Shown here: positions 1 to 64,000 of the stretch, one piece after another
Position numbering within the stretch: position 1 is the first letter of the stretch
Layout of the letters: each line of letters starts with the position of its first letter
NCBI GenBank assembly: GCA_025462645.1
Contig: JAOAPB010000001.1
Coordinates: forward strand, 1-64,000
Direction: 5' to 3'
Origin: Edaphobacter sp.
GTDB taxonomy: Bacteria; Acidobacteriota; Terriglobia; Terriglobales; Acidobacteriaceae
DNA: 64,000 nt
Translations under genes and position numbers: made by a program
Notes under the pieces: generated by a model
Databases searched by the model: none
The model's input: the letters and a program-made list of their open reading frames with translations, nothing else
Told to the model about the DNA's origin: nothing

Positions 1-1828
1 GATGAGCGCGGCCGCGGGTGGAATGCAACTCTTCGCCGGTGGCCATGAAGCTGGGGCACATGGTTCCGGCGTCGGTTTTGCGGCAGGCTCCTACGCCTAC
101 GCAGCGAAGGTTGGCGGAGGCGAAGCTGCCGTTGTCTTCGGCGAAGGCGAAGTGGGTTTTGGGCTGCCAGGGTTTGTAGTCGGCGCCGAGGCGGAGGTCC
201 TCGTGGGGCTCGTGGGCGTCGATGAGCTTGCCGGGGTTCATGCGGTTGGAGGGATCGAAGATCCGCTTGAAGGCGCGGAAGGCTTCCATTAGTTCTTCGC
301 CGAACATCTTGGGGAGGAGCGCGCCGCGGGCCTGGCCGTCGCCGTGTTCTCCGGAGAGGGAGCCGCCGTGGGCGAGGGCGATGTCGGCGGCTCGATCCAT
401 GAAATGGCGGAAGTTGAGGATGCCCTGTTCGGTTTCGAGATCGAAGCTGAGGCGCATGTGGACGCAGCCCTGGCCGAAGTGGCCGTACATGGGGCTGTGG
501 TAGCCGTACTCCTGCATGAGGGCGTAGATCTGCCGGAGGTAGGAGCCGAGTTGCGTGGGGTCGACGGCGGCGTCCTCCCAGCCCTCCCAGCCGGTTCCGA
601 TGCCAGGGACAAAGGCTGTGGCTCCCAGGCCGGACTCGCGAATCGCCCAGACGCGGGCCGCTTCGCCTTTGGTGTAGACGCGAGCGGTGGTGATGCTCTG
701 CAACGAGAGGGCGAGGGCTGCGGCGCGCTCGTCGGACTCGGCCTGCGTGGCTCCGCCGAACTCGACTAAAAGGAAGCCACGGCCTTCGGGGAGGAGCGGG
801 AGATCTTCGAGGGCCTTCTGCTTGCGGCGGAGGGAGTCGAGAAGGAGACCGTCCATGCCTTCGAGGCCGATGGGCTTGTGGGTGAGGACGAGGGGGACGT
901 GGTCTGCGGCGACGAAAACGTCTGAGAAGCCGACGCCGACGAGGGTGCGGAACTGTGGGCTTTGGACGAGGTTGAGCGTGGCTCCGAGGATGACGGCGCA
1001 GGTGCCCTCGCTGCCGACGAGGGCGCGGGCTACGTTAAAGCCGTTTTCGGGGAGGAGCTCGTCGAGGTTGAAGCCGGAGACACGACGGGGGATGTTGGGG
1101 AAGCGGGCGCGGACGAGGTCTGCGTAGGCGTCGCGGATGCGCTTGAGCTCGGCGTAGACCTCTCCGATGCGGCCGCCTGCGGCGATGTGCGCCGTCAACT
1201 CCTCTTCTGTGGTGGCGCCGACGGTCATGCGGGTGCCGTCGTAGAGGAGGAGGTCGAGGGAGTGGATGTTGTCGACGGTCTTGCCGCCCATGAGAGCGTG
1301 GACGCCGCAGGAGTTGTTGCCGATCATACCGCCGAGGGTGCAGCGGCTGTGCGTGGCGGGGTCGGGTGCGTAGGTGAGGGCGAAGTCTTCGGCGGCCTCG
1401 CGGACTCGGTCGAGGACGATGCCGGGCTGAACGCGGACGGTGCGGGTGACGGGGTCGACGGGGCCCATCTTGTTCATGTACTTGGAGAAGTCGAGGATGA
1501 CGGCGGCGTTGCAACCCTGGCCGGCGAGGCTGGTGCCGGCTCCACGAGAGAGGAGAGGTGCGTTGAAGGCGCGGCAGAGCTCCACGGTGGCGATGACGTC
1601 GGCTTCGTCGAGCGGGATGACGAGACCGATGGGGATGTGGCGGTAGTTGGAGGCGTCGGTGGCGTAGAGGGCCTTCGAGGCGGGGTCGAAGCGGACCTCG
1701 CCGCGGATCTTCTGGCGGAGCCGCTTTTCAAGATCGTCGGCGCCGGGAAACTGATCGTGTACACGAGCGTGAGAGCTGGGGAGAAGAACAAAGGGCGATG
1801 TTGGCGTAAGCGTGGACGACGTGGACAT
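1..1828 (-). CDS. FAD-linked oxidase / FAD-FeS oxidoreductase (glycolate oxidase GlcD-like), 3' end beyond window
   Basis: Absent from the ORF track because it runs off the left edge. Reading the minus strand from ATG at 1828 gives MSTSSTLTPTSPFVLLPSSHARVHDQFPGADDLEKRLRQKIRGEVRFDPASKALYATDASNYRHIPIGLVIP...SRGAGTSLAGQGCNAAVILDFSKYMN...LGGMIGNNSCGVHALMGGKTVDN, with FAD_binding_4 hallmarks. Confidence 0.85.
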   Translation of the reverse strand, partial: MSTSSTLTPTSPFVLLPSSHARVHDQFPGADDLEKRLRQKIRGEVRFDPASKALYATDASNYRHIPIGLVIPLDEADVIATVELCRAFNAPLLSRGAGTSLAGQGCNAAVILDFSKYMNKMGPVDPVTRTVRVQPGIVLDRVREAAEDFALTYAPDPATHSRCTLGGMIGNNSCGVHALMGGKTVDNIHSLDLLLYDGTRMTVGATTEEELTAHIAAGGRIGEVYAELKRIRDAYADLVRARFPNIPRRVSGFNLDELLPENGFNVARALVGSEGTCAVILGATLNLVQSPQFRTLVGVGFSDVFVAADHVPLVLTHKPIGLEGMDGLLLDSLRRKQKALEDLPLLPEGRGFLLVEFGGATQAESDERAAALALSLQSITTARVYTKGEAARVWAIRESGLGATAFVPGIGTGWEGWEDAAVDPTQLGSYLRQIYALMQEYGYHSPMYGHFGQGCVHMRLSFDLETEQGILNFRHFMDRAADIALAHGGSLSGEHGDGQARGALLPKMFGEELMEAFRAFKRIFDPSNRMNPGKLIDAHEPHEDLRLGADYKPWQPKTHFAFAEDNGSFASANLRCVGVGACRKTDAGTMCPSFMATGEELHSTRGRAH

Positions 1829-1869
1829 AAACTGCACAGCTCTCCGGATGATGCGGCTATTTTAACGGA

Positions 1870-2901
1870 CTAGGACTTTGCGTTCGCCGTCATCTTGAAG
1901 ATGGCCTGGGCATTGGAGCTATCGAAGCTCAGGTCCAGGCCGGTTTTGCCGTCCTGCTCGGGGAGCGGGAGGCGGGTGATGAACTCATAGAAGGATCCGG
2001 GGACCTCTTTCTCGATGATGGTGCCGTCGGGGGCGCGGAAGGTTCTCATTACGCGGGCTGCGTGGAAGGCGGTCTGGCGGACGCGGCCGGACTGCGAGGT
2101 CTCGACGGCAGCCTTCATGGGCTGGCCGAGCGCCTTCTGCTCTTCGGCGAGTCTGTCGACGTCGGGGACGCGGTCAGTGGCGTGATTGAAGGCGTTGCCC
2201 TCGGTGGAGATCCATGCCATCTCGGGGGACTCGGCCAGGAGGATCTCGTAGTCTGCGAGTGCGGCGTCGGAGTGCTGACGACCGAAGCAGGCGACCAGCG
2301 CGGGGAGCAGTGTCGCGGCGTGATCGAGCGTGAGGGAGCCTTTGGATTCGAGTTCGTGGAGCAACGCTTTTGCCTCAGGGGTTACGGGATCAGCGGAGGT
2401 GGAGGTCACCCGGAGTACGGCTGCCTGAAATTCGGGAGTGAAGCGCTCGGGGTGCAGCTCGCTGATGAAGAACTGCGCGATGTCCTCGGGGTAGTCGGCC
2501 TGGGCGTGGGAGCGGCCGGTCATGCGAAGGCGCTCGAGGGGATAGACTCCGTTGAGAGCGTAGCCGAGTGGGCCCAGGATGCGGGTGATCGCCTCCTGGC
2601 CGGCGGGAAGAGCACCCATGCCGGAGAGTGCTACCGTGCGAACTGCTCCGTGATCGTGCATCACGGTCTTGCCGTCACGGAGGCACTGCTCGACGTAGGT
2701 CTTCGCGGCGGGGACGCGCTTGAGCAGGTCTTCAAAGAGGAGCATGTTCAAGGCCTGGGAGAGGATTGCCCTGGAGACCTTCGGCCCTTGATCCGAAACA
2801 AGTTCGGGGTGCAGGACGAGCACGTGGAATAGGTGCTCGGTTCTCTCAGAGCCGATGTTTTTTTCAAGAAGCTGCCGAAGTACGCCAATCTCGGATTTCA
2901 T
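1870..2901 (-). CDS. hypothetical protein (343 aa)
   Basis: Long ORF, MKSEIGVLRQLLEKNIGSERTEHLF...; no recognised domain. Confidence 0.7.
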   Translation of the reverse strand: MKSEIGVLRQLLEKNIGSERTEHLFHVLVLHPELVSDQGPKVSRAILSQALNMLLFEDLLKRVPAAKTYVEQCLRDGKTVMHDHGAVRTVALSGMGALPAGQEAITRILGPLGYALNGVYPLERLRMTGRSHAQADYPEDIAQFFISELHPERFTPEFQAAVLRVTSTSADPVTPEAKALLHELESKGSLTLDHAATLLPALVACFGRQHSDAALADYEILLAESPEMAWISTEGNAFNHATDRVPDVDRLAEEQKALGQPMKAAVETSQSGRVRQTAFHAARVMRTFRAPDGTIIEKEVPGSFYEFITRLPLPEQDGKTGLDLSFDSSNAQAIFKMTANAKS

Positions 2902-3023
2902 CGTTCAAACTCCCATACTGGCCAAATCTCACCATCAAAGCCATCCCATCATCTTCAATCGGGAGAGCTCTGTAAATGGTAATCCTTATACGCAGCAGGT
3001 GTGGCTACTTCCATTCGCCTTCT

Positions 3024-5042
3024 CTAAGGGGCTTTCGTTTTACATACATCTGGGGAAGCGTCCATCGAGAGAGACTTTACCTCCCGCAGGCCACGGACTG
3101 AATTGCAAAGAAAGACAGCCTCGGCGGATGCGAGATCGTTCGTTGTGAGGATGCGCTCCTCCGCGAGCGCGTTCGTCTCCAGTAGATGGCGGCGATAGAT
3201 TCCGGGCAACACGCCAGAGCGGAGTGGCGGAGTTAGCAGCTTGCCTCCCTGCCGTATGAAGATGTTGCTGATCGATCCCTCCGTCACTTCGTCTCGCTCG
3301 TTGACGAAGATGACTTCGTCGAATCCGTCGGCGCGTGCCTGCGCATACTGACGCTCGTATGACTCTCGATGCGTCGTTTTGTGGCGCAGGAAGACATCGC
3401 TCGAGTTGGTGTGCTCGTGCGACAGGCGGACCGAGACCATCGATGTCTCTTCCGTGAACTTCGTAGGAGTGAGCGTGATGTTGCCCGATAAATCGAGCAG
3501 CAGTCTGATGCGGTATCGCTCTCCGGTTTGAAGCTGATGCGAGATTTCGGCTATTCGAGCCAGGAGATCGGCACGATCAAACGAGAAGTCAAAATAGTAT
3601 GCCGACGATTCGAGGCGATCGAGATGCATCGAGAGAAAGGGCAGGTTTCCATCCACCCATAGCATCGTCTCGATCAGTTGGAAGTCATATCGGCGACGGG
3701 TGAGGAACTCCGCTTTCAATAGACATTCGCGATACTCGTCTATGGGGTTGGAGTCCGCGACGATGCCACCACCTACGCCCATCTGGCCGATGCCATCCTT
3801 CAAGACGAGTGTTCGAATGGCTACGTTGAAGACGGATGATCCATTGGGCGAGATGAAGCCGATGGTGCCGGTATAGATGCCACGAGGGGCGCGCTCCATC
3901 TCGCGGATAATCTGCATGGTGCGAATCTTTGGAGCGCCGGTGATGGAGCCGCTGGGAAAGACACCTTTGAAGATGTCGTAGTACCGCAACCCCGGGCGAA
4001 GGGTACCCGAGATCGTCGATGTCATCTGCAGCAGGGTTTGATATCTCTCAATGGAGAATATCTCGTCGACGCGAACTCCGCCCATCGTGCAGATGCGGCC
4101 GAGATCATTGCGAAGCAGATCGACGATCATGACGTGCTCGCTGCGGTTCTTGGCGTCGCTCTGTAGCCGGGATGCTTGCTGCTCATCTTCGGAGGCGTCG
4201 AGACCGCGAGACATCGTGCCCTTCATAGGTCGCGTGACAATGCGACCGGCATCGATCCTGAAGAACAGCTCGGGAGACAGGGAGAGAACATGGTGACCGG
4301 CTACATTGATGAAGGCACTATAGGCCACAGGCTGCGACTCCGACAGTGCGGCGAATGCCGAGGCCGCGGGGCTGTCGGTATGCACGGAGACGCTGTCGGT
4401 GAAGTTGACCTGGTAGGTCTCACCGGCCTGGATATACTCCTTGATCTTCAGGATCTTCGCGCGGTATTCCTGTTCTGGAATTGTGAGAGTGGCGCTCTCG
4501 GTAAAGCGAACGGTGGTCGCCTCCTGAGAGGTGTCGTTCCTTGGGGCGGGCTCTGAGCCTTCGAAGCGTCCTTTTGCGTGATCGTAGACAAAGGGACGCG
4601 CATAGATTCCTAACCAAGCCAGAGGGAGTTCTTGCAGTGAGAGATGCACGCCCTCGAAGCGCTCGAAGTGGTAGCCACACTCATAGCTCAGGTATCCCGC
4701 TACGTGGAGGCCGCTGGCGAGCGCCTGTTCAATCTGGCGAAATAGCTCCGGGATCTCATCGAGCGTCTTTGCAGCAATAGTCTTGACAGGATTGAGGAAG
4801 AGATAACTGTGACGATTGGATGGATCAAAACGCGAGGTCTGCAGCAAGACCGATTCAGGCGTACCGGCAACGATTGAATGCAGATACTTCGGAAGCTGAG
4901 TCCATTGAGGCAAAAACATATCTCCGTCTGAACCCTCATGCGCTACAGGTCGCAGAGGCCTGGTGATTTGTGTAAGGTGTAGTGTTTCACGTCCACGTGC
5001 CTTACAGTTCGCAGGCGTGGCTTGGGGTTTTCTACCGATCAT
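3024..5042 (-). CDS. pabB: aminodeoxychorismate synthase component I fused to aminodeoxychorismate lyase-like class IV aminotransferase (PabB-PabC)
   Basis: Chorismate-binding motifs (PMKGTMSRG, SEHVMIVDLLRNDLGRI, GSITGAPKIRTMQII) followed by a class IV aminotransferase domain (EVTEGSISNIFI). Confidence 0.9.
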   Translation of the reverse strand: MIGRKPQATPANCKARGRETLHLTQITRPLRPVAHEGSDGDMFLPQWTQLPKYLHSIVAGTPESVLLQTSRFDPSNRHSYLFLNPVKTIAAKTLDEIPELFRQIEQALASGLHVAGYLSYECGYHFERFEGVHLSLQELPLAWLGIYARPFVYDHAKGRFEGSEPAPRNDTSQEATTVRFTESATLTIPEQEYRAKILKIKEYIQAGETYQVNFTDSVSVHTDSPAASAFAALSESQPVAYSAFINVAGHHVLSLSPELFFRIDAGRIVTRPMKGTMSRGLDASEDEQQASRLQSDAKNRSEHVMIVDLLRNDLGRICTMGGVRVDEIFSIERYQTLLQMTSTISGTLRPGLRYYDIFKGVFPSGSITGAPKIRTMQIIREMERAPRGIYTGTIGFISPNGSSVFNVAIRTLVLKDGIGQMGVGGGIVADSNPIDEYRECLLKAEFLTRRRYDFQLIETMLWVDGNLPFLSMHLDRLESSAYYFDFSFDRADLLARIAEISHQLQTGERYRIRLLLDLSGNITLTPTKFTEETSMVSVRLSHEHTNSSDVFLRHKTTHRESYERQYAQARADGFDEVIFVNERDEVTEGSISNIFIRQGGKLLTPPLRSGVLPGIYRRHLLETNALAEERILTTNDLASAEAVFLCNSVRGLREVKSLSMDASPDVCKTKAP

Positions 5043-5110
5043 CTCAATCGCAAAATGGCGGGCACTTTCAAGGGTGCTGCCACTTTGCTATCCGTCTATT
5101 TCTACTACCT

Positions 5111-7519
5111 CTAGAGGCTCTCAGCCGGTGTGCTCGTCAGAGCGATCTCAATCGACTGTGAGCCGAGATAGGGATGGGTTGCGGTGAGACGGACGGTCCC
5201 GGCCTGCTCTTTCGCGCGAATCCATACAGCACCAGTTCCGCCGATGAGCGAGAAGGGATTGTCGCCGATCAGGTCTGCCGGACCTTCGAGCCTGAACACT
5301 ACAGCATCATTTGCGTAGGTCCGGATGGCACCAAACTCGTCGGTCACCCGAAGTACGACGCGGGTTGCGTCGGCGCCATCGGCTGTCAGCTTTGTGTCAT
5401 CTGGCAGCAGGAGGAACTTCCTGTCGACACCGCTGCCGGACAGGGTCTTCGAGATGACCTGCTTGCCCTTGATATAGCCGTCGATCCTCAGGTCGCCCCA
5501 GCCGCGATGCCCCTGGGATTCAATCTTGTGGCGGTCGAGGACGAACGGCGGATAGGTCAGATGATTGAACTCGGTCCGCTCTGGATCGAGCTCCGCTATC
5601 TGTTCCCACGGATTGCTCTCGACACTATTCAGGCGGAGGAAGAACTTCAGATGATCGCAGTTGGAGCAGACGACTGCCTTTGTGAAGCTGGTCGACTCGT
5701 CACCGTTGGCCCAGTGAAATGCGGGCTCAAGGACGATCTCTTCCGCGGGGTCGCACTGCGATTTATAGAATCCCGCTGCCGGCTTGGGCTCGCGGAAGAT
5801 GTCCGTCACACCGTGATAGCAGATGCGATCTCCTGAACCGAAGTTCGAGTGCGTGTTGTAGTCGAAGGCGCACCATCCGATGCCACCGGCGTACTGCGGG
5901 TCGGATGCGAGCTGATTGTGAATGCGGGCGTGGCGCAGGGTGTGCTCCCGTTGACGCTCGTCTTCGTCCGTCGTCTTGGTGGGGAAGGTATGGCCGACGA
6001 ACTCGGTGTTGAGATAGCGGGGATGATTCGGCTTTCGGAGAGGGAAGCCGAAATCATTTATGGTGAAGACGTCTTCGAGGAGCTCGGAGTCGGCAAAGTT
6101 GCGGATACCGCCGCTTTGACGCGTTGGATCGAGAAGATGGGCGAGAGCGTTAGTGCGCGCGTAGAAGCTATGGTCGTCTTTGGACTCGTTGATACGCACG
6201 CCCCACAGGATGATGGACGGATGGTTCCAGTCGCGACGGATCATGCGACCGACGTTGTCGATCGAGATCTGCTTCCATGGTTCGGGACCGATGTGCTGCC
6301 AACCCGGAATCTCTTCGAGAACGAGCAGGCCGATCTCATCGCAGCAGTCCAGGAAGTGTCGCGACTGCGGATAGTGCGAGGTGCGGACGATGTTGCAGTG
6401 CAGGTTTCTGCGCAGGATCTTCGCATCCTGACGCTGTACCCGCGCGGGCATGGCCTGACCCACGAATGGGAATGTCTGGTGACGATCCAGACCACGGAGC
6501 TTGATGATCTTGCCGTTCAGAGAGAATCCGTGATCGGTGAAGGTTGCCTCGCGGAAGCCTATGCGGCGAGTATCCTCATCGATCACCTTGCCTGCCTGCA
6601 ACAGCTGAACGTGAACTGTGTAGAGATGCGGGTTGTTGAGGTCCCATAACTTGATGCCATCGATTGCCTTGAAGGAGACGGTCTGTCGTGCGGGATCGTT
6701 GGTCGTCTGCGTACTGGCATGCACGGGAGCGCTGGTCGTCGGATCGGCAGAGGCATCGGGATCAACCCCACCCTTGTGGGCAATTGCCTGATCTGCCTTC
6801 GCCAATGTGTGTTCGCCATCACGAAGTTCTACATGCAGCGATAAGGCTCCCCCGGTCGAAGGTTGTCCAGCGACAAAGCAGTCCACATCGAGCGATAGGC
6901 TGCCACTCAAAACATCCTTTGGGCGCGCGAAGATATTGTCGAGGTACGTTGTAGGAACAACGCGTAAGGCGACTTCACGATAGAGCCCGCCGAAGGTGAG
7001 GTAGTCGATCTGATGGCCGAAGGGTGGGATGTCTGCCCGTTCCGTCGAGTCCACCTGCACCGTCAACACATTGTCGCCTGTAGGTCGGAGGTGAGACGTC
7101 ACCTCGAATGAGAACGGCGTGTACCCGCCCCTGTATTCACCCAGCAGAACACCGTTGATCCACACGGTAGAGGCAGTCATCACTCCTTCAAAATCGACGA
7201 AGACACGCTTCCCTTGCGTTGCCGGTGGAGTTTTGAAACGCCTGCGATAGGTGGAGATGAATTCATAGGTCTTGTCGTCAAAGTTGTGCCAGGGTAGGAC
7301 AACATTCGTGTGTGGAATAACGACCCGCTGAAAGGCTGCGTCATTGAACGTAGGGTCTTCGGCTCCTACGACCTCGCTGGGGTGGTAACGCCAGCCACGA
7401 TTCATGGGGAAGATGTGACGGCCAGGTGCGGAAGGCTCTGCGGAGAGCGCAGGGACGCCGGGGATGGCAGTGGCGGCCAGAAGGGTGCCTGTCGTTTTTA
7501 GGAAGTCGCGTCTATGCAT
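5111..7519 (-). CDS. glycoside hydrolase family 2 (beta-galactosidase-like), Tat signal
   Basis: MHRRDFLKTTGTLLAATAIPG twin-arginine leader; GH2 sandwich and TIM-barrel motifs (LRGLDRHQTFPFVGQAMP, NIVRTSHYPQS). Confidence 0.88.
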   Translation of the reverse strand: MHRRDFLKTTGTLLAATAIPGVPALSAEPSAPGRHIFPMNRGWRYHPSEVVGAEDPTFNDAAFQRVVIPHTNVVLPWHNFDDKTYEFISTYRRRFKTPPATQGKRVFVDFEGVMTASTVWINGVLLGEYRGGYTPFSFEVTSHLRPTGDNVLTVQVDSTERADIPPFGHQIDYLTFGGLYREVALRVVPTTYLDNIFARPKDVLSGSLSLDVDCFVAGQPSTGGALSLHVELRDGEHTLAKADQAIAHKGGVDPDASADPTTSAPVHASTQTTNDPARQTVSFKAIDGIKLWDLNNPHLYTVHVQLLQAGKVIDEDTRRIGFREATFTDHGFSLNGKIIKLRGLDRHQTFPFVGQAMPARVQRQDAKILRRNLHCNIVRTSHYPQSRHFLDCCDEIGLLVLEEIPGWQHIGPEPWKQISIDNVGRMIRRDWNHPSIILWGVRINESKDDHSFYARTNALAHLLDPTRQSGGIRNFADSELLEDVFTINDFGFPLRKPNHPRYLNTEFVGHTFPTKTTDEDERQREHTLRHARIHNQLASDPQYAGGIGWCAFDYNTHSNFGSGDRICYHGVTDIFREPKPAAGFYKSQCDPAEEIVLEPAFHWANGDESTSFTKAVVCSNCDHLKFFLRLNSVESNPWEQIAELDPERTEFNHLTYPPFVLDRHKIESQGHRGWGDLRIDGYIKGKQVISKTLSGSGVDRKFLLLPDDTKLTADGADATRVVLRVTDEFGAIRTYANDAVVFRLEGPADLIGDNPFSLIGGTGAVWIRAKEQAGTVRLTATHPYLGSQSIEIALTSTPAESL

Positions 7520-7624
7520 AGGGACCGATTACATACATCCTATTCATAACCTCATGTATTTGCCATGGGAGATGAACTGGGATGAGGTACCGTATGCCAT
7601 ACATCAACGCCTCCGTTGATTGTT

Positions 7625-10600
7625 CTAGTTGCTCAGTCCCTTCGCTCGTGTCTGAACGGCATAGAGTGAACTACGCGCCAGGATGAACAATGTCTTGCCC
7701 TCTTTGCCACCAAACACGAGATCGATCGGGCGGTCAGGAACATCAATCCTGTCGATGAGATGGCCAGAGGAGTTGTAGACATAGATCTGACCGGCGGCAA
7801 TATAGACGTTGCCGTCGGCATCCTGCGCGACGCTTTCGCCGCCTTGCTCGGCAAAGAGGCGAGCGTTCGTGAGTGTTCCATCGGCCGCGACCGTAGCTAC
7901 GTACGTCTTCTGCTCCGATTCGTCACTAACGTAGAACGGCTTTCCGGGAACTGCCCGCGCCAAGCCGAAGGCGCGCAGTACGTCGGCCATCTTGATGCCG
8001 TAGTAGAGGGCTCCGGTGACGAAGTCCTCGCCGGCCGGGATGAAGGTCGAACCGTCCGTCGATACGTACTGATAAGGCTTTTGCACGGGGACTGTCTTGA
8101 GGAAGTCGTTTTCGTTGCGCCAGTGGTTGGTTGGAAGAACAGGCGTCATTGCCGGTCTTGCCGCAGTGGGTTGCGGTTTGAGGAGAGTGATCTGCTCGTC
8201 TGGGGCGTCGGGGGAGAAGGTGTAAACCGTACCGTTGCCATCGTACGAGACAACGATGAGATTGCCCGATTTATCGAACGCCAACTGAACCGGAGCCAGG
8301 GGACTGTCGCGGATCATCGAGAGATGATGGCTATCCGGCGCCCAACGATAGATACGCTGCCAGTGAGGGTCGACGAAGTATAGCTGACCTGTCTTGTCGA
8401 CGGCGGCGCCTGAGATGTTGTAGAAGCCGTCACGCAGCTTCTCCACCTTGGCCCCTGCAGCAAGAACTACGGAAGGATGGTGAGGCTGTGCGGGACCTGA
8501 GGCGCCGTCGATGGTGAGTGAGGCGAACTCGCGATTGCGAATCAGGGTAGGGGTTGAGTGATTGATGATGACGGCGTTGTCGAAGGATGCCTTGTTGTCG
8601 CCGTAGACGTGAATATTGCGGAGACGAATGTTCTTCGAGTTCGATATCTCGATTGCAGTCGGGAACGGCTGGTAGCTGCTGACGACGCGGTAGCTGTGGT
8701 AGTTGGCAATTGTGATATTGCTGGAGCTGTCGATGGAAAGAGGAAGCGCGAAGCCACTCTCGCCTCGTTCCTCTTCGGTCTGCAGGGCGTAGATCTGCCA
8801 GTTGGAGGCGTTCTTTAACTTCACCTCGTTGCGGACATGGTGTTCGCTGGAGATCTCGTAGATGCGGCCTTCGGTGGTGGTGTTCGAGATGTAGAGGCCG
8901 GCCTGGGCGAAGCTGCTTGGAGTCCAGATGTTGGCGAAGGTGCCGCCACCGCCATCGGTGATCCAGAGGCTGGGATATTGGCTGTCCCAGCGACGGTTGA
9001 TATCGACGTCAGCAGTATGCGTGTTGTTATAGATGGCTGGAGAAGCTACCCCCGGAACATAGGTCCCATGGCCACCGAGGAAGCGAACGTCGTTCATCAT
9101 GGAGTCTTTGCCAGCCATCCACTTCGCACCGACTGCCCTGCTGTTGATGCCGTTGGTGTAGAGGCCGATGCCGGTCACGATGTTTGTTCCACCATGAGGA
9201 GCTTCGAGAAGAGCTTTGGGAGCTCCTGGACCCTGGAATGCAGGGGTGGAATCGGGAATATCGAGCTGGGTGGTTGTGGGGCTGAGGCCTATCAAAACCG
9301 TATCGGGTTTTAATGTAATCGTATCGGTTACGATATACCGGCCTGATGGAATATAGATAGTTTTATGCTCGGCGATTGCCTTTTGGAGGACGGCCGTGTC
9401 GTCGGTGACGCCATCGCCCTTGGCCCCTAGAGTACGCAGATTGACCCAGGTATCCTGTGCGGGGAGAGCGGGGATATCGGAGGACACCGGCGCGGGAAGC
9501 GTGGTGAGAGGGTTCTTCTGGTAGGTGGTTTTGATCTCTGGGGTGGAGCCGGCTCCGGCAAAGGTGAGTCCGTGAGTAAAGGCCGTGACCTGATACATAT
9601 CATCCCCGCCCTCGAGCTTTTTGCCGCTCTCGCGAAAGCTGGCGAAGACCGGGACGTGACGGCAGATGATGTTCTCGAGATTGATCTCGGTGCGTGCGTT
9701 GTTCTCGTTGCTGATCGTAACGGCGGGGCCGCTGATGTCTTCGAAGCGGGAGTCCTTTACCCACAACTCCTCAGCATAGCCGGGATCGATGGAGATAGCA
9801 GCCGGAACGTTTTTGATGTGAGCGCGAATGAGAGTGAGGCCAGCCTCGTGCTCCTTGATGGCAGCCTGGCTCTGGCCTTCGAAGGTGGAGTCGAGAAGCG
9901 TGAACTGCCAGCCTGGCGAGGGCTTTCGGGTCATGATGCCGTACTGGCCACCGTAGAAGTGCAGGTCCTCGGCCTCGTTGCCGATATCGTGCAAGCCAGC
10001 CAGGCCGGAGCCTATATGGAAGTCCATGTGGGCCAGGTAGCAGTGCTGCGCCACATGAAAGCGAATGCCAATGGCCGCGGGATTACCATCCTGGATCTCC
10101 ATGTCGATATTGCTCATCGCAGAGTAGAAGGTCCCAGGATTTCCATCTGGAATGGAGTTATTCGGCGGAACAATTCCCTGTGGGGAGGGACGCCGCGGTC
10201 TCGCACTCTGGCTGGCGGAGCGACTCGTATCTGCTACCGGGCGGCCACCGGTGAAGAGAACCATGTAGCCAATTCCGTCTTGATAGCCTGGTGTATCTTT
10301 GCCGAGAACGAAGACGGGGCGATTCGCGCCGTAGCCGATAAGGCGGATACCCGGCCAGACGAGAATGGTCTTGCTGATACGGTAGCGGCCCTCGGGAATG
10401 AAGAGGACTCCCTGCCCTGTCATCTCTTGGATCTTGTTGATGGCGTTCTGAATGGTGTCGGTATCGTCTCCTACACCATCGCCATGAACAGCGGGATCGT
10501 TCCGCTCCAGGTAGACCGCTTTAGGGTCGTTGAGGCGAAGTGGATAGTACGAGGCTGCAAACAATGGAGCCGTAAAAGGAGCCGAAAGAATGCTCGCCAT

Positions 10601-10627
10601 GAGCCAGAGAGAGGACTTCCACTTCAT
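7625..10627 (-). CDS. GH55-like tandem pectate-lyase-3 beta-helix protein with C-terminal SMP-30/NHL-like beta-propeller
   Basis: Two 'GDGVGDDTDTIQNAIN...FIPEGRYRIS' / 'GDGVTDDTAVLQKAIA...YIPSGRYIVT' signatures plus C-terminal repeats (SGAAVDKTGQLYFVD, VAQDADGNVYIAAG). Start chosen at MKWKSSLWLMASILSAPF (signal peptide). Confidence 0.8.
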   Translation of the reverse strand: MKWKSSLWLMASILSAPFTAPLFAASYYPLRLNDPKAVYLERNDPAVHGDGVGDDTDTIQNAINKIQEMTGQGVLFIPEGRYRISKTILVWPGIRLIGYGANRPVFVLGKDTPGYQDGIGYMVLFTGGRPVADTSRSASQSARPRRPSPQGIVPPNNSIPDGNPGTFYSAMSNIDMEIQDGNPAAIGIRFHVAQHCYLAHMDFHIGSGLAGLHDIGNEAEDLHFYGGQYGIMTRKPSPGWQFTLLDSTFEGQSQAAIKEHEAGLTLIRAHIKNVPAAISIDPGYAEELWVKDSRFEDISGPAVTISNENNARTEINLENIICRHVPVFASFRESGKKLEGGDDMYQVTAFTHGLTFAGAGSTPEIKTTYQKNPLTTLPAPVSSDIPALPAQDTWVNLRTLGAKGDGVTDDTAVLQKAIAEHKTIYIPSGRYIVTDTITLKPDTVLIGLSPTTTQLDIPDSTPAFQGPGAPKALLEAPHGGTNIVTGIGLYTNGINSRAVGAKWMAGKDSMMNDVRFLGGHGTYVPGVASPAIYNNTHTADVDINRRWDSQYPSLWITDGGGGTFANIWTPSSFAQAGLYISNTTTEGRIYEISSEHHVRNEVKLKNASNWQIYALQTEEERGESGFALPLSIDSSSNITIANYHSYRVVSSYQPFPTAIEISNSKNIRLRNIHVYGDNKASFDNAVIINHSTPTLIRNREFASLTIDGASGPAQPHHPSVVLAAGAKVEKLRDGFYNISGAAVDKTGQLYFVDPHWQRIYRWAPDSHHLSMIRDSPLAPVQLAFDKSGNLIVVSYDGNGTVYTFSPDAPDEQITLLKPQPTAARPAMTPVLPTNHWRNENDFLKTVPVQKPYQYVSTDGSTFIPAGEDFVTGALYYGIKMADVLRAFGLARAVPGKPFYVSDESEQKTYVATVAADGTLTNARLFAEQGGESVAQDADGNVYIAAGQIYVYNSSGHLIDRIDVPDRPIDLVFGGKEGKTLFILARSSLYAVQTRAKGLSN

Positions 10628-10643
10628 GTTCAACCTCGTGGTG

Positions 10644-12035
10644 TTACCAGATGTAAGTGCCAACTGCTCCAGCATTCAGAGAGGTGCTGGCTACGTTACC
10701 CTGATAGCGAATATTGAAGGCTTGAGAGGCGCTTCCGGTATTCGAGACGATGAGTACCCTCTTGCCATCAGGCGTCTTGAACGCGACGTTCGGCAACGTC
10801 TCCAGATCGTTCGAGCCTATGTGAATAGAGCCAGGACGAACGAACTTCGACGCATGCGCGATGGTGTAGTAGGCGAGGTTGCGAGTGAAGTTGTCGCCGT
10901 CGATGGTAATGGCGCCCTGACAGCCGGTGCAGCCGCCATCATTGGTATGGGGGCCAAAGTTCGGATCGGCGGCAAGGTTCCAGAGCAGCACGTTTTTGCT
11001 CCAGTTGCGCGTAACCCCAATGACGATCTTTGCCACCGGCTTACTTATGTTCATCGCCGGGCTACCGCTGTGATCGGACACCGACTGCTCCGTGAAATAC
11101 AGATTCTTCTTCGGGAAGGCATCGTGCACCTGGGTCAGTGCGTCGACGGTACCTCCGTATAGATGAAACCCAGTTCCGTCTACGTACTTATTCGCCGCGG
11201 GGTCCTTCAGAATGGAGAGCGGATAGGCCGGATGGTCGAGGTTGTGATCGTATAAGACGATCTTGGTCTTGATGCCGGCCCTTTGAAATGCAGGCCCGAG
11301 GTCATTCTTGATGAAGTCGTCCAGCTCCGACTCGAGCATCAACATGCTGGGCGTATTCTTCTCGTTCAGCGGCTCATTCTGGACAGTGAGGGTATCGATA
11401 TTAATGCCCTCGGCCTTCATCCCCTGAATATATTTAACGAAATAAGTAGCATAGGCGCCGAAGTATTCAGGCTTCAGAACACCGCCTCTGGCTACACCGG
11501 TCGTCTTCATCCACAACGGAGCAGACCACGGGGATGCAAGTATTCCAATCTTCGGATTAATGGCCAGGATCTGCTTGAGAACAGGGATGACATCAGCACG
11601 GTCCGGATCGAGGCTGAACTTCGCCATGGGGAGATCGGTTTGACCCTCTGGCAGATCGTCATAGGAGTAGACGTGGTCGTTCATGTCGGAGGCGCCGATG
11701 CTTACTCGTATATAGCTGGTTCCGATATTGTTGCCGTCCACAGCGAATAGATCCTGCAGGAGGGCCGCACGCTTCGCGGGGTCCATCTTCATAATCAACT
11801 GCGCGCTCCCACCAGTCAGCGCAAATCCAAAGCCATCCAAAGATTGATAGGTCTTGGTGTCATCGACATCGATGATCAAGTTGCCGGCAGGAGACCGCGT
11901 GAAAGAAGTAGGGGGCGTCTGCAACTGAAAGAGAGCAGACCGATCGGGATTCGTTAACCAGAGAGAGACGTCTCCTTGCGCATACGACGGCAATGGAGCC
12001 AGCGTTAGGACAAGCAGCAAAAGGAAGTTCATCAT
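10644..12035 (-). CDS. glycoside hydrolase family 30 (glucosylceramidase / endo-beta-1,6-glucanase-like)
   Basis: QSLDGFGFALTGGSAQLI, TVQNEPL (acid/base), LYFTEQSVS (nucleophile region); start approximate. Confidence 0.87.
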   Translation of the reverse strand: MMNFLLLLVLTLAPLPSYAQGDVSLWLTNPDRSALFQLQTPPTSFTRSPAGNLIIDVDDTKTYQSLDGFGFALTGGSAQLIMKMDPAKRAALLQDLFAVDGNNIGTSYIRVSIGASDMNDHVYSYDDLPEGQTDLPMAKFSLDPDRADVIPVLKQILAINPKIGILASPWSAPLWMKTTGVARGGVLKPEYFGAYATYFVKYIQGMKAEGINIDTLTVQNEPLNEKNTPSMLMLESELDDFIKNDLGPAFQRAGIKTKIVLYDHNLDHPAYPLSILKDPAANKYVDGTGFHLYGGTVDALTQVHDAFPKKNLYFTEQSVSDHSGSPAMNISKPVAKIVIGVTRNWSKNVLLWNLAADPNFGPHTNDGGCTGCQGAITIDGDNFTRNLAYYTIAHASKFVRPGSIHIGSNDLETLPNVAFKTPDGKRVLIVSNTGSASQAFNIRYQGNVASTSLNAGAVGTYIW

Positions 12036-12113
12036 CTTTGTGTTCACTGAATCTCCTGACTGATTACTTCTACGGATTCGACATCTCATTGCGCTATTGG
12101 AGCCGTCTTACGA

Positions 12114-13337
12114 TCACTGCGACGCTGACACAGGCTTCAAGCCAAGCGCCGTAAGATATCCGGCATTCACGTGGCAGTGTTGGAGCTGAATGTTTTCAAG
12201 AAAGCCCGCGAAAGCCTTGTCGATGGTCTGCTGATCGGGCCTCATCTTCAGACGCTCTTCAACGTGTCCCGTGCCGCGCGGCAGCTTGGCGAAGGCGACG
12301 ATCTGATCCCAGCCGGTGGGCAGCGCAATCGTGACAACGGCTGACGTCTTCTCCATCTTCTTGTATGGCCAGAAGGCCCAGCTGATGTCGTTCTTTTCGA
12401 GAAGGGCAACAAACTGCGCGATCCACTCGTCGGTATTTTCACCCGACTCTCCCATCCAGAGGGGAACGTTATAGCGGTCGCGAAAGTCGAGGTACTGGCG
12501 GATAACAGACTCGTCGGTTTTGCTCCAGTACTTGTGGAAGGTGTAGGCGGTATTGCTGTCGAAGGGAGGACCGAAGACGGCGAAGTTAGAGTCCCACTGC
12601 GCCCCTCCGAGGAAGAAGATATGGTGGGTATCGATCTGACGAACAGCAGTGGTCAGCTTCTTATAGAGTGGCTCCAGCTTGACGTTGAGAGGAGCAAGCG
12701 CAGGATAGTGAGGGATCGGCTCGTTCAGCAGGTCGTACCCGAGCACGGTTGGGTTGTCTTTGTAGTGGCGCGCGAGGCGCTGCCAGATAGCGATGAGATG
12801 TGCCTGCTCCTGCGGGCTGTCGTAGAGCCAGGGATAGCCGTCGCTGTCGTCGATGTTCGCGCCGGTCTGTCCGCCCGGAGCGGCGTGCAGATCGAGAACG
12901 ACGTAGAGACCCTCCTGTCGGCTCCACTGGATGACCCGGTCCAGCAGCTGGAAGCCCTCGGAGTTTTCCGCCTCAAAGAACTTATAGTGCAGCGGGATGC
13001 GGATGGAGTTGAAGCCTGCCTCGTGGAGCAGGTGTATGTCCTGCCGCGTGACATAGCTCTCGCGATACTGATGCCAGAAGGTCGCAGCCTTGTCCGGCCC
13101 AAGCAGCTCCGTCACCAGGCCTTCGATCTCGCGAGCTGACTGAGGGCCGCCCTCAAAGGTCCACATGTAGCCCTCCGGCACCATCCAGTTGCCCAGATTG
13201 GTTGCGCGGAGATGAAGCGCCTTGCCGCTGCCGTCGACGATCTCCTTCTGCCGGGTGTGGGCAAACTGAGCAAATAGATTCAACGGCAGCAGACATAGGG
13301 ACAAGGCGGTGAGACAAAGCAGACGACGAAGTGGCAT
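12114..13337 (-). CDS. glycoside hydrolase family 5 (cellulase/exo-glucanase-like)
   Basis: FNSIRIPLHYKFF, VVLDLHAAPGGQ, YDLLNEPIPH, WMGESGENTDEW; start at MPLRRLLCLTALSLCLLPLNLFAQ signal peptide. Confidence 0.88.
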   Translation of the reverse strand: MPLRRLLCLTALSLCLLPLNLFAQFAHTRQKEIVDGSGKALHLRATNLGNWMVPEGYMWTFEGGPQSAREIEGLVTELLGPDKAATFWHQYRESYVTRQDIHLLHEAGFNSIRIPLHYKFFEAENSEGFQLLDRVIQWSRQEGLYVVLDLHAAPGGQTGANIDDSDGYPWLYDSPQEQAHLIAIWQRLARHYKDNPTVLGYDLLNEPIPHYPALAPLNVKLEPLYKKLTTAVRQIDTHHIFFLGGAQWDSNFAVFGPPFDSNTAYTFHKYWSKTDESVIRQYLDFRDRYNVPLWMGESGENTDEWIAQFVALLEKNDISWAFWPYKKMEKTSAVVTIALPTGWDQIVAFAKLPRGTGHVEERLKMRPDQQTIDKAFAGFLENIQLQHCHVNAGYLTALGLKPVSASQ

Positions 13338-13380
13338 CGATTGATCCTCTATCTTGCAAGCTCCTGCGCGCGGCATCCTT

Positions 13381-15714
13381 CTACGGCAAGACTGTGAATG
13401 TAGTGTGCTCCGTAGCCGAAGAGTCGACGCCAACCCACAGGTCGAAGGGGCCGGGCTCAATCGACCAGCGATGAGTCTGGGGACTCCAGAAGCCGAGATC
13501 ATGCGTATCGAGCAGGAGCGCTACGGTCTGCTTCTCTCCGGGTCGAAGGCTTACACGGCGGAAGGCCTTCAGTTCGCGTACAGGACGTGACGCGCTGCCG
13601 GACCGCTGATGCGTGTAAAGCTGTACAACCTGATCGCCAGCGAGGGACCCAGTGTTCTCCAGTTCAATCGAGACGGTCAGGGAAGACCCGGATTTAACTG
13701 AAGCCGCAGTGTTCTTGAGTCCATCCACCTTGAAGGTGGTATAGCTAAGCCCATAGCCGAAGGGATAGAGCGGCGCGCTGGAGTTATCCCAGTAGCGGGT
13801 GTCCATCGCATCTGGAATCTGGGTTAGATTGTGCGCATAGTAGAGGGGGACCTGACCAACATCGCGCGGCCAGGTGATGGGAAGTTTGCCGCCTGGATTC
13901 GCGTCGCCGAAGAGCAGATTCGCAATCGCGTTGCCGCCCTCGGTGCCTGGATACCAGGCATCCAGAATCGCGGGAACATGCTGCGAGGCCCAGGTGATAT
14001 TCAAAGGACGACCGTTCATCAGCACGAGCACGACCGGCTTGCCTGTGGCCACCGCGGCCTCGAGCAACTCCTGCTGACGGCCGGGAAGAGTGAGCGTGGA
14101 ACGCGAGGCGCGCTCGCCGCTCATCGTCTGCGCCTCTCCCAGAACGAGCACGGCCACCTGCGATTGTTTGACGAGAGCGATGGCGTGGGCGAACTCTGCA
14201 TCGCGCTCTGCATCCGTCTTAAGCACGGGCTTTGGGCTGGGGAATTGTCCATCGAAGATCGACGGCTGCACCCGCTCGATCTCAACTCCCTTTGCCGATG
14301 AGACGGTTGTGCCGGAGGGAAAACGCTTGCGGATACCTTCGAGCACGGTAACCGAATCCGCGGGGTGCCCCGCCAGGCTCCAGGAACCCATGATGTCCGG
14401 CTTCGAGTCGGCGAGTGGGCCGATTACGGCGATCGACGAGAGCGACTTACTGAGCGGAAGCACGCCGCCTTCGTTGCGAAGCAGAACGGCGCTTCGCTCT
14501 GCGGCCTTTCTTGCCGCATCACGTTGCGCGGTCGTCACAAGCTCCGTCTCCGCCCGCGACGGCGCGACATACGGATTCTTAAAGAGCCCGAGGCGGTACT
14601 TCATCCTCAGGATGCGGCGCACCGCCTCATCGATAGTGGCCTGTTGCACCACCCCCTGCTTGACCGCCTTCGGCAGCTCATCGCGATAGACATGGCTCGT
14701 CATCTCCATGTCGACGCCTGCATTCACGGCACGAGTGGCGGCATCTTCCGGCCCGGACGCAAAGCCATGCGTCGTCAGACTACGTATCGACTCCCAATCG
14801 CTTACCACGAAGCCTTTGAACTTCCACTTGTCCCTCAGCACGTCGTGGAGCAGAAAGTTATTACCTGTAGCTGGCACGCCGTTGAGGTCCATGTACGCCG
14901 TCATCAGCGAGCCTGAGCCTGCACGGACAGCCGCCTCGAACGGCGGCAGGTATACGTTCCACAACTGTTCCTCCGAGATGTTGGAGGAATCGTAGTCGCG
15001 TCCACCCTCGGCTACTCCGTAGCCCGCAAAGTGTTTTACGCATGCCAGGATGTGCTCCGGGCTACCGAGCGTATCCCCCTGAAAGCCGCGAACCTGAGCC
15101 TCTGCCATCCGCGAGCCAAGATACGGATCTTCTCCGGCGCCTTCCATGATGCGTCCCCATCGCGGGTCACGCGCAATATCCACCATCGGCGCGAAGGTCC
15201 AGTTGATTCCGACTGCGCTGGCCTCCTTCGCGGCCATCTTCTGGGCCTCCTCCGCTTGGGCCGGGTCCCACGATGCCGCGAGCGCGAGCGGCACCGGATA
15301 GATGGTCCGGAAGCCGTGGATGACGTCGAACCCAAAGATCAGAGGGATATGCAGCCGCCCCTTTTCGACGGCGAGATGCTGTAGACGGTTGATCTCTTTC
15401 GCATCGGTAATAAAAAGGAACGAGCCGACCTGGCCTTTCAGAATGAGCTCGTCTCGAGGGACGTCCTCCTTTTGATTGAGAGCGACCTGGCTCATCTGCC
15501 CTATCTTCTCTTCGAGCGTCATCTTCTGAAGCAGGTCATTCACAAAACGATCTGCCGCTGCATCGCCCTGACGGTTCTCCTGTGACGAAGGTTGCATCTG
15601 CGCTGCTAACGGCCCCAGGAGGAGGGTACCTGACAGAATAAGTGGCAGACTGCCGATGACAAACCGACGTACCAAGGGACGTGAAGGAAAGCGAAGAGAC
15701 ATCAGAAGCTCCAA
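13381..15714 (-). CDS. bglX: glycoside hydrolase family 3 beta-glucosidase (BglX-like)
   Basis: LEEKIGQMSQ, LACVKHFAGYGVAEGGRDYDSSNIS, GFVVSDWESI, fibronectin-III-like C-terminus. Confidence 0.92.
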   Translation of the reverse strand: MELLMSLRFPSRPLVRRFVIGSLPLILSGTLLLGPLAAQMQPSSQENRQGDAAADRFVNDLLQKMTLEEKIGQMSQVALNQKEDVPRDELILKGQVGSFLFITDAKEINRLQHLAVEKGRLHIPLIFGFDVIHGFRTIYPVPLALAASWDPAQAEEAQKMAAKEASAVGINWTFAPMVDIARDPRWGRIMEGAGEDPYLGSRMAEAQVRGFQGDTLGSPEHILACVKHFAGYGVAEGGRDYDSSNISEEQLWNVYLPPFEAAVRAGSGSLMTAYMDLNGVPATGNNFLLHDVLRDKWKFKGFVVSDWESIRSLTTHGFASGPEDAATRAVNAGVDMEMTSHVYRDELPKAVKQGVVQQATIDEAVRRILRMKYRLGLFKNPYVAPSRAETELVTTAQRDAARKAAERSAVLLRNEGGVLPLSKSLSSIAVIGPLADSKPDIMGSWSLAGHPADSVTVLEGIRKRFPSGTTVSSAKGVEIERVQPSIFDGQFPSPKPVLKTDAERDAEFAHAIALVKQSQVAVLVLGEAQTMSGERASRSTLTLPGRQQELLEAAVATGKPVVLVLMNGRPLNITWASQHVPAILDAWYPGTEGGNAIANLLFGDANPGGKLPITWPRDVGQVPLYYAHNLTQIPDAMDTRYWDNSSAPLYPFGYGLSYTTFKVDGLKNTAASVKSGSSLTVSIELENTGSLAGDQVVQLYTHQRSGSASRPVRELKAFRRVSLRPGEKQTVALLLDTHDLGFWSPQTHRWSIEPGPFDLWVGVDSSATEHTTFTVLP

Positions 15715-15833
15715 GTTGCGGTTGTTTGCCCGAAGACACCGTGAAAAGAACGCAGCGCAAGCATTTAAGTTGACCAGACCTCTTGGCTGTCCGAGGAGAG
15801 GTTTTCATGGATATAGCGGCCGCACAAGTTTAG

Positions 15834-15845
15834 ACAAACGTTTGT
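15834..15845. promoter_or_regulatory. candidate LacI-family operator ACAAACGTTTGT in the GH3/LacI divergent intergenic region
   Basis: Perfect 12-nt palindrome with central CG, between the GH3 start (15714) and the LacI start (16027). A 12-nt palindrome alone is common in 64 kb; position gives the support. Confidence 0.5.
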
Positions 15846-16026
15846 TCTTTTGTCCAGCAAGTAGATCAACGGAGTAGTCGAGATAGGATATGCATGATAC
15901 CGAGAGACTAATAGGATTTATCCGAGAGCGACTACAAAGAGTGAACTGCATTTGAACCAACGTCTATTGTTATTGTTATTCTTTTAGCAACGCTATTCCA
16001 GATCAGGTTCGGACATCGACGTCAGC

Positions 16027-17091
16027 ATGAAAAAACCGGCCTCGTCTTCCTCACACAACACACGACCGACCAATCTCAAGATGTTGGCGGCATACCTCAA
16101 CCTCAGCCCGTCAACGATCTCCTTCGTGCTCAACGATTCGCCGGGCCGTTCTATTCCGATGGCAACACGCGACCGCGTCAAAGCCGCCGCCGCGAAGTTC
16201 AACTACCAGCCCAGCATGATCGCCCGTACCCTTCAGGGCAAGCGTATGCAGACGATCGGTGTCCTGCTGCCGGAGCTTGGCGAGGGGTATCACTCCCAGG
16301 TATTGAGTGGCGTTGGGGACCTCCTCATACGAGAGGGCTACTTCTACTTCACGGTCCATCACAGGCACAAGCAGGAGCTCATTTCTGCCTACCCCGATCT
16401 TCTGCGATCGCGCGGCGTCGACGGCATCCTGGCCATCGACACGCATCTGGACTCGCCTCTCCCGCTGCCCACGGTGCTCGTTGCCGGCCATACGACTCTG
16501 CCTGGGGTCACGAATGTGATCCTCGATCACCAGCGCGCTGCGAAGCTGGCAATCCATCATCTCTATGAACTCGGTCACCGCAAGATCGCCTTTATGCAGG
16601 GCCAGCCATTCAGCTCCGACTCCGATGTCCGTTGGACTGCAACACTGGAGTCGGCCCACGAACTCGGCCTCGAGGTAAGCGAAGAGCTGACCGTTCACCT
16701 TGAGAAAGACTCTCATTCGCCCGAGATCAGCTACCCCGGTATCCGCAGGCTTATCCGGAGCCACCGGCACTTTACCGCAGTTCTCTGCTTCAACGACGTC
16801 TCGGCGATGGGCAGTATCCGCGCGCTGCACGAGGCTGGCCTCCACGTGCCGGCAGATGTATCGGTCCTCGGGTTCGACGACATTCAATCTGCGGCATTTC
16901 AGGTTCCCAGCCTATCGACCATCCGGCAGCCCCTACAAAAGATGGGCAGCACAGCCGCCCAGATGCTGCTGAAGAAGCTCGCAGGCAAGACTACGCCGGA
17001 CCTCGTCCACGTAGCTCCAGAGCTCGTTGTTCGCGAGTCCACGGCTCCCGCCAGCTCAAAGCCACCAAAGAAACACACAAAGGCAAATTAA
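16027..17091 (+). CDS. LacI-family transcriptional regulator
   Basis: HTH (MLAAYLNLSPSTISFVLNDSPG), periplasmic-binding-like ligand domain, VSVLGFDDIQSA. Confidence 0.92.
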   Translation: MKKPASSSSHNTRPTNLKMLAAYLNLSPSTISFVLNDSPGRSIPMATRDRVKAAAAKFNYQPSMIARTLQGKRMQTIGVLLPELGEGYHSQVLSGVGDLLIREGYFYFTVHHRHKQELISAYPDLLRSRGVDGILAIDTHLDSPLPLPTVLVAGHTTLPGVTNVILDHQRAAKLAIHHLYELGHRKIAFMQGQPFSSDSDVRWTATLESAHELGLEVSEELTVHLEKDSHSPEISYPGIRRLIRSHRHFTAVLCFNDVSAMGSIRALHEAGLHVPADVSVLGFDDIQSAAFQVPSLSTIRQPLQKMGSTAAQMLLKKLAGKTTPDLVHVAPELVVRESTAPASSKPPKKHTKAN

Positions 17092-17139
17092 GCGGTTTTA
17101 GTTGGCATAGCCTTAAGCGGTTTTTAGTTGGCATAGTCG
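17089..17139. repeat. tandem duplication of a ~25-bp unit TTAAGCGGTTTT(T)AGTTGGCATAG, overlapping the lacI stop codon
   Basis: taagcggttttagttggcatagcc ttaagcggtttttagttggcatag read directly. Confidence 0.9.
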
Positions 17140-17307
17140 TCTTGTTCTCCCACCCCCCAAAACCTCGTCATCCCGCCGGAGACGGCGTACTATGCCGATG
17201 CATGGCAGAATCCCAGCACTTCGAATTTGTCTTGAACTGTATCCATATCTATCGCCCTTCCGATTTTTCCAAGACGATCCCACATGGTTAGGAGCATCCT
17301 TCACACC

Positions 17308-17751
17308 ATGAGCGACCAAACCAAATCCCGCCTCTCCACTATTATTCCCTGTCTCCGCTACCGCGACGCCCTTGTCGCCATCGACTGGCTCGTCCGCGCC
17401 TTCGGCTTCGAAAAGCAAGCCGTCTACATGGGACCGAACGACACCGTCGCCCACGCCCAACTCACTCTGGGCAATGGGATGATCATGCTCGGCTCGGTCG
17501 ACAACGGTACCGAACACAGCAAATTGATGGCTCAGCCAGATGAGATCGGTCTCCGCGAGACGCAGAGCTCCTACCTCGTCGTCACCGACGCCGACGCCGT
17601 CTACGCCACGGCCAAAGTAGCCGACGCTGCCATCGTCATCGATATCGCAGACATGGACTACGGCGGCCGCGCCTTCACCTGCCGCGACCTTGAAGGACAC
17701 CTCTGGAGCATAGGAACTTACGATCCCTGGCACGTCGAACCAAAGCCCTAG
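17308..17751 (+). CDS. VOC/glyoxalase-like family protein
   Basis: LSTIIPCLRYRDALVAIDWLVRAFGFEK...CRDLEGHLWSIGTYDPW. Confidence 0.85.
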   Translation: MSDQTKSRLSTIIPCLRYRDALVAIDWLVRAFGFEKQAVYMGPNDTVAHAQLTLGNGMIMLGSVDNGTEHSKLMAQPDEIGLRETQSSYLVVTDADAVYATAKVADAAIVIDIADMDYGGRAFTCRDLEGHLWSIGTYDPWHVEPKP

Positions 17752-17784
17752 CGCCACCCCCCGCCCTTCTGATACCGTCTCGGC

Positions 17785-18270
17785 ATGGACCTCAATCCGT
17801 ACGCAAAGTTCCTTGACGGTCAGGAGCCTATCCCTGTCCTCACGACAACCGTCGATCTGCTGCGCGGTCTCACGGCCCCGTTATCCTCGGCCCAGATCGA
17901 TCGCCAGCCAGCGCCCGGCAAGTGGAGCATCCGTGAGATAGTCTCCCACCTGGCCGACTGCGAGATCGTCTTCAGCTTTCGCCTTCGCCAAACCCTCAGC
18001 GAAGCGCACTCCATCATCCAGCCCTTCGATCAGGACCGCTGGGCCGACCGTTACGCCGCGTACAACTTCGAGTTTGCTATGGAGACCTTCCAGGCTACCC
18101 GCAACTGGAACCTGAGACTCCTCACCACCATCTCCGAAGAGGACCGCCATCATCCCACCACCCACCCGGAGCGCGGAACCATGACCTTCTGGACCATCGT
18201 TGAAACCATGGCCGGCCATGACATCAATCACTTACGACAAATCGAACACCTCGCCTCCGCAGGCACCTAA
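17785..18270 (+). CDS. DinB-like family protein
   Basis: PAPGKWSIREIVSHLADCEI...AGHDINHLRQIEHL. Confidence 0.85.
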   Translation: MDLNPYAKFLDGQEPIPVLTTTVDLLRGLTAPLSSAQIDRQPAPGKWSIREIVSHLADCEIVFSFRLRQTLSEAHSIIQPFDQDRWADRYAAYNFEFAMETFQATRNWNLRLLTTISEEDRHHPTTHPERGTMTFWTIVETMAGHDINHLRQIEHLASAGT

Positions 18271-18315
18271 CATAACGAGAGGCGTTTCCAAAGCCTGAGA
18301 GCACCTGCAACCGGT

Positions 18316-18924
18316 TTACTCCAGAGCCTCATTTACGTCGCGTACAAGGTTCCGCAGATAGCTCCGTTTATTCAAAAGCGCAACCATCGCGTCCCTAATC
18401 GTGGCCTTACCGGCTGCATCACCGGAGTCCACCGCGGCATCCCACCGGGTCCAAAGCTCTTCCAGCTCCGCCTGCGTCTCCACCATCTTCGCGTCAAACG
18501 TATCTTTGGCTGTCATCAGGTCCCGGCGCAACTCCGGCTCATCCTCACCCATCTGCTTGGCAGCCCGCATCTCCTGAAGCTGCATGTTCAGCTCGAAGAC
18601 CTCCTCGAGCAGCTCCGGAGGAACAACCTGCTTCTTCTCCGTGCCTGTGGCGCGCGCCGTGTCGGTCGCAGCCTTGGACTGCTCCTCCAGCTCCACCCCT
18701 TCGAGCTTCAGCAGATACTGCGTCCGCAGGATCGGATCCTTGAGCGTACGGTAAGCATCGTTCAACTGCGAAGACTGAGCCAATGCCGCCTCCTGCTCCG
18801 CGACAGGCTTAGAGGCGAACCGGTCCGGGTGCAGCTTGCGGGAGAGCACATAGAAGTGTTTCTCAAGAGAAGCAGTATCAAGCGCGAGCTTGGACGGAAG
18901 AGAAAAAACCTCGAAGTAGTTCAT
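18316..18924 (-). CDS. hscB: Fe-S cluster co-chaperone HscB
   Basis: J-domain with LHPDRF and HscB C-terminal helical domain; near the isc genes. Confidence 0.85.
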   Translation of the reverse strand: MNYFEVFSLPSKLALDTASLEKHFYVLSRKLHPDRFASKPVAEQEAALAQSSQLNDAYRTLKDPILRTQYLLKLEGVELEEQSKAATDTARATGTEKKQVVPPELLEEVFELNMQLQEMRAAKQMGEDEPELRRDLMTAKDTFDAKMVETQAELEELWTRWDAAVDSGDAAGKATIRDAMVALLNKRSYLRNLVRDVNEALE

Positions 18925-18949
18925 CGACTTCTATTGTAGAGGGGCACCG

Positions 18950-19291
18950 TTAGAAAGGGCCGTGCGTCTTCACATTCGCGATCACCGCTTCGAGGGGAGC
19001 TGTTTGTTTTTTGTATGCGGCCAGAATGCAGACTTTATCCGTGCCGCACCTGTTGCGTTCAGCGGGAAAGGCCTGCTGCGACTCACCGAGTTCGCCGCGC
19101 ACGCCCATACCGACAAACTGCGTGGCAATCTCGAAGTACGCGGTCATACGAGCATCGGCCTGCAGCAGTGACGGCGTGCGGCAGACCGTGCGCTCAGTAG
19201 CGGTATGGACCTTGGCGCAGTTAATTGGGGATGCCGCATGTGCGGCAAGCGAAGAGGCAAAGAGGGCTATCGCCAAACGGATCTTGATCAC
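18950..19291 (-). CDS. LprI/DUF1311-like secreted protein
   Basis: Signal peptide then SPINCAKVHTATERTVCRTPSLLQADARMTAYFE. Confidence 0.7.
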   Translation of the reverse strand: MIKIRLAIALFASSLAAHAASPINCAKVHTATERTVCRTPSLLQADARMTAYFEIATQFVGMGVRGELGESQQAFPAERNRCGTDKVCILAAYKKQTAPLEAVIANVKTHGPF

Positions 19292-19338
19292 AACCCATTA
19301 AATAACAACTGGAAATAAAGTTGGCACCAATCGATTGT

Positions 19339-19836
19339 TTACGCAGTAAAGCTAGACCCACACCCGCAGCTCTTGGTCGAGTTCGGATTGATGAAGTTGA
19401 AGCCCTGCCGCATCAGCGTCTCTTCAAAGTCGAGCACCATGCCATGCAGGTAGATGAAGCTCTTCGGGTCGACGAAGATGCGAACCGGCGCTCCATTCGT
19501 AGCGTCGCCGACCGTCGCGATCCCGGCACCGAAGGCATACACCCGATCCCGCTCGCGAGGCTGCGTATCGAACCGTATGTTATAGCTCAGCCCCGAACAT
19601 CCACCGCCCTGAATCCCAACCCGCAGCCCACCCTGCTCTGGCGAGACACTCTCCTTCGCCATGGCGATGCGAATCCGCTTCAGAGCCTTCTCGGTAATTT
19701 GAATGCCCTTCTGGGAGGGCTCCTGCCCCTCAGCCGTCAACACATTCATCCCGGCCAGCGGGTCCTTCGCATGACCGGCGGGTGCCGCTGCCTGTGCAGC
19801 CCTGTCCGTCTCGGTTTGTAGACTCACCATCGCCAT
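19339..19836 (-). CDS. iscA: iron-sulfur assembly scaffold, IscA/HesB family
   Basis: GLRVGIQGGGCSGLSYNIRF...FINPNSTKSCGCGSSF. Confidence 0.92.
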   Translation of the reverse strand: MAMVSLQTETDRAAQAAAPAGHAKDPLAGMNVLTAEGQEPSQKGIQITEKALKRIRIAMAKESVSPEQGGLRVGIQGGGCSGLSYNIRFDTQPRERDRVYAFGAGIATVGDATNGAPVRIFVDPKSFIYLHGMVLDFEETLMRQGFNFINPNSTKSCGCGSSFTA

Positions 19837-19930
19837 GATCGTATTCCCTGCCACTGACAAAACACGGTAGCGATGCGACTGGTTCCGCGCCGCTACCGTT
19901 GTTGTACTTCCTACTAACTGTTGGCCGAAC

Positions 19931-20353
19931 TTAGTGAGCAACGGCAACAGCAGCCGCTTCCGTCTCGCCGACGCTGTTCTTCTTCTTCCAGTCGCCAATC
20001 GCCGCGCGGATCGCATCCTCTGCAAGCACCGAGCAATGAATCTTAACCGGAGGAAGCGCAAGCTCCTTCACAATGTCCGTGTTCGAGATAGCAAGTGCTT
20101 CGGCAACCGTCTTGCCCTTCACCCACTCCGTAGCGAGCGAGGAAGAAGCGATCGCCGAACCGCAACCGAAGGTCTTGAACTTGGCATCTTCGATCACCTG
20201 CGTCTCGGGGTTCACCTTGATCTGCAGCCGCATCACGTCGCCACACTCTGGCGCGCCTACCAGACCTGTGCCAACCTCCGTCGAGCTCTTGTCCATCTGC
20301 CCAACGTTCCGAGGATTGTTGTAGTGGTCAATCACCTTATCGCTATATGCCAT
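19931..20353 (-). CDS. iscU: Fe-S scaffold protein IscU
   Basis: YSDKVIDHYNNPRNVGQMD...FKTFGCGSAIASSS...KIHCSVLAEDAI. Confidence 0.95.
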   Translation of the reverse strand: MAYSDKVIDHYNNPRNVGQMDKSSTEVGTGLVGAPECGDVMRLQIKVNPETQVIEDAKFKTFGCGSAIASSSLATEWVKGKTVAEALAISNTDIVKELALPPVKIHCSVLAEDAIRAAIGDWKKKNSVGETEAAAVAVAH

Positions 20354-20408
20354 GTCATTTCTCCTATTTCTCTGATGCCAATACCAATCTCTTTTTGCTT
20401 CTCAAGCT

Positions 20409-21689
20409 TTAGTGCGCCGCCCACTCGATCTTCGAGAGGTCGATCCCTTCCTTCACCATCTCATACAACGGAGACAGCTCACGCAGCTTCGAAACTACAT
20501 CGATCAGCTTATCGGAAACGTAGTCCACTTCAGCCTTCGTATTGAAGCGGCCAAGACCAAACCTGATCGAGCTGTGCGCCACATCGTCGCCCAGGCCCAA
20601 AGCCTTCAACACATAAGATGGCTCAAGTGTCGCCGAGGTGCAGGCTGAACCCGAAGAAACGGCTATGTCGTTGATTCCCATCAACAGGCTCTCACCCTCG
20701 ACGTACACAAAGCTCATGTTCAGATTACCCGGCAGATGGTGTTCCATGTTGCCGTTGACGTGGACGTAGTCCAGAGCCTTCTCGAACTTGGCCCGCAGGT
20801 AATCGCGCAGTTCGGTCTCGCGCTTTGCCTCGGTGGCCATCTCTTCGCCGCAGATCTCACAGGCCTTGCCCAGCCCGACGATACCGGGAACATTCAGCGT
20901 GCCCGAGCGCATTCCACGCTCATGGCCTCCGCCGTTGATCTGCTCCGAGATCTGTACCCGCGGATTGCGTCGGCGAACATACAGCGCACCCACACCCTTC
21001 GGCCCATAGATCTTGTGACCGGAGAGGCTCAGCACGTCGATGTTCATCGACTGCACATCAACTGGAATCTTGCCCACGGCCTGCACCGCATCCGTATGGA
21101 AGATCACACCCTTCTCGTGGCACAGTTTGCCGATCTCCGCGATCGGCTGAAGCACGCCAATCTCGTTATTTGCAGCCATGATCGACACAAGAATCGTCTT
21201 ATCGTCCATCGCCCGCTTCAAATCCTCAAGATCGATCAGGCCGTCAGCCTGCACCGGCAGGTAGGTAACCCGGTAGCCTATCTTCTCGAGCTTCTTACAG
21301 GTATCGAGCACAGCCTTGTGCTCCGTCACCTGCGTGATGATGTGATTGCCGCGCTCGCGGTACATCTCGGCGATACCCTTCAGCGCCAGGTTGTTCGACT
21401 CCGTCGCGCCGCTCGTGAAGATGATCTCCTTCGAGGTCGCGCCAATCAGCTTCGCGATCTGTTCGCGAGCCTTCTCGACAGCCTTCTCGGCCTCCCACCC
21501 AAACGAGTGATTGCGGCTCGCCGCATTGCCGAATGTCGAGGTGAAGTAAGGCATCATCGCCTCTAGAACCCGCGGATCCAGCGGCGTCGTCGCATGGTTG
21601 TCCATGTAGATCGGCAGATGCACGCCCTCAGGCAGCGGTGTTGCGCTCTCAGTGACAACCAATCCGTTATTGCTCCCGTTGCTGCTCAT
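20409..21689 (-). CDS. iscS: cysteine desulfurase IscS
   Basis: [55 protein letters not shown]. Confidence 0.95.
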
Positions 21690-21774
21690 TGTCGCTCCTA
21701 ATCTCGTCAGTTGCTTCTTACTGCGTTGCTGCCACTCTCTGAACTTCGCCCTTCGTTATCGCTCTTCGTCGCCT

Positions 21775-22239
21775 CTAAACGGCGATGCTGACCAGCCCGC
21801 CACCGACTGGCGCGCCTGCGACATGCTCTGCATCCCCCGCCTCAACCAGGTCCGCGATATGGATTCCGCTCAACAGATCCTTGATACTGTCGTTCACCTT
21901 GCGCAGTGGTTCTTTGATGGTGCAAGTGCTCGTCAAGTCGCAAGCTCCGTGAATGGTAATGCAGCTTGTGATGAACAACGGACCGTCGATCGCTCGGATG
22001 ACCTCAAACGCCGAGATCTCTGCGGCCGCCCGCGAAAGCGCATATCCACCATTGGTGCCGGCATGCGAGACCAGCAACCCTGCCTTGGCCAGCGTCTGCA
22101 GGATCTTCGCCAGCAGTTGTGGGGGAATGTGGTACGCCTCGGCGATGTCCTTGGCGCTGTGCGCGCTGCCGCCCGTCTGCTCGGCAAGGTACTTCAGAGC
22201 CATCAGACCGTAATCCGCTTTTTTGGTCAGGCGAAGCAT
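21775..22239 (-). CDS. iscR: Rrf2-family Fe-S regulator IscR
   Basis: MLRLTKKADYGLMALKYLAEQ; Cys cluster CITIHGACDLTSTC; upstream of iscS in the same orientation. Confidence 0.9.
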   Translation of the reverse strand: MLRLTKKADYGLMALKYLAEQTGGSAHSAKDIAEAYHIPPQLLAKILQTLAKAGLLVSHAGTNGGYALSRAAAEISAFEVIRAIDGPLFITSCITIHGACDLTSTCTIKEPLRKVNDSIKDLLSGIHIADLVEAGDAEHVAGAPVGGGLVSIAV

Positions 22240-22456
22240 CTCAGGTATCGAGCTCCCACTCGCCGTAATAATTGGCAGAATGCCGACAATTACAGTCCTA
22301 GTTAGTGTACGTCCAGAAGGACGCGTATGCAACCCACCTTTGCCACGCTTCTGACCATCGCCTGACCACAAATTGGCATCACAAAAGCGTACGGAGAAAC
22401 CCGGTTGACAAGGCGGTTGAAGACGGGCAGAATCCATACCATTCACATCCCAATCC

Positions 22457-22624
22457 ATGACCGTTCAATGCAAACATCCCATCGTCAAAGTCGTCGCCCG
22501 AGAGGACGATGCAGAGTTCGTTGAGTGCCAACAATGCGGAGAAGTCTTTGATTCCGCTGAGTACAGTGACATCGCTTTAGAAGAAGAAGAGGCAGCGGCG
22601 ACAAAGACCCCTGCCGAGGACTAG
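22457..22624 (+). CDS. small acidic CxxC protein (55 aa), below ORF-track cutoff
   Basis: ATG..TAG: MTVQCKHPIVKVVAREDDAEFVECQQCGEVFDSAEYSDIALEEEEAAATKTPAED. Confidence 0.55.
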   Translation: MTVQCKHPIVKVVAREDDAEFVECQQCGEVFDSAEYSDIALEEEEAAATKTPAED

Positions 22625-22657
22625 CTCAGCTAAACCACCCGCTCCTGCGGCGTTGAG

Positions 22658-23230
22658 CTAAACCACTGTCTGCTGCGGCGTATTGATCCGCCGAAAAACA
22701 ATCCACGCATACTGCGCCGCCGAAAGCGGCGCCAGGACTGAAATCGTTCGTATCAGGCCATCCCGCAGCATGGCCAGCCCGGGAGATGCAAACAGCTTCC
22801 CGCAAAGTACTGCAATCAAAGCGATTATCTGAACAAGCGTGTTCAGCTTCCCAAACAGGCTGGGGCGAAAATCCCGCAGCGTGCCCGTAGCGAATAACAA
22901 TGTGGCGATCAGCAAGATACCCAAATCCCGGCTGAACACCAGCACCGTCACATAGCGGGGCATCAGGCCCACATGTGTAAGTACGAGAAACAAAGTACTT
23001 AGAAGTAACTTATCCGCGATAGGGTCCAGGTACTGACCCAGGGTCGTCCGCTGGCTCAACCACCGGGCTAACAAACCGTCCAAAGCGTCGCTGATCCCGG
23101 CCAATATAAATAGCGCAAAAGCCTTCCCGTAGTGTCCATCGAGAATTTCGATCACCAGAAAAGGGATAATAAACAACCGCATCAAGGTCAGCAGGTTCGG
23201 CGCGGCGCGGAATTGGCTCAAAAAGGGCAT
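22658..23230 (-). CDS. pgsA: CDP-diacylglycerol--glycerol-3-phosphate 3-phosphatidyltransferase
   Basis: CDP-alcohol phosphatidyltransferase motif SDALDGLLARWLSQRTTLGQYLDPIADKLL. Confidence 0.9.
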   Translation of the reverse strand: MPFLSQFRAAPNLLTLMRLFIIPFLVIEILDGHYGKAFALFILAGISDALDGLLARWLSQRTTLGQYLDPIADKLLLSTLFLVLTHVGLMPRYVTVLVFSRDLGILLIATLLFATGTLRDFRPSLFGKLNTLVQIIALIAVLCGKLFASPGLAMLRDGLIRTISVLAPLSAAQYAWIVFRRINTPQQTVV

Positions 23231-23307
23231 GTTAGATCAATCAATCGTATATCAGCCCTATAGTTGCTCTTAGCCGCCACTTCCGTTTAGACTGGTAGGA
23301 CGCACGC

Positions 23308-23384
23308 AGGCGCGTAGCTCAGTTGGTTAGAGCGCTACCTTGACACGGTAGAGGTCAGGAGTTCGAGTCTCCTCGTGCCTACCA
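23308..23384 (+). tRNA. tRNA-Val (GAC)
   Basis: Cloverleaf: acceptor AGGCGCG/CGTGCCT, anticodon arm CTACC-TTGACAC-GGTAG, T-loop GTTCGAGTC, encoded CCA. Confidence 0.95.
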
Positions 23385-23468
23385 CTTCCACGGCCCCGTT
23401 TGAGATTTTCTTCGCTCAAGCTTGATACCCGGGAAGTTTCTGCGATTCGAGATTGGAGTACTTTCGTC

Positions 23469-23657
23469 ATGGCTCAAAAATGTGATCTCTGCGGCAAGGG
23501 TCCGCAGTTCGGCAATAACATCTCGCACGCCCACAACACCACTCGCCGTCGCTGGAACGTAAACCTCCAGCCTGTCAAGGCCCAGGTGAACGGCGCGAGC
23601 AAGCGCATGCGTGTCTGCACCAGCTGCATCAAAACCGGCAAAGTCGTCAAAGGCTAG
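23469..23657 (+). CDS. rpmB: 50S ribosomal protein L28
   Basis: MAQKCDLCGKGPQFGNNISHAHNTTRRRWNVNLQ. Confidence 0.95.
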   Translation: MAQKCDLCGKGPQFGNNISHAHNTTRRRWNVNLQPVKAQVNGASKRMRVCTSCIKTGKVVKG

Positions 23658-23685
23658 ACCGCAAACGCTCTCAGAAACACATCGC

Positions 23686-23720
23686 CCCAGCCGCGTTTTC
23701 GACGGCTGGGGCTTTTCCTG
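23686..23720 (+). terminator. Rho-independent terminator after rpmB
   Basis: GCCCCAGCCG-cgttttcga-CGGCTGGGGC TTTTCC. Confidence 0.85.
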
Positions 23721-23731
23721 TTTTTCTTCTC

Positions 23732-24142
23732 TTATTGTTTATTGAAGCCCAGAGAGGCGCTGTTGATGCAGTACCTCATTCCTGTCGGCTTTGGCCCATC
23801 CGGAAATACATGTCCCAGGTGAGCACCGCATCTCGCACAAGTCACTTCGATCCGCCGCATGCCGTGTTCGTTATCCTCATGCGCTTCAATGGCATCGGCG
23901 GATACCGGCAGCCAGAAGCTGGGCCATCCGCTTCCGGACTCAAACTTCTTGTCTGAAGTGAATAGCGGAGCATCACATGCCGCACAGTGATAAATCCCAT
24001 TGTCGTGATTATTCAGCAGCGCGCCGGTAAAAGCCCGCTCTGTCCCCTTCTCGCGCATTACATGAAACTGCTCGGGGGTCAGCAGCTCACGCCACTCAGC
24101 TTCTGTCTTCTGAATCTTTTCCGTCTTCGTCGTTTCGGCCAT
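23732..24142 (-). CDS. msrB: peptide-methionine (R)-S-oxide reductase
   Basis: [27 protein letters not shown]...[13 protein letters not shown]. Confidence 0.95.
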
Positions 24143-24190
24143 GGCTCATGCCTCCTGTCTATCAGATGCCCGGGAATGGTTTACGCAACG

Positions 24191-24601
24191 CTACCCTTCG
24201 GCCGACTCCTTGGCGATCACTTCAATCTCCACGAGAGCATCCTTCGGCAATCCCGCGACGGCAACGGTGGAGCGTGCCGGCGGTACCACTCCTTCAGGCG
24301 CCAGATACTTTGCATAGACCTCGTTCATCGCTGCGAAGTCGCTCATGCTCTTCAGGTAAACCGTTGTCTTGACGACATGAACCATATCGAATCCCGCCTG
24401 GGCCAGAACTGCTTTGATGTTCTCCAATACGCGTTTCGTCTGCTCTGTAATGCCTCCCGGAGCGAGCTGACCAGTAGCCGGATCAAGGCCAATCTGGCCG
24501 GAGGTGAACAGCATATCGCCAGACCTGACTGCCTGTGAGTAGGGGCCAATAGCGGCGGGAGCTTCCTTCGTGGAGATCGAGGTCTTTACTTGATTGCTCA
24601 T
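24191..24601 (-). CDS. RidA family protein
   Basis: AIGPYSQAVRSGDMLFTSGQIGLDP...PARSTVAVAGLPKDALVEIEVIA. Confidence 0.92.
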   Translation of the reverse strand: MSNQVKTSISTKEAPAAIGPYSQAVRSGDMLFTSGQIGLDPATGQLAPGGITEQTKRVLENIKAVLAQAGFDMVHVVKTTVYLKSMSDFAAMNEVYAKYLAPEGVVPPARSTVAVAGLPKDALVEIEVIAKESAEG

Positions 24602-24744
24602 GGGGCTAAGTCTAAATCCTTCTTGACTGGACGCAAATCTGCCAGAAGGCAGCACGACAGTCATCGTGAAGACCTGATAAAAGTCTCGGGTTTCTAAAGA
24701 ACCACTCAGTAAAGCAGCCCTATAATTCGCATCGAGGTGTCGAC

Positions 24745-25155
24745 ATGGGAATTCTGGATACGATTCAGTCACTAGCCGGACAGGTGGGTCAGTCCGCCGG
24801 TACCGACCAGGCAAAAGTAGCAGGCGGCTTCATCGAAGCCTTAACCAACCACCCTGAAGGCATCCAGGGCGTGCTCGATGCTTTCAAGAACAACGGCATG
24901 GAGCAGCATGTCGGCAGTTGGGCCAATGGAGAAAACGCAACCGCAACGCCGGAACAGGTGCAGCAGGGACTTGGCGGAACCGGTCTCATCGAGAAGACAG
25001 CAGAGCACGCCGGTGTCTCCCCGCAGGTGGTACAGATGGCGCTCGCGACCATCCTTCCTATGGTGATTCAGCACTTTGCTCCTAACGGCCAGGCAGCTCC
25101 GCAGAGCTCCTTCGGTGGCGCGGCTCAACAGCTTCTGGGTAAATTCCTTAGCTAA
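24745..25155 (+). CDS. DUF937/YidB-like protein
   Basis: MGILDTIQSLAGQVG...LIEKTAEHAGVSPQVVQMALATILPMVIQH. Confidence 0.75.
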   Translation: MGILDTIQSLAGQVGQSAGTDQAKVAGGFIEALTNHPEGIQGVLDAFKNNGMEQHVGSWANGENATATPEQVQQGLGGTGLIEKTAEHAGVSPQVVQMALATILPMVIQHFAPNGQAAPQSSFGGAAQQLLGKFLS

Positions 25156-25238
25156 CGTGACAATGCGCTGGGGCCATCGGCGCGCGATACCTAACAGAAT
25201 GAAAAACGGGTTAGCGCAGCTAACCAAGGAGAAGTCTG

Positions 25239-25631
25239 ATGGCTGATCTGGAACAGTTGAAGCAGAAATATGCGCCGGTAATTGCGACAATTCAGGGATT
25301 TGCGGAATATGGCGCGACGTTGGATGCGGTTGAACTTGATGGTGAGCAGCTGCATTTGAAGGCGACTGTGCCTTCGCAGGTGGTTGCCAATCGTGTATGG
25401 GATGCTATCAAACAGGTTGATCCGACGTTCTCCGACTTGAAGCACGAGATCGTCACGACGGGCGGAGCAGAGCAGCCTTACACCATCAAGTCCGGGGATA
25501 ATCTCTCGAAAGTAAGCAAGCTGTTCTATGGAAATGCTAATAAATACAGTCAGATAGCTCAAGCCAACGGGATCGAAAACCCGGACAGGATTCAGGCTGG
25601 GCAGCAGATCAACGTTCCTGTGCTTCCCTAG
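25239..25631 (+). CDS. LysM domain protein (Kbp/YgaU-like)
   Basis: YTIKSGDNLSKVSKLFYGNANKYSQIAQANGIENPDRIQAGQQINVP. Confidence 0.88.
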   Translation: MADLEQLKQKYAPVIATIQGFAEYGATLDAVELDGEQLHLKATVPSQVVANRVWDAIKQVDPTFSDLKHEIVTTGGAEQPYTIKSGDNLSKVSKLFYGNANKYSQIAQANGIENPDRIQAGQQINVPVLP

Positions 25632-25649
25632 TTGGACCAAATAGAAGAT

Positions 25650-25680
25650 CCGCGACTGGGATCTCCTGGTCGCGGTTTTT
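25650..25680 (+). terminator. Rho-independent terminator after the LysM gene
   Basis: CCGCGACTGGGATCTCCTGGTCGCGG TTTTTCGTTTTT. Confidence 0.88.
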
Positions 25681-25862
25681 CGTTTTTAAGCAGATTTTTT
25701 GAAGGATGGTGGAAGGGCCTTTTTGCTTGGTTTTTTGAGGGAAATGCGCGGTAGCGGTGGTGTTTTTGTGGTCAAGTCGTGGTGGAATGTGTGGCAACCG
25801 TGGGCAGACATGTGGCCAGAATCAGCATCGAAGATTAGGTAGTCGAAAACGGAGATAAAAGA

Positions 25863-26237
25863 ATGAAAGCAAAATGGTTATATGGCAGTATTTTGGCTCC
25901 GGCTTTACTTATTCCGGCGTCAATTCCGGCGTTCGGGCAGGTTTCGGTCATTATCGGTACCCCTCCTCCACCGATCCGTTATGAGGCGCGTCCGCCGATG
26001 CCCGGGGATGGCTATATGTGGGTCGACGGCTACTGGGCGGTGCGGGGCAGACGGTATGTCTGGGTTCCGGGCGTCTGGCAGCAACCTCCCTATGGAGGAG
26101 CGTACTGGAGTCATCCGCACTACGACCACTATCCTGAGGGCTGGCGAGTCCATGAGGGTCATTGGGACCACGAGGACCATCGTGACCATTACGACAACCA
26201 TCATGACGACCATGGCCATGACGACCATCGCCACTAG
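25863..26237 (+). CDS. YXWGXW/WXXGXW repeat secreted protein with His/Asp-rich tail
   Basis: GYMWVDGYWAVRGRRYVWVPGVWQQPPYGGAYW...HEDHRDHYDNHHDDHGHDDHRH. Confidence 0.82.
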   Translation: MKAKWLYGSILAPALLIPASIPAFGQVSVIIGTPPPPIRYEARPPMPGDGYMWVDGYWAVRGRRYVWVPGVWQQPPYGGAYWSHPHYDHYPEGWRVHEGHWDHEDHRDHYDNHHDDHGHDDHRH

Positions 26238-26261
26238 AGTGATGGTCTAACGGCATTTCCA

Positions 26262-26302
26262 TAAGGAGAGGCCTGGCAGAGAGCCGGGCTTTTCCTTTTT
26301 CA
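26262..26302 (+). terminator. Rho-independent terminator
   Basis: GGCCTGGC-agaga-GCCGGGC TTTTCCTTTTT. Confidence 0.7.
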
Positions 26303-26436
26303 CCGAGCCCTCCCCAGCGACGGAGTCTGCACAGTCTTCGAACTACCTTTCAACAGGGTTCCTCTTGTGTAAACCACCCCAGATCAACCAATAAGCATCC
26401 AACTCTGCTGTAGTACGACAGGAGAGACTTACGGAC

Positions 26437-26817
26437 ATGAGATCAAAATGGTGGTTATGCGGCATTCTGGCTGGGGCAGCTTTTTCGGCTCCGGCGTTTG
26501 GACAGATTCAGATCTATATCGGGACTCCCCCGCCACCGATCCGTTATGAGGTCCAGCCCCCCATGCCAGCCGTCGGGTACATGTGGACCGATGGGTATTG
26601 GGAGCCGTATGGCGAGCGCTATCGCTGGATCTCAGGGCGCTGGATGGTGCCTCCCTATCCGGGCGCGTACTGGCGGCCTACACGGTACCAGCACTATGAC
26701 CGGGGATGGAGGGCCCAGCCGGGGTATTGGGACCGCGGGGACCATGATCGTGGTCGTGACCATGATCGCGGACGCGGGCATGCCTATGGGCATTGGAAGC
26801 ACGGTGATCGTGACTAG
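26437..26817 (+). CDS. YXWGXW/WXXGXW repeat secreted protein, paralog of 25863..26237
   Basis: GYMWTDGYWEPYGERYRWISGRWMVPPYPGAYW...; IGTPPPPIRYE shared with paralog. Confidence 0.82.
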   Translation: MRSKWWLCGILAGAAFSAPAFGQIQIYIGTPPPPIRYEVQPPMPAVGYMWTDGYWEPYGERYRWISGRWMVPPYPGAYWRPTRYQHYDRGWRAQPGYWDRGDHDRGRDHDRGRGHAYGHWKHGDRD

Positions 26818-26939
26818 AATCGCGACTTGAGACAAGAGGGCGGCTGCCAGATGGGGCCGCCTTCTCTTCGCTTGTGCGTAATTCGAGAAGAGGCTCGGGC
26901 TGAGACGAGTCGCTGCACTCCCCTTGAAGATGCGGGGGT

Positions 26940-27120
26940 TCTTCCCCTTCGACTATGCTCGAGGCCAGAATGACAGCTTGAAACAGACAACGGCAAGGGC
27001 AAATGCAACAGCGGTGGAGTTGGTCGTTGAAAAGGGCCGAACACGTGTGATGAGGGTGGACCTTCGGGATCCTTCGCTGCGCTCAGGATGACAGCAAAAA
27101 CTTACAACAGCAAAGGCAAA
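26940..27120. repeat. two degenerate copies of a dispersed intergenic repeat (...TTCG..GCTC.GG...AGAATGACAGC / CAACAGC..AAGGCAAA)
   Basis: cttcgactatgctcgaggccagaatgacagcttg...acaacggcaagggcaaatgcaacagc versus gatccttcgctgcgctcaggatgacagcaaaaacttacaacagcaaaggcaaagc. Confidence 0.6.
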
Positions 27121-27143
27121 GCTGGCGAGGAGAGGTTCTACAT

Positions 27144-27177
27144 CCCACCCATCGCGATGGGGCTGCGATGGATGGGG
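27144..27177. repeat. REP-like inverted repeat CCCACCCATCGC...GCGATGGATGGG
   Basis: 12-bp arms with one mismatch, ~9-nt loop. Confidence 0.75.
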
Positions 27178-27278
27178 CACTCGATCATCTTTGCCTGTGT
27201 GGAGAGAATGGGCACACACGATCATCTGCCTGCTTGGAGAGGATGGGCATACACGATCATCCTTGCCTGTGTGGAGAT
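27171..27278. repeat. three tandem ~36-bp units (ATGGGCAYACACGATCATCYTTGCCTGTGTGGAGAG)
   Basis: Units at 27171-27207, 27208-27242, 27243-27278. Confidence 0.85.
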
Positions 27279-27294
27279 TGACCTGAGTCGCTGA

Positions 27295-28323
27295 CTACTG
27301 CGACTCGGCGGGAAGGTCGTCGGTGGGGCCGCTCCAGTAACTTTCGCGGAAGCGGATGCGGGCATCGGGGTAGTCGGGGATCTTTACGCGGATGGAGTGC
27401 ATTCCGGCGGTTGGGTTGCCATCGGCTTCGGGGTGGGGCTGGAAGCTGAGCAGGTAGTAGTTGTGGATGTGGTTGGCGAGCTCGTGGAGGCTGTTGTCGA
27501 AGCCCTTCTGCGTGGTGAAGTTGATGTACTCGCCACCGGAGAGTGCGGCCAGCTCGTGTGCGGCATTCTTCTTGAGGGAGTTCACCGCCATGAAGAGCAG
27601 GCCGAAGGGGCCGCTGCCCCCGCCGTAGTGCAGGCTGTTGAGGATCTCGGTCTTGCCCGGAGAGAAGGCCACGGAGTCGACCACGGTATTGGTGCGGCCC
27701 AGCTCGGCGATCACCTTGGCAGGTTTGATATCGCTGCCGTGGTCTCGGGTCTCGCTGACGAGCAGGATGGCGTGGCGGTAGTGGTTCTGGCGTGCTTCGA
27801 GAAGCCCGGTCGCGTAGGAGACGGCGTCGAGCGTGGCTGCATCCGGGTCATCGCAAGGCTGGAGCTGCGCCAGAGCAGAGGCAACGGCGTTGGGGTCGGT
27901 GGAGAATTTGCCGAGCAGTACCGGCCTGCCGCCGTAGGTGACGACTGCAACCTCGCGGGGTGCGTCCCCGGCTACGGCGTCGACCATGGCAGCGAGGCCG
28001 CGCAGCTTGGCGAACTCCATGTCGGCTGCACGGCTGCACTGGACGAGGACGACGAGCGAGAGACCGAGGGAGTCGGTGTCCTCGTCGAGGTGGATGGTCT
28101 GGGGGACGCCGTTGTCCTCGACGACGAACTGCTCGGGCTTGAGGGTGTAGATCATCTCGCCGTGCTTGGTCTGAACCTGAGTGGGGACGAGGACGACGTT
28201 TGATTGGGTCTTGAGGGTGTAGCTCTGGTTGTCCTGATTACCCGGAGTGTTCTGGGCGATGGCCGTGGCGGCGAGCAGGAGGGTCAGGATCGGCGCGAGA
28301 GGCCGGAATCTCGAAAGACGCAT
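27295..28323 (-). CDS. VWFA-related (TIGR03436-like) domain protein
   Basis: Signal peptide; SNVVLVPTQVQTKHGEMIYTLKPEQFVVEDNGVPQTIHLDEDTDSLGLSLVVLVQCSRA. Confidence 0.82.
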   Translation of the reverse strand: MRLSRFRPLAPILTLLLAATAIAQNTPGNQDNQSYTLKTQSNVVLVPTQVQTKHGEMIYTLKPEQFVVEDNGVPQTIHLDEDTDSLGLSLVVLVQCSRAADMEFAKLRGLAAMVDAVAGDAPREVAVVTYGGRPVLLGKFSTDPNAVASALAQLQPCDDPDAATLDAVSYATGLLEARQNHYRHAILLVSETRDHGSDIKPAKVIAELGRTNTVVDSVAFSPGKTEILNSLHYGGGSGPFGLLFMAVNSLKKNAAHELAALSGGEYINFTTQKGFDNSLHELANHIHNYYLLSFQPHPEADGNPTAGMHSIRVKIPDYPDARIRFRESYWSGPTDDLPAESQ

Positions 28324-28437
28324 AGTCCTATCCTAATTAGGAAGGATAGAGGGTGGAGATACAAGGCTTCTTGTCGTGGAGATTGCGGATAGGAGTTTGG
28401 GACTATGATTTTTTTGCTCCGATGCGCGGAGGGTTTG

Positions 28438-28832
28438 ATGGGTTCCAGAGTGTGCCGGGTGAGCCTTCTGGTTGCGCTTAGTGCATTACAGGGATGCAGG
28501 CGAGGTGCAGTGATGCTGGAACTGAATGAGGCAGCAGCGGGGCGGCCGGTGAAGGCTGAGGTTGGGCAGCGGCTTCGGATTACTCTGCCGGAGAACAGGA
28601 CCACGGGGTATCGATGGCAGGCAGGTGGGAGTGTGCGCGGATTCTTACTACGGAAGACGACGAGTCGAAGACGGTAGAGGGTCCACCAGGTGCCGGCGGG
28701 CAGAGGATTTGGGTGTTTGCGGCGAAGGCAGAGGGACAGTGCGAGCTGCGGTTTGAGTCTGCGAGAGTGTGGGAGAAGAGGGCGACCGGGAGGGTGGTGA
28801 CGTTCCCGGTCGTGGTAGTGAAGGGCGGTTGA
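28438..28832 (+). pseudogene. frameshifted chagasin-like (I42) cysteine peptidase inhibitor lipoprotein
   Basis: Frame 1: lipobox LSALQGC then LPENRTTGYRW. Frame 0: GGQRIWVFAAKAEGQCELRFESARVWE. The halves match the N-x-T-T-G-Y-x-W, GG..xWxFxA and xRxWE chagasin motifs but lie in different frames (switch near 28620-28640). Confidence 0.65.
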
Positions 28833-28835
28833 TTC

Positions 28836-29705
28836 CTACTGGACGCTGCGGATAGTCCAGAGGTCTGAGGCCAGACTGCGGTTGGTGAGATAGGAGTAAG
28901 GCATCTTGAAGTAGCCTTTCAGCCCCCAGTCTTTGCCCCATGAGTTGCGAATGAGGAAGGTTCGGGATTTGTCGTCGTAGCCGACGCAGAGTACAGCGTG
29001 GCCACCGACTACCTTTTCGCCGGACTCAGGCATGGGGAGGACTCCGGATTTGGCTACGGCCTGGCTCTCGAAGGACTCATAACAAGTAAAGCCGAAGACG
29101 AAGGGAAAGCCAGAGGCCAGGCAGCCTTTGAAGGTGTTCAGATCCTGTATGAGGCGCTGATAGAGGACGACGAGGTGTTGCCTGGCGTCTGTGTAGGCCT
29201 TGTCCGGTGGCCTTTGCGTAAATGTAGCGATGTTGTAGGGCCAGTCCGGTTCGGGTGGAGCACCGAGAGTGGCGACGCTTTTGATCCCATCGCGGATCTG
29301 CGCGCCGGAGTCGGAGTTGATCGTGCCTTCCATGGCGCGCTCGTTGTAGTAGATGAAGAGTCGGGATGGTGTGAACTGTTTTAGCTTGGCCTTCCTCTGA
29401 TCGAAGTGGATGGCTCCGCCGATCGCGTTCGCAGTACAACTTCCGAGTTGTCCCTGATCGTAGACGGGTGGACACTTTTTGCTGAGATCGATGCTGGGTG
29501 GGGTCTTGGCCTGATATGGGGCGGGTGCGGCGTAGAGGAAGTCGCGTTGATCGGGCAGGTCCGGAACCCATCCATACCATTGGACATTGCGAGTTGTAAG
29601 TGCTGCGACGGGATCGACGACACGTTTGGCTGGGGCCCTTTTCGATTTGGCCATGACAGTTGCTCCTTGGGATTCAATTTTTGAGAGGGCCCGCTGGGAG
29701 AACAC
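28836..29705 (-). CDS. C1 (papain-like) peptidase
   Basis: YDQGQLGSCTANAIGGAIHF (catalytic Cys), GGHAVLCVGYDD (His), IRNSWGKDWGLKGYFKMPY (Asn). Confidence 0.9.
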   Translation of the reverse strand: MFSQRALSKIESQGATVMAKSKRAPAKRVVDPVAALTTRNVQWYGWVPDLPDQRDFLYAAPAPYQAKTPPSIDLSKKCPPVYDQGQLGSCTANAIGGAIHFDQRKAKLKQFTPSRLFIYYNERAMEGTINSDSGAQIRDGIKSVATLGAPPEPDWPYNIATFTQRPPDKAYTDARQHLVVLYQRLIQDLNTFKGCLASGFPFVFGFTCYESFESQAVAKSGVLPMPESGEKVVGGHAVLCVGYDDKSRTFLIRNSWGKDWGLKGYFKMPYSYLTNRSLASDLWTIRSVQ

Positions 29706-29806
29706 CGTTATAACCCTCTACACGAGCTTTCGCAAGAAAGCCGACGCGAGATTCTGCGATACTTTTCGGAGCGGCGAGGAAATCTTCTGCCGGAGTACAC
29801 CGAGAG

Positions 29807-31960
29807 ATGCGATTGATGAAACCGATTCTTGCCGCTGCACTGATGTCCGCCGATGTAACCACGACCACGGCTGCCGACAAGGCCCCCGCACTCGCCTATC
29901 CGAAGGCCCACATGGTCGAGCAGGTGGATGACTACTTCGGCACCAAGGTCAGCGATCCCTACCGGTGGATGGAGGACGTCGACTCTGCCGAGGTGAAGAC
30001 ATGGGTGGATGCGGAGAACGAGCTGACACAAAGCTATCTGGCGCAGGTGCCGGAGCGCGCGAAGATGCATGCGCGGCTGATGGAGCTTACGAACTTCGAG
30101 AGGTATACGGCTCCCGAGCGACGGGGGACGCGCTACTTCTACGCGCATAACGAGGGCCTGCAGAACCAGAACGTCCTGTACTGGCAGGAGGGGCTGACGG
30201 GCGAGCCGAAGGTATTGCTGGACCCCAATACGATGTCCGCCGATGGCACGGTTGCGATCAGCGGCATCAGCATCAACGACGACGGCAGGCTGGCGGCCTA
30301 CTCGATTGCAGACGCGGGCAGCGACTGGGTGAAGTGGCACGTTCGCGATGTGTCGACAGGCAAGGACCTGCCGGACCTGATCGAGTGGTCGAAGTTCAGC
30401 AGCGCATCGTGGCTGAAGGATGGCAGCGGCTTCTTCTACGAGGGCTACGACGCTCCGAAAAACGTGTCCAAGGCCGATGCGCTGAAGGCCGCGAACTACT
30501 ACCACAAGGTCTTCTTCCATAAGCTGGGCACGAAGCAGAGTGAAGACAAGCTGGTCTTCGACCGTCCGGACGACAAGGAGTTGAATGTGGGCGCGCAGGT
30601 GACGGACGATGGCCGCTACCTGCTGCTGTACCAGACCAAGGGGACGAGCCCCAACAACGAGCTTTCGGTGAAAGACCTGGAGCACCCGGACGCACCTGCG
30701 ATCAAGCTGGTGACGACGGCGGACGCGGTCTATCAGGCGGTCGACAATGACGGCACCATCTTCTGGCTGCGAACGACGTTGGACGCTCCGAATGGGAAGG
30801 TGATCTCGATCGATCTGAACCATCCTGAGCGGACGAGTTGGAAGACGGTGATTCCGGAGAGCAAGAACAGTCTGGACGGCGTCACCATGGTGCACGACAC
30901 GCTGATCGCAAACTATCTGGCCGATGCACAGAGCCTGGTGGAGTTCTATACGCGCGATGGCAGGCTGATCGAGAGGCTGACGCTGCCGGCGATCGGCACG
31001 GCGACGGGCTTTGAAGGCAAGCGGCACGATGAGGAGACCTTCTTCCGGTTCACCAACTTCACCACGCCGGGCACGATCTACCGGCTGGATATGAAGACGC
31101 GCAAGACGGCGCTGTATCGCCAGCCCAAGCTGAAGTTCGATCCTGCGCAGTATGAGACGAAGCAGGTGTTCTACACGAGCAAAGACGGCACGCGGATACC
31201 CATGTTCCTGAGCTATAAAAAGGGCCTGAAGCCGGACGGCAACACACCTACGCTGCTGTATGGCTATGGCGGCTTCAACGTCTCGCTGATGCCTGAGTTC
31301 TCCGCGATTCATGTGCTCTGGATGGAGATGGGCGGCATCTACGCGCAGCCCAGCCTGCGCGGCGGCGGCGAGTACGGCGAGGCGTGGCACAAGGCCGGCA
31401 CGATGCTGAAGAAGCAGAATGTCTTCGACGACTTTATCGGCGCGGCGGAGTGGCTGATCGCGAACAGATATACGTCGACTCCGAAGCTGGCGATCTCGGG
31501 CGGCAGCAACGGCGGACTGCTGGTAGGGGCGTGCGAGATCCAGCGGCCGGAGTTGTTTGGCGCGGCGCTGATCGCGGTGGGAGTGATGGATATGCTGCGC
31601 TTCGACAAGTTCACGATTGGCTGGGCGTGGAAGGCAGACTATGGCGCCCCTTCGGAGAATGCGGCGGAGTTCGCGGCGATCTACAAGTACTCGCCGCTGC
31701 ACAATGTGAAGCCGGGGGTGGCCTATCCGCCAACGCTGATTACGACAGCGGACCACGACGACCGGGTTTTTCCGGCGCACAGCTTCAAGTTTGCGGCGGC
31801 CATGCAGGCGGCACAGGCGGGACCAAATCCAGTGCTGATCCGCATCGAGACCAGGGCTGGACACGGCGGCGGAATGCCCTTGAGCAAGCGGGTGGAGCTG
31901 GCGGTCGACCAGTTCGCCTTTTTGGTGAGAGAGCTGAAGATGCAGGTATCGCAGCCCTGA
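29807..31960 (+). CDS. prolyl oligopeptidase family serine peptidase (S9A)
   Basis: DPYRWMEDVDSAEVKTWVDAEN, ISGGSNGGLLVGA, DHDDRVFPAHSFKFAAAMQ, GHGGG. Confidence 0.93.
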   Translation: MRLMKPILAAALMSADVTTTTAADKAPALAYPKAHMVEQVDDYFGTKVSDPYRWMEDVDSAEVKTWVDAENELTQSYLAQVPERAKMHARLMELTNFERYTAPERRGTRYFYAHNEGLQNQNVLYWQEGLTGEPKVLLDPNTMSADGTVAISGISINDDGRLAAYSIADAGSDWVKWHVRDVSTGKDLPDLIEWSKFSSASWLKDGSGFFYEGYDAPKNVSKADALKAANYYHKVFFHKLGTKQSEDKLVFDRPDDKELNVGAQVTDDGRYLLLYQTKGTSPNNELSVKDLEHPDAPAIKLVTTADAVYQAVDNDGTIFWLRTTLDAPNGKVISIDLNHPERTSWKTVIPESKNSLDGVTMVHDTLIANYLADAQSLVEFYTRDGRLIERLTLPAIGTATGFEGKRHDEETFFRFTNFTTPGTIYRLDMKTRKTALYRQPKLKFDPAQYETKQVFYTSKDGTRIPMFLSYKKGLKPDGNTPTLLYGYGGFNVSLMPEFSAIHVLWMEMGGIYAQPSLRGGGEYGEAWHKAGTMLKKQNVFDDFIGAAEWLIANRYTSTPKLAISGGSNGGLLVGACEIQRPELFGAALIAVGVMDMLRFDKFTIGWAWKADYGAPSENAAEFAAIYKYSPLHNVKPGVAYPPTLITTADHDDRVFPAHSFKFAAAMQAAQAGPNPVLIRIETRAGHGGGMPLSKRVELAVDQFAFLVRELKMQVSQP

Positions 31961-32178
31961 TCTGGCCAGGGGAACGGACTGCCATGAGGTAACGATGTAG
32001 CTCCTGGGATGGAAATTTGGGCAAATCAGCGTGGCTTACGCCTGAATTCCCCCGGATACTATCAGCAGCATCCGTTTCGCGGAAAAGAGCGAGGTTGCGT
32101 TCTCGTGTAGGATGGATGCCCAATTCTGAATCCGACGATGGGCTTTGCGCGTCCTATAGGTGAAGCAGAAGGATTCTT

Positions 32179-32337
32179 ATGAGATTGAAGATCTACTTGG
32201 CATTGCTGTTGGTCCTCGCTCCTGTTGCGGCCTCTGCCCGACCCAGGACGACGGGTGGACGCATGCACCCACAGCTGTTCCGCGACCGTACTCCCAAGGC
32301 ACGTGTCCACACACAAATCATTAAGGCCGTACGCTAA
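32179..32337 (+). CDS. small cationic secreted peptide (52 aa), below ORF-track cutoff
   Basis: MRLKIYLALLLVLAPVAASARPRTTGGRMHPQLFRDRTPKARVHTQIIKAVR; signal peptide then basic mature region. Confidence 0.5.
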   Translation: MRLKIYLALLLVLAPVAASARPRTTGGRMHPQLFRDRTPKARVHTQIIKAVR

Positions 32338-33020
32338 ACGCCTTTTGCCTGTCTGGCATTATTGATGAATGCGGCCAGTTTTTCCGGGTCTTTCCGGCCT
32401 GGGTGAGCCTCCACGCCACTAGCCACATCGACACCCCAGGGATTGAGATCATGAATCGCCTCCGCCACGTTCTCCGGGCGAAGACCGCCAGCAACGATCA
32501 GCTTCAAGCGATCTGCTCCTTTGGTGAGGACAGCCTTCGCTCCCTCCCAATCGAAGGTTCTACCGGTACCGCCTGTGGCCTGGCCTACCTTGGAGTCAAT
32601 CAGGACACGATCGACTACACCGGCTGAGGCGATCTCCGCGAGCTGCCGACTGACTGTTGCGACGCAGCCTATATCGGCGTCTACGTGCCAGTGCAGCGTC
32701 TGGATAAGGGTCAAACGACCTTTGAATCGTTCGTCCCACTCTGCCAACTCTGCCGCAAGTTCGTGGTTAACTCCGCCATGAAGCTGCACCGTTGTGAGGC
32801 CTGCCTCCAGCGCGATGTTCGCGATCTCTTCCGCGTTCTGTGTGGCGAAGACTCCGACGCGTTCGACGGCCTGAGGAAGATGCGTTGTGATACGTGCAAC
32901 TTCAGTTGCGGTGACCTGACGTTTGCTGGGTGCGAAGACAAAGCCCAGGGCATCGGCTCCGAGTTCAATGGCTAGTAGCGCGTCGTCGAGGTTCGTGTTG
33001 GCGCAGATCTTGATCCACAT
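32334..33020 (-). CDS. trpF: phosphoribosylanthranilate isomerase
   Basis: IKICANTNLDDALLAIELGADALGFVFAPSKRQV...LIVAGGLRPENVAEAI. Confidence 0.93.
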   Translation of the reverse strand: MWIKICANTNLDDALLAIELGADALGFVFAPSKRQVTATEVARITTHLPQAVERVGVFATQNAEEIANIALEAGLTTVQLHGGVNHELAAELAEWDERFKGRLTLIQTLHWHVDADIGCVATVSRQLAEIASAGVVDRVLIDSKVGQATGGTGRTFDWEGAKAVLTKGADRLKLIVAGGLRPENVAEAIHDLNPWGVDVASGVEAHPGRKDPEKLAAFINNARQAKGV

Positions 33021-33022
33021 GG

Positions 33023-33826
33023 TTAGCGCTCGGAGGCATATTCAGGATCGAGCAGGCAAGCAAGCGCTGCGCCGGGATCTGGTTGCCGCATGAGAGCCTC
33101 GCCAACCAGGAAGGCACCGTATCCGGCGGCACGCAGCTGTGCGATGTCGGCTGCGGTACGGATGCCGCTCTCGGCTACCTTGACGGCTTCTGCAGGTATC
33201 CACTGCGCGAGCTCCAGCAAGGGCTCAGTGCTAACCGTGAAGGTGCGCAGGTCGCGGCTGTTGACGCCGATGAGATCGAAGCCCAACTGGACGGCGCGAT
33301 CCAGCTCCTCGCGGTCGTGGGTCTCGCAGAGGACGTCGAGCCCCATGCGGTGAGCTTCGTCCCGCAGATCTCTAAGAGCCGCATCGGTGTGGGACGAGAC
33401 AATCAGGAGGATGGCGTCGGCACCCGCGGCACGGGCTTCGAGTATCTGGAAGGGGTCGAGGATGAAGTCCTTGCGGAGGCAGGGGATTCGTACCGCTGCG
33501 GAGGCTGCCGCGAGATCCTGGAGCGAACCCTGGAAGAACTTGGTATCCGTCAACACGGAGAGCGCGGCTGCGCCGGCAGACTCCAAGGTGCGGGCCAGAG
33601 TCTCCGGGTGGAAGTCGCTGCGGATTAGGCCTTTTGATGGCGAGGCCTTCTTGATCTCCGAGATAATGGCCGGTCCGTCGTTGCCGACCTCCCGCAGTCT
33701 GGCTATGAAGCCTCGCGGCGTGTGGACTGCGGCCCTCCGCTCCAGCAAGCCATAGTCGGCTGCTGCCTTGCGGGCGTTCACCTCCAACTGCGTGTTGGCA
33801 AGAATCTGGTCTAGCTGTGTCGACAT
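33023..33826 (-). CDS. trpC: indole-3-glycerol-phosphate synthase
   Basis: IISEIKKASPSKGLIRSDF, LRKDFILDPFQI, GVNSRDLRTF, VAESGIRTAADI. Confidence 0.94.
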   Translation of the reverse strand: MSTQLDQILANTQLEVNARKAAADYGLLERRAAVHTPRGFIARLREVGNDGPAIISEIKKASPSKGLIRSDFHPETLARTLESAGAAALSVLTDTKFFQGSLQDLAAASAAVRIPCLRKDFILDPFQILEARAAGADAILLIVSSHTDAALRDLRDEAHRMGLDVLCETHDREELDRAVQLGFDLIGVNSRDLRTFTVSTEPLLELAQWIPAEAVKVAESGIRTAADIAQLRAAGYGAFLVGEALMRQPDPGAALACLLDPEYASER

Positions 33827-33857
33827 AGATCCTATTTTATGGTGTCTTCCCGCAAGA

Positions 33858-33884
33858 CGAAAACGAGCACCCCGCAGGGTGCTC
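33858..33884 (-). terminator. Rho-independent terminator downstream of tRNA-Leu
   Basis: Minus strand GAGCACCC-TGCG-GGGTGCTC GTTTTCG. Confidence 0.75.
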
Positions 33885-33916
33885 ATTCAATGCTTTTCTT
33901 CTTAGCTCTGAAGCTT

Positions 33917-34003
33917 TGGTGCCGAAGGGGGGACTCGAACCCCCACACCCTTGCGAGTACATGGACCTGAACCATGCGCGTCTGCCAATTCCGCCACTAC
34001 GGC
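33917..34003 (-). tRNA. tRNA-Leu (CAG)
   Basis: RC: GCCGTAGTGGCGGAATTGGCAGACGCGCATGGTTCAGGTCCATGTACTCGCAAGGGTGTGGGGGTTCGAGTCCCCCCTTCGGCACCA; anticodon loop TTCAGGT, class II variable arm. Confidence 0.94.
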
Positions 34004-34154
34004 ACGGTATGATCGCCCGCCCTGATGGGAGGAACACGCAACCGCGAGCTTTCAGTCTTACAAACACCGGCTTCCCTGTCAATTCCGTGTTGTCTTTCGT
34101 AGACTAATTGGGTGATCGAAAACGTCTAAATCCCAGAGGCATCGTTTCCCTGTT

Positions 34155-34418
34155 ATGACTGAGCCAACGAATGCAATACCCCAACCTGGGCCAGACTCCG
34201 AGAGCATTCCTGAAGATGTCGCCGTTGAGATACGCAAACTGGCCCACGAACTCAGCAACGCTCTTGAGATCATCGTGCAGACAAGTTATCTATTACATAC
34301 AACGGAGATGAAAGAACCCGCCAGTGAGTGGCTACGCATGATGGACAACGGCGTACAGAAGGCGATGGACATCAATCTCACATTGCGCACCTACATCAAG
34401 GCGCATAGTCCCAGCTAG
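34155..34418 (+). CDS. stand-alone HisKA/DHp-like H-box protein lacking an ATPase domain (87 aa)
   Basis: VEIRKLAHELSNALEIIVQTSYLLHTTE...NGVQKAMDINLTLRTYI resembles a kinase H-box; ORF ends before any N/G boxes. Confidence 0.6.
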   Translation: MTEPTNAIPQPGPDSESIPEDVAVEIRKLAHELSNALEIIVQTSYLLHTTEMKEPASEWLRMMDNGVQKAMDINLTLRTYIKAHSPS

Positions 34419-34424
34419 ACGCAC

Positions 34425-34976
34425 CTACGAGCGCTTCGCGGCAGCCTTCTTTGCAGGAGACTTGGCTACTGAGTTTTTGACTGCTTTCTTCGCACTCTTC
34501 TTCGGTGCAGCAGCCTTCACGGCTTGCTTGACCGAGCCATTTTTACCAGTCGATTTTCCCGTTGTTGCAATCGCCTTCTTCGCGCCTGCGGACTTCCCGT
34601 TACTTACCTTGCCCTCGTGGGTCGAAAGAAGTCTTTCAATCTGCACCAGCAGATCCCGGACGTGCATGGGCTTGACCAACATCTTGTCGGCACCCATCTC
34701 CTGCCAGTCCTCATCGGCGATGGGAAAGGCTGTCAACAGAGCCACAGCTGGATGATAGGGGGCAGAACGGGCCGCCTCGATCACCTCGGCACCAGCCGCA
34801 TCATTCTCCATCCGCATGTCGGTGATGACCATCTGATACTCGCGGGTGTGGAGCTTCGACTTGCCCTCGCGGCCCGATGCCGCGGTATCGACCTCAAACC
34901 CGCTGATCTCCAGGATGGCTTTCATGGTTAAGAGCACGGCTACTTCATCGTCTACAAGCAGAATGCGACGTTTCAT
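34425..34976 (-). CDS. response-regulator receiver domain with histone-H1-like Lys/Ala-rich C-terminal tail
   Basis: MKRRILLVDDEVAVLLTMKAIL...VITDMRM...LLTAF...MLVKPM, then AKKAIATTGKSTGKNGSVKQAVKAAAPKKSAKKAVKNSVAKSPAKKAAAKRS. Confidence 0.88.
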   Translation of the reverse strand: MKRRILLVDDEVAVLLTMKAILEISGFEVDTAASGREGKSKLHTREYQMVITDMRMENDAAGAEVIEAARSAPYHPAVALLTAFPIADEDWQEMGADKMLVKPMHVRDLLVQIERLLSTHEGKVSNGKSAGAKKAIATTGKSTGKNGSVKQAVKAAAPKKSAKKAVKNSVAKSPAKKAAAKRS

Positions 34977-35185
34977 TCAATTCCTCTCCTGGTTCGAAGT
35001 CACACCTGGTATCCGGATATGACTCCAGCGAAGCAAGTCTAACAACACCGGGTTGCACAAATCCTGTGCCTTCCGATCTCCTATCCGCCCCTCTGGTAAA
35101 CAGGGGTTGTCCTGCTATAGAGTGTTATACTTCTTGTTCCAGCGCAGATTTACGTAATGTGCATCTAACCCAAAAACAACGCATG

Positions 35186-35203
35186 GCGAGCTTGATGGCT
35201 CGC
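35186..35203 (+). promoter_or_regulatory. leader hairpin GCGAGC-TTGATG-GCTCGC immediately upstream of the infC Shine-Dalgarno
   Basis: Perfect 6-bp stem ending 3 nt before GGAGG (35207-35211). Confidence 0.5.
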
Positions 35204-35217
35204 TGTGGAGGCGACCT

Positions 35218-35844
35218 ATTCCACCGATTGATAAACGTTCCGCCAAGTCCTTTATTCGTACCAACGAGCGCATCCGCGCCCGCGAAATTCGCGTCATCGA
35301 CGAGAATGGTGAGCAACTCGGCGTCATGGCCCCCTTCGACGCCCTCAAGATGGCCCGCGAACGCGCCCTTGATCTTGTAGAAATCTCTCCGAACGCCGTG
35401 CCTCCCGTGTGCAAGATCCAGGACTACGGCAAATTCCTTTACGAAAAGGATAAGAGTGAGCGAGCAGCCCGCAAAAAACAGAAGGTCATCGTCATCAAAG
35501 AGGTTAAATTCTCTGTCACAGTCGACGAACACGACTACCAGACAAAGAAGAACCAGGCGGTTCGCTTCCTGGGCGAGGGCGATAAGGTAAAAGCTTCGCT
35601 TCGCTTCAAAGGCCGCCAGATGGCTCATCGCGACCTTGGCTACAAGATTATCAATCGCCTGATCCTCGATATCGGGGATGCTGGCCTCGTCGAATTCATG
35701 CCCCGCATGGAAGGCACTACGCTGCACGCCATCCTTGCACCATCGAAGAAGGCCGAAGCCGCCCCCAAAAAACCTGCCGGGCCGTCGACGCCCCAGGCTG
35801 AGAAGACAACCGCGCCTCCTGCCTCACCTGTCGCTCAAGCCTAG
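35218..35844 (+). CDS. infC: translation initiation factor IF-3 with probable AUU start
   Basis: Frame reads IPPIDKRSAKSFIRTNERIRAREIRVIDENGEQLGVMAPFDALKMARERALDLVEISPNAVPPVCKIQDYGKFLYEKDK; conserved N-domain precedes the ORF-track ATG at 35326. No ATG/GTG/TTG in frame after the upstream TAA at 35155; GGAGG lies 6 nt before ATT. Confidence 0.88.
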   Translation: MPPIDKRSAKSFIRTNERIRAREIRVIDENGEQLGVMAPFDALKMARERALDLVEISPNAVPPVCKIQDYGKFLYEKDKSERAARKKQKVIVIKEVKFSVTVDEHDYQTKKNQAVRFLGEGDKVKASLRFKGRQMAHRDLGYKIINRLILDIGDAGLVEFMPRMEGTTLHAILAPSKKAEAAPKKPAGPSTPQAEKTTAPPASPVAQA

Positions 35845-35864
35845 CCTTAGTTCAGCCTGACAAA

Positions 35865-35918
35865 GAACACTCCCGTTGCCCTCTAAGTTTGAGGGTGCAA
35901 CAGGAGTGTTCGTTGCTT
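35865..35918 (+). terminator. Rho-independent terminator after infC
   Basis: GAACACTCCCGTTGC...GCAACAGGAGTGTTC GTTGCTTTT. Confidence 0.82.
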
Positions 35919-36266
35919 TTAACCCACACAAGACTCGTCCACCCTACGGCCTCTATCTCCTCAAAAAAGAGCTATCATGTGACGCCGCTGTGACGATCGA
36001 TAAGATCGCACAACGCATCGAAACACGCTCTATTTTCGCCCTTTCTGCGCCCAAAGTAGAACAAATCTGCCCACTCCAACGCCATTAGAATGCAAGCTGT
36101 TGCATATTGCGGAGAGGATGCGTTACTTCAGTAATTCTCGATGTTTAATATTGCACTATATATCTCATTCTATTGGACTTATCCTTACTCACATCCTATT
36201 GTTGTTTTATCTGATCTGTCCAGAGAATTATTAAAAAGTAAATCCCACTTTCGAGGTAGTTCAATC

Positions 36267-36437
36267 ATGAAAACCATCATCCGCGCCTTCGTCCTCGTCC
36301 TCGCCATCACCGGCGCAGCAGCCTCCACCCAGATCGCCTCCGCCTCCGCTCAGACCAAGGTCACGGTTGCCAAGACCAGCGCCATGCCCGTTCCCATGTG
36401 CGCTCCCGATGATCCCAATGCCTGCGGCTTCCGCTAG
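36267..36437 (+). CDS. small secreted peptide, copy 1 (56 aa)
   Basis: MKTIIRAFVLVLAITGAAASTQIASASAQTKVTVAKTSAMPVPMCAPDDPNACGFR; in-frame ATG inside ORF 36141..36437. Confidence 0.75.
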   Translation: MKTIIRAFVLVLAITGAAASTQIASASAQTKVTVAKTSAMPVPMCAPDDPNACGFR

Positions 36438-36516
36438 ACCCAAAGATTCGCATTCCCTGACATCTCAAAAAACTCGCTGAATTCAATCTAAGTACAAGAA
36501 TACAAAGGCCAATAAC

Positions 36517-36687
36517 ATGAAAAACATTATCCGCACTTTCGTCGTCGTCCTCGCCCTCACCGGTGCAGCAGCTTCCACCCAGATCGCCTCCGCCTCTGCC
36601 CAGACCAAGGTCACCGTTGCCAAGACCAGTGCCATGCCCGTTCCCATGTGCGCTCCCGATGATCCCAATGCCTGCGGCTTCCGCTAG
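36517..36687 (+). CDS. small secreted peptide, copy 2 (56 aa), absent from ORF track
   Basis: MKNIIRTFVVVLALTGAAASTQIASASAQTKVTVAKTSAMPVPMCAPDDPNACGFR. Confidence 0.75.
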   Translation: MKNIIRTFVVVLALTGAAASTQIASASAQTKVTVAKTSAMPVPMCAPDDPNACGFR

Positions 36688-36784
36688 ATCATCAATCTGC
36701 AAATGAATGTCAAAGTAATTGAGATATTTATTGTATCGGTCCCAAAGTTGAGCTACGCTTAAGGTAGTCATTTGGGGGCAGTTC

Positions 36785-37687
36785 ATGTCTCAGAGCCTGT
36801 TCGTAGGATTGTTATCGTATCTTGAGCCACTTTTGTGCGCCTTAGTTTTGGTGTCTTTGGTGCGCTCTGGAGCTGCACGTAAGTTCGTCTTTCTAACTTC
36901 ACTATTGAGCCTGAAGCTCATCTCCGGATTAGCTTGCTTGTTTCTTATCGACCTGTCCTCACGAGGGATTGAGAGACATCTTGCATACCAGATGTACTTC
37001 TACGTCTACTGGCTCTCCTATGCTGTGGAATCTATTCTTTCGCTTTTAGTTATCTACAGCATCTTCAAGCTTGCGATGGAACCCCTCAAGGGATTGCAGA
37101 CCCTAGGTATGCTGGTCTTCCGCTGGGTGGCTGCTATCTCTATTGCCGTCGCCCTTGGAGTAGCATTCACTCCACACCTTTCTGGCTTGAAATTTATGGT
37201 GGCAATGGTCACCCAGCTACAACAGACTTCGAGCATTCTTACGCTCTGCCTTTTGCTGTTTGTCTCCTTCGCTATCCGGCCGATGGGTCTAAGCTATCGC
37301 AGCCGCATCTTCGGCATCAGCTTTGGCCTTGGCCTTATGGCAACCTTCGATTTGGTTAAAACTGCATGGATGTCTCATAGCGCGCAGGTGTACTCCAGTT
37401 TCAATATCATCAATGGCGTTGTCATGTGTGTAGCTCTTTGTATCTGGTCGGCTTACTTCACTTTCCCCGAGCCGAAGCGTCGCCTGATTGTGCTCCCCAC
37501 GACCTCACCGTTCCTGCGCTGGAATCAGATCTCCCTCGCCCTTGGCGACGATCCTGGTTATGTCGCGGTCGGCGGCATTCCACCGGAGCTCTTTGCCCCA
37601 GCCGAACTTGAGGTTATGCGACGTGCCTCTGCCAAGATGCCTGTTAGCATCGATTCTCCAGCTGCTCTACGCTCCATCTCCGCATAA
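36785..37687 (+). CDS. hypothetical multi-pass membrane protein
   Basis: Multiple hydrophobic segments across ~220 aa, soluble C-terminus. Confidence 0.75.
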   Translation: MSQSLFVGLLSYLEPLLCALVLVSLVRSGAARKFVFLTSLLSLKLISGLACLFLIDLSSRGIERHLAYQMYFYVYWLSYAVESILSLLVIYSIFKLAMEPLKGLQTLGMLVFRWVAAISIAVALGVAFTPHLSGLKFMVAMVTQLQQTSSILTLCLLLFVSFAIRPMGLSYRSRIFGISFGLGLMATFDLVKTAWMSHSAQVYSSFNIINGVVMCVALCIWSAYFTFPEPKRRLIVLPTTSPFLRWNQISLALGDDPGYVAVGGIPPELFAPAELEVMRRASAKMPVSIDSPAALRSISA

Positions 37688-37705
37688 AGAAGGCAAGAAC
37701 ATAAC

Positions 37706-37736
37706 AGGAAAGCCGTCCCGAGTGGGACGGCTTTCC
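37706..37736. terminator. strong hairpin (terminator-like) after the membrane protein gene
   Basis: AGGAAAGCCGTCCC-gag-TGGGACGGCTTTCCT. Confidence 0.75.
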
Positions 37737-37827
37737 TGCATCTGAATGGATGCGAGCCTGTCGCGCTGGACGGCCTAAAGAATAAAACGGGCTAAAGGAC
37801 AACTGGAGGCTGTAATGAACTTTGCGA

Positions 37828-37949
37828 ACTGGCCTGCGCCTCAACCATTGTGCCTTTTGCTGTTGACGGCAGTTGTTGTCCTAGGCCCCTTGAGCCCGGC
37901 TCCCTGTTTTTTCCTGTCAAGCCCTTGGAGCCGAAACTAATACGCAGCT
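37828..37949. repeat. ~120-bp intergenic dispersed repeat, copy A
   Basis: actggcctgcgcctcaaccattgtgccttttgctgttgacggcagttgttgtcct...cctgtcaagccc..gag..gaaactaatacgcagct; partner at 63881..64000. Confidence 0.85.
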
Positions 37950-38051
37950 CTGTACGCAAATCAAACAAAACAAGAGCTTAGCCCCCGAAAATAATCTTCC
38001 GCAAAGTGGCATAGTAGTTTTACTCAATCGGCTATAGTTAATACAGAGTCA

Positions 38052-38084
38052 GAAAAAGCCCCGGCCAACACCGGGCTTTTCTCT
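38052..38084. terminator. bidirectional-type terminator hairpin
   Basis: AAAAAGCCCCGG-ccaaca-CCGGGCTTTTCTCTTT. Confidence 0.75.
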
Positions 38085-38093
38085 TTAAACTAG

Positions 38094-38150
38094 TAAACCA
38101 TTTAGAAAGACGACTTTAGCCGTAACCCATTTAGAATGACGAATTTGCAG
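38094..38150. repeat. imperfect tandem repeat TAAMCCATTTAGAAWGACGAMTTT (two units)
   Basis: taaaccatttagaaagacgactttagccg / taacccatttagaatgacgaatttgcagcg. Confidence 0.8.
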
Positions 38151-38284
38151 CGATAGATTCGCTTAAGTTGCTGAAGTCAGATGACTTGCAGACAAAGTAC
38201 CCCCCGGGGGGAGGGGGGTCCTAAGAGAAGCAGCGATCGTAGTTCATAACAGGCTCTAGAGATCTCATCCCTGGTTAACTAAAA

Positions 38285-38322
38285 TAAAAAGGGCCACCCT
38301 TAGATGGGGCGGCCCTTTTGCT
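38285..38322. terminator. terminator hairpin downstream of rpsA
   Basis: AAAAAGGGCCACCC-ttagat-GGGGCGGCCCTTTTG. Confidence 0.8.
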
Positions 38323-38337
38323 TATCCGATCGGAAGA

Positions 38338-40293
38338 CTAGTCGCGCTCAGACTCAGAGCGCTTCCAATTGATCAGATCACCCAGCGTTGTGCTGCTGCT
38401 GTTGCTCGAAGAGGAAGAAGAACTCGAGGATCCCTTGGGAGACTTCTCGCGCTCCTTGTAGCTCTCGACCTCTGCGCGGCTGGCCTCTTCGCCAACAGCA
38501 CGGATGCTGAGACCGACCTTCTTCTCTTCCTGGTTCATCTTGACGATCTTGAACTCGTGCTCGGAGTCAACGTCCATCTGCACGGGCTGGTGATTCGCAT
38601 CGACAGCCTCAGAGACGTGGCACAGACCCTCGACTCCCTCAGCAATCTCAACGAAGGCGCCAAACTGCGCCGTACGCAGGATCTTGCCCTTGATGACATC
38701 GCCGACGCGATGCTGCGCGAAGAACGTGTCCCACACATCCGGCTGCAGCTGCTTGACGCCAAGCGACAGGCGGCGATTCTCCGGCTCGACGCCGAGAACG
38801 ATCGCCTTGACCTTCTCACCCTTCTTGAGTACCTCGGAGGGATGCTTGATGCGCTTGGTCCAGCTCAGGTTCGAGACGTGTACCAGGCCGTCGATTCCGT
38901 CCTCGATCTCGATGAAGGCGCCGAAGTCGGTCAGGTTGCGCACGCGGCCCTCGATGATTGCACCGGTGGGGTACTTGTCCTCCAGCTGCTCCCAGGGGTT
39001 GTCCTGAAGCTGCTTCATACCCAGCGAGATGCGGCGGTCGTTCGGGTTCACGCTCAGGATGATGGTATCGACCTCATCGCCGGGCTTGACCATCTTCGAC
39101 GGATGCTTCATCCGCTTCGACCAAGTCATCTCAGACACGTGAACGAGTCCCTCGATGCCCTGCTCCAGCTCGACAAACGCGCCGTAGTCGGTGACAGAGA
39201 GCACGCGGCCGCGAACCTGCGCACCGATGGGGTAGCGCTCAGTGGCATCGAGCCACGGATCAGGCGTCAGCTGCTTGAAGCCGAGCGAGACGCGCTGCTT
39301 GTCCTTGTCGAACTTCAGCACCTTCACCTGGATCTCGTCTCCGACGTTGACCAGGTCGCGGGGGTGAGTCAAACGGCCCCAGCTCATATCGGTGATGTGC
39401 AGCAGGCCATCCAGGCCGCCCATATCGACGAAGGCGCCGTAGTCGGTCAGGTTCTTCACGGTTCCGGTCAGAATGCTGCCCTCTTCGAGAGTCGAGAGCG
39501 TAACCGCCTTCTTGGCGTTCTGATCTTCTTCCAGAAGCTCCTTCCGGCTGATGACGACATTGCCGCGCTTCTTGTTCAGCTTGATGACGCGAACTTCAAT
39601 CTCAGTGCCGATGTAGCCGTCGAGATTGCGGACGGGGCGAACCTCGACCTGCGACCCCGGCAGGAAGGCCTTGATGCCGATGTCGACGGTGAGACCGCCT
39701 TTGACGCGGCTGAGAACCATGCCCTTGACGGGAACCTTGTCATTGGCGGCCTGCTCGAGCCTGTCCCAAACCTTATGACGGAGAGCCTTGTCATAGCTGA
39801 CAAGATAGCCACCCTCGGGCTCTTCGCGCTCAACCACAACCTCGACCGAATCGCCGGCCTGGAACTTGGACACGCCATTGATGTCCAGAACCTGCTCCAG
39901 AGGAATAAGGCCTTCAGACTTAAGACCAATATCGACAACGACATGCTTGTCCGTAATCTTGACGACGGTGCCAGTGACGATGACCTCTTCTGCGGTCAGG
40001 TTCTGGGCAGCAGCCGTCTCAGCGGCCTGCTCGCGGTCAAAATTGGCCAATGCGGCCGCGAAATCAGCTGCATCGTAGTCCGGCTCGTCATGAACGGCTG
40101 TCGCGGTTGCGACATCGCTCTGGACTTCGCCGGCTGCGCCGGTTAACGCGTCGTGTGCGGTCTCATGCTGTTGGGTTGAGGTGGATTCAGAAGACAGGTC
40201 GGCATTAGCCGCTGTCGCATCGTGCGATAGGACTTCCAATTCGGTGGTCAGGGGTTTGCTCTCGGTTTGGTCAGGATTATGGTTGTCTACCAT
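38338..40293 (-). CDS. rpsA: 30S ribosomal protein S1
   Basis: Multiple S1 repeats (GTVKNLTDYGAFVDMGGLDGLLHITDMSWGR..., GRVRNLTDFGAFIEIEDGIDGLVHVSNLSW); start taken at MVDNHNPDQTESK. Confidence 0.94.
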   Translation of the reverse strand: MVDNHNPDQTESKPLTTELEVLSHDATAANADLSSESTSTQQHETAHDALTGAAGEVQSDVATATAVHDEPDYDAADFAAALANFDREQAAETAAAQNLTAEEVIVTGTVVKITDKHVVVDIGLKSEGLIPLEQVLDINGVSKFQAGDSVEVVVEREEPEGGYLVSYDKALRHKVWDRLEQAANDKVPVKGMVLSRVKGGLTVDIGIKAFLPGSQVEVRPVRNLDGYIGTEIEVRVIKLNKKRGNVVISRKELLEEDQNAKKAVTLSTLEEGSILTGTVKNLTDYGAFVDMGGLDGLLHITDMSWGRLTHPRDLVNVGDEIQVKVLKFDKDKQRVSLGFKQLTPDPWLDATERYPIGAQVRGRVLSVTDYGAFVELEQGIEGLVHVSEMTWSKRMKHPSKMVKPGDEVDTIILSVNPNDRRISLGMKQLQDNPWEQLEDKYPTGAIIEGRVRNLTDFGAFIEIEDGIDGLVHVSNLSWTKRIKHPSEVLKKGEKVKAIVLGVEPENRRLSLGVKQLQPDVWDTFFAQHRVGDVIKGKILRTAQFGAFVEIAEGVEGLCHVSEAVDANHQPVQMDVDSEHEFKIVKMNQEEKKVGLSIRAVGEEASRAEVESYKEREKSPKGSSSSSSSSSNSSSTTLGDLINWKRSESERD

Positions 40294-40639
40294 GGTGAAT
40301 GCGGACTCCGGGATCCAAGAATTCGTTCCATCTCGGGCGGTGCTGCTCCGGGAACCCATCAGCATTCCTGGAAGAGCGCTGGCTGGTTTTCCATCCCGTT
40401 GAAGCTCGGCAGGCAGGAATGAATCACTTCTAGCAGAGGAGCGGCTGCACTTGGATCCCACACGCAGTGGCTCACCTAAAAGCATAGAACTTTGGAGGAC
40501 GTACGTCAACCGAACCACCCCTCAACACAGCATTTTAATCACCATGTCATGATGAGCCTTCGAAGGGAAGCCTTTCCTCTCCTCGCCATCTTCAATCATG
40601 TGCTTTGATTAGCCCGCCTCCCGCTATACTCGCGGTTAT

Positions 40640-41248
40640 ATGGATCGCCTCTGGACCCCCTGGCGCTACAGCTACATCACCCGCGCAGACGCACAGGCTC
40701 GAACCGGTGTCCCTCCCGAGCTCTCAGATTGGCCCGCCGCCGAGGATCGGCATTGTGTCTTTTGCAATATGATCGCGGCCACGGACTACGCCATCGCCCA
40801 TGGCATGCAGCCGGAGCTCGCCGAACGGGCCACTCACATCGTCTATCGTGGCACACACTGCTTCGTCTGCCTCAACGCCTATCCCTACTCGACCGGCCAT
40901 GTCCTGATCGTCCCCTATCTTCATCTCGACTCCCTCGCCGCCCTCCCCTCGGATGCGGCGCAGGAGATGATGCTCATCACGCAGCATGCCGAGGCCTCCC
41001 TTCGCCGCGTCTACCGACCCGACGGCCTGAACCTCGGCATGAATCTGGGAGAGGCCGCCGGAGCCGGCATCGCGGAGCATATTCACCTGCACGCTCTCCC
41101 GCGATGGAGCGGCGATACCAACTTCATGACCGTCATCGGCGAAACCCGGGTCCTGCCGGAGACACTGGATATTACCTGGGCAAAGCTTTGGGAGGCATTC
41201 AAAGTTAATACAACGCCCATACCATTAAAATCATCCAACTTGTCATAA
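40640..41248 (+). CDS. HIT family hydrolase (Ap4A phosphorylase-like)
   Basis: HCVFCNMI...YPYSTGHVLIVPYLHL...GLNLGMNLGEAAGAGIAEHIHLHALPRW. Confidence 0.92.
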   Translation: MDRLWTPWRYSYITRADAQARTGVPPELSDWPAAEDRHCVFCNMIAATDYAIAHGMQPELAERATHIVYRGTHCFVCLNAYPYSTGHVLIVPYLHLDSLAALPSDAAQEMMLITQHAEASLRRVYRPDGLNLGMNLGEAAGAGIAEHIHLHALPRWSGDTNFMTVIGETRVLPETLDITWAKLWEAFKVNTTPIPLKSSNLS

Positions 41249-41284
41249 GAAGGCGAAGACCTCGCCACAATCGAGGGATCTCCA

Positions 41285-41584
41285 ATGGCAATCCTATCCA
41301 AGTATCCCCCCGCTTCGGAAAGAACTGGTTCGTCCGCTTCACGAACGAACTACGGTAGCGTTGCAGCTCATCCACATCCGTACTTGGTCACAGCACAACG
41401 TCGGCGTCTTACAAAAGTAGAGAGCCGTTATCTTCCACTCTTCCCTCATGAACCTGAAGATGCATGCCTTACAGGCTCAACTCGCTCCCTCTACCGCAGG
41501 GCACTCGGGTTGAACATTGCTGGAGATCTGGGTCGCATGAAGGCGACCTCCGTCTCCACTTTTACCGATTCGAAGATCGCTTAG
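41285..41584 (+). CDS. hypothetical protein
   Basis: 99-aa ORF between the HIT gene and a terminator; no recognised domain. Confidence 0.35.
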   Translation: MAILSKYPPASERTGSSASRTNYGSVAAHPHPYLVTAQRRRLTKVESRYLPLFPHEPEDACLTGSTRSLYRRALGLNIAGDLGRMKATSVSTFTDSKIA

Positions 41585-41607
41585 ATTCTCAAATTGCTCT
41601 ATCGAGA

Positions 41608-41643
41608 GCTGGAAAGACCCTGCCGCCGAGCAGGGTCTTTTAT
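41608..41643. terminator. Rho-independent terminator
   Basis: GAAAGACCCTGC-cgccga-GCAGGGTCTTTTATTT. Confidence 0.85.
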
Positions 41644-41668
41644 TTGGTATATCTCCTGCAATTGAAGT

Positions 41669-42241
41669 TTAGTTGAATCTTGGGTCGGAGGTCGGGGAGG
41701 CACTGGGGGGCTTTGCCGCTCGCTGATCATTGGACGATGTCTTCGCCGAGGGGATCCGGGTTGCCTCAAAGCTTGTAATTTTCCATCCTCCTGAAGGCAG
41801 ACGCCGGTATACCCGGGTGTATCGGAACGTTCCCTGCACGGGGCCGGTTTCGTTGGTCCCCTCGACCTCTGCCCGAGAGGTCACGATCGCAATTCCCCCG
41901 ATCAGTTTTACCTTCCTGTCGCTTAGCTCTATTTTGCTGAGCATCAGCTTATGCGAGCGTACGCGGTCGAGCTGCTGCGCCTTGGTGCTCACCTGACCCG
42001 ACATGGAGATGCCGATGAAATCGTCTGAAAGCAACTTGTCCATAGTGACAGCATCGCTCGCCAGCTGAGCCATCCGCCACTGCTCCTCTAGCAACTCTAC
42101 CTGCCGTTTAGCATCATGTTTCTTCTCGGAATGGTTGCCGGCAGCTAAAGCATGCTGCGGATTAACGGCCACGACAAAACAGGTCAGCAAAGAGGCGGCA
42201 GCTAACAGAGAGACACGAAATAATTGGACTGACCGAGGCAT
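41669..42241 (-). CDS. secreted NTF2/DUF4440-like protein
   Basis: VELLEEQWRMAQLASDAVTMDKLLSDDFIGISMSGQVSTKAQQLDRVRSHKL...RYTRVYRRLPSGGWKITSFEATRI. Confidence 0.8.
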   Translation of the reverse strand: MPRSVQLFRVSLLAAASLLTCFVVAVNPQHALAAGNHSEKKHDAKRQVELLEEQWRMAQLASDAVTMDKLLSDDFIGISMSGQVSTKAQQLDRVRSHKLMLSKIELSDRKVKLIGGIAIVTSRAEVEGTNETGPVQGTFRYTRVYRRLPSGGWKITSFEATRIPSAKTSSNDQRAAKPPSASPTSDPRFN

Positions 42242-42342
42242 AGACGTACCGGATGTTAGACCGGTTCGCCGCCTGGAGTCAAAGCCGCTTTAGTTGTACA
42301 GCTATATCGCGGTGACCCGGGTGTATTGCAAAGCCCGATAGA

Positions 42343-42630
42343 TCAACAGACAGCGGTCAGATTTTCGAGCTGTCGGTCACGCATCCTTTGGTAGAGGCCA
42401 CCAACCGCATATTGATGGAAGTGCGGAGCGTTGCGGTGATGATCCAGCGCAGCCTCATCGACATACTGCTCGTAGATCAGCACCGTGCAGGGTTCTCCCT
42501 CAACAAAGTGAGGGATGTAGCTCACACATCCCGGCTCCTGTCGCGAAGCGGACGTCAAGAGCCGCAGCCATTCGGCGACTTGTTCGCAATCTTCCTGCTC
42601 AAACTTCATGCGTACGATAAAACTCAACAT
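42343..42630 (-). CDS. antibiotic biosynthesis monooxygenase (ABM) domain protein
   Basis: MLSFIVRMKFEQEDCEQVAEWLRLLTSASRQEPGCVSYIPHF...IYEQYVDEAALDHHRNAPHF. Confidence 0.85.
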   Translation of the reverse strand: MLSFIVRMKFEQEDCEQVAEWLRLLTSASRQEPGCVSYIPHFVEGEPCTVLIYEQYVDEAALDHHRNAPHFHQYAVGGLYQRMRDRQLENLTAVC

Positions 42631-42744
42631 AGTCTGCCCTTTTCTCTCTTGAACAGCTGCCATAAGTCATTGTCTTGAAGCGGGCAGAACTTCAATCCCG
42701 CCCTAAAGTGAACCACCAAGGAATATTCCCTGTCGATCAGAGGC

Positions 42745-44109
42745 TTAAGCCTTCAGCGCCTCGGCGAACTCCGGCAGCGTCATCGTCTGGTCGCGATCTG
42801 GTCCGGTAGAGACCATTCCGATCTTCGCACCCGACTCCTTCTCCAGGAACCGCAGATAGTCCTGCGCCAACTGCGGCAGCTTGTCGAACTCGGTGATGCC
42901 CTCGGTCGATGCCTTCCAGCCCTTCAGCCTCGTATAAATCGGCTGAATCGACTCAAATCCGCGCATATCGGCAGGGATCACATCCGTGATTTTTCCGTCA
43001 ATCTTGTAGCCCGTGCAAACGGGAATCTCCGCGCACTCGTCCATCACATCCATCTTCGTGACCACCAGCCACTCCGTACCGTTGATCATGTTGCTATAGC
43101 GCAACAGCGGCAGATCCAGCCAGCCACAACGCCGCGGACGGCCCGTCACCGCACCGTACTCCTGCCCACGCGCGCGAAGGAGATCGGCGGAGTCGTCGTG
43201 AATCTCCGTCGGGAACGGCCCTTCGCCGACTCGCGTCACATAAGCCTTGGTCACACCGATCACGGTGCCGATCTGCGTCGGGCCGACACCCGTCCCGGTG
43301 ACCGCACCCCCCGCCGTAGCCGACGAGGATGTCACAAACGGATATGTCCCATGGTCGATGTCGAGCAGCGCGCCCTGCGCCCCCTCGAACATCACCTTCT
43401 CGCCGTTCCGAATCGCCTCGTTCAGCATGACGGCCGTATCCGTCACAAACGGGGCTATCTGCTCGGCTGCCCGCGAGTACTCCTCGTACATCATCTTGGG
43501 ATCGAGCGGCTCCGTGCCGAACAGCGCATGGGCGATCGTGTTCTTCTCGTGGCAGGCGTTCTCGATATGCGTTCTCAGCAGCGCCGAGTTCAACAGATCG
43601 ACCACGCGCAGCCCGCTGCGATGCATCTTGTCCTCGTAGGCCGGCCCAATGCCACGGCTCGTCGTCCCGATCTTCGTCCGTCCCGGCGCATTCTCCGCCG
43701 CCAGTTCGATCATCCGGTGGTAGGGCAGGATCACCTGCGCCCGGTTCGATATGAAGAGCTGTCCATCCACCGGCAGCCCGGCGTCCTTCAGCTTCTTCAC
43801 CTCGTTCAGGAAGGCCATCGGGTCGAGCACGACACCATTGCCAATCACACCTTTGCACTCCGGCCGCAGCACGCCGCAGGGAATCAACTGGAGCACGAAC
43901 TTCTTGCCCTTGATGATGACCGTATGGCCGGCATTGTGCCCGCCCGCATACCGCGCCACCACAGAGAACCGCTCCGACAGCACATCGACGATCTTGCCTT
44001 TACCCTCATCGCCCCACTGGGCACCCAAAATTACCGCTGATCTGCGTTGACTCACGTCTGATATGTCTCCAAAGGAAAGGCTTGGCCGGAATAGGCGCGC
44101 CTCGCACAT
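42745..44109 (-). CDS. purA: adenylosuccinate synthetase (N-terminal start may be internal, e.g. GTG near 44055)
   Basis: AVILGAQWGDEGKGKIVDVL, YAGGHNAGHTV, TSRGIGPAYEDK, FEGAQGALLDIDHGTYPFVTSS. Confidence 0.95.
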   Translation of the reverse strand: MCEARLFRPSLSFGDISDVSQRRSAVILGAQWGDEGKGKIVDVLSERFSVVARYAGGHNAGHTVIIKGKKFVLQLIPCGVLRPECKGVIGNGVVLDPMAFLNEVKKLKDAGLPVDGQLFISNRAQVILPYHRMIELAAENAPGRTKIGTTSRGIGPAYEDKMHRSGLRVVDLLNSALLRTHIENACHEKNTIAHALFGTEPLDPKMMYEEYSRAAEQIAPFVTDTAVMLNEAIRNGEKVMFEGAQGALLDIDHGTYPFVTSSSATAGGAVTGTGVGPTQIGTVIGVTKAYVTRVGEGPFPTEIHDDSADLLRARGQEYGAVTGRPRRCGWLDLPLLRYSNMINGTEWLVVTKMDVMDECAEIPVCTGYKIDGKITDVIPADMRGFESIQPIYTRLKGWKASTEGITEFDKLPQLAQDYLRFLEKESGAKIGMVSTGPDRDQTMTLPEFAEALKA

Positions 44110-44176
44110 GCGGACGCACCTCTCCCATCATATCGTGTCCCGCCCGAAGGCCCAACGAAATGCCGCGGTTTGTCTG

Positions 44177-44680
44177 TTAGAGAAGCCTGGCCTGGCGCGC
44201 CATGGGCGCATTCTCCAGCTCCAATAGAAATCGTTTGCGGTCGAGCCCACCGGCATATCCGGTCAGGCTCCCGTCGCTCCCCACGACGCGATGACACGGT
44301 ACGACGATGCTGATGGGGTTCCTGCCATTGGCCAAACCCACGGCCCGGATCGCAGCCCTGTTGCCAAACGCATCGGCGAGCTGCATGTAAGTGCGGGTCT
44401 CCCCATAGGGAATCCCTCGCAAGAGCTCCCATATACGCTGCTGGAACGCCGTGCCGGTTGCCGCGCTGGGAAACGTGAACGCGGTACGCCTCCTGTCGAA
44501 GTACTCCTGCAACTGCTCCACCACTATCTCGAAGCCAGACCGAGCGCGTGAGCCGAGCGTCTCCACCTCGGGTCCGCGCAGGTGGCTGGGCATATAGATA
44601 CCGCTGAGAACGCCGTCCGTGTGCACCAGCGTCAAAGTCCCCAACGGCGAGTCCATGAAGAAATGTTCCTTTACCGGCAT
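44177..44680 (-). CDS. ogt: methylated-DNA--protein-cysteine methyltransferase
   Basis: IPYGETRTYMQLADAFGNRAAIRAVGLANGRNPISIVVPCHRVVGSDGSLTGYAGGLDRKRFLLELE. Confidence 0.95.
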   Translation of the reverse strand: MPVKEHFFMDSPLGTLTLVHTDGVLSGIYMPSHLRGPEVETLGSRARSGFEIVVEQLQEYFDRRRTAFTFPSAATGTAFQQRIWELLRGIPYGETRTYMQLADAFGNRAAIRAVGLANGRNPISIVVPCHRVVGSDGSLTGYAGGLDRKRFLLELENAPMARQARLL

Positions 44681-45228
44681 CCCGATCTCCTTCCGTCAGC
44701 GGATACGCTTCGCCGACTCCTTGCCCTCTGCGTCATCCCTGCCGCTAGCCTACAACGCACCTCTGCTGCGATTCGCGCTGCTACACCATCCGGCTCTTCA
44801 TGCGACCAGAAGCGCATCACCGTCCACCCGGCCGCCTCAAGCGATGCGGTCGTGTGCGCGTCGCGAGCCTTGTTCGTGGCAATCTTCACAGCCCAATACT
44901 CCGCGTTGGACTTTGGCGGCAGATGATGCGCGGGACACCCATGCCAGAAACATCCATCCACGAAGATGGCAACGCGCACCCGAGAGAACACCATATCTGC
45001 GGTTCGCCGCAGTGTGGTGACAGGCCGTTCAGCCACGCGATAGCGCATCCCCAGCGCATGCACCGCGCAACGCACGGCAATCTCTGGCCCGGTATCCCGA
45101 GACCTGTTCCCCTGCATCACCCTGCGAACAGCGGGAGATGTAGCCCAGGACGTACCTCGATCCCTCATCGCCCGAAGCGGCGCACCCTCACAGACCATCG
45201 TCCCGGAAACATCCTTTGCTCTTCTCAT
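44671..45228 (-). CDS. vsr: very short patch repair (Vsr-type) endonuclease
   Basis: VMQGNRSRDTGPEIAVRCAVHALGMRYRV...DMVFSRVRVAIFVDGCFWHGCPAH...NAEYWAVKIATNKARDAHTTASLEAAGWTVMRFWSHE. Confidence 0.92.
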   Translation of the reverse strand: MRRAKDVSGTMVCEGAPLRAMRDRGTSWATSPAVRRVMQGNRSRDTGPEIAVRCAVHALGMRYRVAERPVTTLRRTADMVFSRVRVAIFVDGCFWHGCPAHHLPPKSNAEYWAVKIATNKARDAHTTASLEAAGWTVMRFWSHEEPDGVAARIAAEVRCRLAAGMTQRARSRRSVSADGRRSGCR

Positions 45229-45462
45229 CTCAACACTGCCTTAATCTCAGTTTTTGTCGCCGTGCGCGCCATGACACCCGGCGACCTGAGTCAAGGCTAG
45301 CGATCTCTATCCGCTCCCACACTCCGTTTCTTGCTCTTGAACTCGCTCCATTCCAGCCCCGAGGACCGGCCCAGTGTCCCGGCGCAAAACCAAGCTGAAT
45401 CCCCAAAGCGCCACAGCAGGGCAATAGCATAAACTGGCTCATCTTTCGGTGCTCTTTCTTCT

Positions 45463-47520
45463 ATGACCTCATCCCGGTTGCTGTACTGCAGTGCTGTCTT
45501 CCTCTCGGCGTTTCTCCTCTTCCTGGTTGAGCCCATGGCGGCCAAACAGCTGCTCCCCGTCCTGGGTGGCTCCTCCGCGGTGTGGCTAACCTGCCTGGTC
45601 TTCTTCCAGCTCACGCTACTGCTCGGCTACCTCTACGCTCACTGGCTGAACCGCAGCGCCTTCACCCTCCGGAGGCAGAGCCTGCATCTCGCCCTGTTGG
45701 CACTGGCGATCGTCCTCTCGGTCATAGCCTCTCTGTTCCACCTCAACCTGAGCCACGGCACGACCCATCCCGTCACGACGATCTTCGTCACCCTCACCGT
45801 AACCATCGGCCTTCCGTTCCTCCTGCTCGGGTCCACCAGCCCTCTCCTGCAGGTCTGGCTCTCCCGCAGCGAAGAGGGAAAGGTCTGGTATCGCCTCTTC
45901 GCCCTCTCCAACGCAGGATCGTTACTGGCGCTGGTCGTCTATCCCACCCTCGTCGAGCCGCACCTCTCGCTCAAACTCCAGCGCATCCTCTGGTCGCTGA
46001 GCTTCGTCGTCTACGCCATCCTGTGCGCCATCCTCTCCCGTCAGGCGCGATCGACAGGCCAGCCAGGCATCGCGCAGCAACAGTCGCCGGACACGCCGCC
46101 ATCCTCCACCGCGAAGAAGTGGCTCTGGTTCCTTCTGCCCATGGGCGCCGCCATGCAGCTGAGCGCGGTCACCAGCCACCTCACCGTCAACATCGCCGCC
46201 ATCCCGCTCCTCTGGATACTTCCTCTAGCCGTCTACCTGCTCACCTTCATCCTCGCCTTCGAGTTCCCCACCCTGTACCGTCGCGCAGTCATAGTCCGCC
46301 TCCTCGTCCTTATGCTCGCAAGCCTGGGCTACGCACTCTCGAAGATCGACACAGATCTTCCCATCGGCATCGGTATCCTCTTCTTCCTGGTCGAGCTCTT
46401 CCTCGCCTGCCTCTTCTGTCATGCGGAGGCCTACGCCCTGCGCCCCCGCCGCGTCTCCGAGACCACCCTCTTCTATCTCCTCATCGCCGCTGGCGGAGCG
46501 GCAGGAACCTTCTTCATCGGCATCGCCAGCCCGCTCCTCTTCACCGCGAACTACGATATCGCCATCTCGTTCCTGACGATTGCCGTCCTTGCACTCCTCG
46601 TCACATGGAGCGACGAATGGGGTCAGCGCCTTCTCTGGTCTACCGGAAGCGCGCTGTTGCTTGCCCTGGTGATCTTGCTGCACACCGCCAACGCACGCGA
46701 GGCCCTCGTCCAGGTGCGGAACTTCTACGGCGCGCTGCGCGTGAAACAGAGCTTCACCCCACCACAGAACGCGCCAGTGCGAATGCTTCTCAACGGCGCC
46801 ATCCAGCACGGAACGCAGCTCTTCGCCCCCGGCAAAAGCAAGATCCCGACCACCTACTATGCCGAGGACTCAGGCGTAGGCTTAGCTCTGCTTCACTGTT
46901 GCGAAGACCGCCCTCGGAACATCGGCCGTAATATCGGAGTCATAGGCCTTGGCGCGGGAACCCTGGCCGCCTACGGCACCCCGGCCGACCGCATCCGCTT
47001 CTACGAGATCAACCCTCTCGTCCGGCCCATCGCGGAGAACCTCTTCACCTACCTCCGCAACTCCCCCGCCCAGATCACCTTCGCGGAGGGCGACGCCCGC
47101 GCCTCGCTCACCCAGGAGGCCCCACAGCACTTCGACGTTCTCGTCGTCGACGCCTTCTCCGGCGACGCCATCCCCCTGCACCTGCTCACGACAGAGGCCA
47201 TCGCGCTCTATCGCAGACATCTCGCCGCAAATGGAATCCTCGCCTTCCACGTCTCCAATCAATATGTGGATCTCGCACCCGAGATCGCCAGACTAGCCGA
47301 CTCCGCAGGCATGATGGCAAGGACCGTCGATAGCCCTTCAACTGAGTCACGCGGAGCCTACCGAGCCGTCTGGGTTCTGGTAAGCACCAACGCCGACTTC
47401 TTCAATCGCCCCGACATCGTCTCCCTAGCCTTGCCGGTGCCCGCCATCCCCGGGCTCCGAACTTGGACCGACGACTACTCTAGCCTTCTACCCGTTCTTC
47501 AACTGACAGGCCACTACTAA
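45463..47520 (+). CDS. membrane protein fused to a spermidine-synthase-like methyltransferase domain
   Basis: N-terminal TM helices; C-terminal NIGVIGLGAGTLAAYGTPADRIRFYEINPLV...FDVLVVDAFSGDAIPLHLLTTEA. Confidence 0.88.
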   Translation: MTSSRLLYCSAVFLSAFLLFLVEPMAAKQLLPVLGGSSAVWLTCLVFFQLTLLLGYLYAHWLNRSAFTLRRQSLHLALLALAIVLSVIASLFHLNLSHGTTHPVTTIFVTLTVTIGLPFLLLGSTSPLLQVWLSRSEEGKVWYRLFALSNAGSLLALVVYPTLVEPHLSLKLQRILWSLSFVVYAILCAILSRQARSTGQPGIAQQQSPDTPPSSTAKKWLWFLLPMGAAMQLSAVTSHLTVNIAAIPLLWILPLAVYLLTFILAFEFPTLYRRAVIVRLLVLMLASLGYALSKIDTDLPIGIGILFFLVELFLACLFCHAEAYALRPRRVSETTLFYLLIAAGGAAGTFFIGIASPLLFTANYDIAISFLTIAVLALLVTWSDEWGQRLLWSTGSALLLALVILLHTANAREALVQVRNFYGALRVKQSFTPPQNAPVRMLLNGAIQHGTQLFAPGKSKIPTTYYAEDSGVGLALLHCCEDRPRNIGRNIGVIGLGAGTLAAYGTPADRIRFYEINPLVRPIAENLFTYLRNSPAQITFAEGDARASLTQEAPQHFDVLVVDAFSGDAIPLHLLTTEAIALYRRHLAANGILAFHVSNQYVDLAPEIARLADSAGMMARTVDSPSTESRGAYRAVWVLVSTNADFFNRPDIVSLALPVPAIPGLRTWTDDYSSLLPVLQLTGHY

Positions 47521-47532
47521 ACCTTCACGCAA

Positions 47533-48588
47533 TCAGCGCGCCCAACCCAGCCCATCCGTAAACTTGCCGGCATCGATCAGCCGCGCCACCTTCATCGTCT
47601 TCAGATCGATCATCGCCACCTGATCGGCGAAGTTGCACGCCACATAGGCTGACTTCCCATCGTCGCTTACAAGCACCTCCGACGGTCCACCCGGGACATC
47701 GATCGTCTGCGCCACCTTCATCGTCTTCAGATCGACCACCGCCACCTGCTTCACATCCCGCAGCGTGACCAGCAGCCATCGCCCATCGACAGTCGGAGCC
47801 GTGCCATAACCCTTACCCGGCAGCGGAACCCACGTCTTCACCTTGTTCGTCGCCGTATCGATCACCGCCAGCTGCGGCTTCTTCTGGTCCGCCGTAAACA
47901 CCATGCTGTCGTCCCGCGAGACCGCGATCCGCTGCGTATTCTCCGAGATCGGGATAATCGCAACCGTCTTCCGCGCCTTCATGTCCAGCACCGACACCGT
48001 CCCCGGACCGACATTTGCCGTATAGCCATGCAGCCCGTCATGCGAGAGCGCCAGCATATGCGACTGCTCCTGCCCCGTAGGAACAGACCCGACGATCTTC
48101 AGCGTCTTCGGGTCGATGATGCTCACCGACTTATCCAGCTCCGTCGTCACATACAGCATTCCGCTGTTCTTGTCGTAGACCGCGCAATGCGGCCGTACCC
48201 CATGCCCAAAGTCCACCTTGTTCACAACCTTGCGGCTGGCGATATCGATCACGGCCATCTCGCTGCCGTCCGTCCCTGCCCTGCTCACGCCGGAGTTGCC
48301 ATAGATGGGCACATAAGCCAGCTTGCCATCTGGAGACACCGCTACCTCATGTCCGGTCACGCCACCCACCGGCACGGACGCAACAACTTTGCCCGCACCA
48401 ACATCGACGAGGCTCATGGTGGCATCCTTCTGATTGATCGTCAGCAGCAGGCCAGCTTTAGCATGGCCCTGCGCATAACCGAGACCCGCGGCAACGCTCA
48501 TAGCCGCACACACTACCGCCGAACGCAAGAGGTTTTGATTCTTCATAAGGAGGCAAGTATAGCCGCACAAAACTCCCCTAGTCTCCAA
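47533..48588 (-). CDS. YVTN beta-propeller repeat protein (YncE-like)
   Basis: Repeated DxxTxKVxxxVxVG-type blades; signal peptide at MKNQNLLRSAVVCAAMSVAAGLGYAQ. Confidence 0.85.
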   Translation of the reverse strand: METRGVLCGYTCLLMKNQNLLRSAVVCAAMSVAAGLGYAQGHAKAGLLLTINQKDATMSLVDVGAGKVVASVPVGGVTGHEVAVSPDGKLAYVPIYGNSGVSRAGTDGSEMAVIDIASRKVVNKVDFGHGVRPHCAVYDKNSGMLYVTTELDKSVSIIDPKTLKIVGSVPTGQEQSHMLALSHDGLHGYTANVGPGTVSVLDMKARKTVAIIPISENTQRIAVSRDDSMVFTADQKKPQLAVIDTATNKVKTWVPLPGKGYGTAPTVDGRWLLVTLRDVKQVAVVDLKTMKVAQTIDVPGGPSEVLVSDDGKSAYVACNFADQVAMIDLKTMKVARLIDAGKFTDGLGWAR

Positions 48589-48654
48589 CTATTTCGCAGC
48601 CGCCAACACGGCGATCAACCACGCCGTCCAGCCGCCCCATATACTGCAAGGGTC

Positions 48655-49497
48655 ATGCCCGAACTCCCTGAAGTCGAAACCATCGCCAACGGCGTCCACG
48701 AGCGCATCCACGGCCAGACCATCCAGTCCGTCTGGACGAGCAACAAGCCCCAGACCTTCAAATCAACCCCGGATGAGATCGTCCAAGTCCTCACGAAAAG
48801 TCGCATCGACCGTGTCTACCGCGTAGGCAAGACCATCGTCATCGATCTCACTCGCGGCAAAAGACCCGCCCAGTTTCTCATCCACCTCGGCATGACCGGC
48901 CGACTCCTCGTCTCCACCCCCGACACCCCGATCCCTCCCCACACCCACGCTATCCTCAGCCTCAGCAGCCGACCCGATGCTGCCTCTGGTAATAAAGAGC
49001 TCCGCTTCGTAGACGCCCGCCGCTTCGGCCGCCTCTCCGTAGTCGCCTCAGCCGATGACGAGACGAAATACGCAGGCCCCGGCAAAGAGCCCCTCACCAT
49101 CCCGCTCGCAGACTTCATCACCCTCTTCCGCAACCGCAAGACCCCCATCAAGGCCGCGCTGCTCAACCAGAGCCTCCTGCATGGCGTCGGCAATATCTAC
49201 GCCGACGAGGCGCTCTTCCACTCCGGCATCCGTCCCCTCCGCCAAGCCGGTCGCCTCACCCGCGCCGAGCTCACCCGCCTCCGCACCGCGCTCCAGAAGG
49301 TCCTCCGCGACGCCATCAAGCTAGGCGGCTCCTCCGTCTCCGACTACGTAGACGCCGACGGTGTAGCCGGCTTCTTCCAGCTCCACCACCACGTCTACAG
49401 CCGCACCGGCCAACCCTGCCGCATCTGCAAGACCCCCATCAAACGCATCGTCGTAGGCGGCCGCAGCACACACTTCTGCCCTATATGCCAAAAGTAG
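48655..49497 (+). CDS. mutM: formamidopyrimidine-DNA glycosylase
   Basis: MPELPEVETIANGV...HLGMTGRL...YADEALFHSGIRP...C-terminal zinc finger CRICKTPIKRIVVGGRSTHFCPICQK. ORF track starts too far upstream (48028). Confidence 0.95.
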   Translation: MPELPEVETIANGVHERIHGQTIQSVWTSNKPQTFKSTPDEIVQVLTKSRIDRVYRVGKTIVIDLTRGKRPAQFLIHLGMTGRLLVSTPDTPIPPHTHAILSLSSRPDAASGNKELRFVDARRFGRLSVVASADDETKYAGPGKEPLTIPLADFITLFRNRKTPIKAALLNQSLLHGVGNIYADEALFHSGIRPLRQAGRLTRAELTRLRTALQKVLRDAIKLGGSSVSDYVDADGVAGFFQLHHHVYSRTGQPCRICKTPIKRIVVGGRSTHFCPICQK

Positions 49498-49508
49498 CCG
49501 CTGACTCG

Positions 49509-50426
49509 CTAACCGGCTGACACGCCGTTCCTAAAGCCCGCAGCCTGCTCCGCCGACACCGCCGCCCCAATCACCCGAACCTCCGGCTTGTCTTCCACGA
49601 TCTCCAGCGCGTAGCTCTGCAGCGGGCTCATCTTAACCATCTGCTGCATGTAGTCCTTCAGCATCGGCAGATCCAAAAACCGTGCGTTGAAGCCCGTCAG
49701 GAAGAACTTGCCCGGCCCAGCCATATGCACCGACGTCGCCGTGGCAGCCGCCAGAGCCTTATGCCAGAGCCGCTTGAACTCCACACACCGGGCCTCGCCA
49801 TTCTTCGCAGCCTCGAAGACCTCCTCCGGCTCCATATCCAGAAACCGCAGCCGCATCGCCCGATGCCCCATAATGCCTTCCATGTGTCCGCGTCCACCGC
49901 ACCCGCAGTACCGCTCCTTGTCATCGAGCGTCACCACCGAGTGCCCTCCCTCCCACGTTCCAGGAGTAAATGGATACCGCCCATACCCAATTCCAACGCC
50001 CAGCGTCCACACGCGAATCATGCTGTCCAGCTTCCCATGCGTCGAAGCCAGCCCCGCGGCCATTCCATCCGCGTCATTCACAATCGTCACCGCTGTGTCG
50101 AGATCGTGGCTCCGAAGCTCCGTCGTCAGCAGCTCCCGCATCCGTGCGCCCTTGAGCTGCGGCAGGTTCGGAGACTCTTCCACCACCCCGTTCTTCACCA
50201 GTCCAGGGACCGCAACCCCGACGGCGGCGATATCCTTCGCGCCGTTCGCCGCCAGCACGACCTCTTCAGAGATCGTCTGAATCAACGCCTCCGTATGCAG
50301 CTCCACCAGCGCGTCCCGGTCTTCCTCACTCGCGGGAAAGCTTCGCAGCCCCCCATCCAGCTTGTGGTCCACGACCAGCCCAGCCGAGATGCGCTCCGAT
50401 AAAATAACTCCGATCGTCTTCGCCAT
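49509..50426 (-). CDS. ROK family protein (glucokinase-like)
   Basis: VAVPGLVKNGVVEESPNL, IVNDADGMAAGLA, TLGVGIGYGRY, CGCGGRGHMEGIMG. Confidence 0.85.
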   Translation of the reverse strand: MAKTIGVILSERISAGLVVDHKLDGGLRSFPASEEDRDALVELHTEALIQTISEEVVLAANGAKDIAAVGVAVPGLVKNGVVEESPNLPQLKGARMRELLTTELRSHDLDTAVTIVNDADGMAAGLASTHGKLDSMIRVWTLGVGIGYGRYPFTPGTWEGGHSVVTLDDKERYCGCGGRGHMEGIMGHRAMRLRFLDMEPEEVFEAAKNGEARCVEFKRLWHKALAAATATSVHMAGPGKFFLTGFNARFLDLPMLKDYMQQMVKMSPLQSYALEIVEDKPEVRVIGAAVSAEQAAGFRNGVSAG

Positions 50427-50458
50427 GCCTCTTCCGCCTCACCCTGAGCCCGCGTTCT

Positions 50459-51856
50459 TTACTCAAACTTACTGACGCGATTCAATCCGTTGAAAGCCGC
50501 AACTTTATAACATTCCGCAAGAGTTGGATAGTTGAAGACCGTATCCACGAAATAATCCAGCTTTCCGCCCAGGGCCATCACCGCCTGGCCAATATGCAAC
50601 AACTCGCTCGCTCCCTCGCCGATAATGTGCACCCCGAGGATCGCATGGGTCATCCGGTGAAAGATAAGCTTCAGCCGACCTGTCGTATCGCCGCGAATCT
50701 GGCCGCGTGCAATCTCGCGATAGTACGCCACGCCGACCTCGTAGGGAACATCCTCCTCGGTCAGCTGCTCCTCCGTCTTGCCGATGAAGCTGATCTCCGG
50801 AATCGTATAGATCCCATACGGATATAACCCCGGATTCGACAGGATATTCTCATCTCCAAACGCCCGCGCCGCAGCCACCCGGCCCTGCTCCATCGACACC
50901 GAAGCCAGCGACGGAAAACCGATCACATCGCCTACCGCAAAGATCGTCGGCACCTTCGTCCTGAAGTCCTTGTCCACCGGAATACGCCCACGCGAGTCAG
51001 ACTCTATCCCGACGGCCGCCAGGTTCAGCTCGTCCACATTGCCCTGCCGCCCAACGGCATACAGCAGCGCATCGCCCTGCACCTTCTTCTTGCTCTCGAG
51101 ATTCGCGACGACGGTGCCGTCCGGCATCTCCTCAACAGACTCCACCTCTTCGTTCAGCCGCATCGTCACCCGCGAGTCCCGCAGGTGATAGCTCAGCGCC
51201 TCGATGATCTCCTGGTCGGCAAACTCCAGCAGCCGCGGCCTCCGCTCAATCAGTGTCACCCGCACTCCCAGTGCCGCGAACATACAGGTGTACTCCACCC
51301 CGATCACGCCGCCGCCCACCACAATCAGCGTCTTCGGCAGATTCACCAGATCCAGCACCAGGTCACTGTTGATGATGCTCCGCCCGTTGATCGGCACCTT
51401 CGGCGACGAGGCCGGCTTCGTGCCGGTAGCGATCATGACATTCTGCGCCTCGTATACGGTCGATCCCCGCGAGTTCGTCACCTTCACATGCGTCGGATCT
51501 TCAAAGCTCGCCACCCCCACCAGCATCTCGATGTTGTTCCTCGAGAGCTGTGCCTCGGTGACGTCGATCTCGGTCTTGATGACGTGCTGCACCCGGAAGG
51601 CGAGGTCCGCCATCGTGATGCGCTCCTTCACCCGGTAGTTCATCCCATAGATGGACTTGTAGTTATAGCCAGAGAGGTGAAGCACTGCCTCTCGCATGGT
51701 CTTCGACGGGATCGTGCCCGTGCTGATGCAAGCCCCGCCTACTACCTCGCGCATCTCCACCAGCGCGACCTTCTTACCCAGCTTGGAGGCATAAATTGCC
51801 GCGCGCTGTCCGGCCGGGCCGGATCCGATAACGATCAGATCGTACACACTGCTCAT
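50459..51856 (-). CDS. sthA: Si-specific NAD(P)+ transhydrogenase
   Basis: YDLIVIGSGPAGQRAAIYASKLGKKVALVE...GGACISTGTIPSKTMREAVLHLSG...VGGGVIGVEYTCMFAALG. Confidence 0.94.
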   Translation of the reverse strand: MSSVYDLIVIGSGPAGQRAAIYASKLGKKVALVEMREVVGGACISTGTIPSKTMREAVLHLSGYNYKSIYGMNYRVKERITMADLAFRVQHVIKTEIDVTEAQLSRNNIEMLVGVASFEDPTHVKVTNSRGSTVYEAQNVMIATGTKPASSPKVPINGRSIINSDLVLDLVNLPKTLIVVGGGVIGVEYTCMFAALGVRVTLIERRPRLLEFADQEIIEALSYHLRDSRVTMRLNEEVESVEEMPDGTVVANLESKKKVQGDALLYAVGRQGNVDELNLAAVGIESDSRGRIPVDKDFRTKVPTIFAVGDVIGFPSLASVSMEQGRVAAARAFGDENILSNPGLYPYGIYTIPEISFIGKTEEQLTEEDVPYEVGVAYYREIARGQIRGDTTGRLKLIFHRMTHAILGVHIIGEGASELLHIGQAVMALGGKLDYFVDTVFNYPTLAECYKVAAFNGLNRVSKFE

Positions 51857-52073
51857 AAACTCATACTCTTTGCGCCGTAGCGTCGTTGTTGATCGGTTTG
51901 TGGGCCCGTGCTCGGCGGCATCGGAGCCAGTCTTGGCAATGAGGCGAATAAGCCTCTACTGCCTAAAAACTACCACAATGCCCGCCCTCCCCCTCGCGCG
52001 ACTCCATCGCACGGCGGACACATTCCTGCTACCAAAGTTCGAGACCGTACGTCCTGCTACTACACTTATCGTC

Positions 52074-52685
52074 GTGATCCGTTACGCCATCACGAGCCGC
52101 GCCCTCTTTCCCGGCACCGAAGTCGAACAGCAGGCCGCCCTGCTGCGCCAGGCCGCCCTCTGGGCCGCCAACGGCATCGACATCATCCAGCTCCGCGAGA
52201 AAGATCTCCCCACCACCCAACTGGCCATCCTCTCTCGAAACATCCTCCACGCCCTTCAGGGCACCCACACCCAACTCCTTATCAATACTCGCTTTGACGT
52301 GGCCATGGCCACCTCCGCCCACGGGGTCCATCTTTCCTCGTCCCCCGGTGAACTGATCCCCATCCAGCTACGCCATCTCTACTCCAAGGCGCGCCTCCGC
52401 CAACCCCTGATCACCGTCTCATGCCATTCCATAGCCGAAGTCGAGCGGATCCGGATCCAGCACCCCGACGCCATCCTCTTCGCCCCCGTCTTCGAAAAAT
52501 CCATCGCAGGCCGGACGATCCTTCCCGGAGTCGGCCTCGACCGCCTGCGCGAAGCCTGCGCCGCCGCCGCCCCCATCCCCGTCTACGCCCTCGGCGGAGT
52601 CACCTTGGAAAACACGCAAGCCTGCCTGGAAGCCGGAGCCTCAGGCATAGCCGGCATCCGTCTCTTCCACAACCCCGACGTCTAA
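52074..52685 (+). CDS. thiE: thiamine phosphate synthase (ThiE/TenI family), probable GTG start
   Basis: RYAITSRALFPGTE...GIDIIQLREKDL...GVHLSSS...ILFAPVFEKS...PVYALGGVTLENTQACLEAGASGIAGIRLF. Confidence 0.85.
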   Translation: MIRYAITSRALFPGTEVEQQAALLRQAALWAANGIDIIQLREKDLPTTQLAILSRNILHALQGTHTQLLINTRFDVAMATSAHGVHLSSSPGELIPIQLRHLYSKARLRQPLITVSCHSIAEVERIRIQHPDAILFAPVFEKSIAGRTILPGVGLDRLREACAAAAPIPVYALGGVTLENTQACLEAGASGIAGIRLFHNPDV

Positions 52686-52736
52686 CCCTCTCTGATCGGG
52701 CATGCAAAAGGAGACGGCGATGAGCTGTCCTCCACC

Positions 52737-53267
52737 CTAGAACCCACGCTCATCCGCCGAAGGCCCATACAACGCTGGCACCAGAGCCTCATTCAGCCTC
52801 AGATATACCGTCAGCTGTCCGCGATGATGCGCCAGGTGATTCATAACTCCATTGCGGATAGCAAGATAGCGTGGATCCTCGCTCACCAGGTACCCACCCG
52901 CCTTCAGCTTCCACGTCGTCATCAAGTGCTCATCCGTCGTTCCCGCCAGAGCCGCCCGTGCCCGTTCCACATTCTCATCGAGCGCCTTCACCAACTCCGC
53001 CGCCGTCCTCAGCTCCGGCGGTTTATTGTCGTTGTTCCCCACCGGGGCGAAGTCCAGCTCATCCAGCTTGATCATGTGCTCGATCCATACTGGCATCGTC
53101 GCCACCAGCGAGGCCAGATAGCCGAACGGCATCGACTTCGGATGCGGCCTCCAGTCGTAGTGCCCCTCCGGCACCCGCTCCAGCGCCTTGCGCGTGCCCA
53201 CCGCCTCATGCTGCAACTCATTCAGGAACAGCTCAGTCATCTTCAGATTCATTCGGGGATCCTCCAA
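52737..53267 (-). CDS. DinB family protein
   Basis: LNELQHEAVGTRKALERVPEGHYDWRPHPKSMPFGYLASLVA...NHLAHHRGQLTVYLRL. Confidence 0.88.
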   Translation of the reverse strand: MEDPRMNLKMTELFLNELQHEAVGTRKALERVPEGHYDWRPHPKSMPFGYLASLVATMPVWIEHMIKLDELDFAPVGNNDNKPPELRTAAELVKALDENVERARAALAGTTDEHLMTTWKLKAGGYLVSEDPRYLAIRNGVMNHLAHHRGQLTVYLRLNEALVPALYGPSADERGF

Positions 53268-53357
53268 CGGAAGCTACGCGTCTCCCCGAAATCTAGCCCA
53301 GGCCCGCATAGATGACAAGTCCGGCCTCGGACCGACGCCCATCACTGCCTGTCCCCA

Positions 53358-53873
53358 TCACTGCCTGTCATAGACCGTCGCCGTATCGAACTCACCCGCA
53401 TTCATCGCGACATGCGTCATCTTCCGCAACACCTTGCCGCCTGCAGACAGCGAATAGCTTGCCTTCAACGTCCCCTCCTCGCCCTGAAAGCTCACCTTCT
53501 CCATGACCACCAGCACCGCCCCCTGCCACTCTCCCTTCACGCTCCGAATCCGGAACGGTGCATCGTCGGCGAACGACCCCTTTGCCATCGGCATCTCCAC
53601 CCCGCCCGCCTGAAACCGTAGCGTGTAGCTCTGCTTGCCCTGCTCCCTCTCAAGCGTGATGGCGATCGCGAACTCGTCGCCAGCCTGTGTCACCACCTCC
53701 TCCTGCCTCGTCGGAGGAGGAACCTGGCCGAAGTCACTCTGCGCCGCATTCAGCTTCCATGTCCCATTCAGGTTCGGCTTCACCGCGGGACGCGACCCAC
53801 CCTGCGCCCGCACCGGAAGAACCGCCCCACCCAGCAGCACCAGCATGCACAGAATCTCTCTCATCGGCCTCAT
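53358..53873 (-). CDS. hypothetical secreted protein
   Basis: Signal peptide; NLNGTWKLNAAQSDFGQVPPPTRQEEVVTQ, lipocalin-like start. Confidence 0.75.
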   Translation of the reverse strand: MRPMREILCMLVLLGGAVLPVRAQGGSRPAVKPNLNGTWKLNAAQSDFGQVPPPTRQEEVVTQAGDEFAIAITLEREQGKQSYTLRFQAGGVEMPMAKGSFADDAPFRIRSVKGEWQGAVLVVMEKVSFQGEEGTLKASYSLSAGGKVLRKMTHVAMNAGEFDTATVYDRQ

Positions 53874-53900
53874 TGTAGCCCTGACTCAAGCTGCATTCAG

Positions 53901-54536
53901 TTGAAGCACAACCATATCTATCTGGCCGGTATTGACCTCTACCCCCAACCTGCTACCCTTAAAGACGTGCTTATTACCCCGCTCCAACTCGTCGATGAGC
54001 CTCTCCAGTTCGATGAATCCATCGCCCCCGGTACCCTGGACTATGCCCCCGACATCCACCAGGTAGGCCCCCTGCCCGTCAAAGGCGAGGCCGACCTCCT
54101 CGTCGAGCACCGCAGCTCCAACTCCCACGTCCACGACATCCGCCTCCGCGCCCAATACACCGGCAACTTCGAGATCCTCTGCGCCCGCTGCGTCGAGCCC
54201 GTCGCCACCTCCTTATCCGGCGACTTCGACCTCATCTTCCGCCCCGAAGGGGCCGATGCCGTCTCCGGCGAGCACGCAATTACCGAAGATGAGACCGAAA
54301 TAGGGTATTATCAGGAGAGCGGTCTTTTGCTTGAGGATGTGGTACGCGAGCAGGTGTTGCTCTCCCTGCCAGGTCGTACCCTCTGCAAAGCGGACTGCCA
54401 AGGGCTTTGCCCCCGCTGTGGTCAGAATCTGAATCTTGCACAATGCTCCTGCGATAAGGCTCCTGCCGATCCGCGTTGGAATGCGCTGGCGGGTCTGGCA
54501 GACAAGATCGAGGTCAAGGTCCAGGTAAAGCACTAA
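53901..54536 (+). CDS. DUF177/YceD family protein
   Basis: EILCARCVEPVATSLSGDFDLIF...LPGRTLCKADCQGLCPRCGQNLNLAQCSC, directly upstream of rpmF; true start may be downstream of 53901. Confidence 0.9.
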   Translation: MKHNHIYLAGIDLYPQPATLKDVLITPLQLVDEPLQFDESIAPGTLDYAPDIHQVGPLPVKGEADLLVEHRSSNSHVHDIRLRAQYTGNFEILCARCVEPVATSLSGDFDLIFRPEGADAVSGEHAITEDETEIGYYQESGLLLEDVVREQVLLSLPGRTLCKADCQGLCPRCGQNLNLAQCSCDKAPADPRWNALAGLADKIEVKVQVKH

Positions 54537-54606
54537 GCACTACCAAGTTTTGCTTCGTCGCCTGCGCAACGCATGGCCGCGCAGCGCGATTGAAAGGGAT
54601 ACCGCA

Positions 54607-54792
54607 ATGCCTAATCCGAAACGGCGCCACTCCAAGCAACGGACTGCCAAGCGCCGCAGCCACGACTTCCTCACCCCCACCGGTCTCTCCGAGTGCCCCA
54701 ACTGCCACGAGCGCAAGCTGCCCCATCGCGCATGCCGCAAGTGCGGCACGTACAAGGGCCGCGACGTTCTCGCTGTCAAAGAAGCAAGCTAA
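54607..54792 (+). CDS. rpmF: 50S ribosomal protein L32
   Basis: MPNPKRRHSKQRTAKRRSHDFL...CPNCHERKLPHRACRKCGTYKGRDVL. Confidence 0.96.
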   Translation: MPNPKRRHSKQRTAKRRSHDFLTPTGLSECPNCHERKLPHRACRKCGTYKGRDVLAVKEAS

Positions 54793-54825
54793 CCCTCAGC
54801 ATCGAAACACTGCTATCTTTTCCTG

Positions 54826-55872
54826 ATGCCGATTGACATTGTCGTTGACGCAATGGGTTCAGATAAGGCCCCCGAACCAGAGATTCGCGGGGCCGTTCTC
54901 GCTGCGCGTCAGTACGGCGTCCGGGTCCACCTCGTCGGTCCCGAGGATATTCTGCGCCCAATCCTCCGCCAGCACCTCCGCGGTTATCACCTGCCTGTCT
55001 TCATCGTTCCCGCCACCGAGTGGATCACCATGGGCGACAAGGCAGCACAAGCTGTCCGCACCAAGCGCGACTCCACCATGCGCGTCGGCCTGAAGATGGT
55101 TCGCGAAGGCCTCGCCTCTGGCCACAGCGACCACGGCCCCTCTGGCCCCGGCAAAGCAGCGGGCTTCTTCACCGCCGGCAACACCGGCGCTGCCATGGCC
55201 ACCGCCAAGATGGTCCTGGGCATGCTCTCCGGCGTAGACCGCCCTGCCCTTGCCACCATTCTCCCCACCGTCCGCGGCATCCCTTCGCTTTTACTCGACG
55301 TAGGCGCCAACGTCGACAGCGATCCCGACAACCTCGTCCAGTTCGCCGTCATGGGCCACATGTACGCCCAGAACGTCCTCAAGATCCACAACCCTCGCGT
55401 CGGCCTGCTCTCCATCGGCGAAGAGGACTCCAAGGGCAACTCCCTCACCCGCGACACCCTTCCCCTGCTCCGCGCCGTACCCGGAATCAACTTCATCGGC
55501 AACGTCGAAGGCCGCGACCTCTTCAACGGCCACGCCGACGTCACGGTCTGCGACGGCTTCGTCGGCAACGTAGCCCTCAAGACCACCGAAGGAGCCGCCA
55601 AGCTCTTCGGCGGAGCCCTCCGCGAGTCCCTGAAATCCACCGTCACCTCGCAGGTAGGCGCATTGCTCTCCCGCAAAGCCATCAGCGACTTCAAGAGACG
55701 CCTGGACTACTCCGAATACGGCGGAGCTCCTCTCCTCGGCGTCCGCGGAGTCTGCATCGTAGGCCACGGCTCCTCTAACGAGAAGGCGATCATGAACGGT
55801 ATCCGCGTAGCCGCCGAGTTCGCCCAGGCCGAAGTGAACTCAGGCATAGAAGCCGCCCTCCTCTCCACCTGA
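54826..55872 (+). CDS. plsX: phosphate acyltransferase PlsX
   Basis: IDIVVDAMGSDKAPEPEIRGAVLAA...AGNTGAAMATAKMVLGMLSGVDRPA...VTVCDGFVGNVALKTTEG. Confidence 0.95.
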   Translation: MPIDIVVDAMGSDKAPEPEIRGAVLAARQYGVRVHLVGPEDILRPILRQHLRGYHLPVFIVPATEWITMGDKAAQAVRTKRDSTMRVGLKMVREGLASGHSDHGPSGPGKAAGFFTAGNTGAAMATAKMVLGMLSGVDRPALATILPTVRGIPSLLLDVGANVDSDPDNLVQFAVMGHMYAQNVLKIHNPRVGLLSIGEEDSKGNSLTRDTLPLLRAVPGINFIGNVEGRDLFNGHADVTVCDGFVGNVALKTTEGAAKLFGGALRESLKSTVTSQVGALLSRKAISDFKRRLDYSEYGGAPLLGVRGVCIVGHGSSNEKAIMNGIRVAAEFAQAEVNSGIEAALLST

Positions 55873-55973
55873 CCGTTGCCTGTTCTCTCGAACCAACCCA
55901 CAAAACCGTCATTTCGACCGAAGCGGCTCACAGCCTCATCGTGAGACGCGCAGCGGAGAAACCCGCTTCTCAA
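55873..55973. repeat. ~100-bp dispersed repeat, copy 1
   Basis: ccgttgcctgttctctcgaaccaacccacaaaaccgtcatttcgaccgaagcggctcacagcctcatcgtgagacgcgcagcggagaaacccgcttctcaac. Confidence 0.9.
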
Positions 55974-56056
55974 CTCATACCCTTCCCAGCCACGCTCTTA
56001 CCCTTGTATCCTGATCGACGAAAAATCCCCGGAGAAAAATTGGCAGACTGGGTGAT

Positions 56057-56566
56057 TTAGCTACACGCGTCGACATGATTAAAGGCCAGGTCTTTGGCTG
56101 ACATCAGCACCCAGCCAATCTGGCCGGAGCGCGTCTTGACCTTTGCCCACCACCGATACGAAGAAACTGGCCCGCCGTAATCCGGATCAATCCGAACGGC
56201 TTTCCCCTTGAACCAGACCAACCAAAACCCTTCTCCCACTGGATGCAACAGATACACGACAGAACCTGCGGGAACACCGTCGTCATGAGGACCACTTCGC
56301 CTGACTCGAAAGCGCAGAGGCTTTGCGTGGATCTCTCCCGTAAGAGCTAAGACTTGTTCTCCATCAGCGATCCGGGCAATAGAACGCCCTCCCGGCCGAT
56401 CCAGTAAACTCAGAGGTCGCCGGGCAGTCCAATCTCGATAGGTGCAACACTCAAACGGACATGTCCCCTTGCTCACATAGACCTTCGGTGGCGCACCCTT
56501 CTGTTGAGAAAACCCTGGGTTTGCAGTCAAAACCAACAGCAGCCCAATATTGAGTAGCGTTCTCAT
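56057..56566 (-). CDS. hypothetical secreted SH3-like protein
   Basis: Signal peptide MRTLLNIGLLLVLTANPGFSQ; CPFECCTYRDW; RSGQIGWVLMSAKDL. Confidence 0.7.
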   Translation of the reverse strand: MRTLLNIGLLLVLTANPGFSQQKGAPPKVYVSKGTCPFECCTYRDWTARRPLSLLDRPGGRSIARIADGEQVLALTGEIHAKPLRFRVRRSGPHDDGVPAGSVVYLLHPVGEGFWLVWFKGKAVRIDPDYGGPVSSYRWWAKVKTRSGQIGWVLMSAKDLAFNHVDACS

Positions 56567-56700
56567 AGTCTTTGATCACCCAATTATCTTATCCAAACTG
56601 CTGTGACAGTTCCTGAGGGCCGATCCTCCATGTGGTGCTTATCTCTCACCTGCTAGCTCGGTAAAAGTATCCGACAACCGCGCTCCTGCCGTTGCTCTTG

Positions 56701-56803
56701 CCGTTGCCTGTTCTCTCGAACAACCCCACAAAATCGTCCTTTCGACCGGAGCAACTCACAGCACCATCGTGGGAGGCGTAGCGGAGAAACCCGCTTCTCC
56801 ACC
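56701..56803. repeat. ~100-bp dispersed repeat, copy 2 (same orientation)
   Basis: ccgttgcctgttctctcgaacaaccccacaaaatcgtcctttcgaccggagcaactcacagcaccatcgtgggaggcgtagcggagaaacccgcttctccac. Confidence 0.9.
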
Positions 56804-56879
56804 AACTCTGCCCATCCCCACCTTGTCAAATCCAAATCCCACCCAACCCGAGGGGGGAGGGGGGTACCCCCGCAAGAGA

Positions 56880-57278
56880 TCAAGAAGTATGCAGCAAGCC
56901 AAACAGCAACACCGCCAGCACCACCAGACCAATAGCCACATACAACCGGTCCCGCTCGACCGCGAACGCGATCACGGCAAAGACCACCCGCGCAATCGGG
57001 GTGGCAATCAGCAGCAACACCCCAAGCTGAACGATAGCTGCAGCATCCCCGGTGACGACCAGTCGAAGCACCTGTTCCGGATGACGCAGACTGGCTCGCT
57101 CACCGGTAAAAACCCGGTAGTCGACCGGAGCACCCGAATGCTGCCGAACGTAGAGAATGCCACCAACCAGGACGAAGACAGAGGCAAGCAGAACACCGAC
57201 CTGGAGGAGCCGCCCCATCATCGCATCCATGCGATAGTCGAGACCGCGAGCAGGAGTGTTGGACGATCTCAAAGTCAT
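56880..57278 (-). CDS. DUF1634 membrane protein
   Basis: MTLRSSNTPARGLDYRMDAMMGRLLQVGVLLASVFVLVGGILYVRQHSG...; 4-nt overlap with upstream TauE-like gene. Confidence 0.8.
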   Translation of the reverse strand: MTLRSSNTPARGLDYRMDAMMGRLLQVGVLLASVFVLVGGILYVRQHSGAPVDYRVFTGERASLRHPEQVLRLVVTGDAAAIVQLGVLLLIATPIARVVFAVIAFAVERDRLYVAIGLVVLAVLLFGLLHTS

Positions 57279-58117
57279 AGCCTCCCCAGCCAGCCGTTGA
57301 CGATCATCTCCACGCCTAGAGCGAGGATGACGATGGTGAAGATGTTGCGAAGGATCGAGACCCGCGCACGAACCAGCACACGCGCACCCAACAGCGATCC
57401 GACAAGCACGCCGAGCATCACCGGAAAGGCTAGCCCGGGTTCGATATAGCCACGATGCAGGTAGATGCCCGCGCTGGCGGCAGCGGTCACGCCGATCATG
57501 AAGTTGCTGGTCGTCGTCGAGACCTTGAAGGGAATGCGCATGACGCGGTCCATCGCCAGCACCTTCACCGCACCGGAGCCGATGCCCAGCAACCCCGAGA
57601 GCGTGCCCGCTCCGAACATGGTCGCGAAGCCGGCCGGAATCCGATCCACCGTGTACGCAGTCTCCCCTCCCTGTCCATCGGGATACGAACCCGAGAGCCG
57701 CAATCGATCCGACCACGGATTGATCGCATGCTCCACTTGCTGCGTAGCCCGGCTCTGCTGCCAGGAGAGCCACGCCGAGTAGATCAGCACAGCTCCAAAG
57801 ATGACCGCGAGAGCCCGCGTCGGGACTCGCGAAGCCAGAAAAGCCCCGAAGACAGCCCCAATGGTGGTGGCAACCTCAAGGAACATGCCAATCCGAACGC
57901 TCGAAAAACCCTCGCGAACATAGGCCGAAGCGGCTCCCGAGGAGGTCGCGATCACCGAGATCAGCGATGCGCCGATGGCATAGCGAAGATCGACATGAAA
58001 GACCAGCGTAAGCAGCGGAACCAGGACAACGCCGCCACCAAGGCCAGTAAGAGCTCCCAGCAGACCAGCCGCGAATGAGCCAACAAAGACGAGTCCGGTA
58101 AAGAGCAGCACAGGCAT
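57275..58117 (-). CDS. TauE/SafE family sulfite exporter-like permease
   Basis: GLLGALTGLGGGVVLVPLLTL...YAIGASLISVIATSSGAASAYV...GIGSGAVKVLAMD. Confidence 0.9.
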   Translation of the reverse strand: MPVLLFTGLVFVGSFAAGLLGALTGLGGGVVLVPLLTLVFHVDLRYAIGASLISVIATSSGAASAYVREGFSSVRIGMFLEVATTIGAVFGAFLASRVPTRALAVIFGAVLIYSAWLSWQQSRATQQVEHAINPWSDRLRLSGSYPDGQGGETAYTVDRIPAGFATMFGAGTLSGLLGIGSGAVKVLAMDRVMRIPFKVSTTTSNFMIGVTAAASAGIYLHRGYIEPGLAFPVMLGVLVGSLLGARVLVRARVSILRNIFTIVILALGVEMIVNGWLGRL

Positions 58118-58221
58118 CTGTTGGGCTGATTATGGCATGAAGCCCGCTACTACAGTTTGACGCCCGTCCAGTCGCACGGATAAGTTTGGGTCTCCGATTG
58201 CCCGAGAGCATCCAAACAGCT

Positions 58222-59181
58222 ATGAGCAAGACACAGAAGTCATGGACGGCAGCAGACATACCCTCGCAGGAAGGCAAGCGCATCCTCATCACCGGAGCGA
58301 ACAGCGGCATCGGCTACCACGCCGCGCTGAAGCTGGCCCGCAAAGGAGCAGTGGTGATGCTTGCCTGCCGCGACAGGCAACGCGGCGAGCTAGCCCTCGA
58401 CCGCTTGCACACCGAGGCTCCAAGCACCCACACGGAGCTGGTGATCCTGGACCTCGCCTCCCTAAGCTCAATACGCGAGTTCGCCGCGCAGGAGCTGGCG
58501 AAGAACCGCCCGCTGCACGTCCTGGTCAACAACGCAGGCGTAATGGCCCCTCCCATCCGAAAGGAGACAACCGAGGGCTTCGAACTCCAATTCGGCACGA
58601 ACGTCCTCGGCCACTTCGCCCTGACCAGCCTGCTAATGCCCGCACTCGATCGCGCCGCCGCCGAGTCCGACGAGAGACCACGCATCGTCACAGTAGCCTC
58701 TATCGCGCACAAGCGGGGACAGCTGAATTTCGATGACCTGCAGTCGACAAGGAGCTACTCGCCGATGAAGGCCTACCAGCAGTCCAAGCTGGCGAACCTC
58801 ATGCTCGCCTTCGAGTTGGATCGCCGTCTCCGGTCCGAGTCTTCACCTGTAATGAGCATCGCCGCCCACCCCGGCGTGGCGAACACGAACCTGTTCAAGT
58901 CAGACGACCACGCTCCTGTAGAGAAAGCCCTCCGCAATGTCGCAGCACACGCGATCGACATCTTCCTCAATACCGACGCAGAGGGAGCATTGCCCACACT
59001 TTACGCAGCCACGGCAGCAACCGCCGAGAGCGGCGGCTACTACGGGCCGCAGGGCTTCCAGGAGATGCGAGGCGACGAGGTAGGAGTGGCCAAAGTAGCG
59101 TCCCAGGCACGCGACGCCAAAGCCGCAGCGAAGCTATGGCAGGTCTGCGAAGAGCTTACGGGAGTTCCCTTCGTGGTTTAG
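58222..59181 (+). CDS. short-chain dehydrogenase (retinol dehydrogenase-like)
   Basis: RILITGANSGIGYHAALKLARKGA, LVNNAGVMAPP, YQQSKLANLM. Confidence 0.93.
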   Translation: MSKTQKSWTAADIPSQEGKRILITGANSGIGYHAALKLARKGAVVMLACRDRQRGELALDRLHTEAPSTHTELVILDLASLSSIREFAAQELAKNRPLHVLVNNAGVMAPPIRKETTEGFELQFGTNVLGHFALTSLLMPALDRAAAESDERPRIVTVASIAHKRGQLNFDDLQSTRSYSPMKAYQQSKLANLMLAFELDRRLRSESSPVMSIAAHPGVANTNLFKSDDHAPVEKALRNVAAHAIDIFLNTDAEGALPTLYAATAATAESGGYYGPQGFQEMRGDEVGVAKVASQARDAKAAAKLWQVCEELTGVPFVV

Positions 59182-61496
59182 ACCAGGACGCGCGACGTTA
59201 GAAGGTCCTCGACGCGAACCGGCAACTCACGGACACGGACACCGGTAGCGTGATAGACCGCTGCCGTGATGGCAGGAGCCACGCCAGCCAGGCCAATCTC
59301 CCCGATGCCGCGAGCGCCATACTCCCCCATCATGGGATCGGGTATGTCGAGGAAGTGGACGTCGATCTGGGGTAGGTCGGCGCTAGTGGGAACCAGATAG
59401 TCGGCGAAGTTGTCGTTGATGGGGTGGCCGTTGCGCGGGTCGTAGGTCGTCTGCTCCAGCAGGCCCATGCCGACACCCATCACAACCGCTCCGGCGATCT
59501 GGTTGGTAGCAGTCTTCTTGTTGAGGATGCGGCCGCCGTCAATGACGCTTACGACGCGGCTGACGTGAAGCTTTGCAATACCTGGATCCCATTCGACCTC
59601 GACGAACTGTGCGCCGAACGAATGAGTGGAGTAGTCGCGGGCCTTGGTATCGGAGCCAAGGCCACCAGACTTGCCGTCACCGTTGGCGCTGGCGAGATTG
59701 CCCATGCGGAGGACATCCTGGAAGGGGACGCCAGTTTCGGGCGACTGCCCCTTGGCGTGGATACAGCCTGCAGTCATGGCGAGCGATGCGGGATCCTTCT
59801 GCAGGAAAGGTGAACCTTTGGCGCGCACTGCGGTGGCAAGGAGGATTCCAATGGCTGCATTGGCTGCATCCGCGACAGCCGGAATGATCGTAGCGGTGGC
59901 CGTAGATCCACCGGAGGTCGGGCCTGGAACTAGTGAGCTATCACCGAGCACGACTTGAATCTTATCGATGGGAATGCCCGTCTTGTCGCTGACGATCTGC
60001 GCCACGATAGTGTAGGTGCCGGTACCTGGATCCTGCGTCGCTGAACTAACTCGTGCGGTTCCGTCGCTGCGAAGGTTGACAGTGGCTTCGGCGACGCCGC
60101 GTCCCGCTCCCCAGGAGGCGACTGCGACGCCCCAACCGAGGATGAGGTCGCCCTTGCGCATGGAACCTACCTCTGGGGTACGGCGCGACCAGCCAAACTT
60201 AGTGGCACCTACCTGCAGACACTCCTTGAGGTGTCGCGAGGAGAATGGCTTGTTCTTCTCTTCGTCAATAAGAGTGTCGTGCGCCAGGCGGAGCTCGACG
60301 GGATCCTTCTTGAGCTTGATCGCCAGCTCATCCATCGCGGACTCAAGAGCAAAGAGTCCAGGAACGGCGCCGGGACCACGCATGGGGGTTGGGGTACCTA
60401 CGTTGCGCTTAACAAGCGCGGAGCTTACCTGGAGATTGGCAACACTGTAGAGGAATGGAGTCGCTTCGCCGCAGTTCTCGCGAACGTCGTCGATCAGGGA
60501 GGTATGGTTGCGATAGTCCTGCTGAAGGGAGACGAGCTTGCCTTCCGCAGTGGCACCCAGGCGCATGCGTTGCTGCGTGCGTGGCCGATGACCTACGTTT
60601 GCGAACATCATCTTGCGTGAGAGCGTGAGCTTGACGGGCCGATTGAGCTGACGCGCGGCAACCGCGGCCAGTGCGGAGTGAGGCCAGGGGAAGAGCTTGC
60701 CGCCAAAGCCGGAGCCGATGAAACGAGAGATGATCTCGATGTTCTCGTTTGGAACCCCGAGCACTTGCGCCATGACATTGTGGTGGTTGACAACGCCCTG
60801 CGACGACTCATAGAGGGTGAACTTTTTGCCATCCCAAACAGCGACCGTGGCATGCATCTCCATGGGGTTGTGTGTCTCGGCGGGTGTCACGTAGGTGGCA
60901 TCCACCTGGACGGGTGCGGAGGCGAAGGCAGAGTCAGGATCTCCGCGCTTGCTCAGAACGCGAGGGCCACCTGTGGTTCCTACAGCAGGCATGGAATCGT
61001 CGAGGGAGGTCGCCACGTTGAACTTGTCGGCGTCATATTCGACCCGGACGACGGCTGCAGCGGCTTGTGCCTGCTGGAAGGTCTCGGCGACAGCGAGAGC
61101 AATATATTGGCCCCAGTAGTAGACGGTGTCGTCTTCGAAAGGCGGACGGCTCTCGCTGTTCCTTCCACCCGACCCACCCGACGCGTTGCGGAAGAGCGGA
61201 GCGACATTACCGTGGTGAAGGACGAGGAGAACGCCCGGCATCTTTTCGGCTGCGGTCGCGTCGATGCGGCGGATCTTGCCACTGGCGATGGTGGCGCCAA
61301 CGGGCACGGCGTAGACCATGCGGGGAAAGTTGTAATCGGAGGCGTAGGCCGCGGAACCTGTCGTCTTGAGCGGACCATCGACGCGGGAGAGAGAAGAACC
61401 AATAACAGCCGAGGGTGTGGCGAATGGTTGGGTCTGCGTGCTGCTTTGGCCATCCTGGCCAGACTGGATGAACTCGAGAAATTCGCTGAACATCAT
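59178..61496 (-). CDS. xanthine dehydrogenase family molybdopterin-binding subunit (PaoC/YagR-like)
   Basis: GSSLSRVDGPLKTTGSAAYASDY...SRFIGSGFGGKLFPWPH...MRGPGAVPGLFALESAMDELA. Confidence 0.93.
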   Translation of the reverse strand: MMFSEFLEFIQSGQDGQSSTQTQPFATPSAVIGSSLSRVDGPLKTTGSAAYASDYNFPRMVYAVPVGATIASGKIRRIDATAAEKMPGVLLVLHHGNVAPLFRNASGGSGGRNSESRPPFEDDTVYYWGQYIALAVAETFQQAQAAAAVVRVEYDADKFNVATSLDDSMPAVGTTGGPRVLSKRGDPDSAFASAPVQVDATYVTPAETHNPMEMHATVAVWDGKKFTLYESSQGVVNHHNVMAQVLGVPNENIEIISRFIGSGFGGKLFPWPHSALAAVAARQLNRPVKLTLSRKMMFANVGHRPRTQQRMRLGATAEGKLVSLQQDYRNHTSLIDDVRENCGEATPFLYSVANLQVSSALVKRNVGTPTPMRGPGAVPGLFALESAMDELAIKLKKDPVELRLAHDTLIDEEKNKPFSSRHLKECLQVGATKFGWSRRTPEVGSMRKGDLILGWGVAVASWGAGRGVAEATVNLRSDGTARVSSATQDPGTGTYTIVAQIVSDKTGIPIDKIQVVLGDSSLVPGPTSGGSTATATIIPAVADAANAAIGILLATAVRAKGSPFLQKDPASLAMTAGCIHAKGQSPETGVPFQDVLRMGNLASANGDGKSGGLGSDTKARDYSTHSFGAQFVEVEWDPGIAKLHVSRVVSVIDGGRILNKKTATNQIAGAVVMGVGMGLLEQTTYDPRNGHPINDNFADYLVPTSADLPQIDVHFLDIPDPMMGEYGARGIGEIGLAGVAPAITAAVYHATGVRVRELPVRVEDLLTSRVLV

Positions 61497-61556
61497 AGGT
61501 CGATCTCCTGGTGCACTTGCAGCATTGCGGTTCTCGTCTACTTAAGTACTTACCGG

Positions 61557-62561
61557 TCAGGCCGTCTTGATGGACATCGTCAATGCCCTGACGAGGCAGC
61601 GCTTTGCGAGCTCAACTTTAAAGGCGTTTTCGCTGGCGGGATGCGCATCCTTGAGACCGGCTTCGGCTGCTTTACGAAAGTTGGCGGCATCGGCATCGTG
61701 ACCTTGCAGCACTCTCTCCGCCTCGATCGAACGCCAGGGCCTGGTTCCGACACCTCCAAGGGCGACGCGTGCGTATTGAATCTTTCCGCTGCTCACCTTG
61801 ATGACAATGGCTACAGAGGCAAGTGCGAATTCATACGCCGCACGATCGCGGAGCTTCAGATAGAGCGAGCGGCTTCCAGCCGCTGGAGCGGGCAGCGTGA
61901 CGCTGGTGATGACATCTCCCGGCTCAAGCACTGTTTCGCGATGGGGAGTCGAACCGGGGAGGAGATAGAAGTCGTGGATAGGAACGCTGCGCTGGCCTTT
62001 GGCCCCCTGGATCTGAATTGTGGCCTCAAGCGCAGTGAACGCAACATTCTGGTCGGAAGGGTTGGTGGCGATGCAGTCCTTGCTGGTGCCGAGGATGGCC
62101 AGCATACGGTTATGACCGCCGATGGCGGAACACCCCGTTCCCGGTTCGCGCTTGTTACAGGCGTGAGCCGTATCACGGAAGTACACGCAGCGAGTTCGTT
62201 GCAGGAGATTCCCTGCGGTAGTAGCCATATTGCGAAGTTGCGGTGATGCGCCGGACAGCAGAGCCTGCGAGAGAACCGCGTAGTCCCGCTGCACAGTGGG
62301 GTGATGAGCGACGTCGGAGTTACGCGCAAGCGCGCCGATGACGAGTCCGCCAGATGGAGTGGCTTCGATCCTGCCGAGAGGAAGACCGTTGATGTCGATG
62401 ACCTCCCTGGGCCGCTCGACGGTAAGCTTCATGAGGTCGATGAGGGTAGTGCCGCCGGCCAGCAATCGGACCTCGGCGCCCTGCTGAGCTGTGGACGACT
62501 TGGCCGCTGCCTGAACGGCCCGGTCGAGAGTAGTGGCCTTGCTGAACTTGAATGCATCCAT
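61557..62561 (-). CDS. FAD-binding subunit of xanthine/aldehyde dehydrogenase (PaoB-like)
   Basis: LLAGGTTLIDLMKLTVERPREVIDINGLPL...GASPQLRNMATTAGNLLQRTRCVYFRDTAHACNKREPGTGCSA. Confidence 0.92.
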   Translation of the reverse strand: MDAFKFSKATTLDRAVQAAAKSSTAQQGAEVRLLAGGTTLIDLMKLTVERPREVIDINGLPLGRIEATPSGGLVIGALARNSDVAHHPTVQRDYAVLSQALLSGASPQLRNMATTAGNLLQRTRCVYFRDTAHACNKREPGTGCSAIGGHNRMLAILGTSKDCIATNPSDQNVAFTALEATIQIQGAKGQRSVPIHDFYLLPGSTPHRETVLEPGDVITSVTLPAPAAGSRSLYLKLRDRAAYEFALASVAIVIKVSSGKIQYARVALGGVGTRPWRSIEAERVLQGHDADAANFRKAAEAGLKDAHPASENAFKVELAKRCLVRALTMSIKTA

Positions 62562-62604
62562 AGCTATCTGCTCCCGCAACTATGATTAAGCTTATCTGCG
62601 CGGA

Positions 62605-63285
62605 TTAAGCTTGTCTGCGCACATACTGCACAGCGGCAACGATGTTGGAGTAAGCGCCACAGCGGCAGATGTTGCCGTACATCCCCTGCTGGACGTCTTC
62701 ATCCGTGGGTCCGACAGGCTCCTTGAGCAGCGCAACGGCTGACATGATCTGCCCCGATGTACAGTAGCCGCACTGATAGCCATCATGCTCGATAAAGGCC
62801 GCCTGCATGGGGTGGAGGTGGTCGGGTCGGCCGATGCCTTCGATGGTGATGATCTCGTCTCCAGAGTGCGCCACGGCAAGAGCAAGGCAGGAGTTGATAC
62901 GGCGACCGTTGACGTGAACGGTGCAGGCTCCACACTGGCCGTGGTCGCAGCCCTTTTTAGTACCGGGCAGGTTGAGATTCTCACGAAGGCAGTCAAGAAG
63001 AGTGGTACGAGGATCGATCTGAAGGTGATGATCTTTCCCGTTGACGTGAAGTGTTACGGCCGTGGCACCCTCGATGGAAGCAGCTTCTTCCTGGACCGGG
63101 GGCGCCGGAGAGGCGGTGGCAAGAAGCGGGGGTGCCGTGGCGGCGGCAATGCTGGCAGCTCCCAGATGCGAGAGGAAGGATCTTCTGCTGACGCGACCGA
63201 GAAGAGGCTGACTTGCCTCGGACACATGACCCGACTGCTCGCCAGATGTTCTTTCGGACTCGGACTCAGGTGGATGTTTTGCCAT
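62605..63285 (-). CDS. 2Fe-2S subunit of xanthine/aldehyde dehydrogenase with Tat leader (PaoA-like)
   Basis: SRRSFLSHLGAASIAAATAPP; LPGTKKGCDHGQCGACTVHVNGRRINSCL; GYQCGYCTSGQIMS; GNICRCGAYSNIV. Confidence 0.93.
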   Translation of the reverse strand: MAKHPPESESERTSGEQSGHVSEASQPLLGRVSRRSFLSHLGAASIAAATAPPLLATASPAPPVQEEAASIEGATAVTLHVNGKDHHLQIDPRTTLLDCLRENLNLPGTKKGCDHGQCGACTVHVNGRRINSCLALAVAHSGDEIITIEGIGRPDHLHPMQAAFIEHDGYQCGYCTSGQIMSAVALLKEPVGPTDEDVQQGMYGNICRCGAYSNIVAAVQYVRRQA

Positions 63286-63880
63286 ATGATCCTCTTCTCT
63301 AGGTAAAGAAAATAGGTCGATACGTGGCCTGACCAATTGTCTGCATTCCGCAGTCTGGATGCAAGCTTTAGCCTGGTTATTTACAGTTTGCTAAACGAAA
63401 AGTGGGGGCAGTGCGGAGTAGTACCTGCGAACCCAATTACGCTAGCAGATTCTGGGCTATGACTATTTTAGAACTGTCTTTGTGAAAAGCCAATATTGAG
63501 ACCTATAGTTTGGTGGCCTGAGGCAATATGACACCCGTTTATCCTAGCGAGTGGCGTCGCTCTTCTTGCTATCTGGTTGATTAGTCAACGATCATGCCCA
63601 CCCATAGAATCAATGGGCCCCCAAAGGTTATAAGTAACGCTTCTTAAAGACAGGCAACTGTTTGAAAAGGATTCCTACCGCTTCCTGGTGCATTGAGCTG
63701 TATGACCACGTAAAGTCCAGCTCATCCCAATAGCCAAAATGGTGCAACGATCGTTGCATTCAATATCCAGCCCAATGGAAGGACACCACCCTTCCTGATG
63801 TTTGCAGGTAAGCGATCAACCGAAGGCTCTCCCTTTAAAATTTGACCTGACCCTATCCTGCCAAACCTACCCTTCTATTG

Positions 63881-64000
63881 ACTGGCCTGCGCCTCAGCCA
63901 TTGAGCCTTTTGCTGTTGACGTCAGTTGTTGTCCTCTGCCCCTGAGCCTCGCTCCCTTTTCTTCCTGTCAAGCCCCTGCAGCAGAGACTAAGACGCATCT
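63881..64000. repeat. ~120-bp intergenic dispersed repeat, copy B (may continue past the window edge)
   Basis: actggcctgcgcctcagccattgagccttttgctgttgacgtcagttgttgtcctctgcccctgagcc...cctgtcaagcccctgcagcagagactaagacgcatct. Confidence 0.85.

Follow-up and report, generated by a model that had tools for sequence, protein, structure and literature searches.

Based on comparison with related genomes, the region from position 36122 to 37687 of the window (viz. the whole stretch of 64,000 nucleotides of Edaphobacter sp. DNA that was analysed) represents a conserved operon-like cassette, which consists of a promoter region, a tandem array of genes for predicted exported peptides, and a gene for a predicted seven-helix inner-membrane protein. 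The peptide family, its linkage to the membrane protein, the selection acting on the peptide core and the promoter palindrome are all apparent from this comparison of sequences. The explanation that we favour, with a probability of about 0.42, is that the peptides act as a ligand or regulator on the seven-helix protein, which would then function as a membrane sensor.

The two peptide genes are located on the + strand at positions 36267..36437 and 36517..36687 and each of them encodes a protein of 56 aa. The first-pass annotation of this DNA, which was made from the sequence alone, had described these two ORFs and the 79 nt gap between them, and had indicated that all four amino-acid differences between the copies lie in the signal peptide and that the predicted mature part is identical. 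A codon comparison bears out this description, as the 4 non-synonymous differences (viz. T3N, A7T, L10V and I14L) are all within the signal peptide (codons 1-28), the 7 synonymous differences are in codons 4, 16, 19, 27, 28, 33 and 38, and between the CAG codon and the stop the copies differ by precisely 2 synonymous and 0 amino-acid changes. The predicted mature peptide (QTKVTVAKTSAMPVPMCAPDDPNACGFR, with the C-terminal ending ...CAPDDPNACGFR) begins at a cleavage site that we infer from the ASA-Q motif (cut before Q) and not from a predictor, and it contains the Cys pair C-x7-C noted earlier. The upstream region is also AT-rich as described, the G+C content of the 133 nt upstream being 32% in comparison to 58% for the window. 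Homologues in many genera, purifying selection on the core and linkage to the next gene indicate that this peptide pair is more than a chance occurrence.

When 151 Acidobacteriaceae genomes were searched, homologues of the peptide were found in many genera of this family, in agreement with the earlier expectation that relatives should carry it. The number of peptide copies per locus varied from 1 to 6, with 27 loci containing 1 copy, 5 loci 2, 10 loci 3, 4 loci 4, 3 loci 5 and one locus 6 copies. In the alignment of the peptide family, M1, K2, A19, P43, C45, P47 and C53 are invariant, and the invariant core P-x-C-x-P...C, with G usually next, is situated after a variable linker. The peptide endings are lineage-specific (e.g. 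GFR, GLGR, GITRGR and GMGTR), and members of the family exhibit a basic N-terminus, a hydrophobic stretch and small residues at -3/-1, which are heuristic criteria for Sec export. These results lend support to the earlier view of an exported-type peptide, present in tandem copies, with a conserved C-terminal core. Close homologues of the peptide/membrane-protein pair were found only in the family of the window, except for one weaker match on a short contig from another family of the same class.

The first-pass annotation had further suggested recent duplication, with selection or gene conversion on the mature part, and had proposed dN/dS analysis between the copies. The window's own copy pair offers too few differences to settle this question alone, and the analysis was carried out on 67 peptides of the genus. 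For tandem copies within a genome, dN/dS was 0.30 in the signal, 0.28 in the linker and 0.06 in the core, the last value being indicative of strong purifying selection; between genomes, the dN/dS of the core was 0.16. The pS values for the same tandem copies were alike in the signal (0.24), linker (0.25) and core (0.24), and because of this equality conversion confined to the mature part was rejected. The sibling copy was the nearest relative of the linker plus core in 55 of 61 cases, and of the signal in 37 of 61. Recent duplication or gene conversion was an interpretation, and the comparison favours instead purifying selection on lineage-specific tandem arrays. If duplication occurred separately in different lineages and was followed by purifying selection, then the shared core is explained without a conversion limited to the mature part. 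Every genome appears to keep nearly one mature core in all of its copies, as expected if all of them must fit one partner.

The gene at 36785..37687, which had been put forward as a possible partner, is consistently associated with the peptides. In 19 of 20 peptide loci, a homologue of this membrane protein is the next gene on the same strand immediately downstream, whereas the other neighbours differ, viz. infC in some members of the genus and, in other genera, divergent gyrB or RNase R. In the reverse test, an exported-peptide ORF was defined by an ATG or GTG start, Lys/Arg as the second residue, a hydrophobic stretch, the absence of acidic residues from the first 15 positions and a stop 20-260 nt upstream of the gene. 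Such ORFs were present upstream of 62 of 78 membrane-protein homologues versus 0 of 142 other genes; the control set comprised 160 genes, 18 of which are themselves membrane-protein homologues, and all 15 matches in this set belonged to such homologues. In the close group, some of the homologues without such an ORF are explained by a masked stretch (L137), a contig end (L015) or starts outside the strict rule (L067 and L021). A recognisable upstream peptide is absent in the close group only for L093, L094 and L119, and among the membrane-protein homologues overall also for L118, L108, L109, L095, L111 and L098; these homologues count against the ligand/sensor reading. The homologue from genome G017 (L118) also contains an in-frame stop codon, possibly reflecting decay after loss of the peptide. 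The upstream translations of L108, L109, L095 and L111, in which no peptide ORF was recognised, resemble one another in several frames, a likeness which may come either from a regulatory element that they share or from an unusual peptide.

Divergent homologues, exhibiting about 19-28% identity to the membrane protein of the window, often carry other small exported peptides (e.g. ...DPMPLCRRGHCRPIGK, ...GTDCPKGLVCKP, ...LPVPSCDPTVTKNCPMPIKL and the Cys-free ...STAPPPTPHGLRK), which are often Pro-rich or contain two Cys, and the pairing persists for L113, L114, L122 and L124, whose peptides have no Cys pair. The peptides and the membrane proteins show strong co-divergence (r about 0.77), and in a mirror-tree test the periplasmic half of the protein was not singled out (partial r 0.26 against 0.21 for the inner half), so that co-divergence did not separate the ligand/sensor reading from those of a subunit, a bacteriocin or an Agr-like pair. 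When the neighbours in 20-kb regions were clustered and partly annotated, the membrane-protein gene alone proved to be conserved on the downstream side. No conserved nearby gene for a cytoplasmic partner was present, which also counts against the ligand/sensor reading.

The membrane protein is 300 aa long and its gene is on the + strand. An AlphaFold2 model based on 73 homologues (pLDDT 85.6, pTM 0.78, with the tail less certain) predicts helices at residues 2-27, 35-60, 64-97, 102-127, 134-167, 174-196 and 200-226, followed by a cytoplasmic C-terminal tail (residues 227-300) with the motif LPTTSPFLRWNQISLALG. The Lys+Arg content of the inner loops (3.3/1.6/2.5) compared with that of the outer loops (1.0/0.6/0.4) follows the positive-inside pattern, and the predicted topology is seven helices with the N-terminus outside and the C-terminus inside. 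Sequence conservation is higher in the cytoplasmic half than in the periplasmic half (0.488 against 0.331, p 1.4e-10). A conserved inner half and a variable outer half are what one would expect if the ligands vary and the output is common; however, the inner-half conservation, taken by itself, is also compatible with a transporter or scaffold. The residues that are invariant in the close group (viz. the start Met, then Gly, Trp, Tyr, Phe, Asn and Ser) are not of catalytic types; no invariant His, Cys, Asp or Glu was found among 18 or 73 homologues, nor any invariant charged or catalytic residue in the homologue alignments. The protein has no output domain, which is a further point against the ligand/sensor reading. 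Of the 63 genomes of the genus, 59 contain the gene; among the good genomes (completeness of 90% or more, contamination of 5% or less) it is present in 48 of 48, mostly in a single copy. The four named relatives found by a single-sequence query include Edaphobacter modestus and E. aggregans. Searches for relatives in Pfam, NCBIfam and PDB identified none (18 members were tested against Pfam and NCBIfam), the PDB sequence search gave spurious matches only, and both Foldseek against PDB (best E 0.015 and 0.026, none at E<=0.001, TM about 0.5 or less) and a viral fold library returned generic seven-helix matches.

The promoter region upstream of the first peptide gene contains at 36122..36135 (+ strand) a 14-bp palindrome, GTTAC-TTCA-GTAAT (consensus RTKAC-N4-GTMAY), which is found in nearly all of the close loci and is a probable regulator-binding site. 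Its half-sites change independently among loci, so that a DNA site is more probable than an RNA stem, and the interpretation as an RNA hairpin was rejected. The 5.96-Mb genome contains one occurrence of the sequence GTTACNTNRGTAA and one of its degenerate form RTKACNTYRGTMAY; since the sole occurrence is at this locus, no regulon shares the palindrome. The reversed control also has more matches in the genome (7 and 8) than the palindrome pattern itself (1), so that the latter may be avoided elsewhere. The palindrome is followed at 36173..36181 (+ strand) by a -35-like element (TTGGACTTA), which is TNGACTTA-like in most close loci, the distance from the start of the palindrome to the start of this element being 51-53 nt in most of them, and the combined pattern has one occurrence in the genome. 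The -10-like hexamer TATTGT (36197..36202, + strand), located 17 nt after TGGACT, was read from the upstream sequences, is TATACT in some distant genera, and was not reported by a sigma-70 consensus scan of the + strand. Most close loci likewise have a -10-like hexamer about 17 nt downstream of the -35-like element. In most loci of the genus there is also a conserved element TTGTCCAGMGAAA (36216-36227 in the window, CTGTCCAGAGAA), in the presumed transcript start region. The divergent cassettes lack the palindrome/promoter composite.

An RNA hairpin is predicted at 36740..36777 (+ strand) over the ribosome-binding site of the membrane-protein gene, with a fold energy of -18.8 kcal/mol (z -2.85). 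Across 38 loci the mean z is -3.08 and the Shine-Dalgarno segment is 80% paired compared to 56% in shuffles, whereas the peptide-gene start regions have a mean z of -0.52. The hairpin was judged by fold energies relative to shuffles, the sequence alignment being too poor for structure-guided covariation, and Rfam gave no match in the cassette region. The predicted structure suggests an excess of peptide over the membrane protein, or a conditional translation of the latter.

If the cassette functions as a ligand and its sensor, then the peptides would be exported through Sec and cut by signal peptidase near the ASA-Q motif, after which a disulfide formed in the periplasm would give a small Pro-rich loop (C-APDDPNA-C). 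They would then bind, as ligand or regulator, to the variable periplasmic face of the adjoining seven-helix protein, whose conserved inner loops and tail may convey its state to a common partner in the cytoplasm. The several open-start peptide genes would supply an excess of ligand, and the hairpin over the ribosome-binding site would keep the membrane protein scarce or conditional. Cleavage, the disulfide, binding, signalling and the partner are steps that we infer.

The main rival explanation, which we consider rather unlikely, is that the seven-helix protein is a transporter, channel or membrane scaffold, with the peptide as its small periplasmic subunit, assembly factor or inhibitor, and that no intercellular message is involved. 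The strict gene pairing, the similar co-divergence with both halves of the protein, the lack of a linked kinase or regulator and the core-gene status are all consistent with it. However, the presence of 1-6 peptide genes with the same core, together with a hairpin limiting only the membrane protein, implies a peptide excess that is odd for a stoichiometric subunit, and the lack of an invariant charged or catalytic residue also argues against it. A bacteriocin-like peptide with a membrane immunity protein fits less well and has a low probability. The two-gene layout and the two-Cys exported peptide are similar to those of bacteriocins with polytopic immunity proteins, and the peptides diversify together with the membrane protein. 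However, the cassette is a core gene set without the patchy accessory distribution of bacteriocins, no plasmid match was found for it, the core is strictly conserved within a genome, and immunity proteins are rarely seven-helix proteins of 300 aa; because the partner gene is present in all of the good genomes of the genus, the bacteriocin-like role raised in the first-pass annotation is unlikely. A similarly low probability applies to an abundant structural or metal-binding envelope peptide, with the membrane-protein gene merely co-transcribed, for although tandem copies could serve dosage and the core contains Cys, Asp and Pro, the pairing persists with peptides lacking the Cys pair and holds across different genomic neighbourhoods. 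The least probable explanation, and one that again fits less well than the main rival, is an AgrD/AgrB-like pair in which the membrane protein matures or exports the peptide, since despite the adjoining multi-pass membrane protein and a possible cyclic product, the peptides have ordinary Sec-type signals and the protein has seven helices and not the AgrB fold, no family match and, as noted above, no invariant His, Cys, Asp or Glu.

In its functional kind, the cassette resembles peptide signalling, and its parts are new. Similar to the Agr/Com quorum sensing systems of Gram-positive bacteria, it combines a small exported and possibly looped peptide with an adjoining gene for a polytopic membrane protein, and its lineage-specific variants are common to all copies of one genome. 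However, it differs from them in its seven-helix partner without a kinase domain, Sec-type signal, 1-6 copies with the same core, and occurrence in a Gram-negative phylum. No relation to AgrB, AgrC or ComD was detected in Pfam or NCBIfam, no AgrB-like peptidase with catalytic His and Cys was indicated by the 18 members compared with Pfam/NCBIfam or by the 18 or 73 homologues, and no receptor histidine kinase with a response regulator is conserved in the 20-kb regions, where the neighbours were clustered and partly annotated. With GPCRs and rhodopsins the predicted protein shares seven helices, the N-out/C-in orientation and a variable outer and conserved inner face. GPCR homology was not supported, as neither Foldseek nor the PDB sequence search gave a significant match; because GPCRs dominate the seven-helix entries of PDB, the top Foldseek matches are uninformative. 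No family of Pfam, NCBIfam or PHROGs includes either protein. The peptide does resemble DUF6520 (PF20130), a short protein with an N-terminal hydrophobic segment, over residues 2-53; however, this match is below the gathering cut-off (17.9 against 25.4 bits, E 0.0041), is seen in only 5 of 24 members, and is probably due to the signal peptide.

Few bacteria are as common in soil as the Acidobacteriota, and a literature search covering Acidobacteria peptide signalling, DUF6520 and bacterial seven-helix peptide receptors yielded nothing relevant and no described peptide signalling system for this phylum. A two-part core module in which the peptide is probably in excess over its seven-helix partner offers a directly testable entry to the sensing of neighbours, or of their own envelope, in Acidobacteriota. 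We know of no bacterial description of a stand-alone seven-helix peptide sensor, and such a sensor, if true, would be a receptor design new to bacteria. It is a tentative and somewhat doubtful proposition that the cassette represents an unrecognised signalling class, characterised by disulfide-looped peptides in tandem arrays, stand-alone kinase-less seven-helix receptors, a peptide dialect for each lineage, a promoter palindrome that occurs once per genome, and control of receptor translation by RNA.

Two other loci in the same genome contain related sequences. On contig 58 (L052:16853-17755, - strand) there is an orphan peptide pair without a membrane protein or palindrome, of which one copy (..IPTCAPDDANACGIAVIRQ) is intact and the other is a peptide tail that forms an in-frame fusion with a response-regulator gene; this pair is probably a relic, or else contamination, the assembly being 5.3% contaminated. 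On contig 18 (L056), a distant paralogue of the membrane protein has its own exported-type peptide (MKKSIRTLVLSSVVVLSAAPMFANPMGTNPHPQASSSLSFGDCLNIFLSVTGY, with one Cys and a GTG start) 45 nt upstream of the located start. Several relatives of the L056 type likewise carry their own upstream peptide, in which Cys is absent and PHP..SLSLGDY is conserved.
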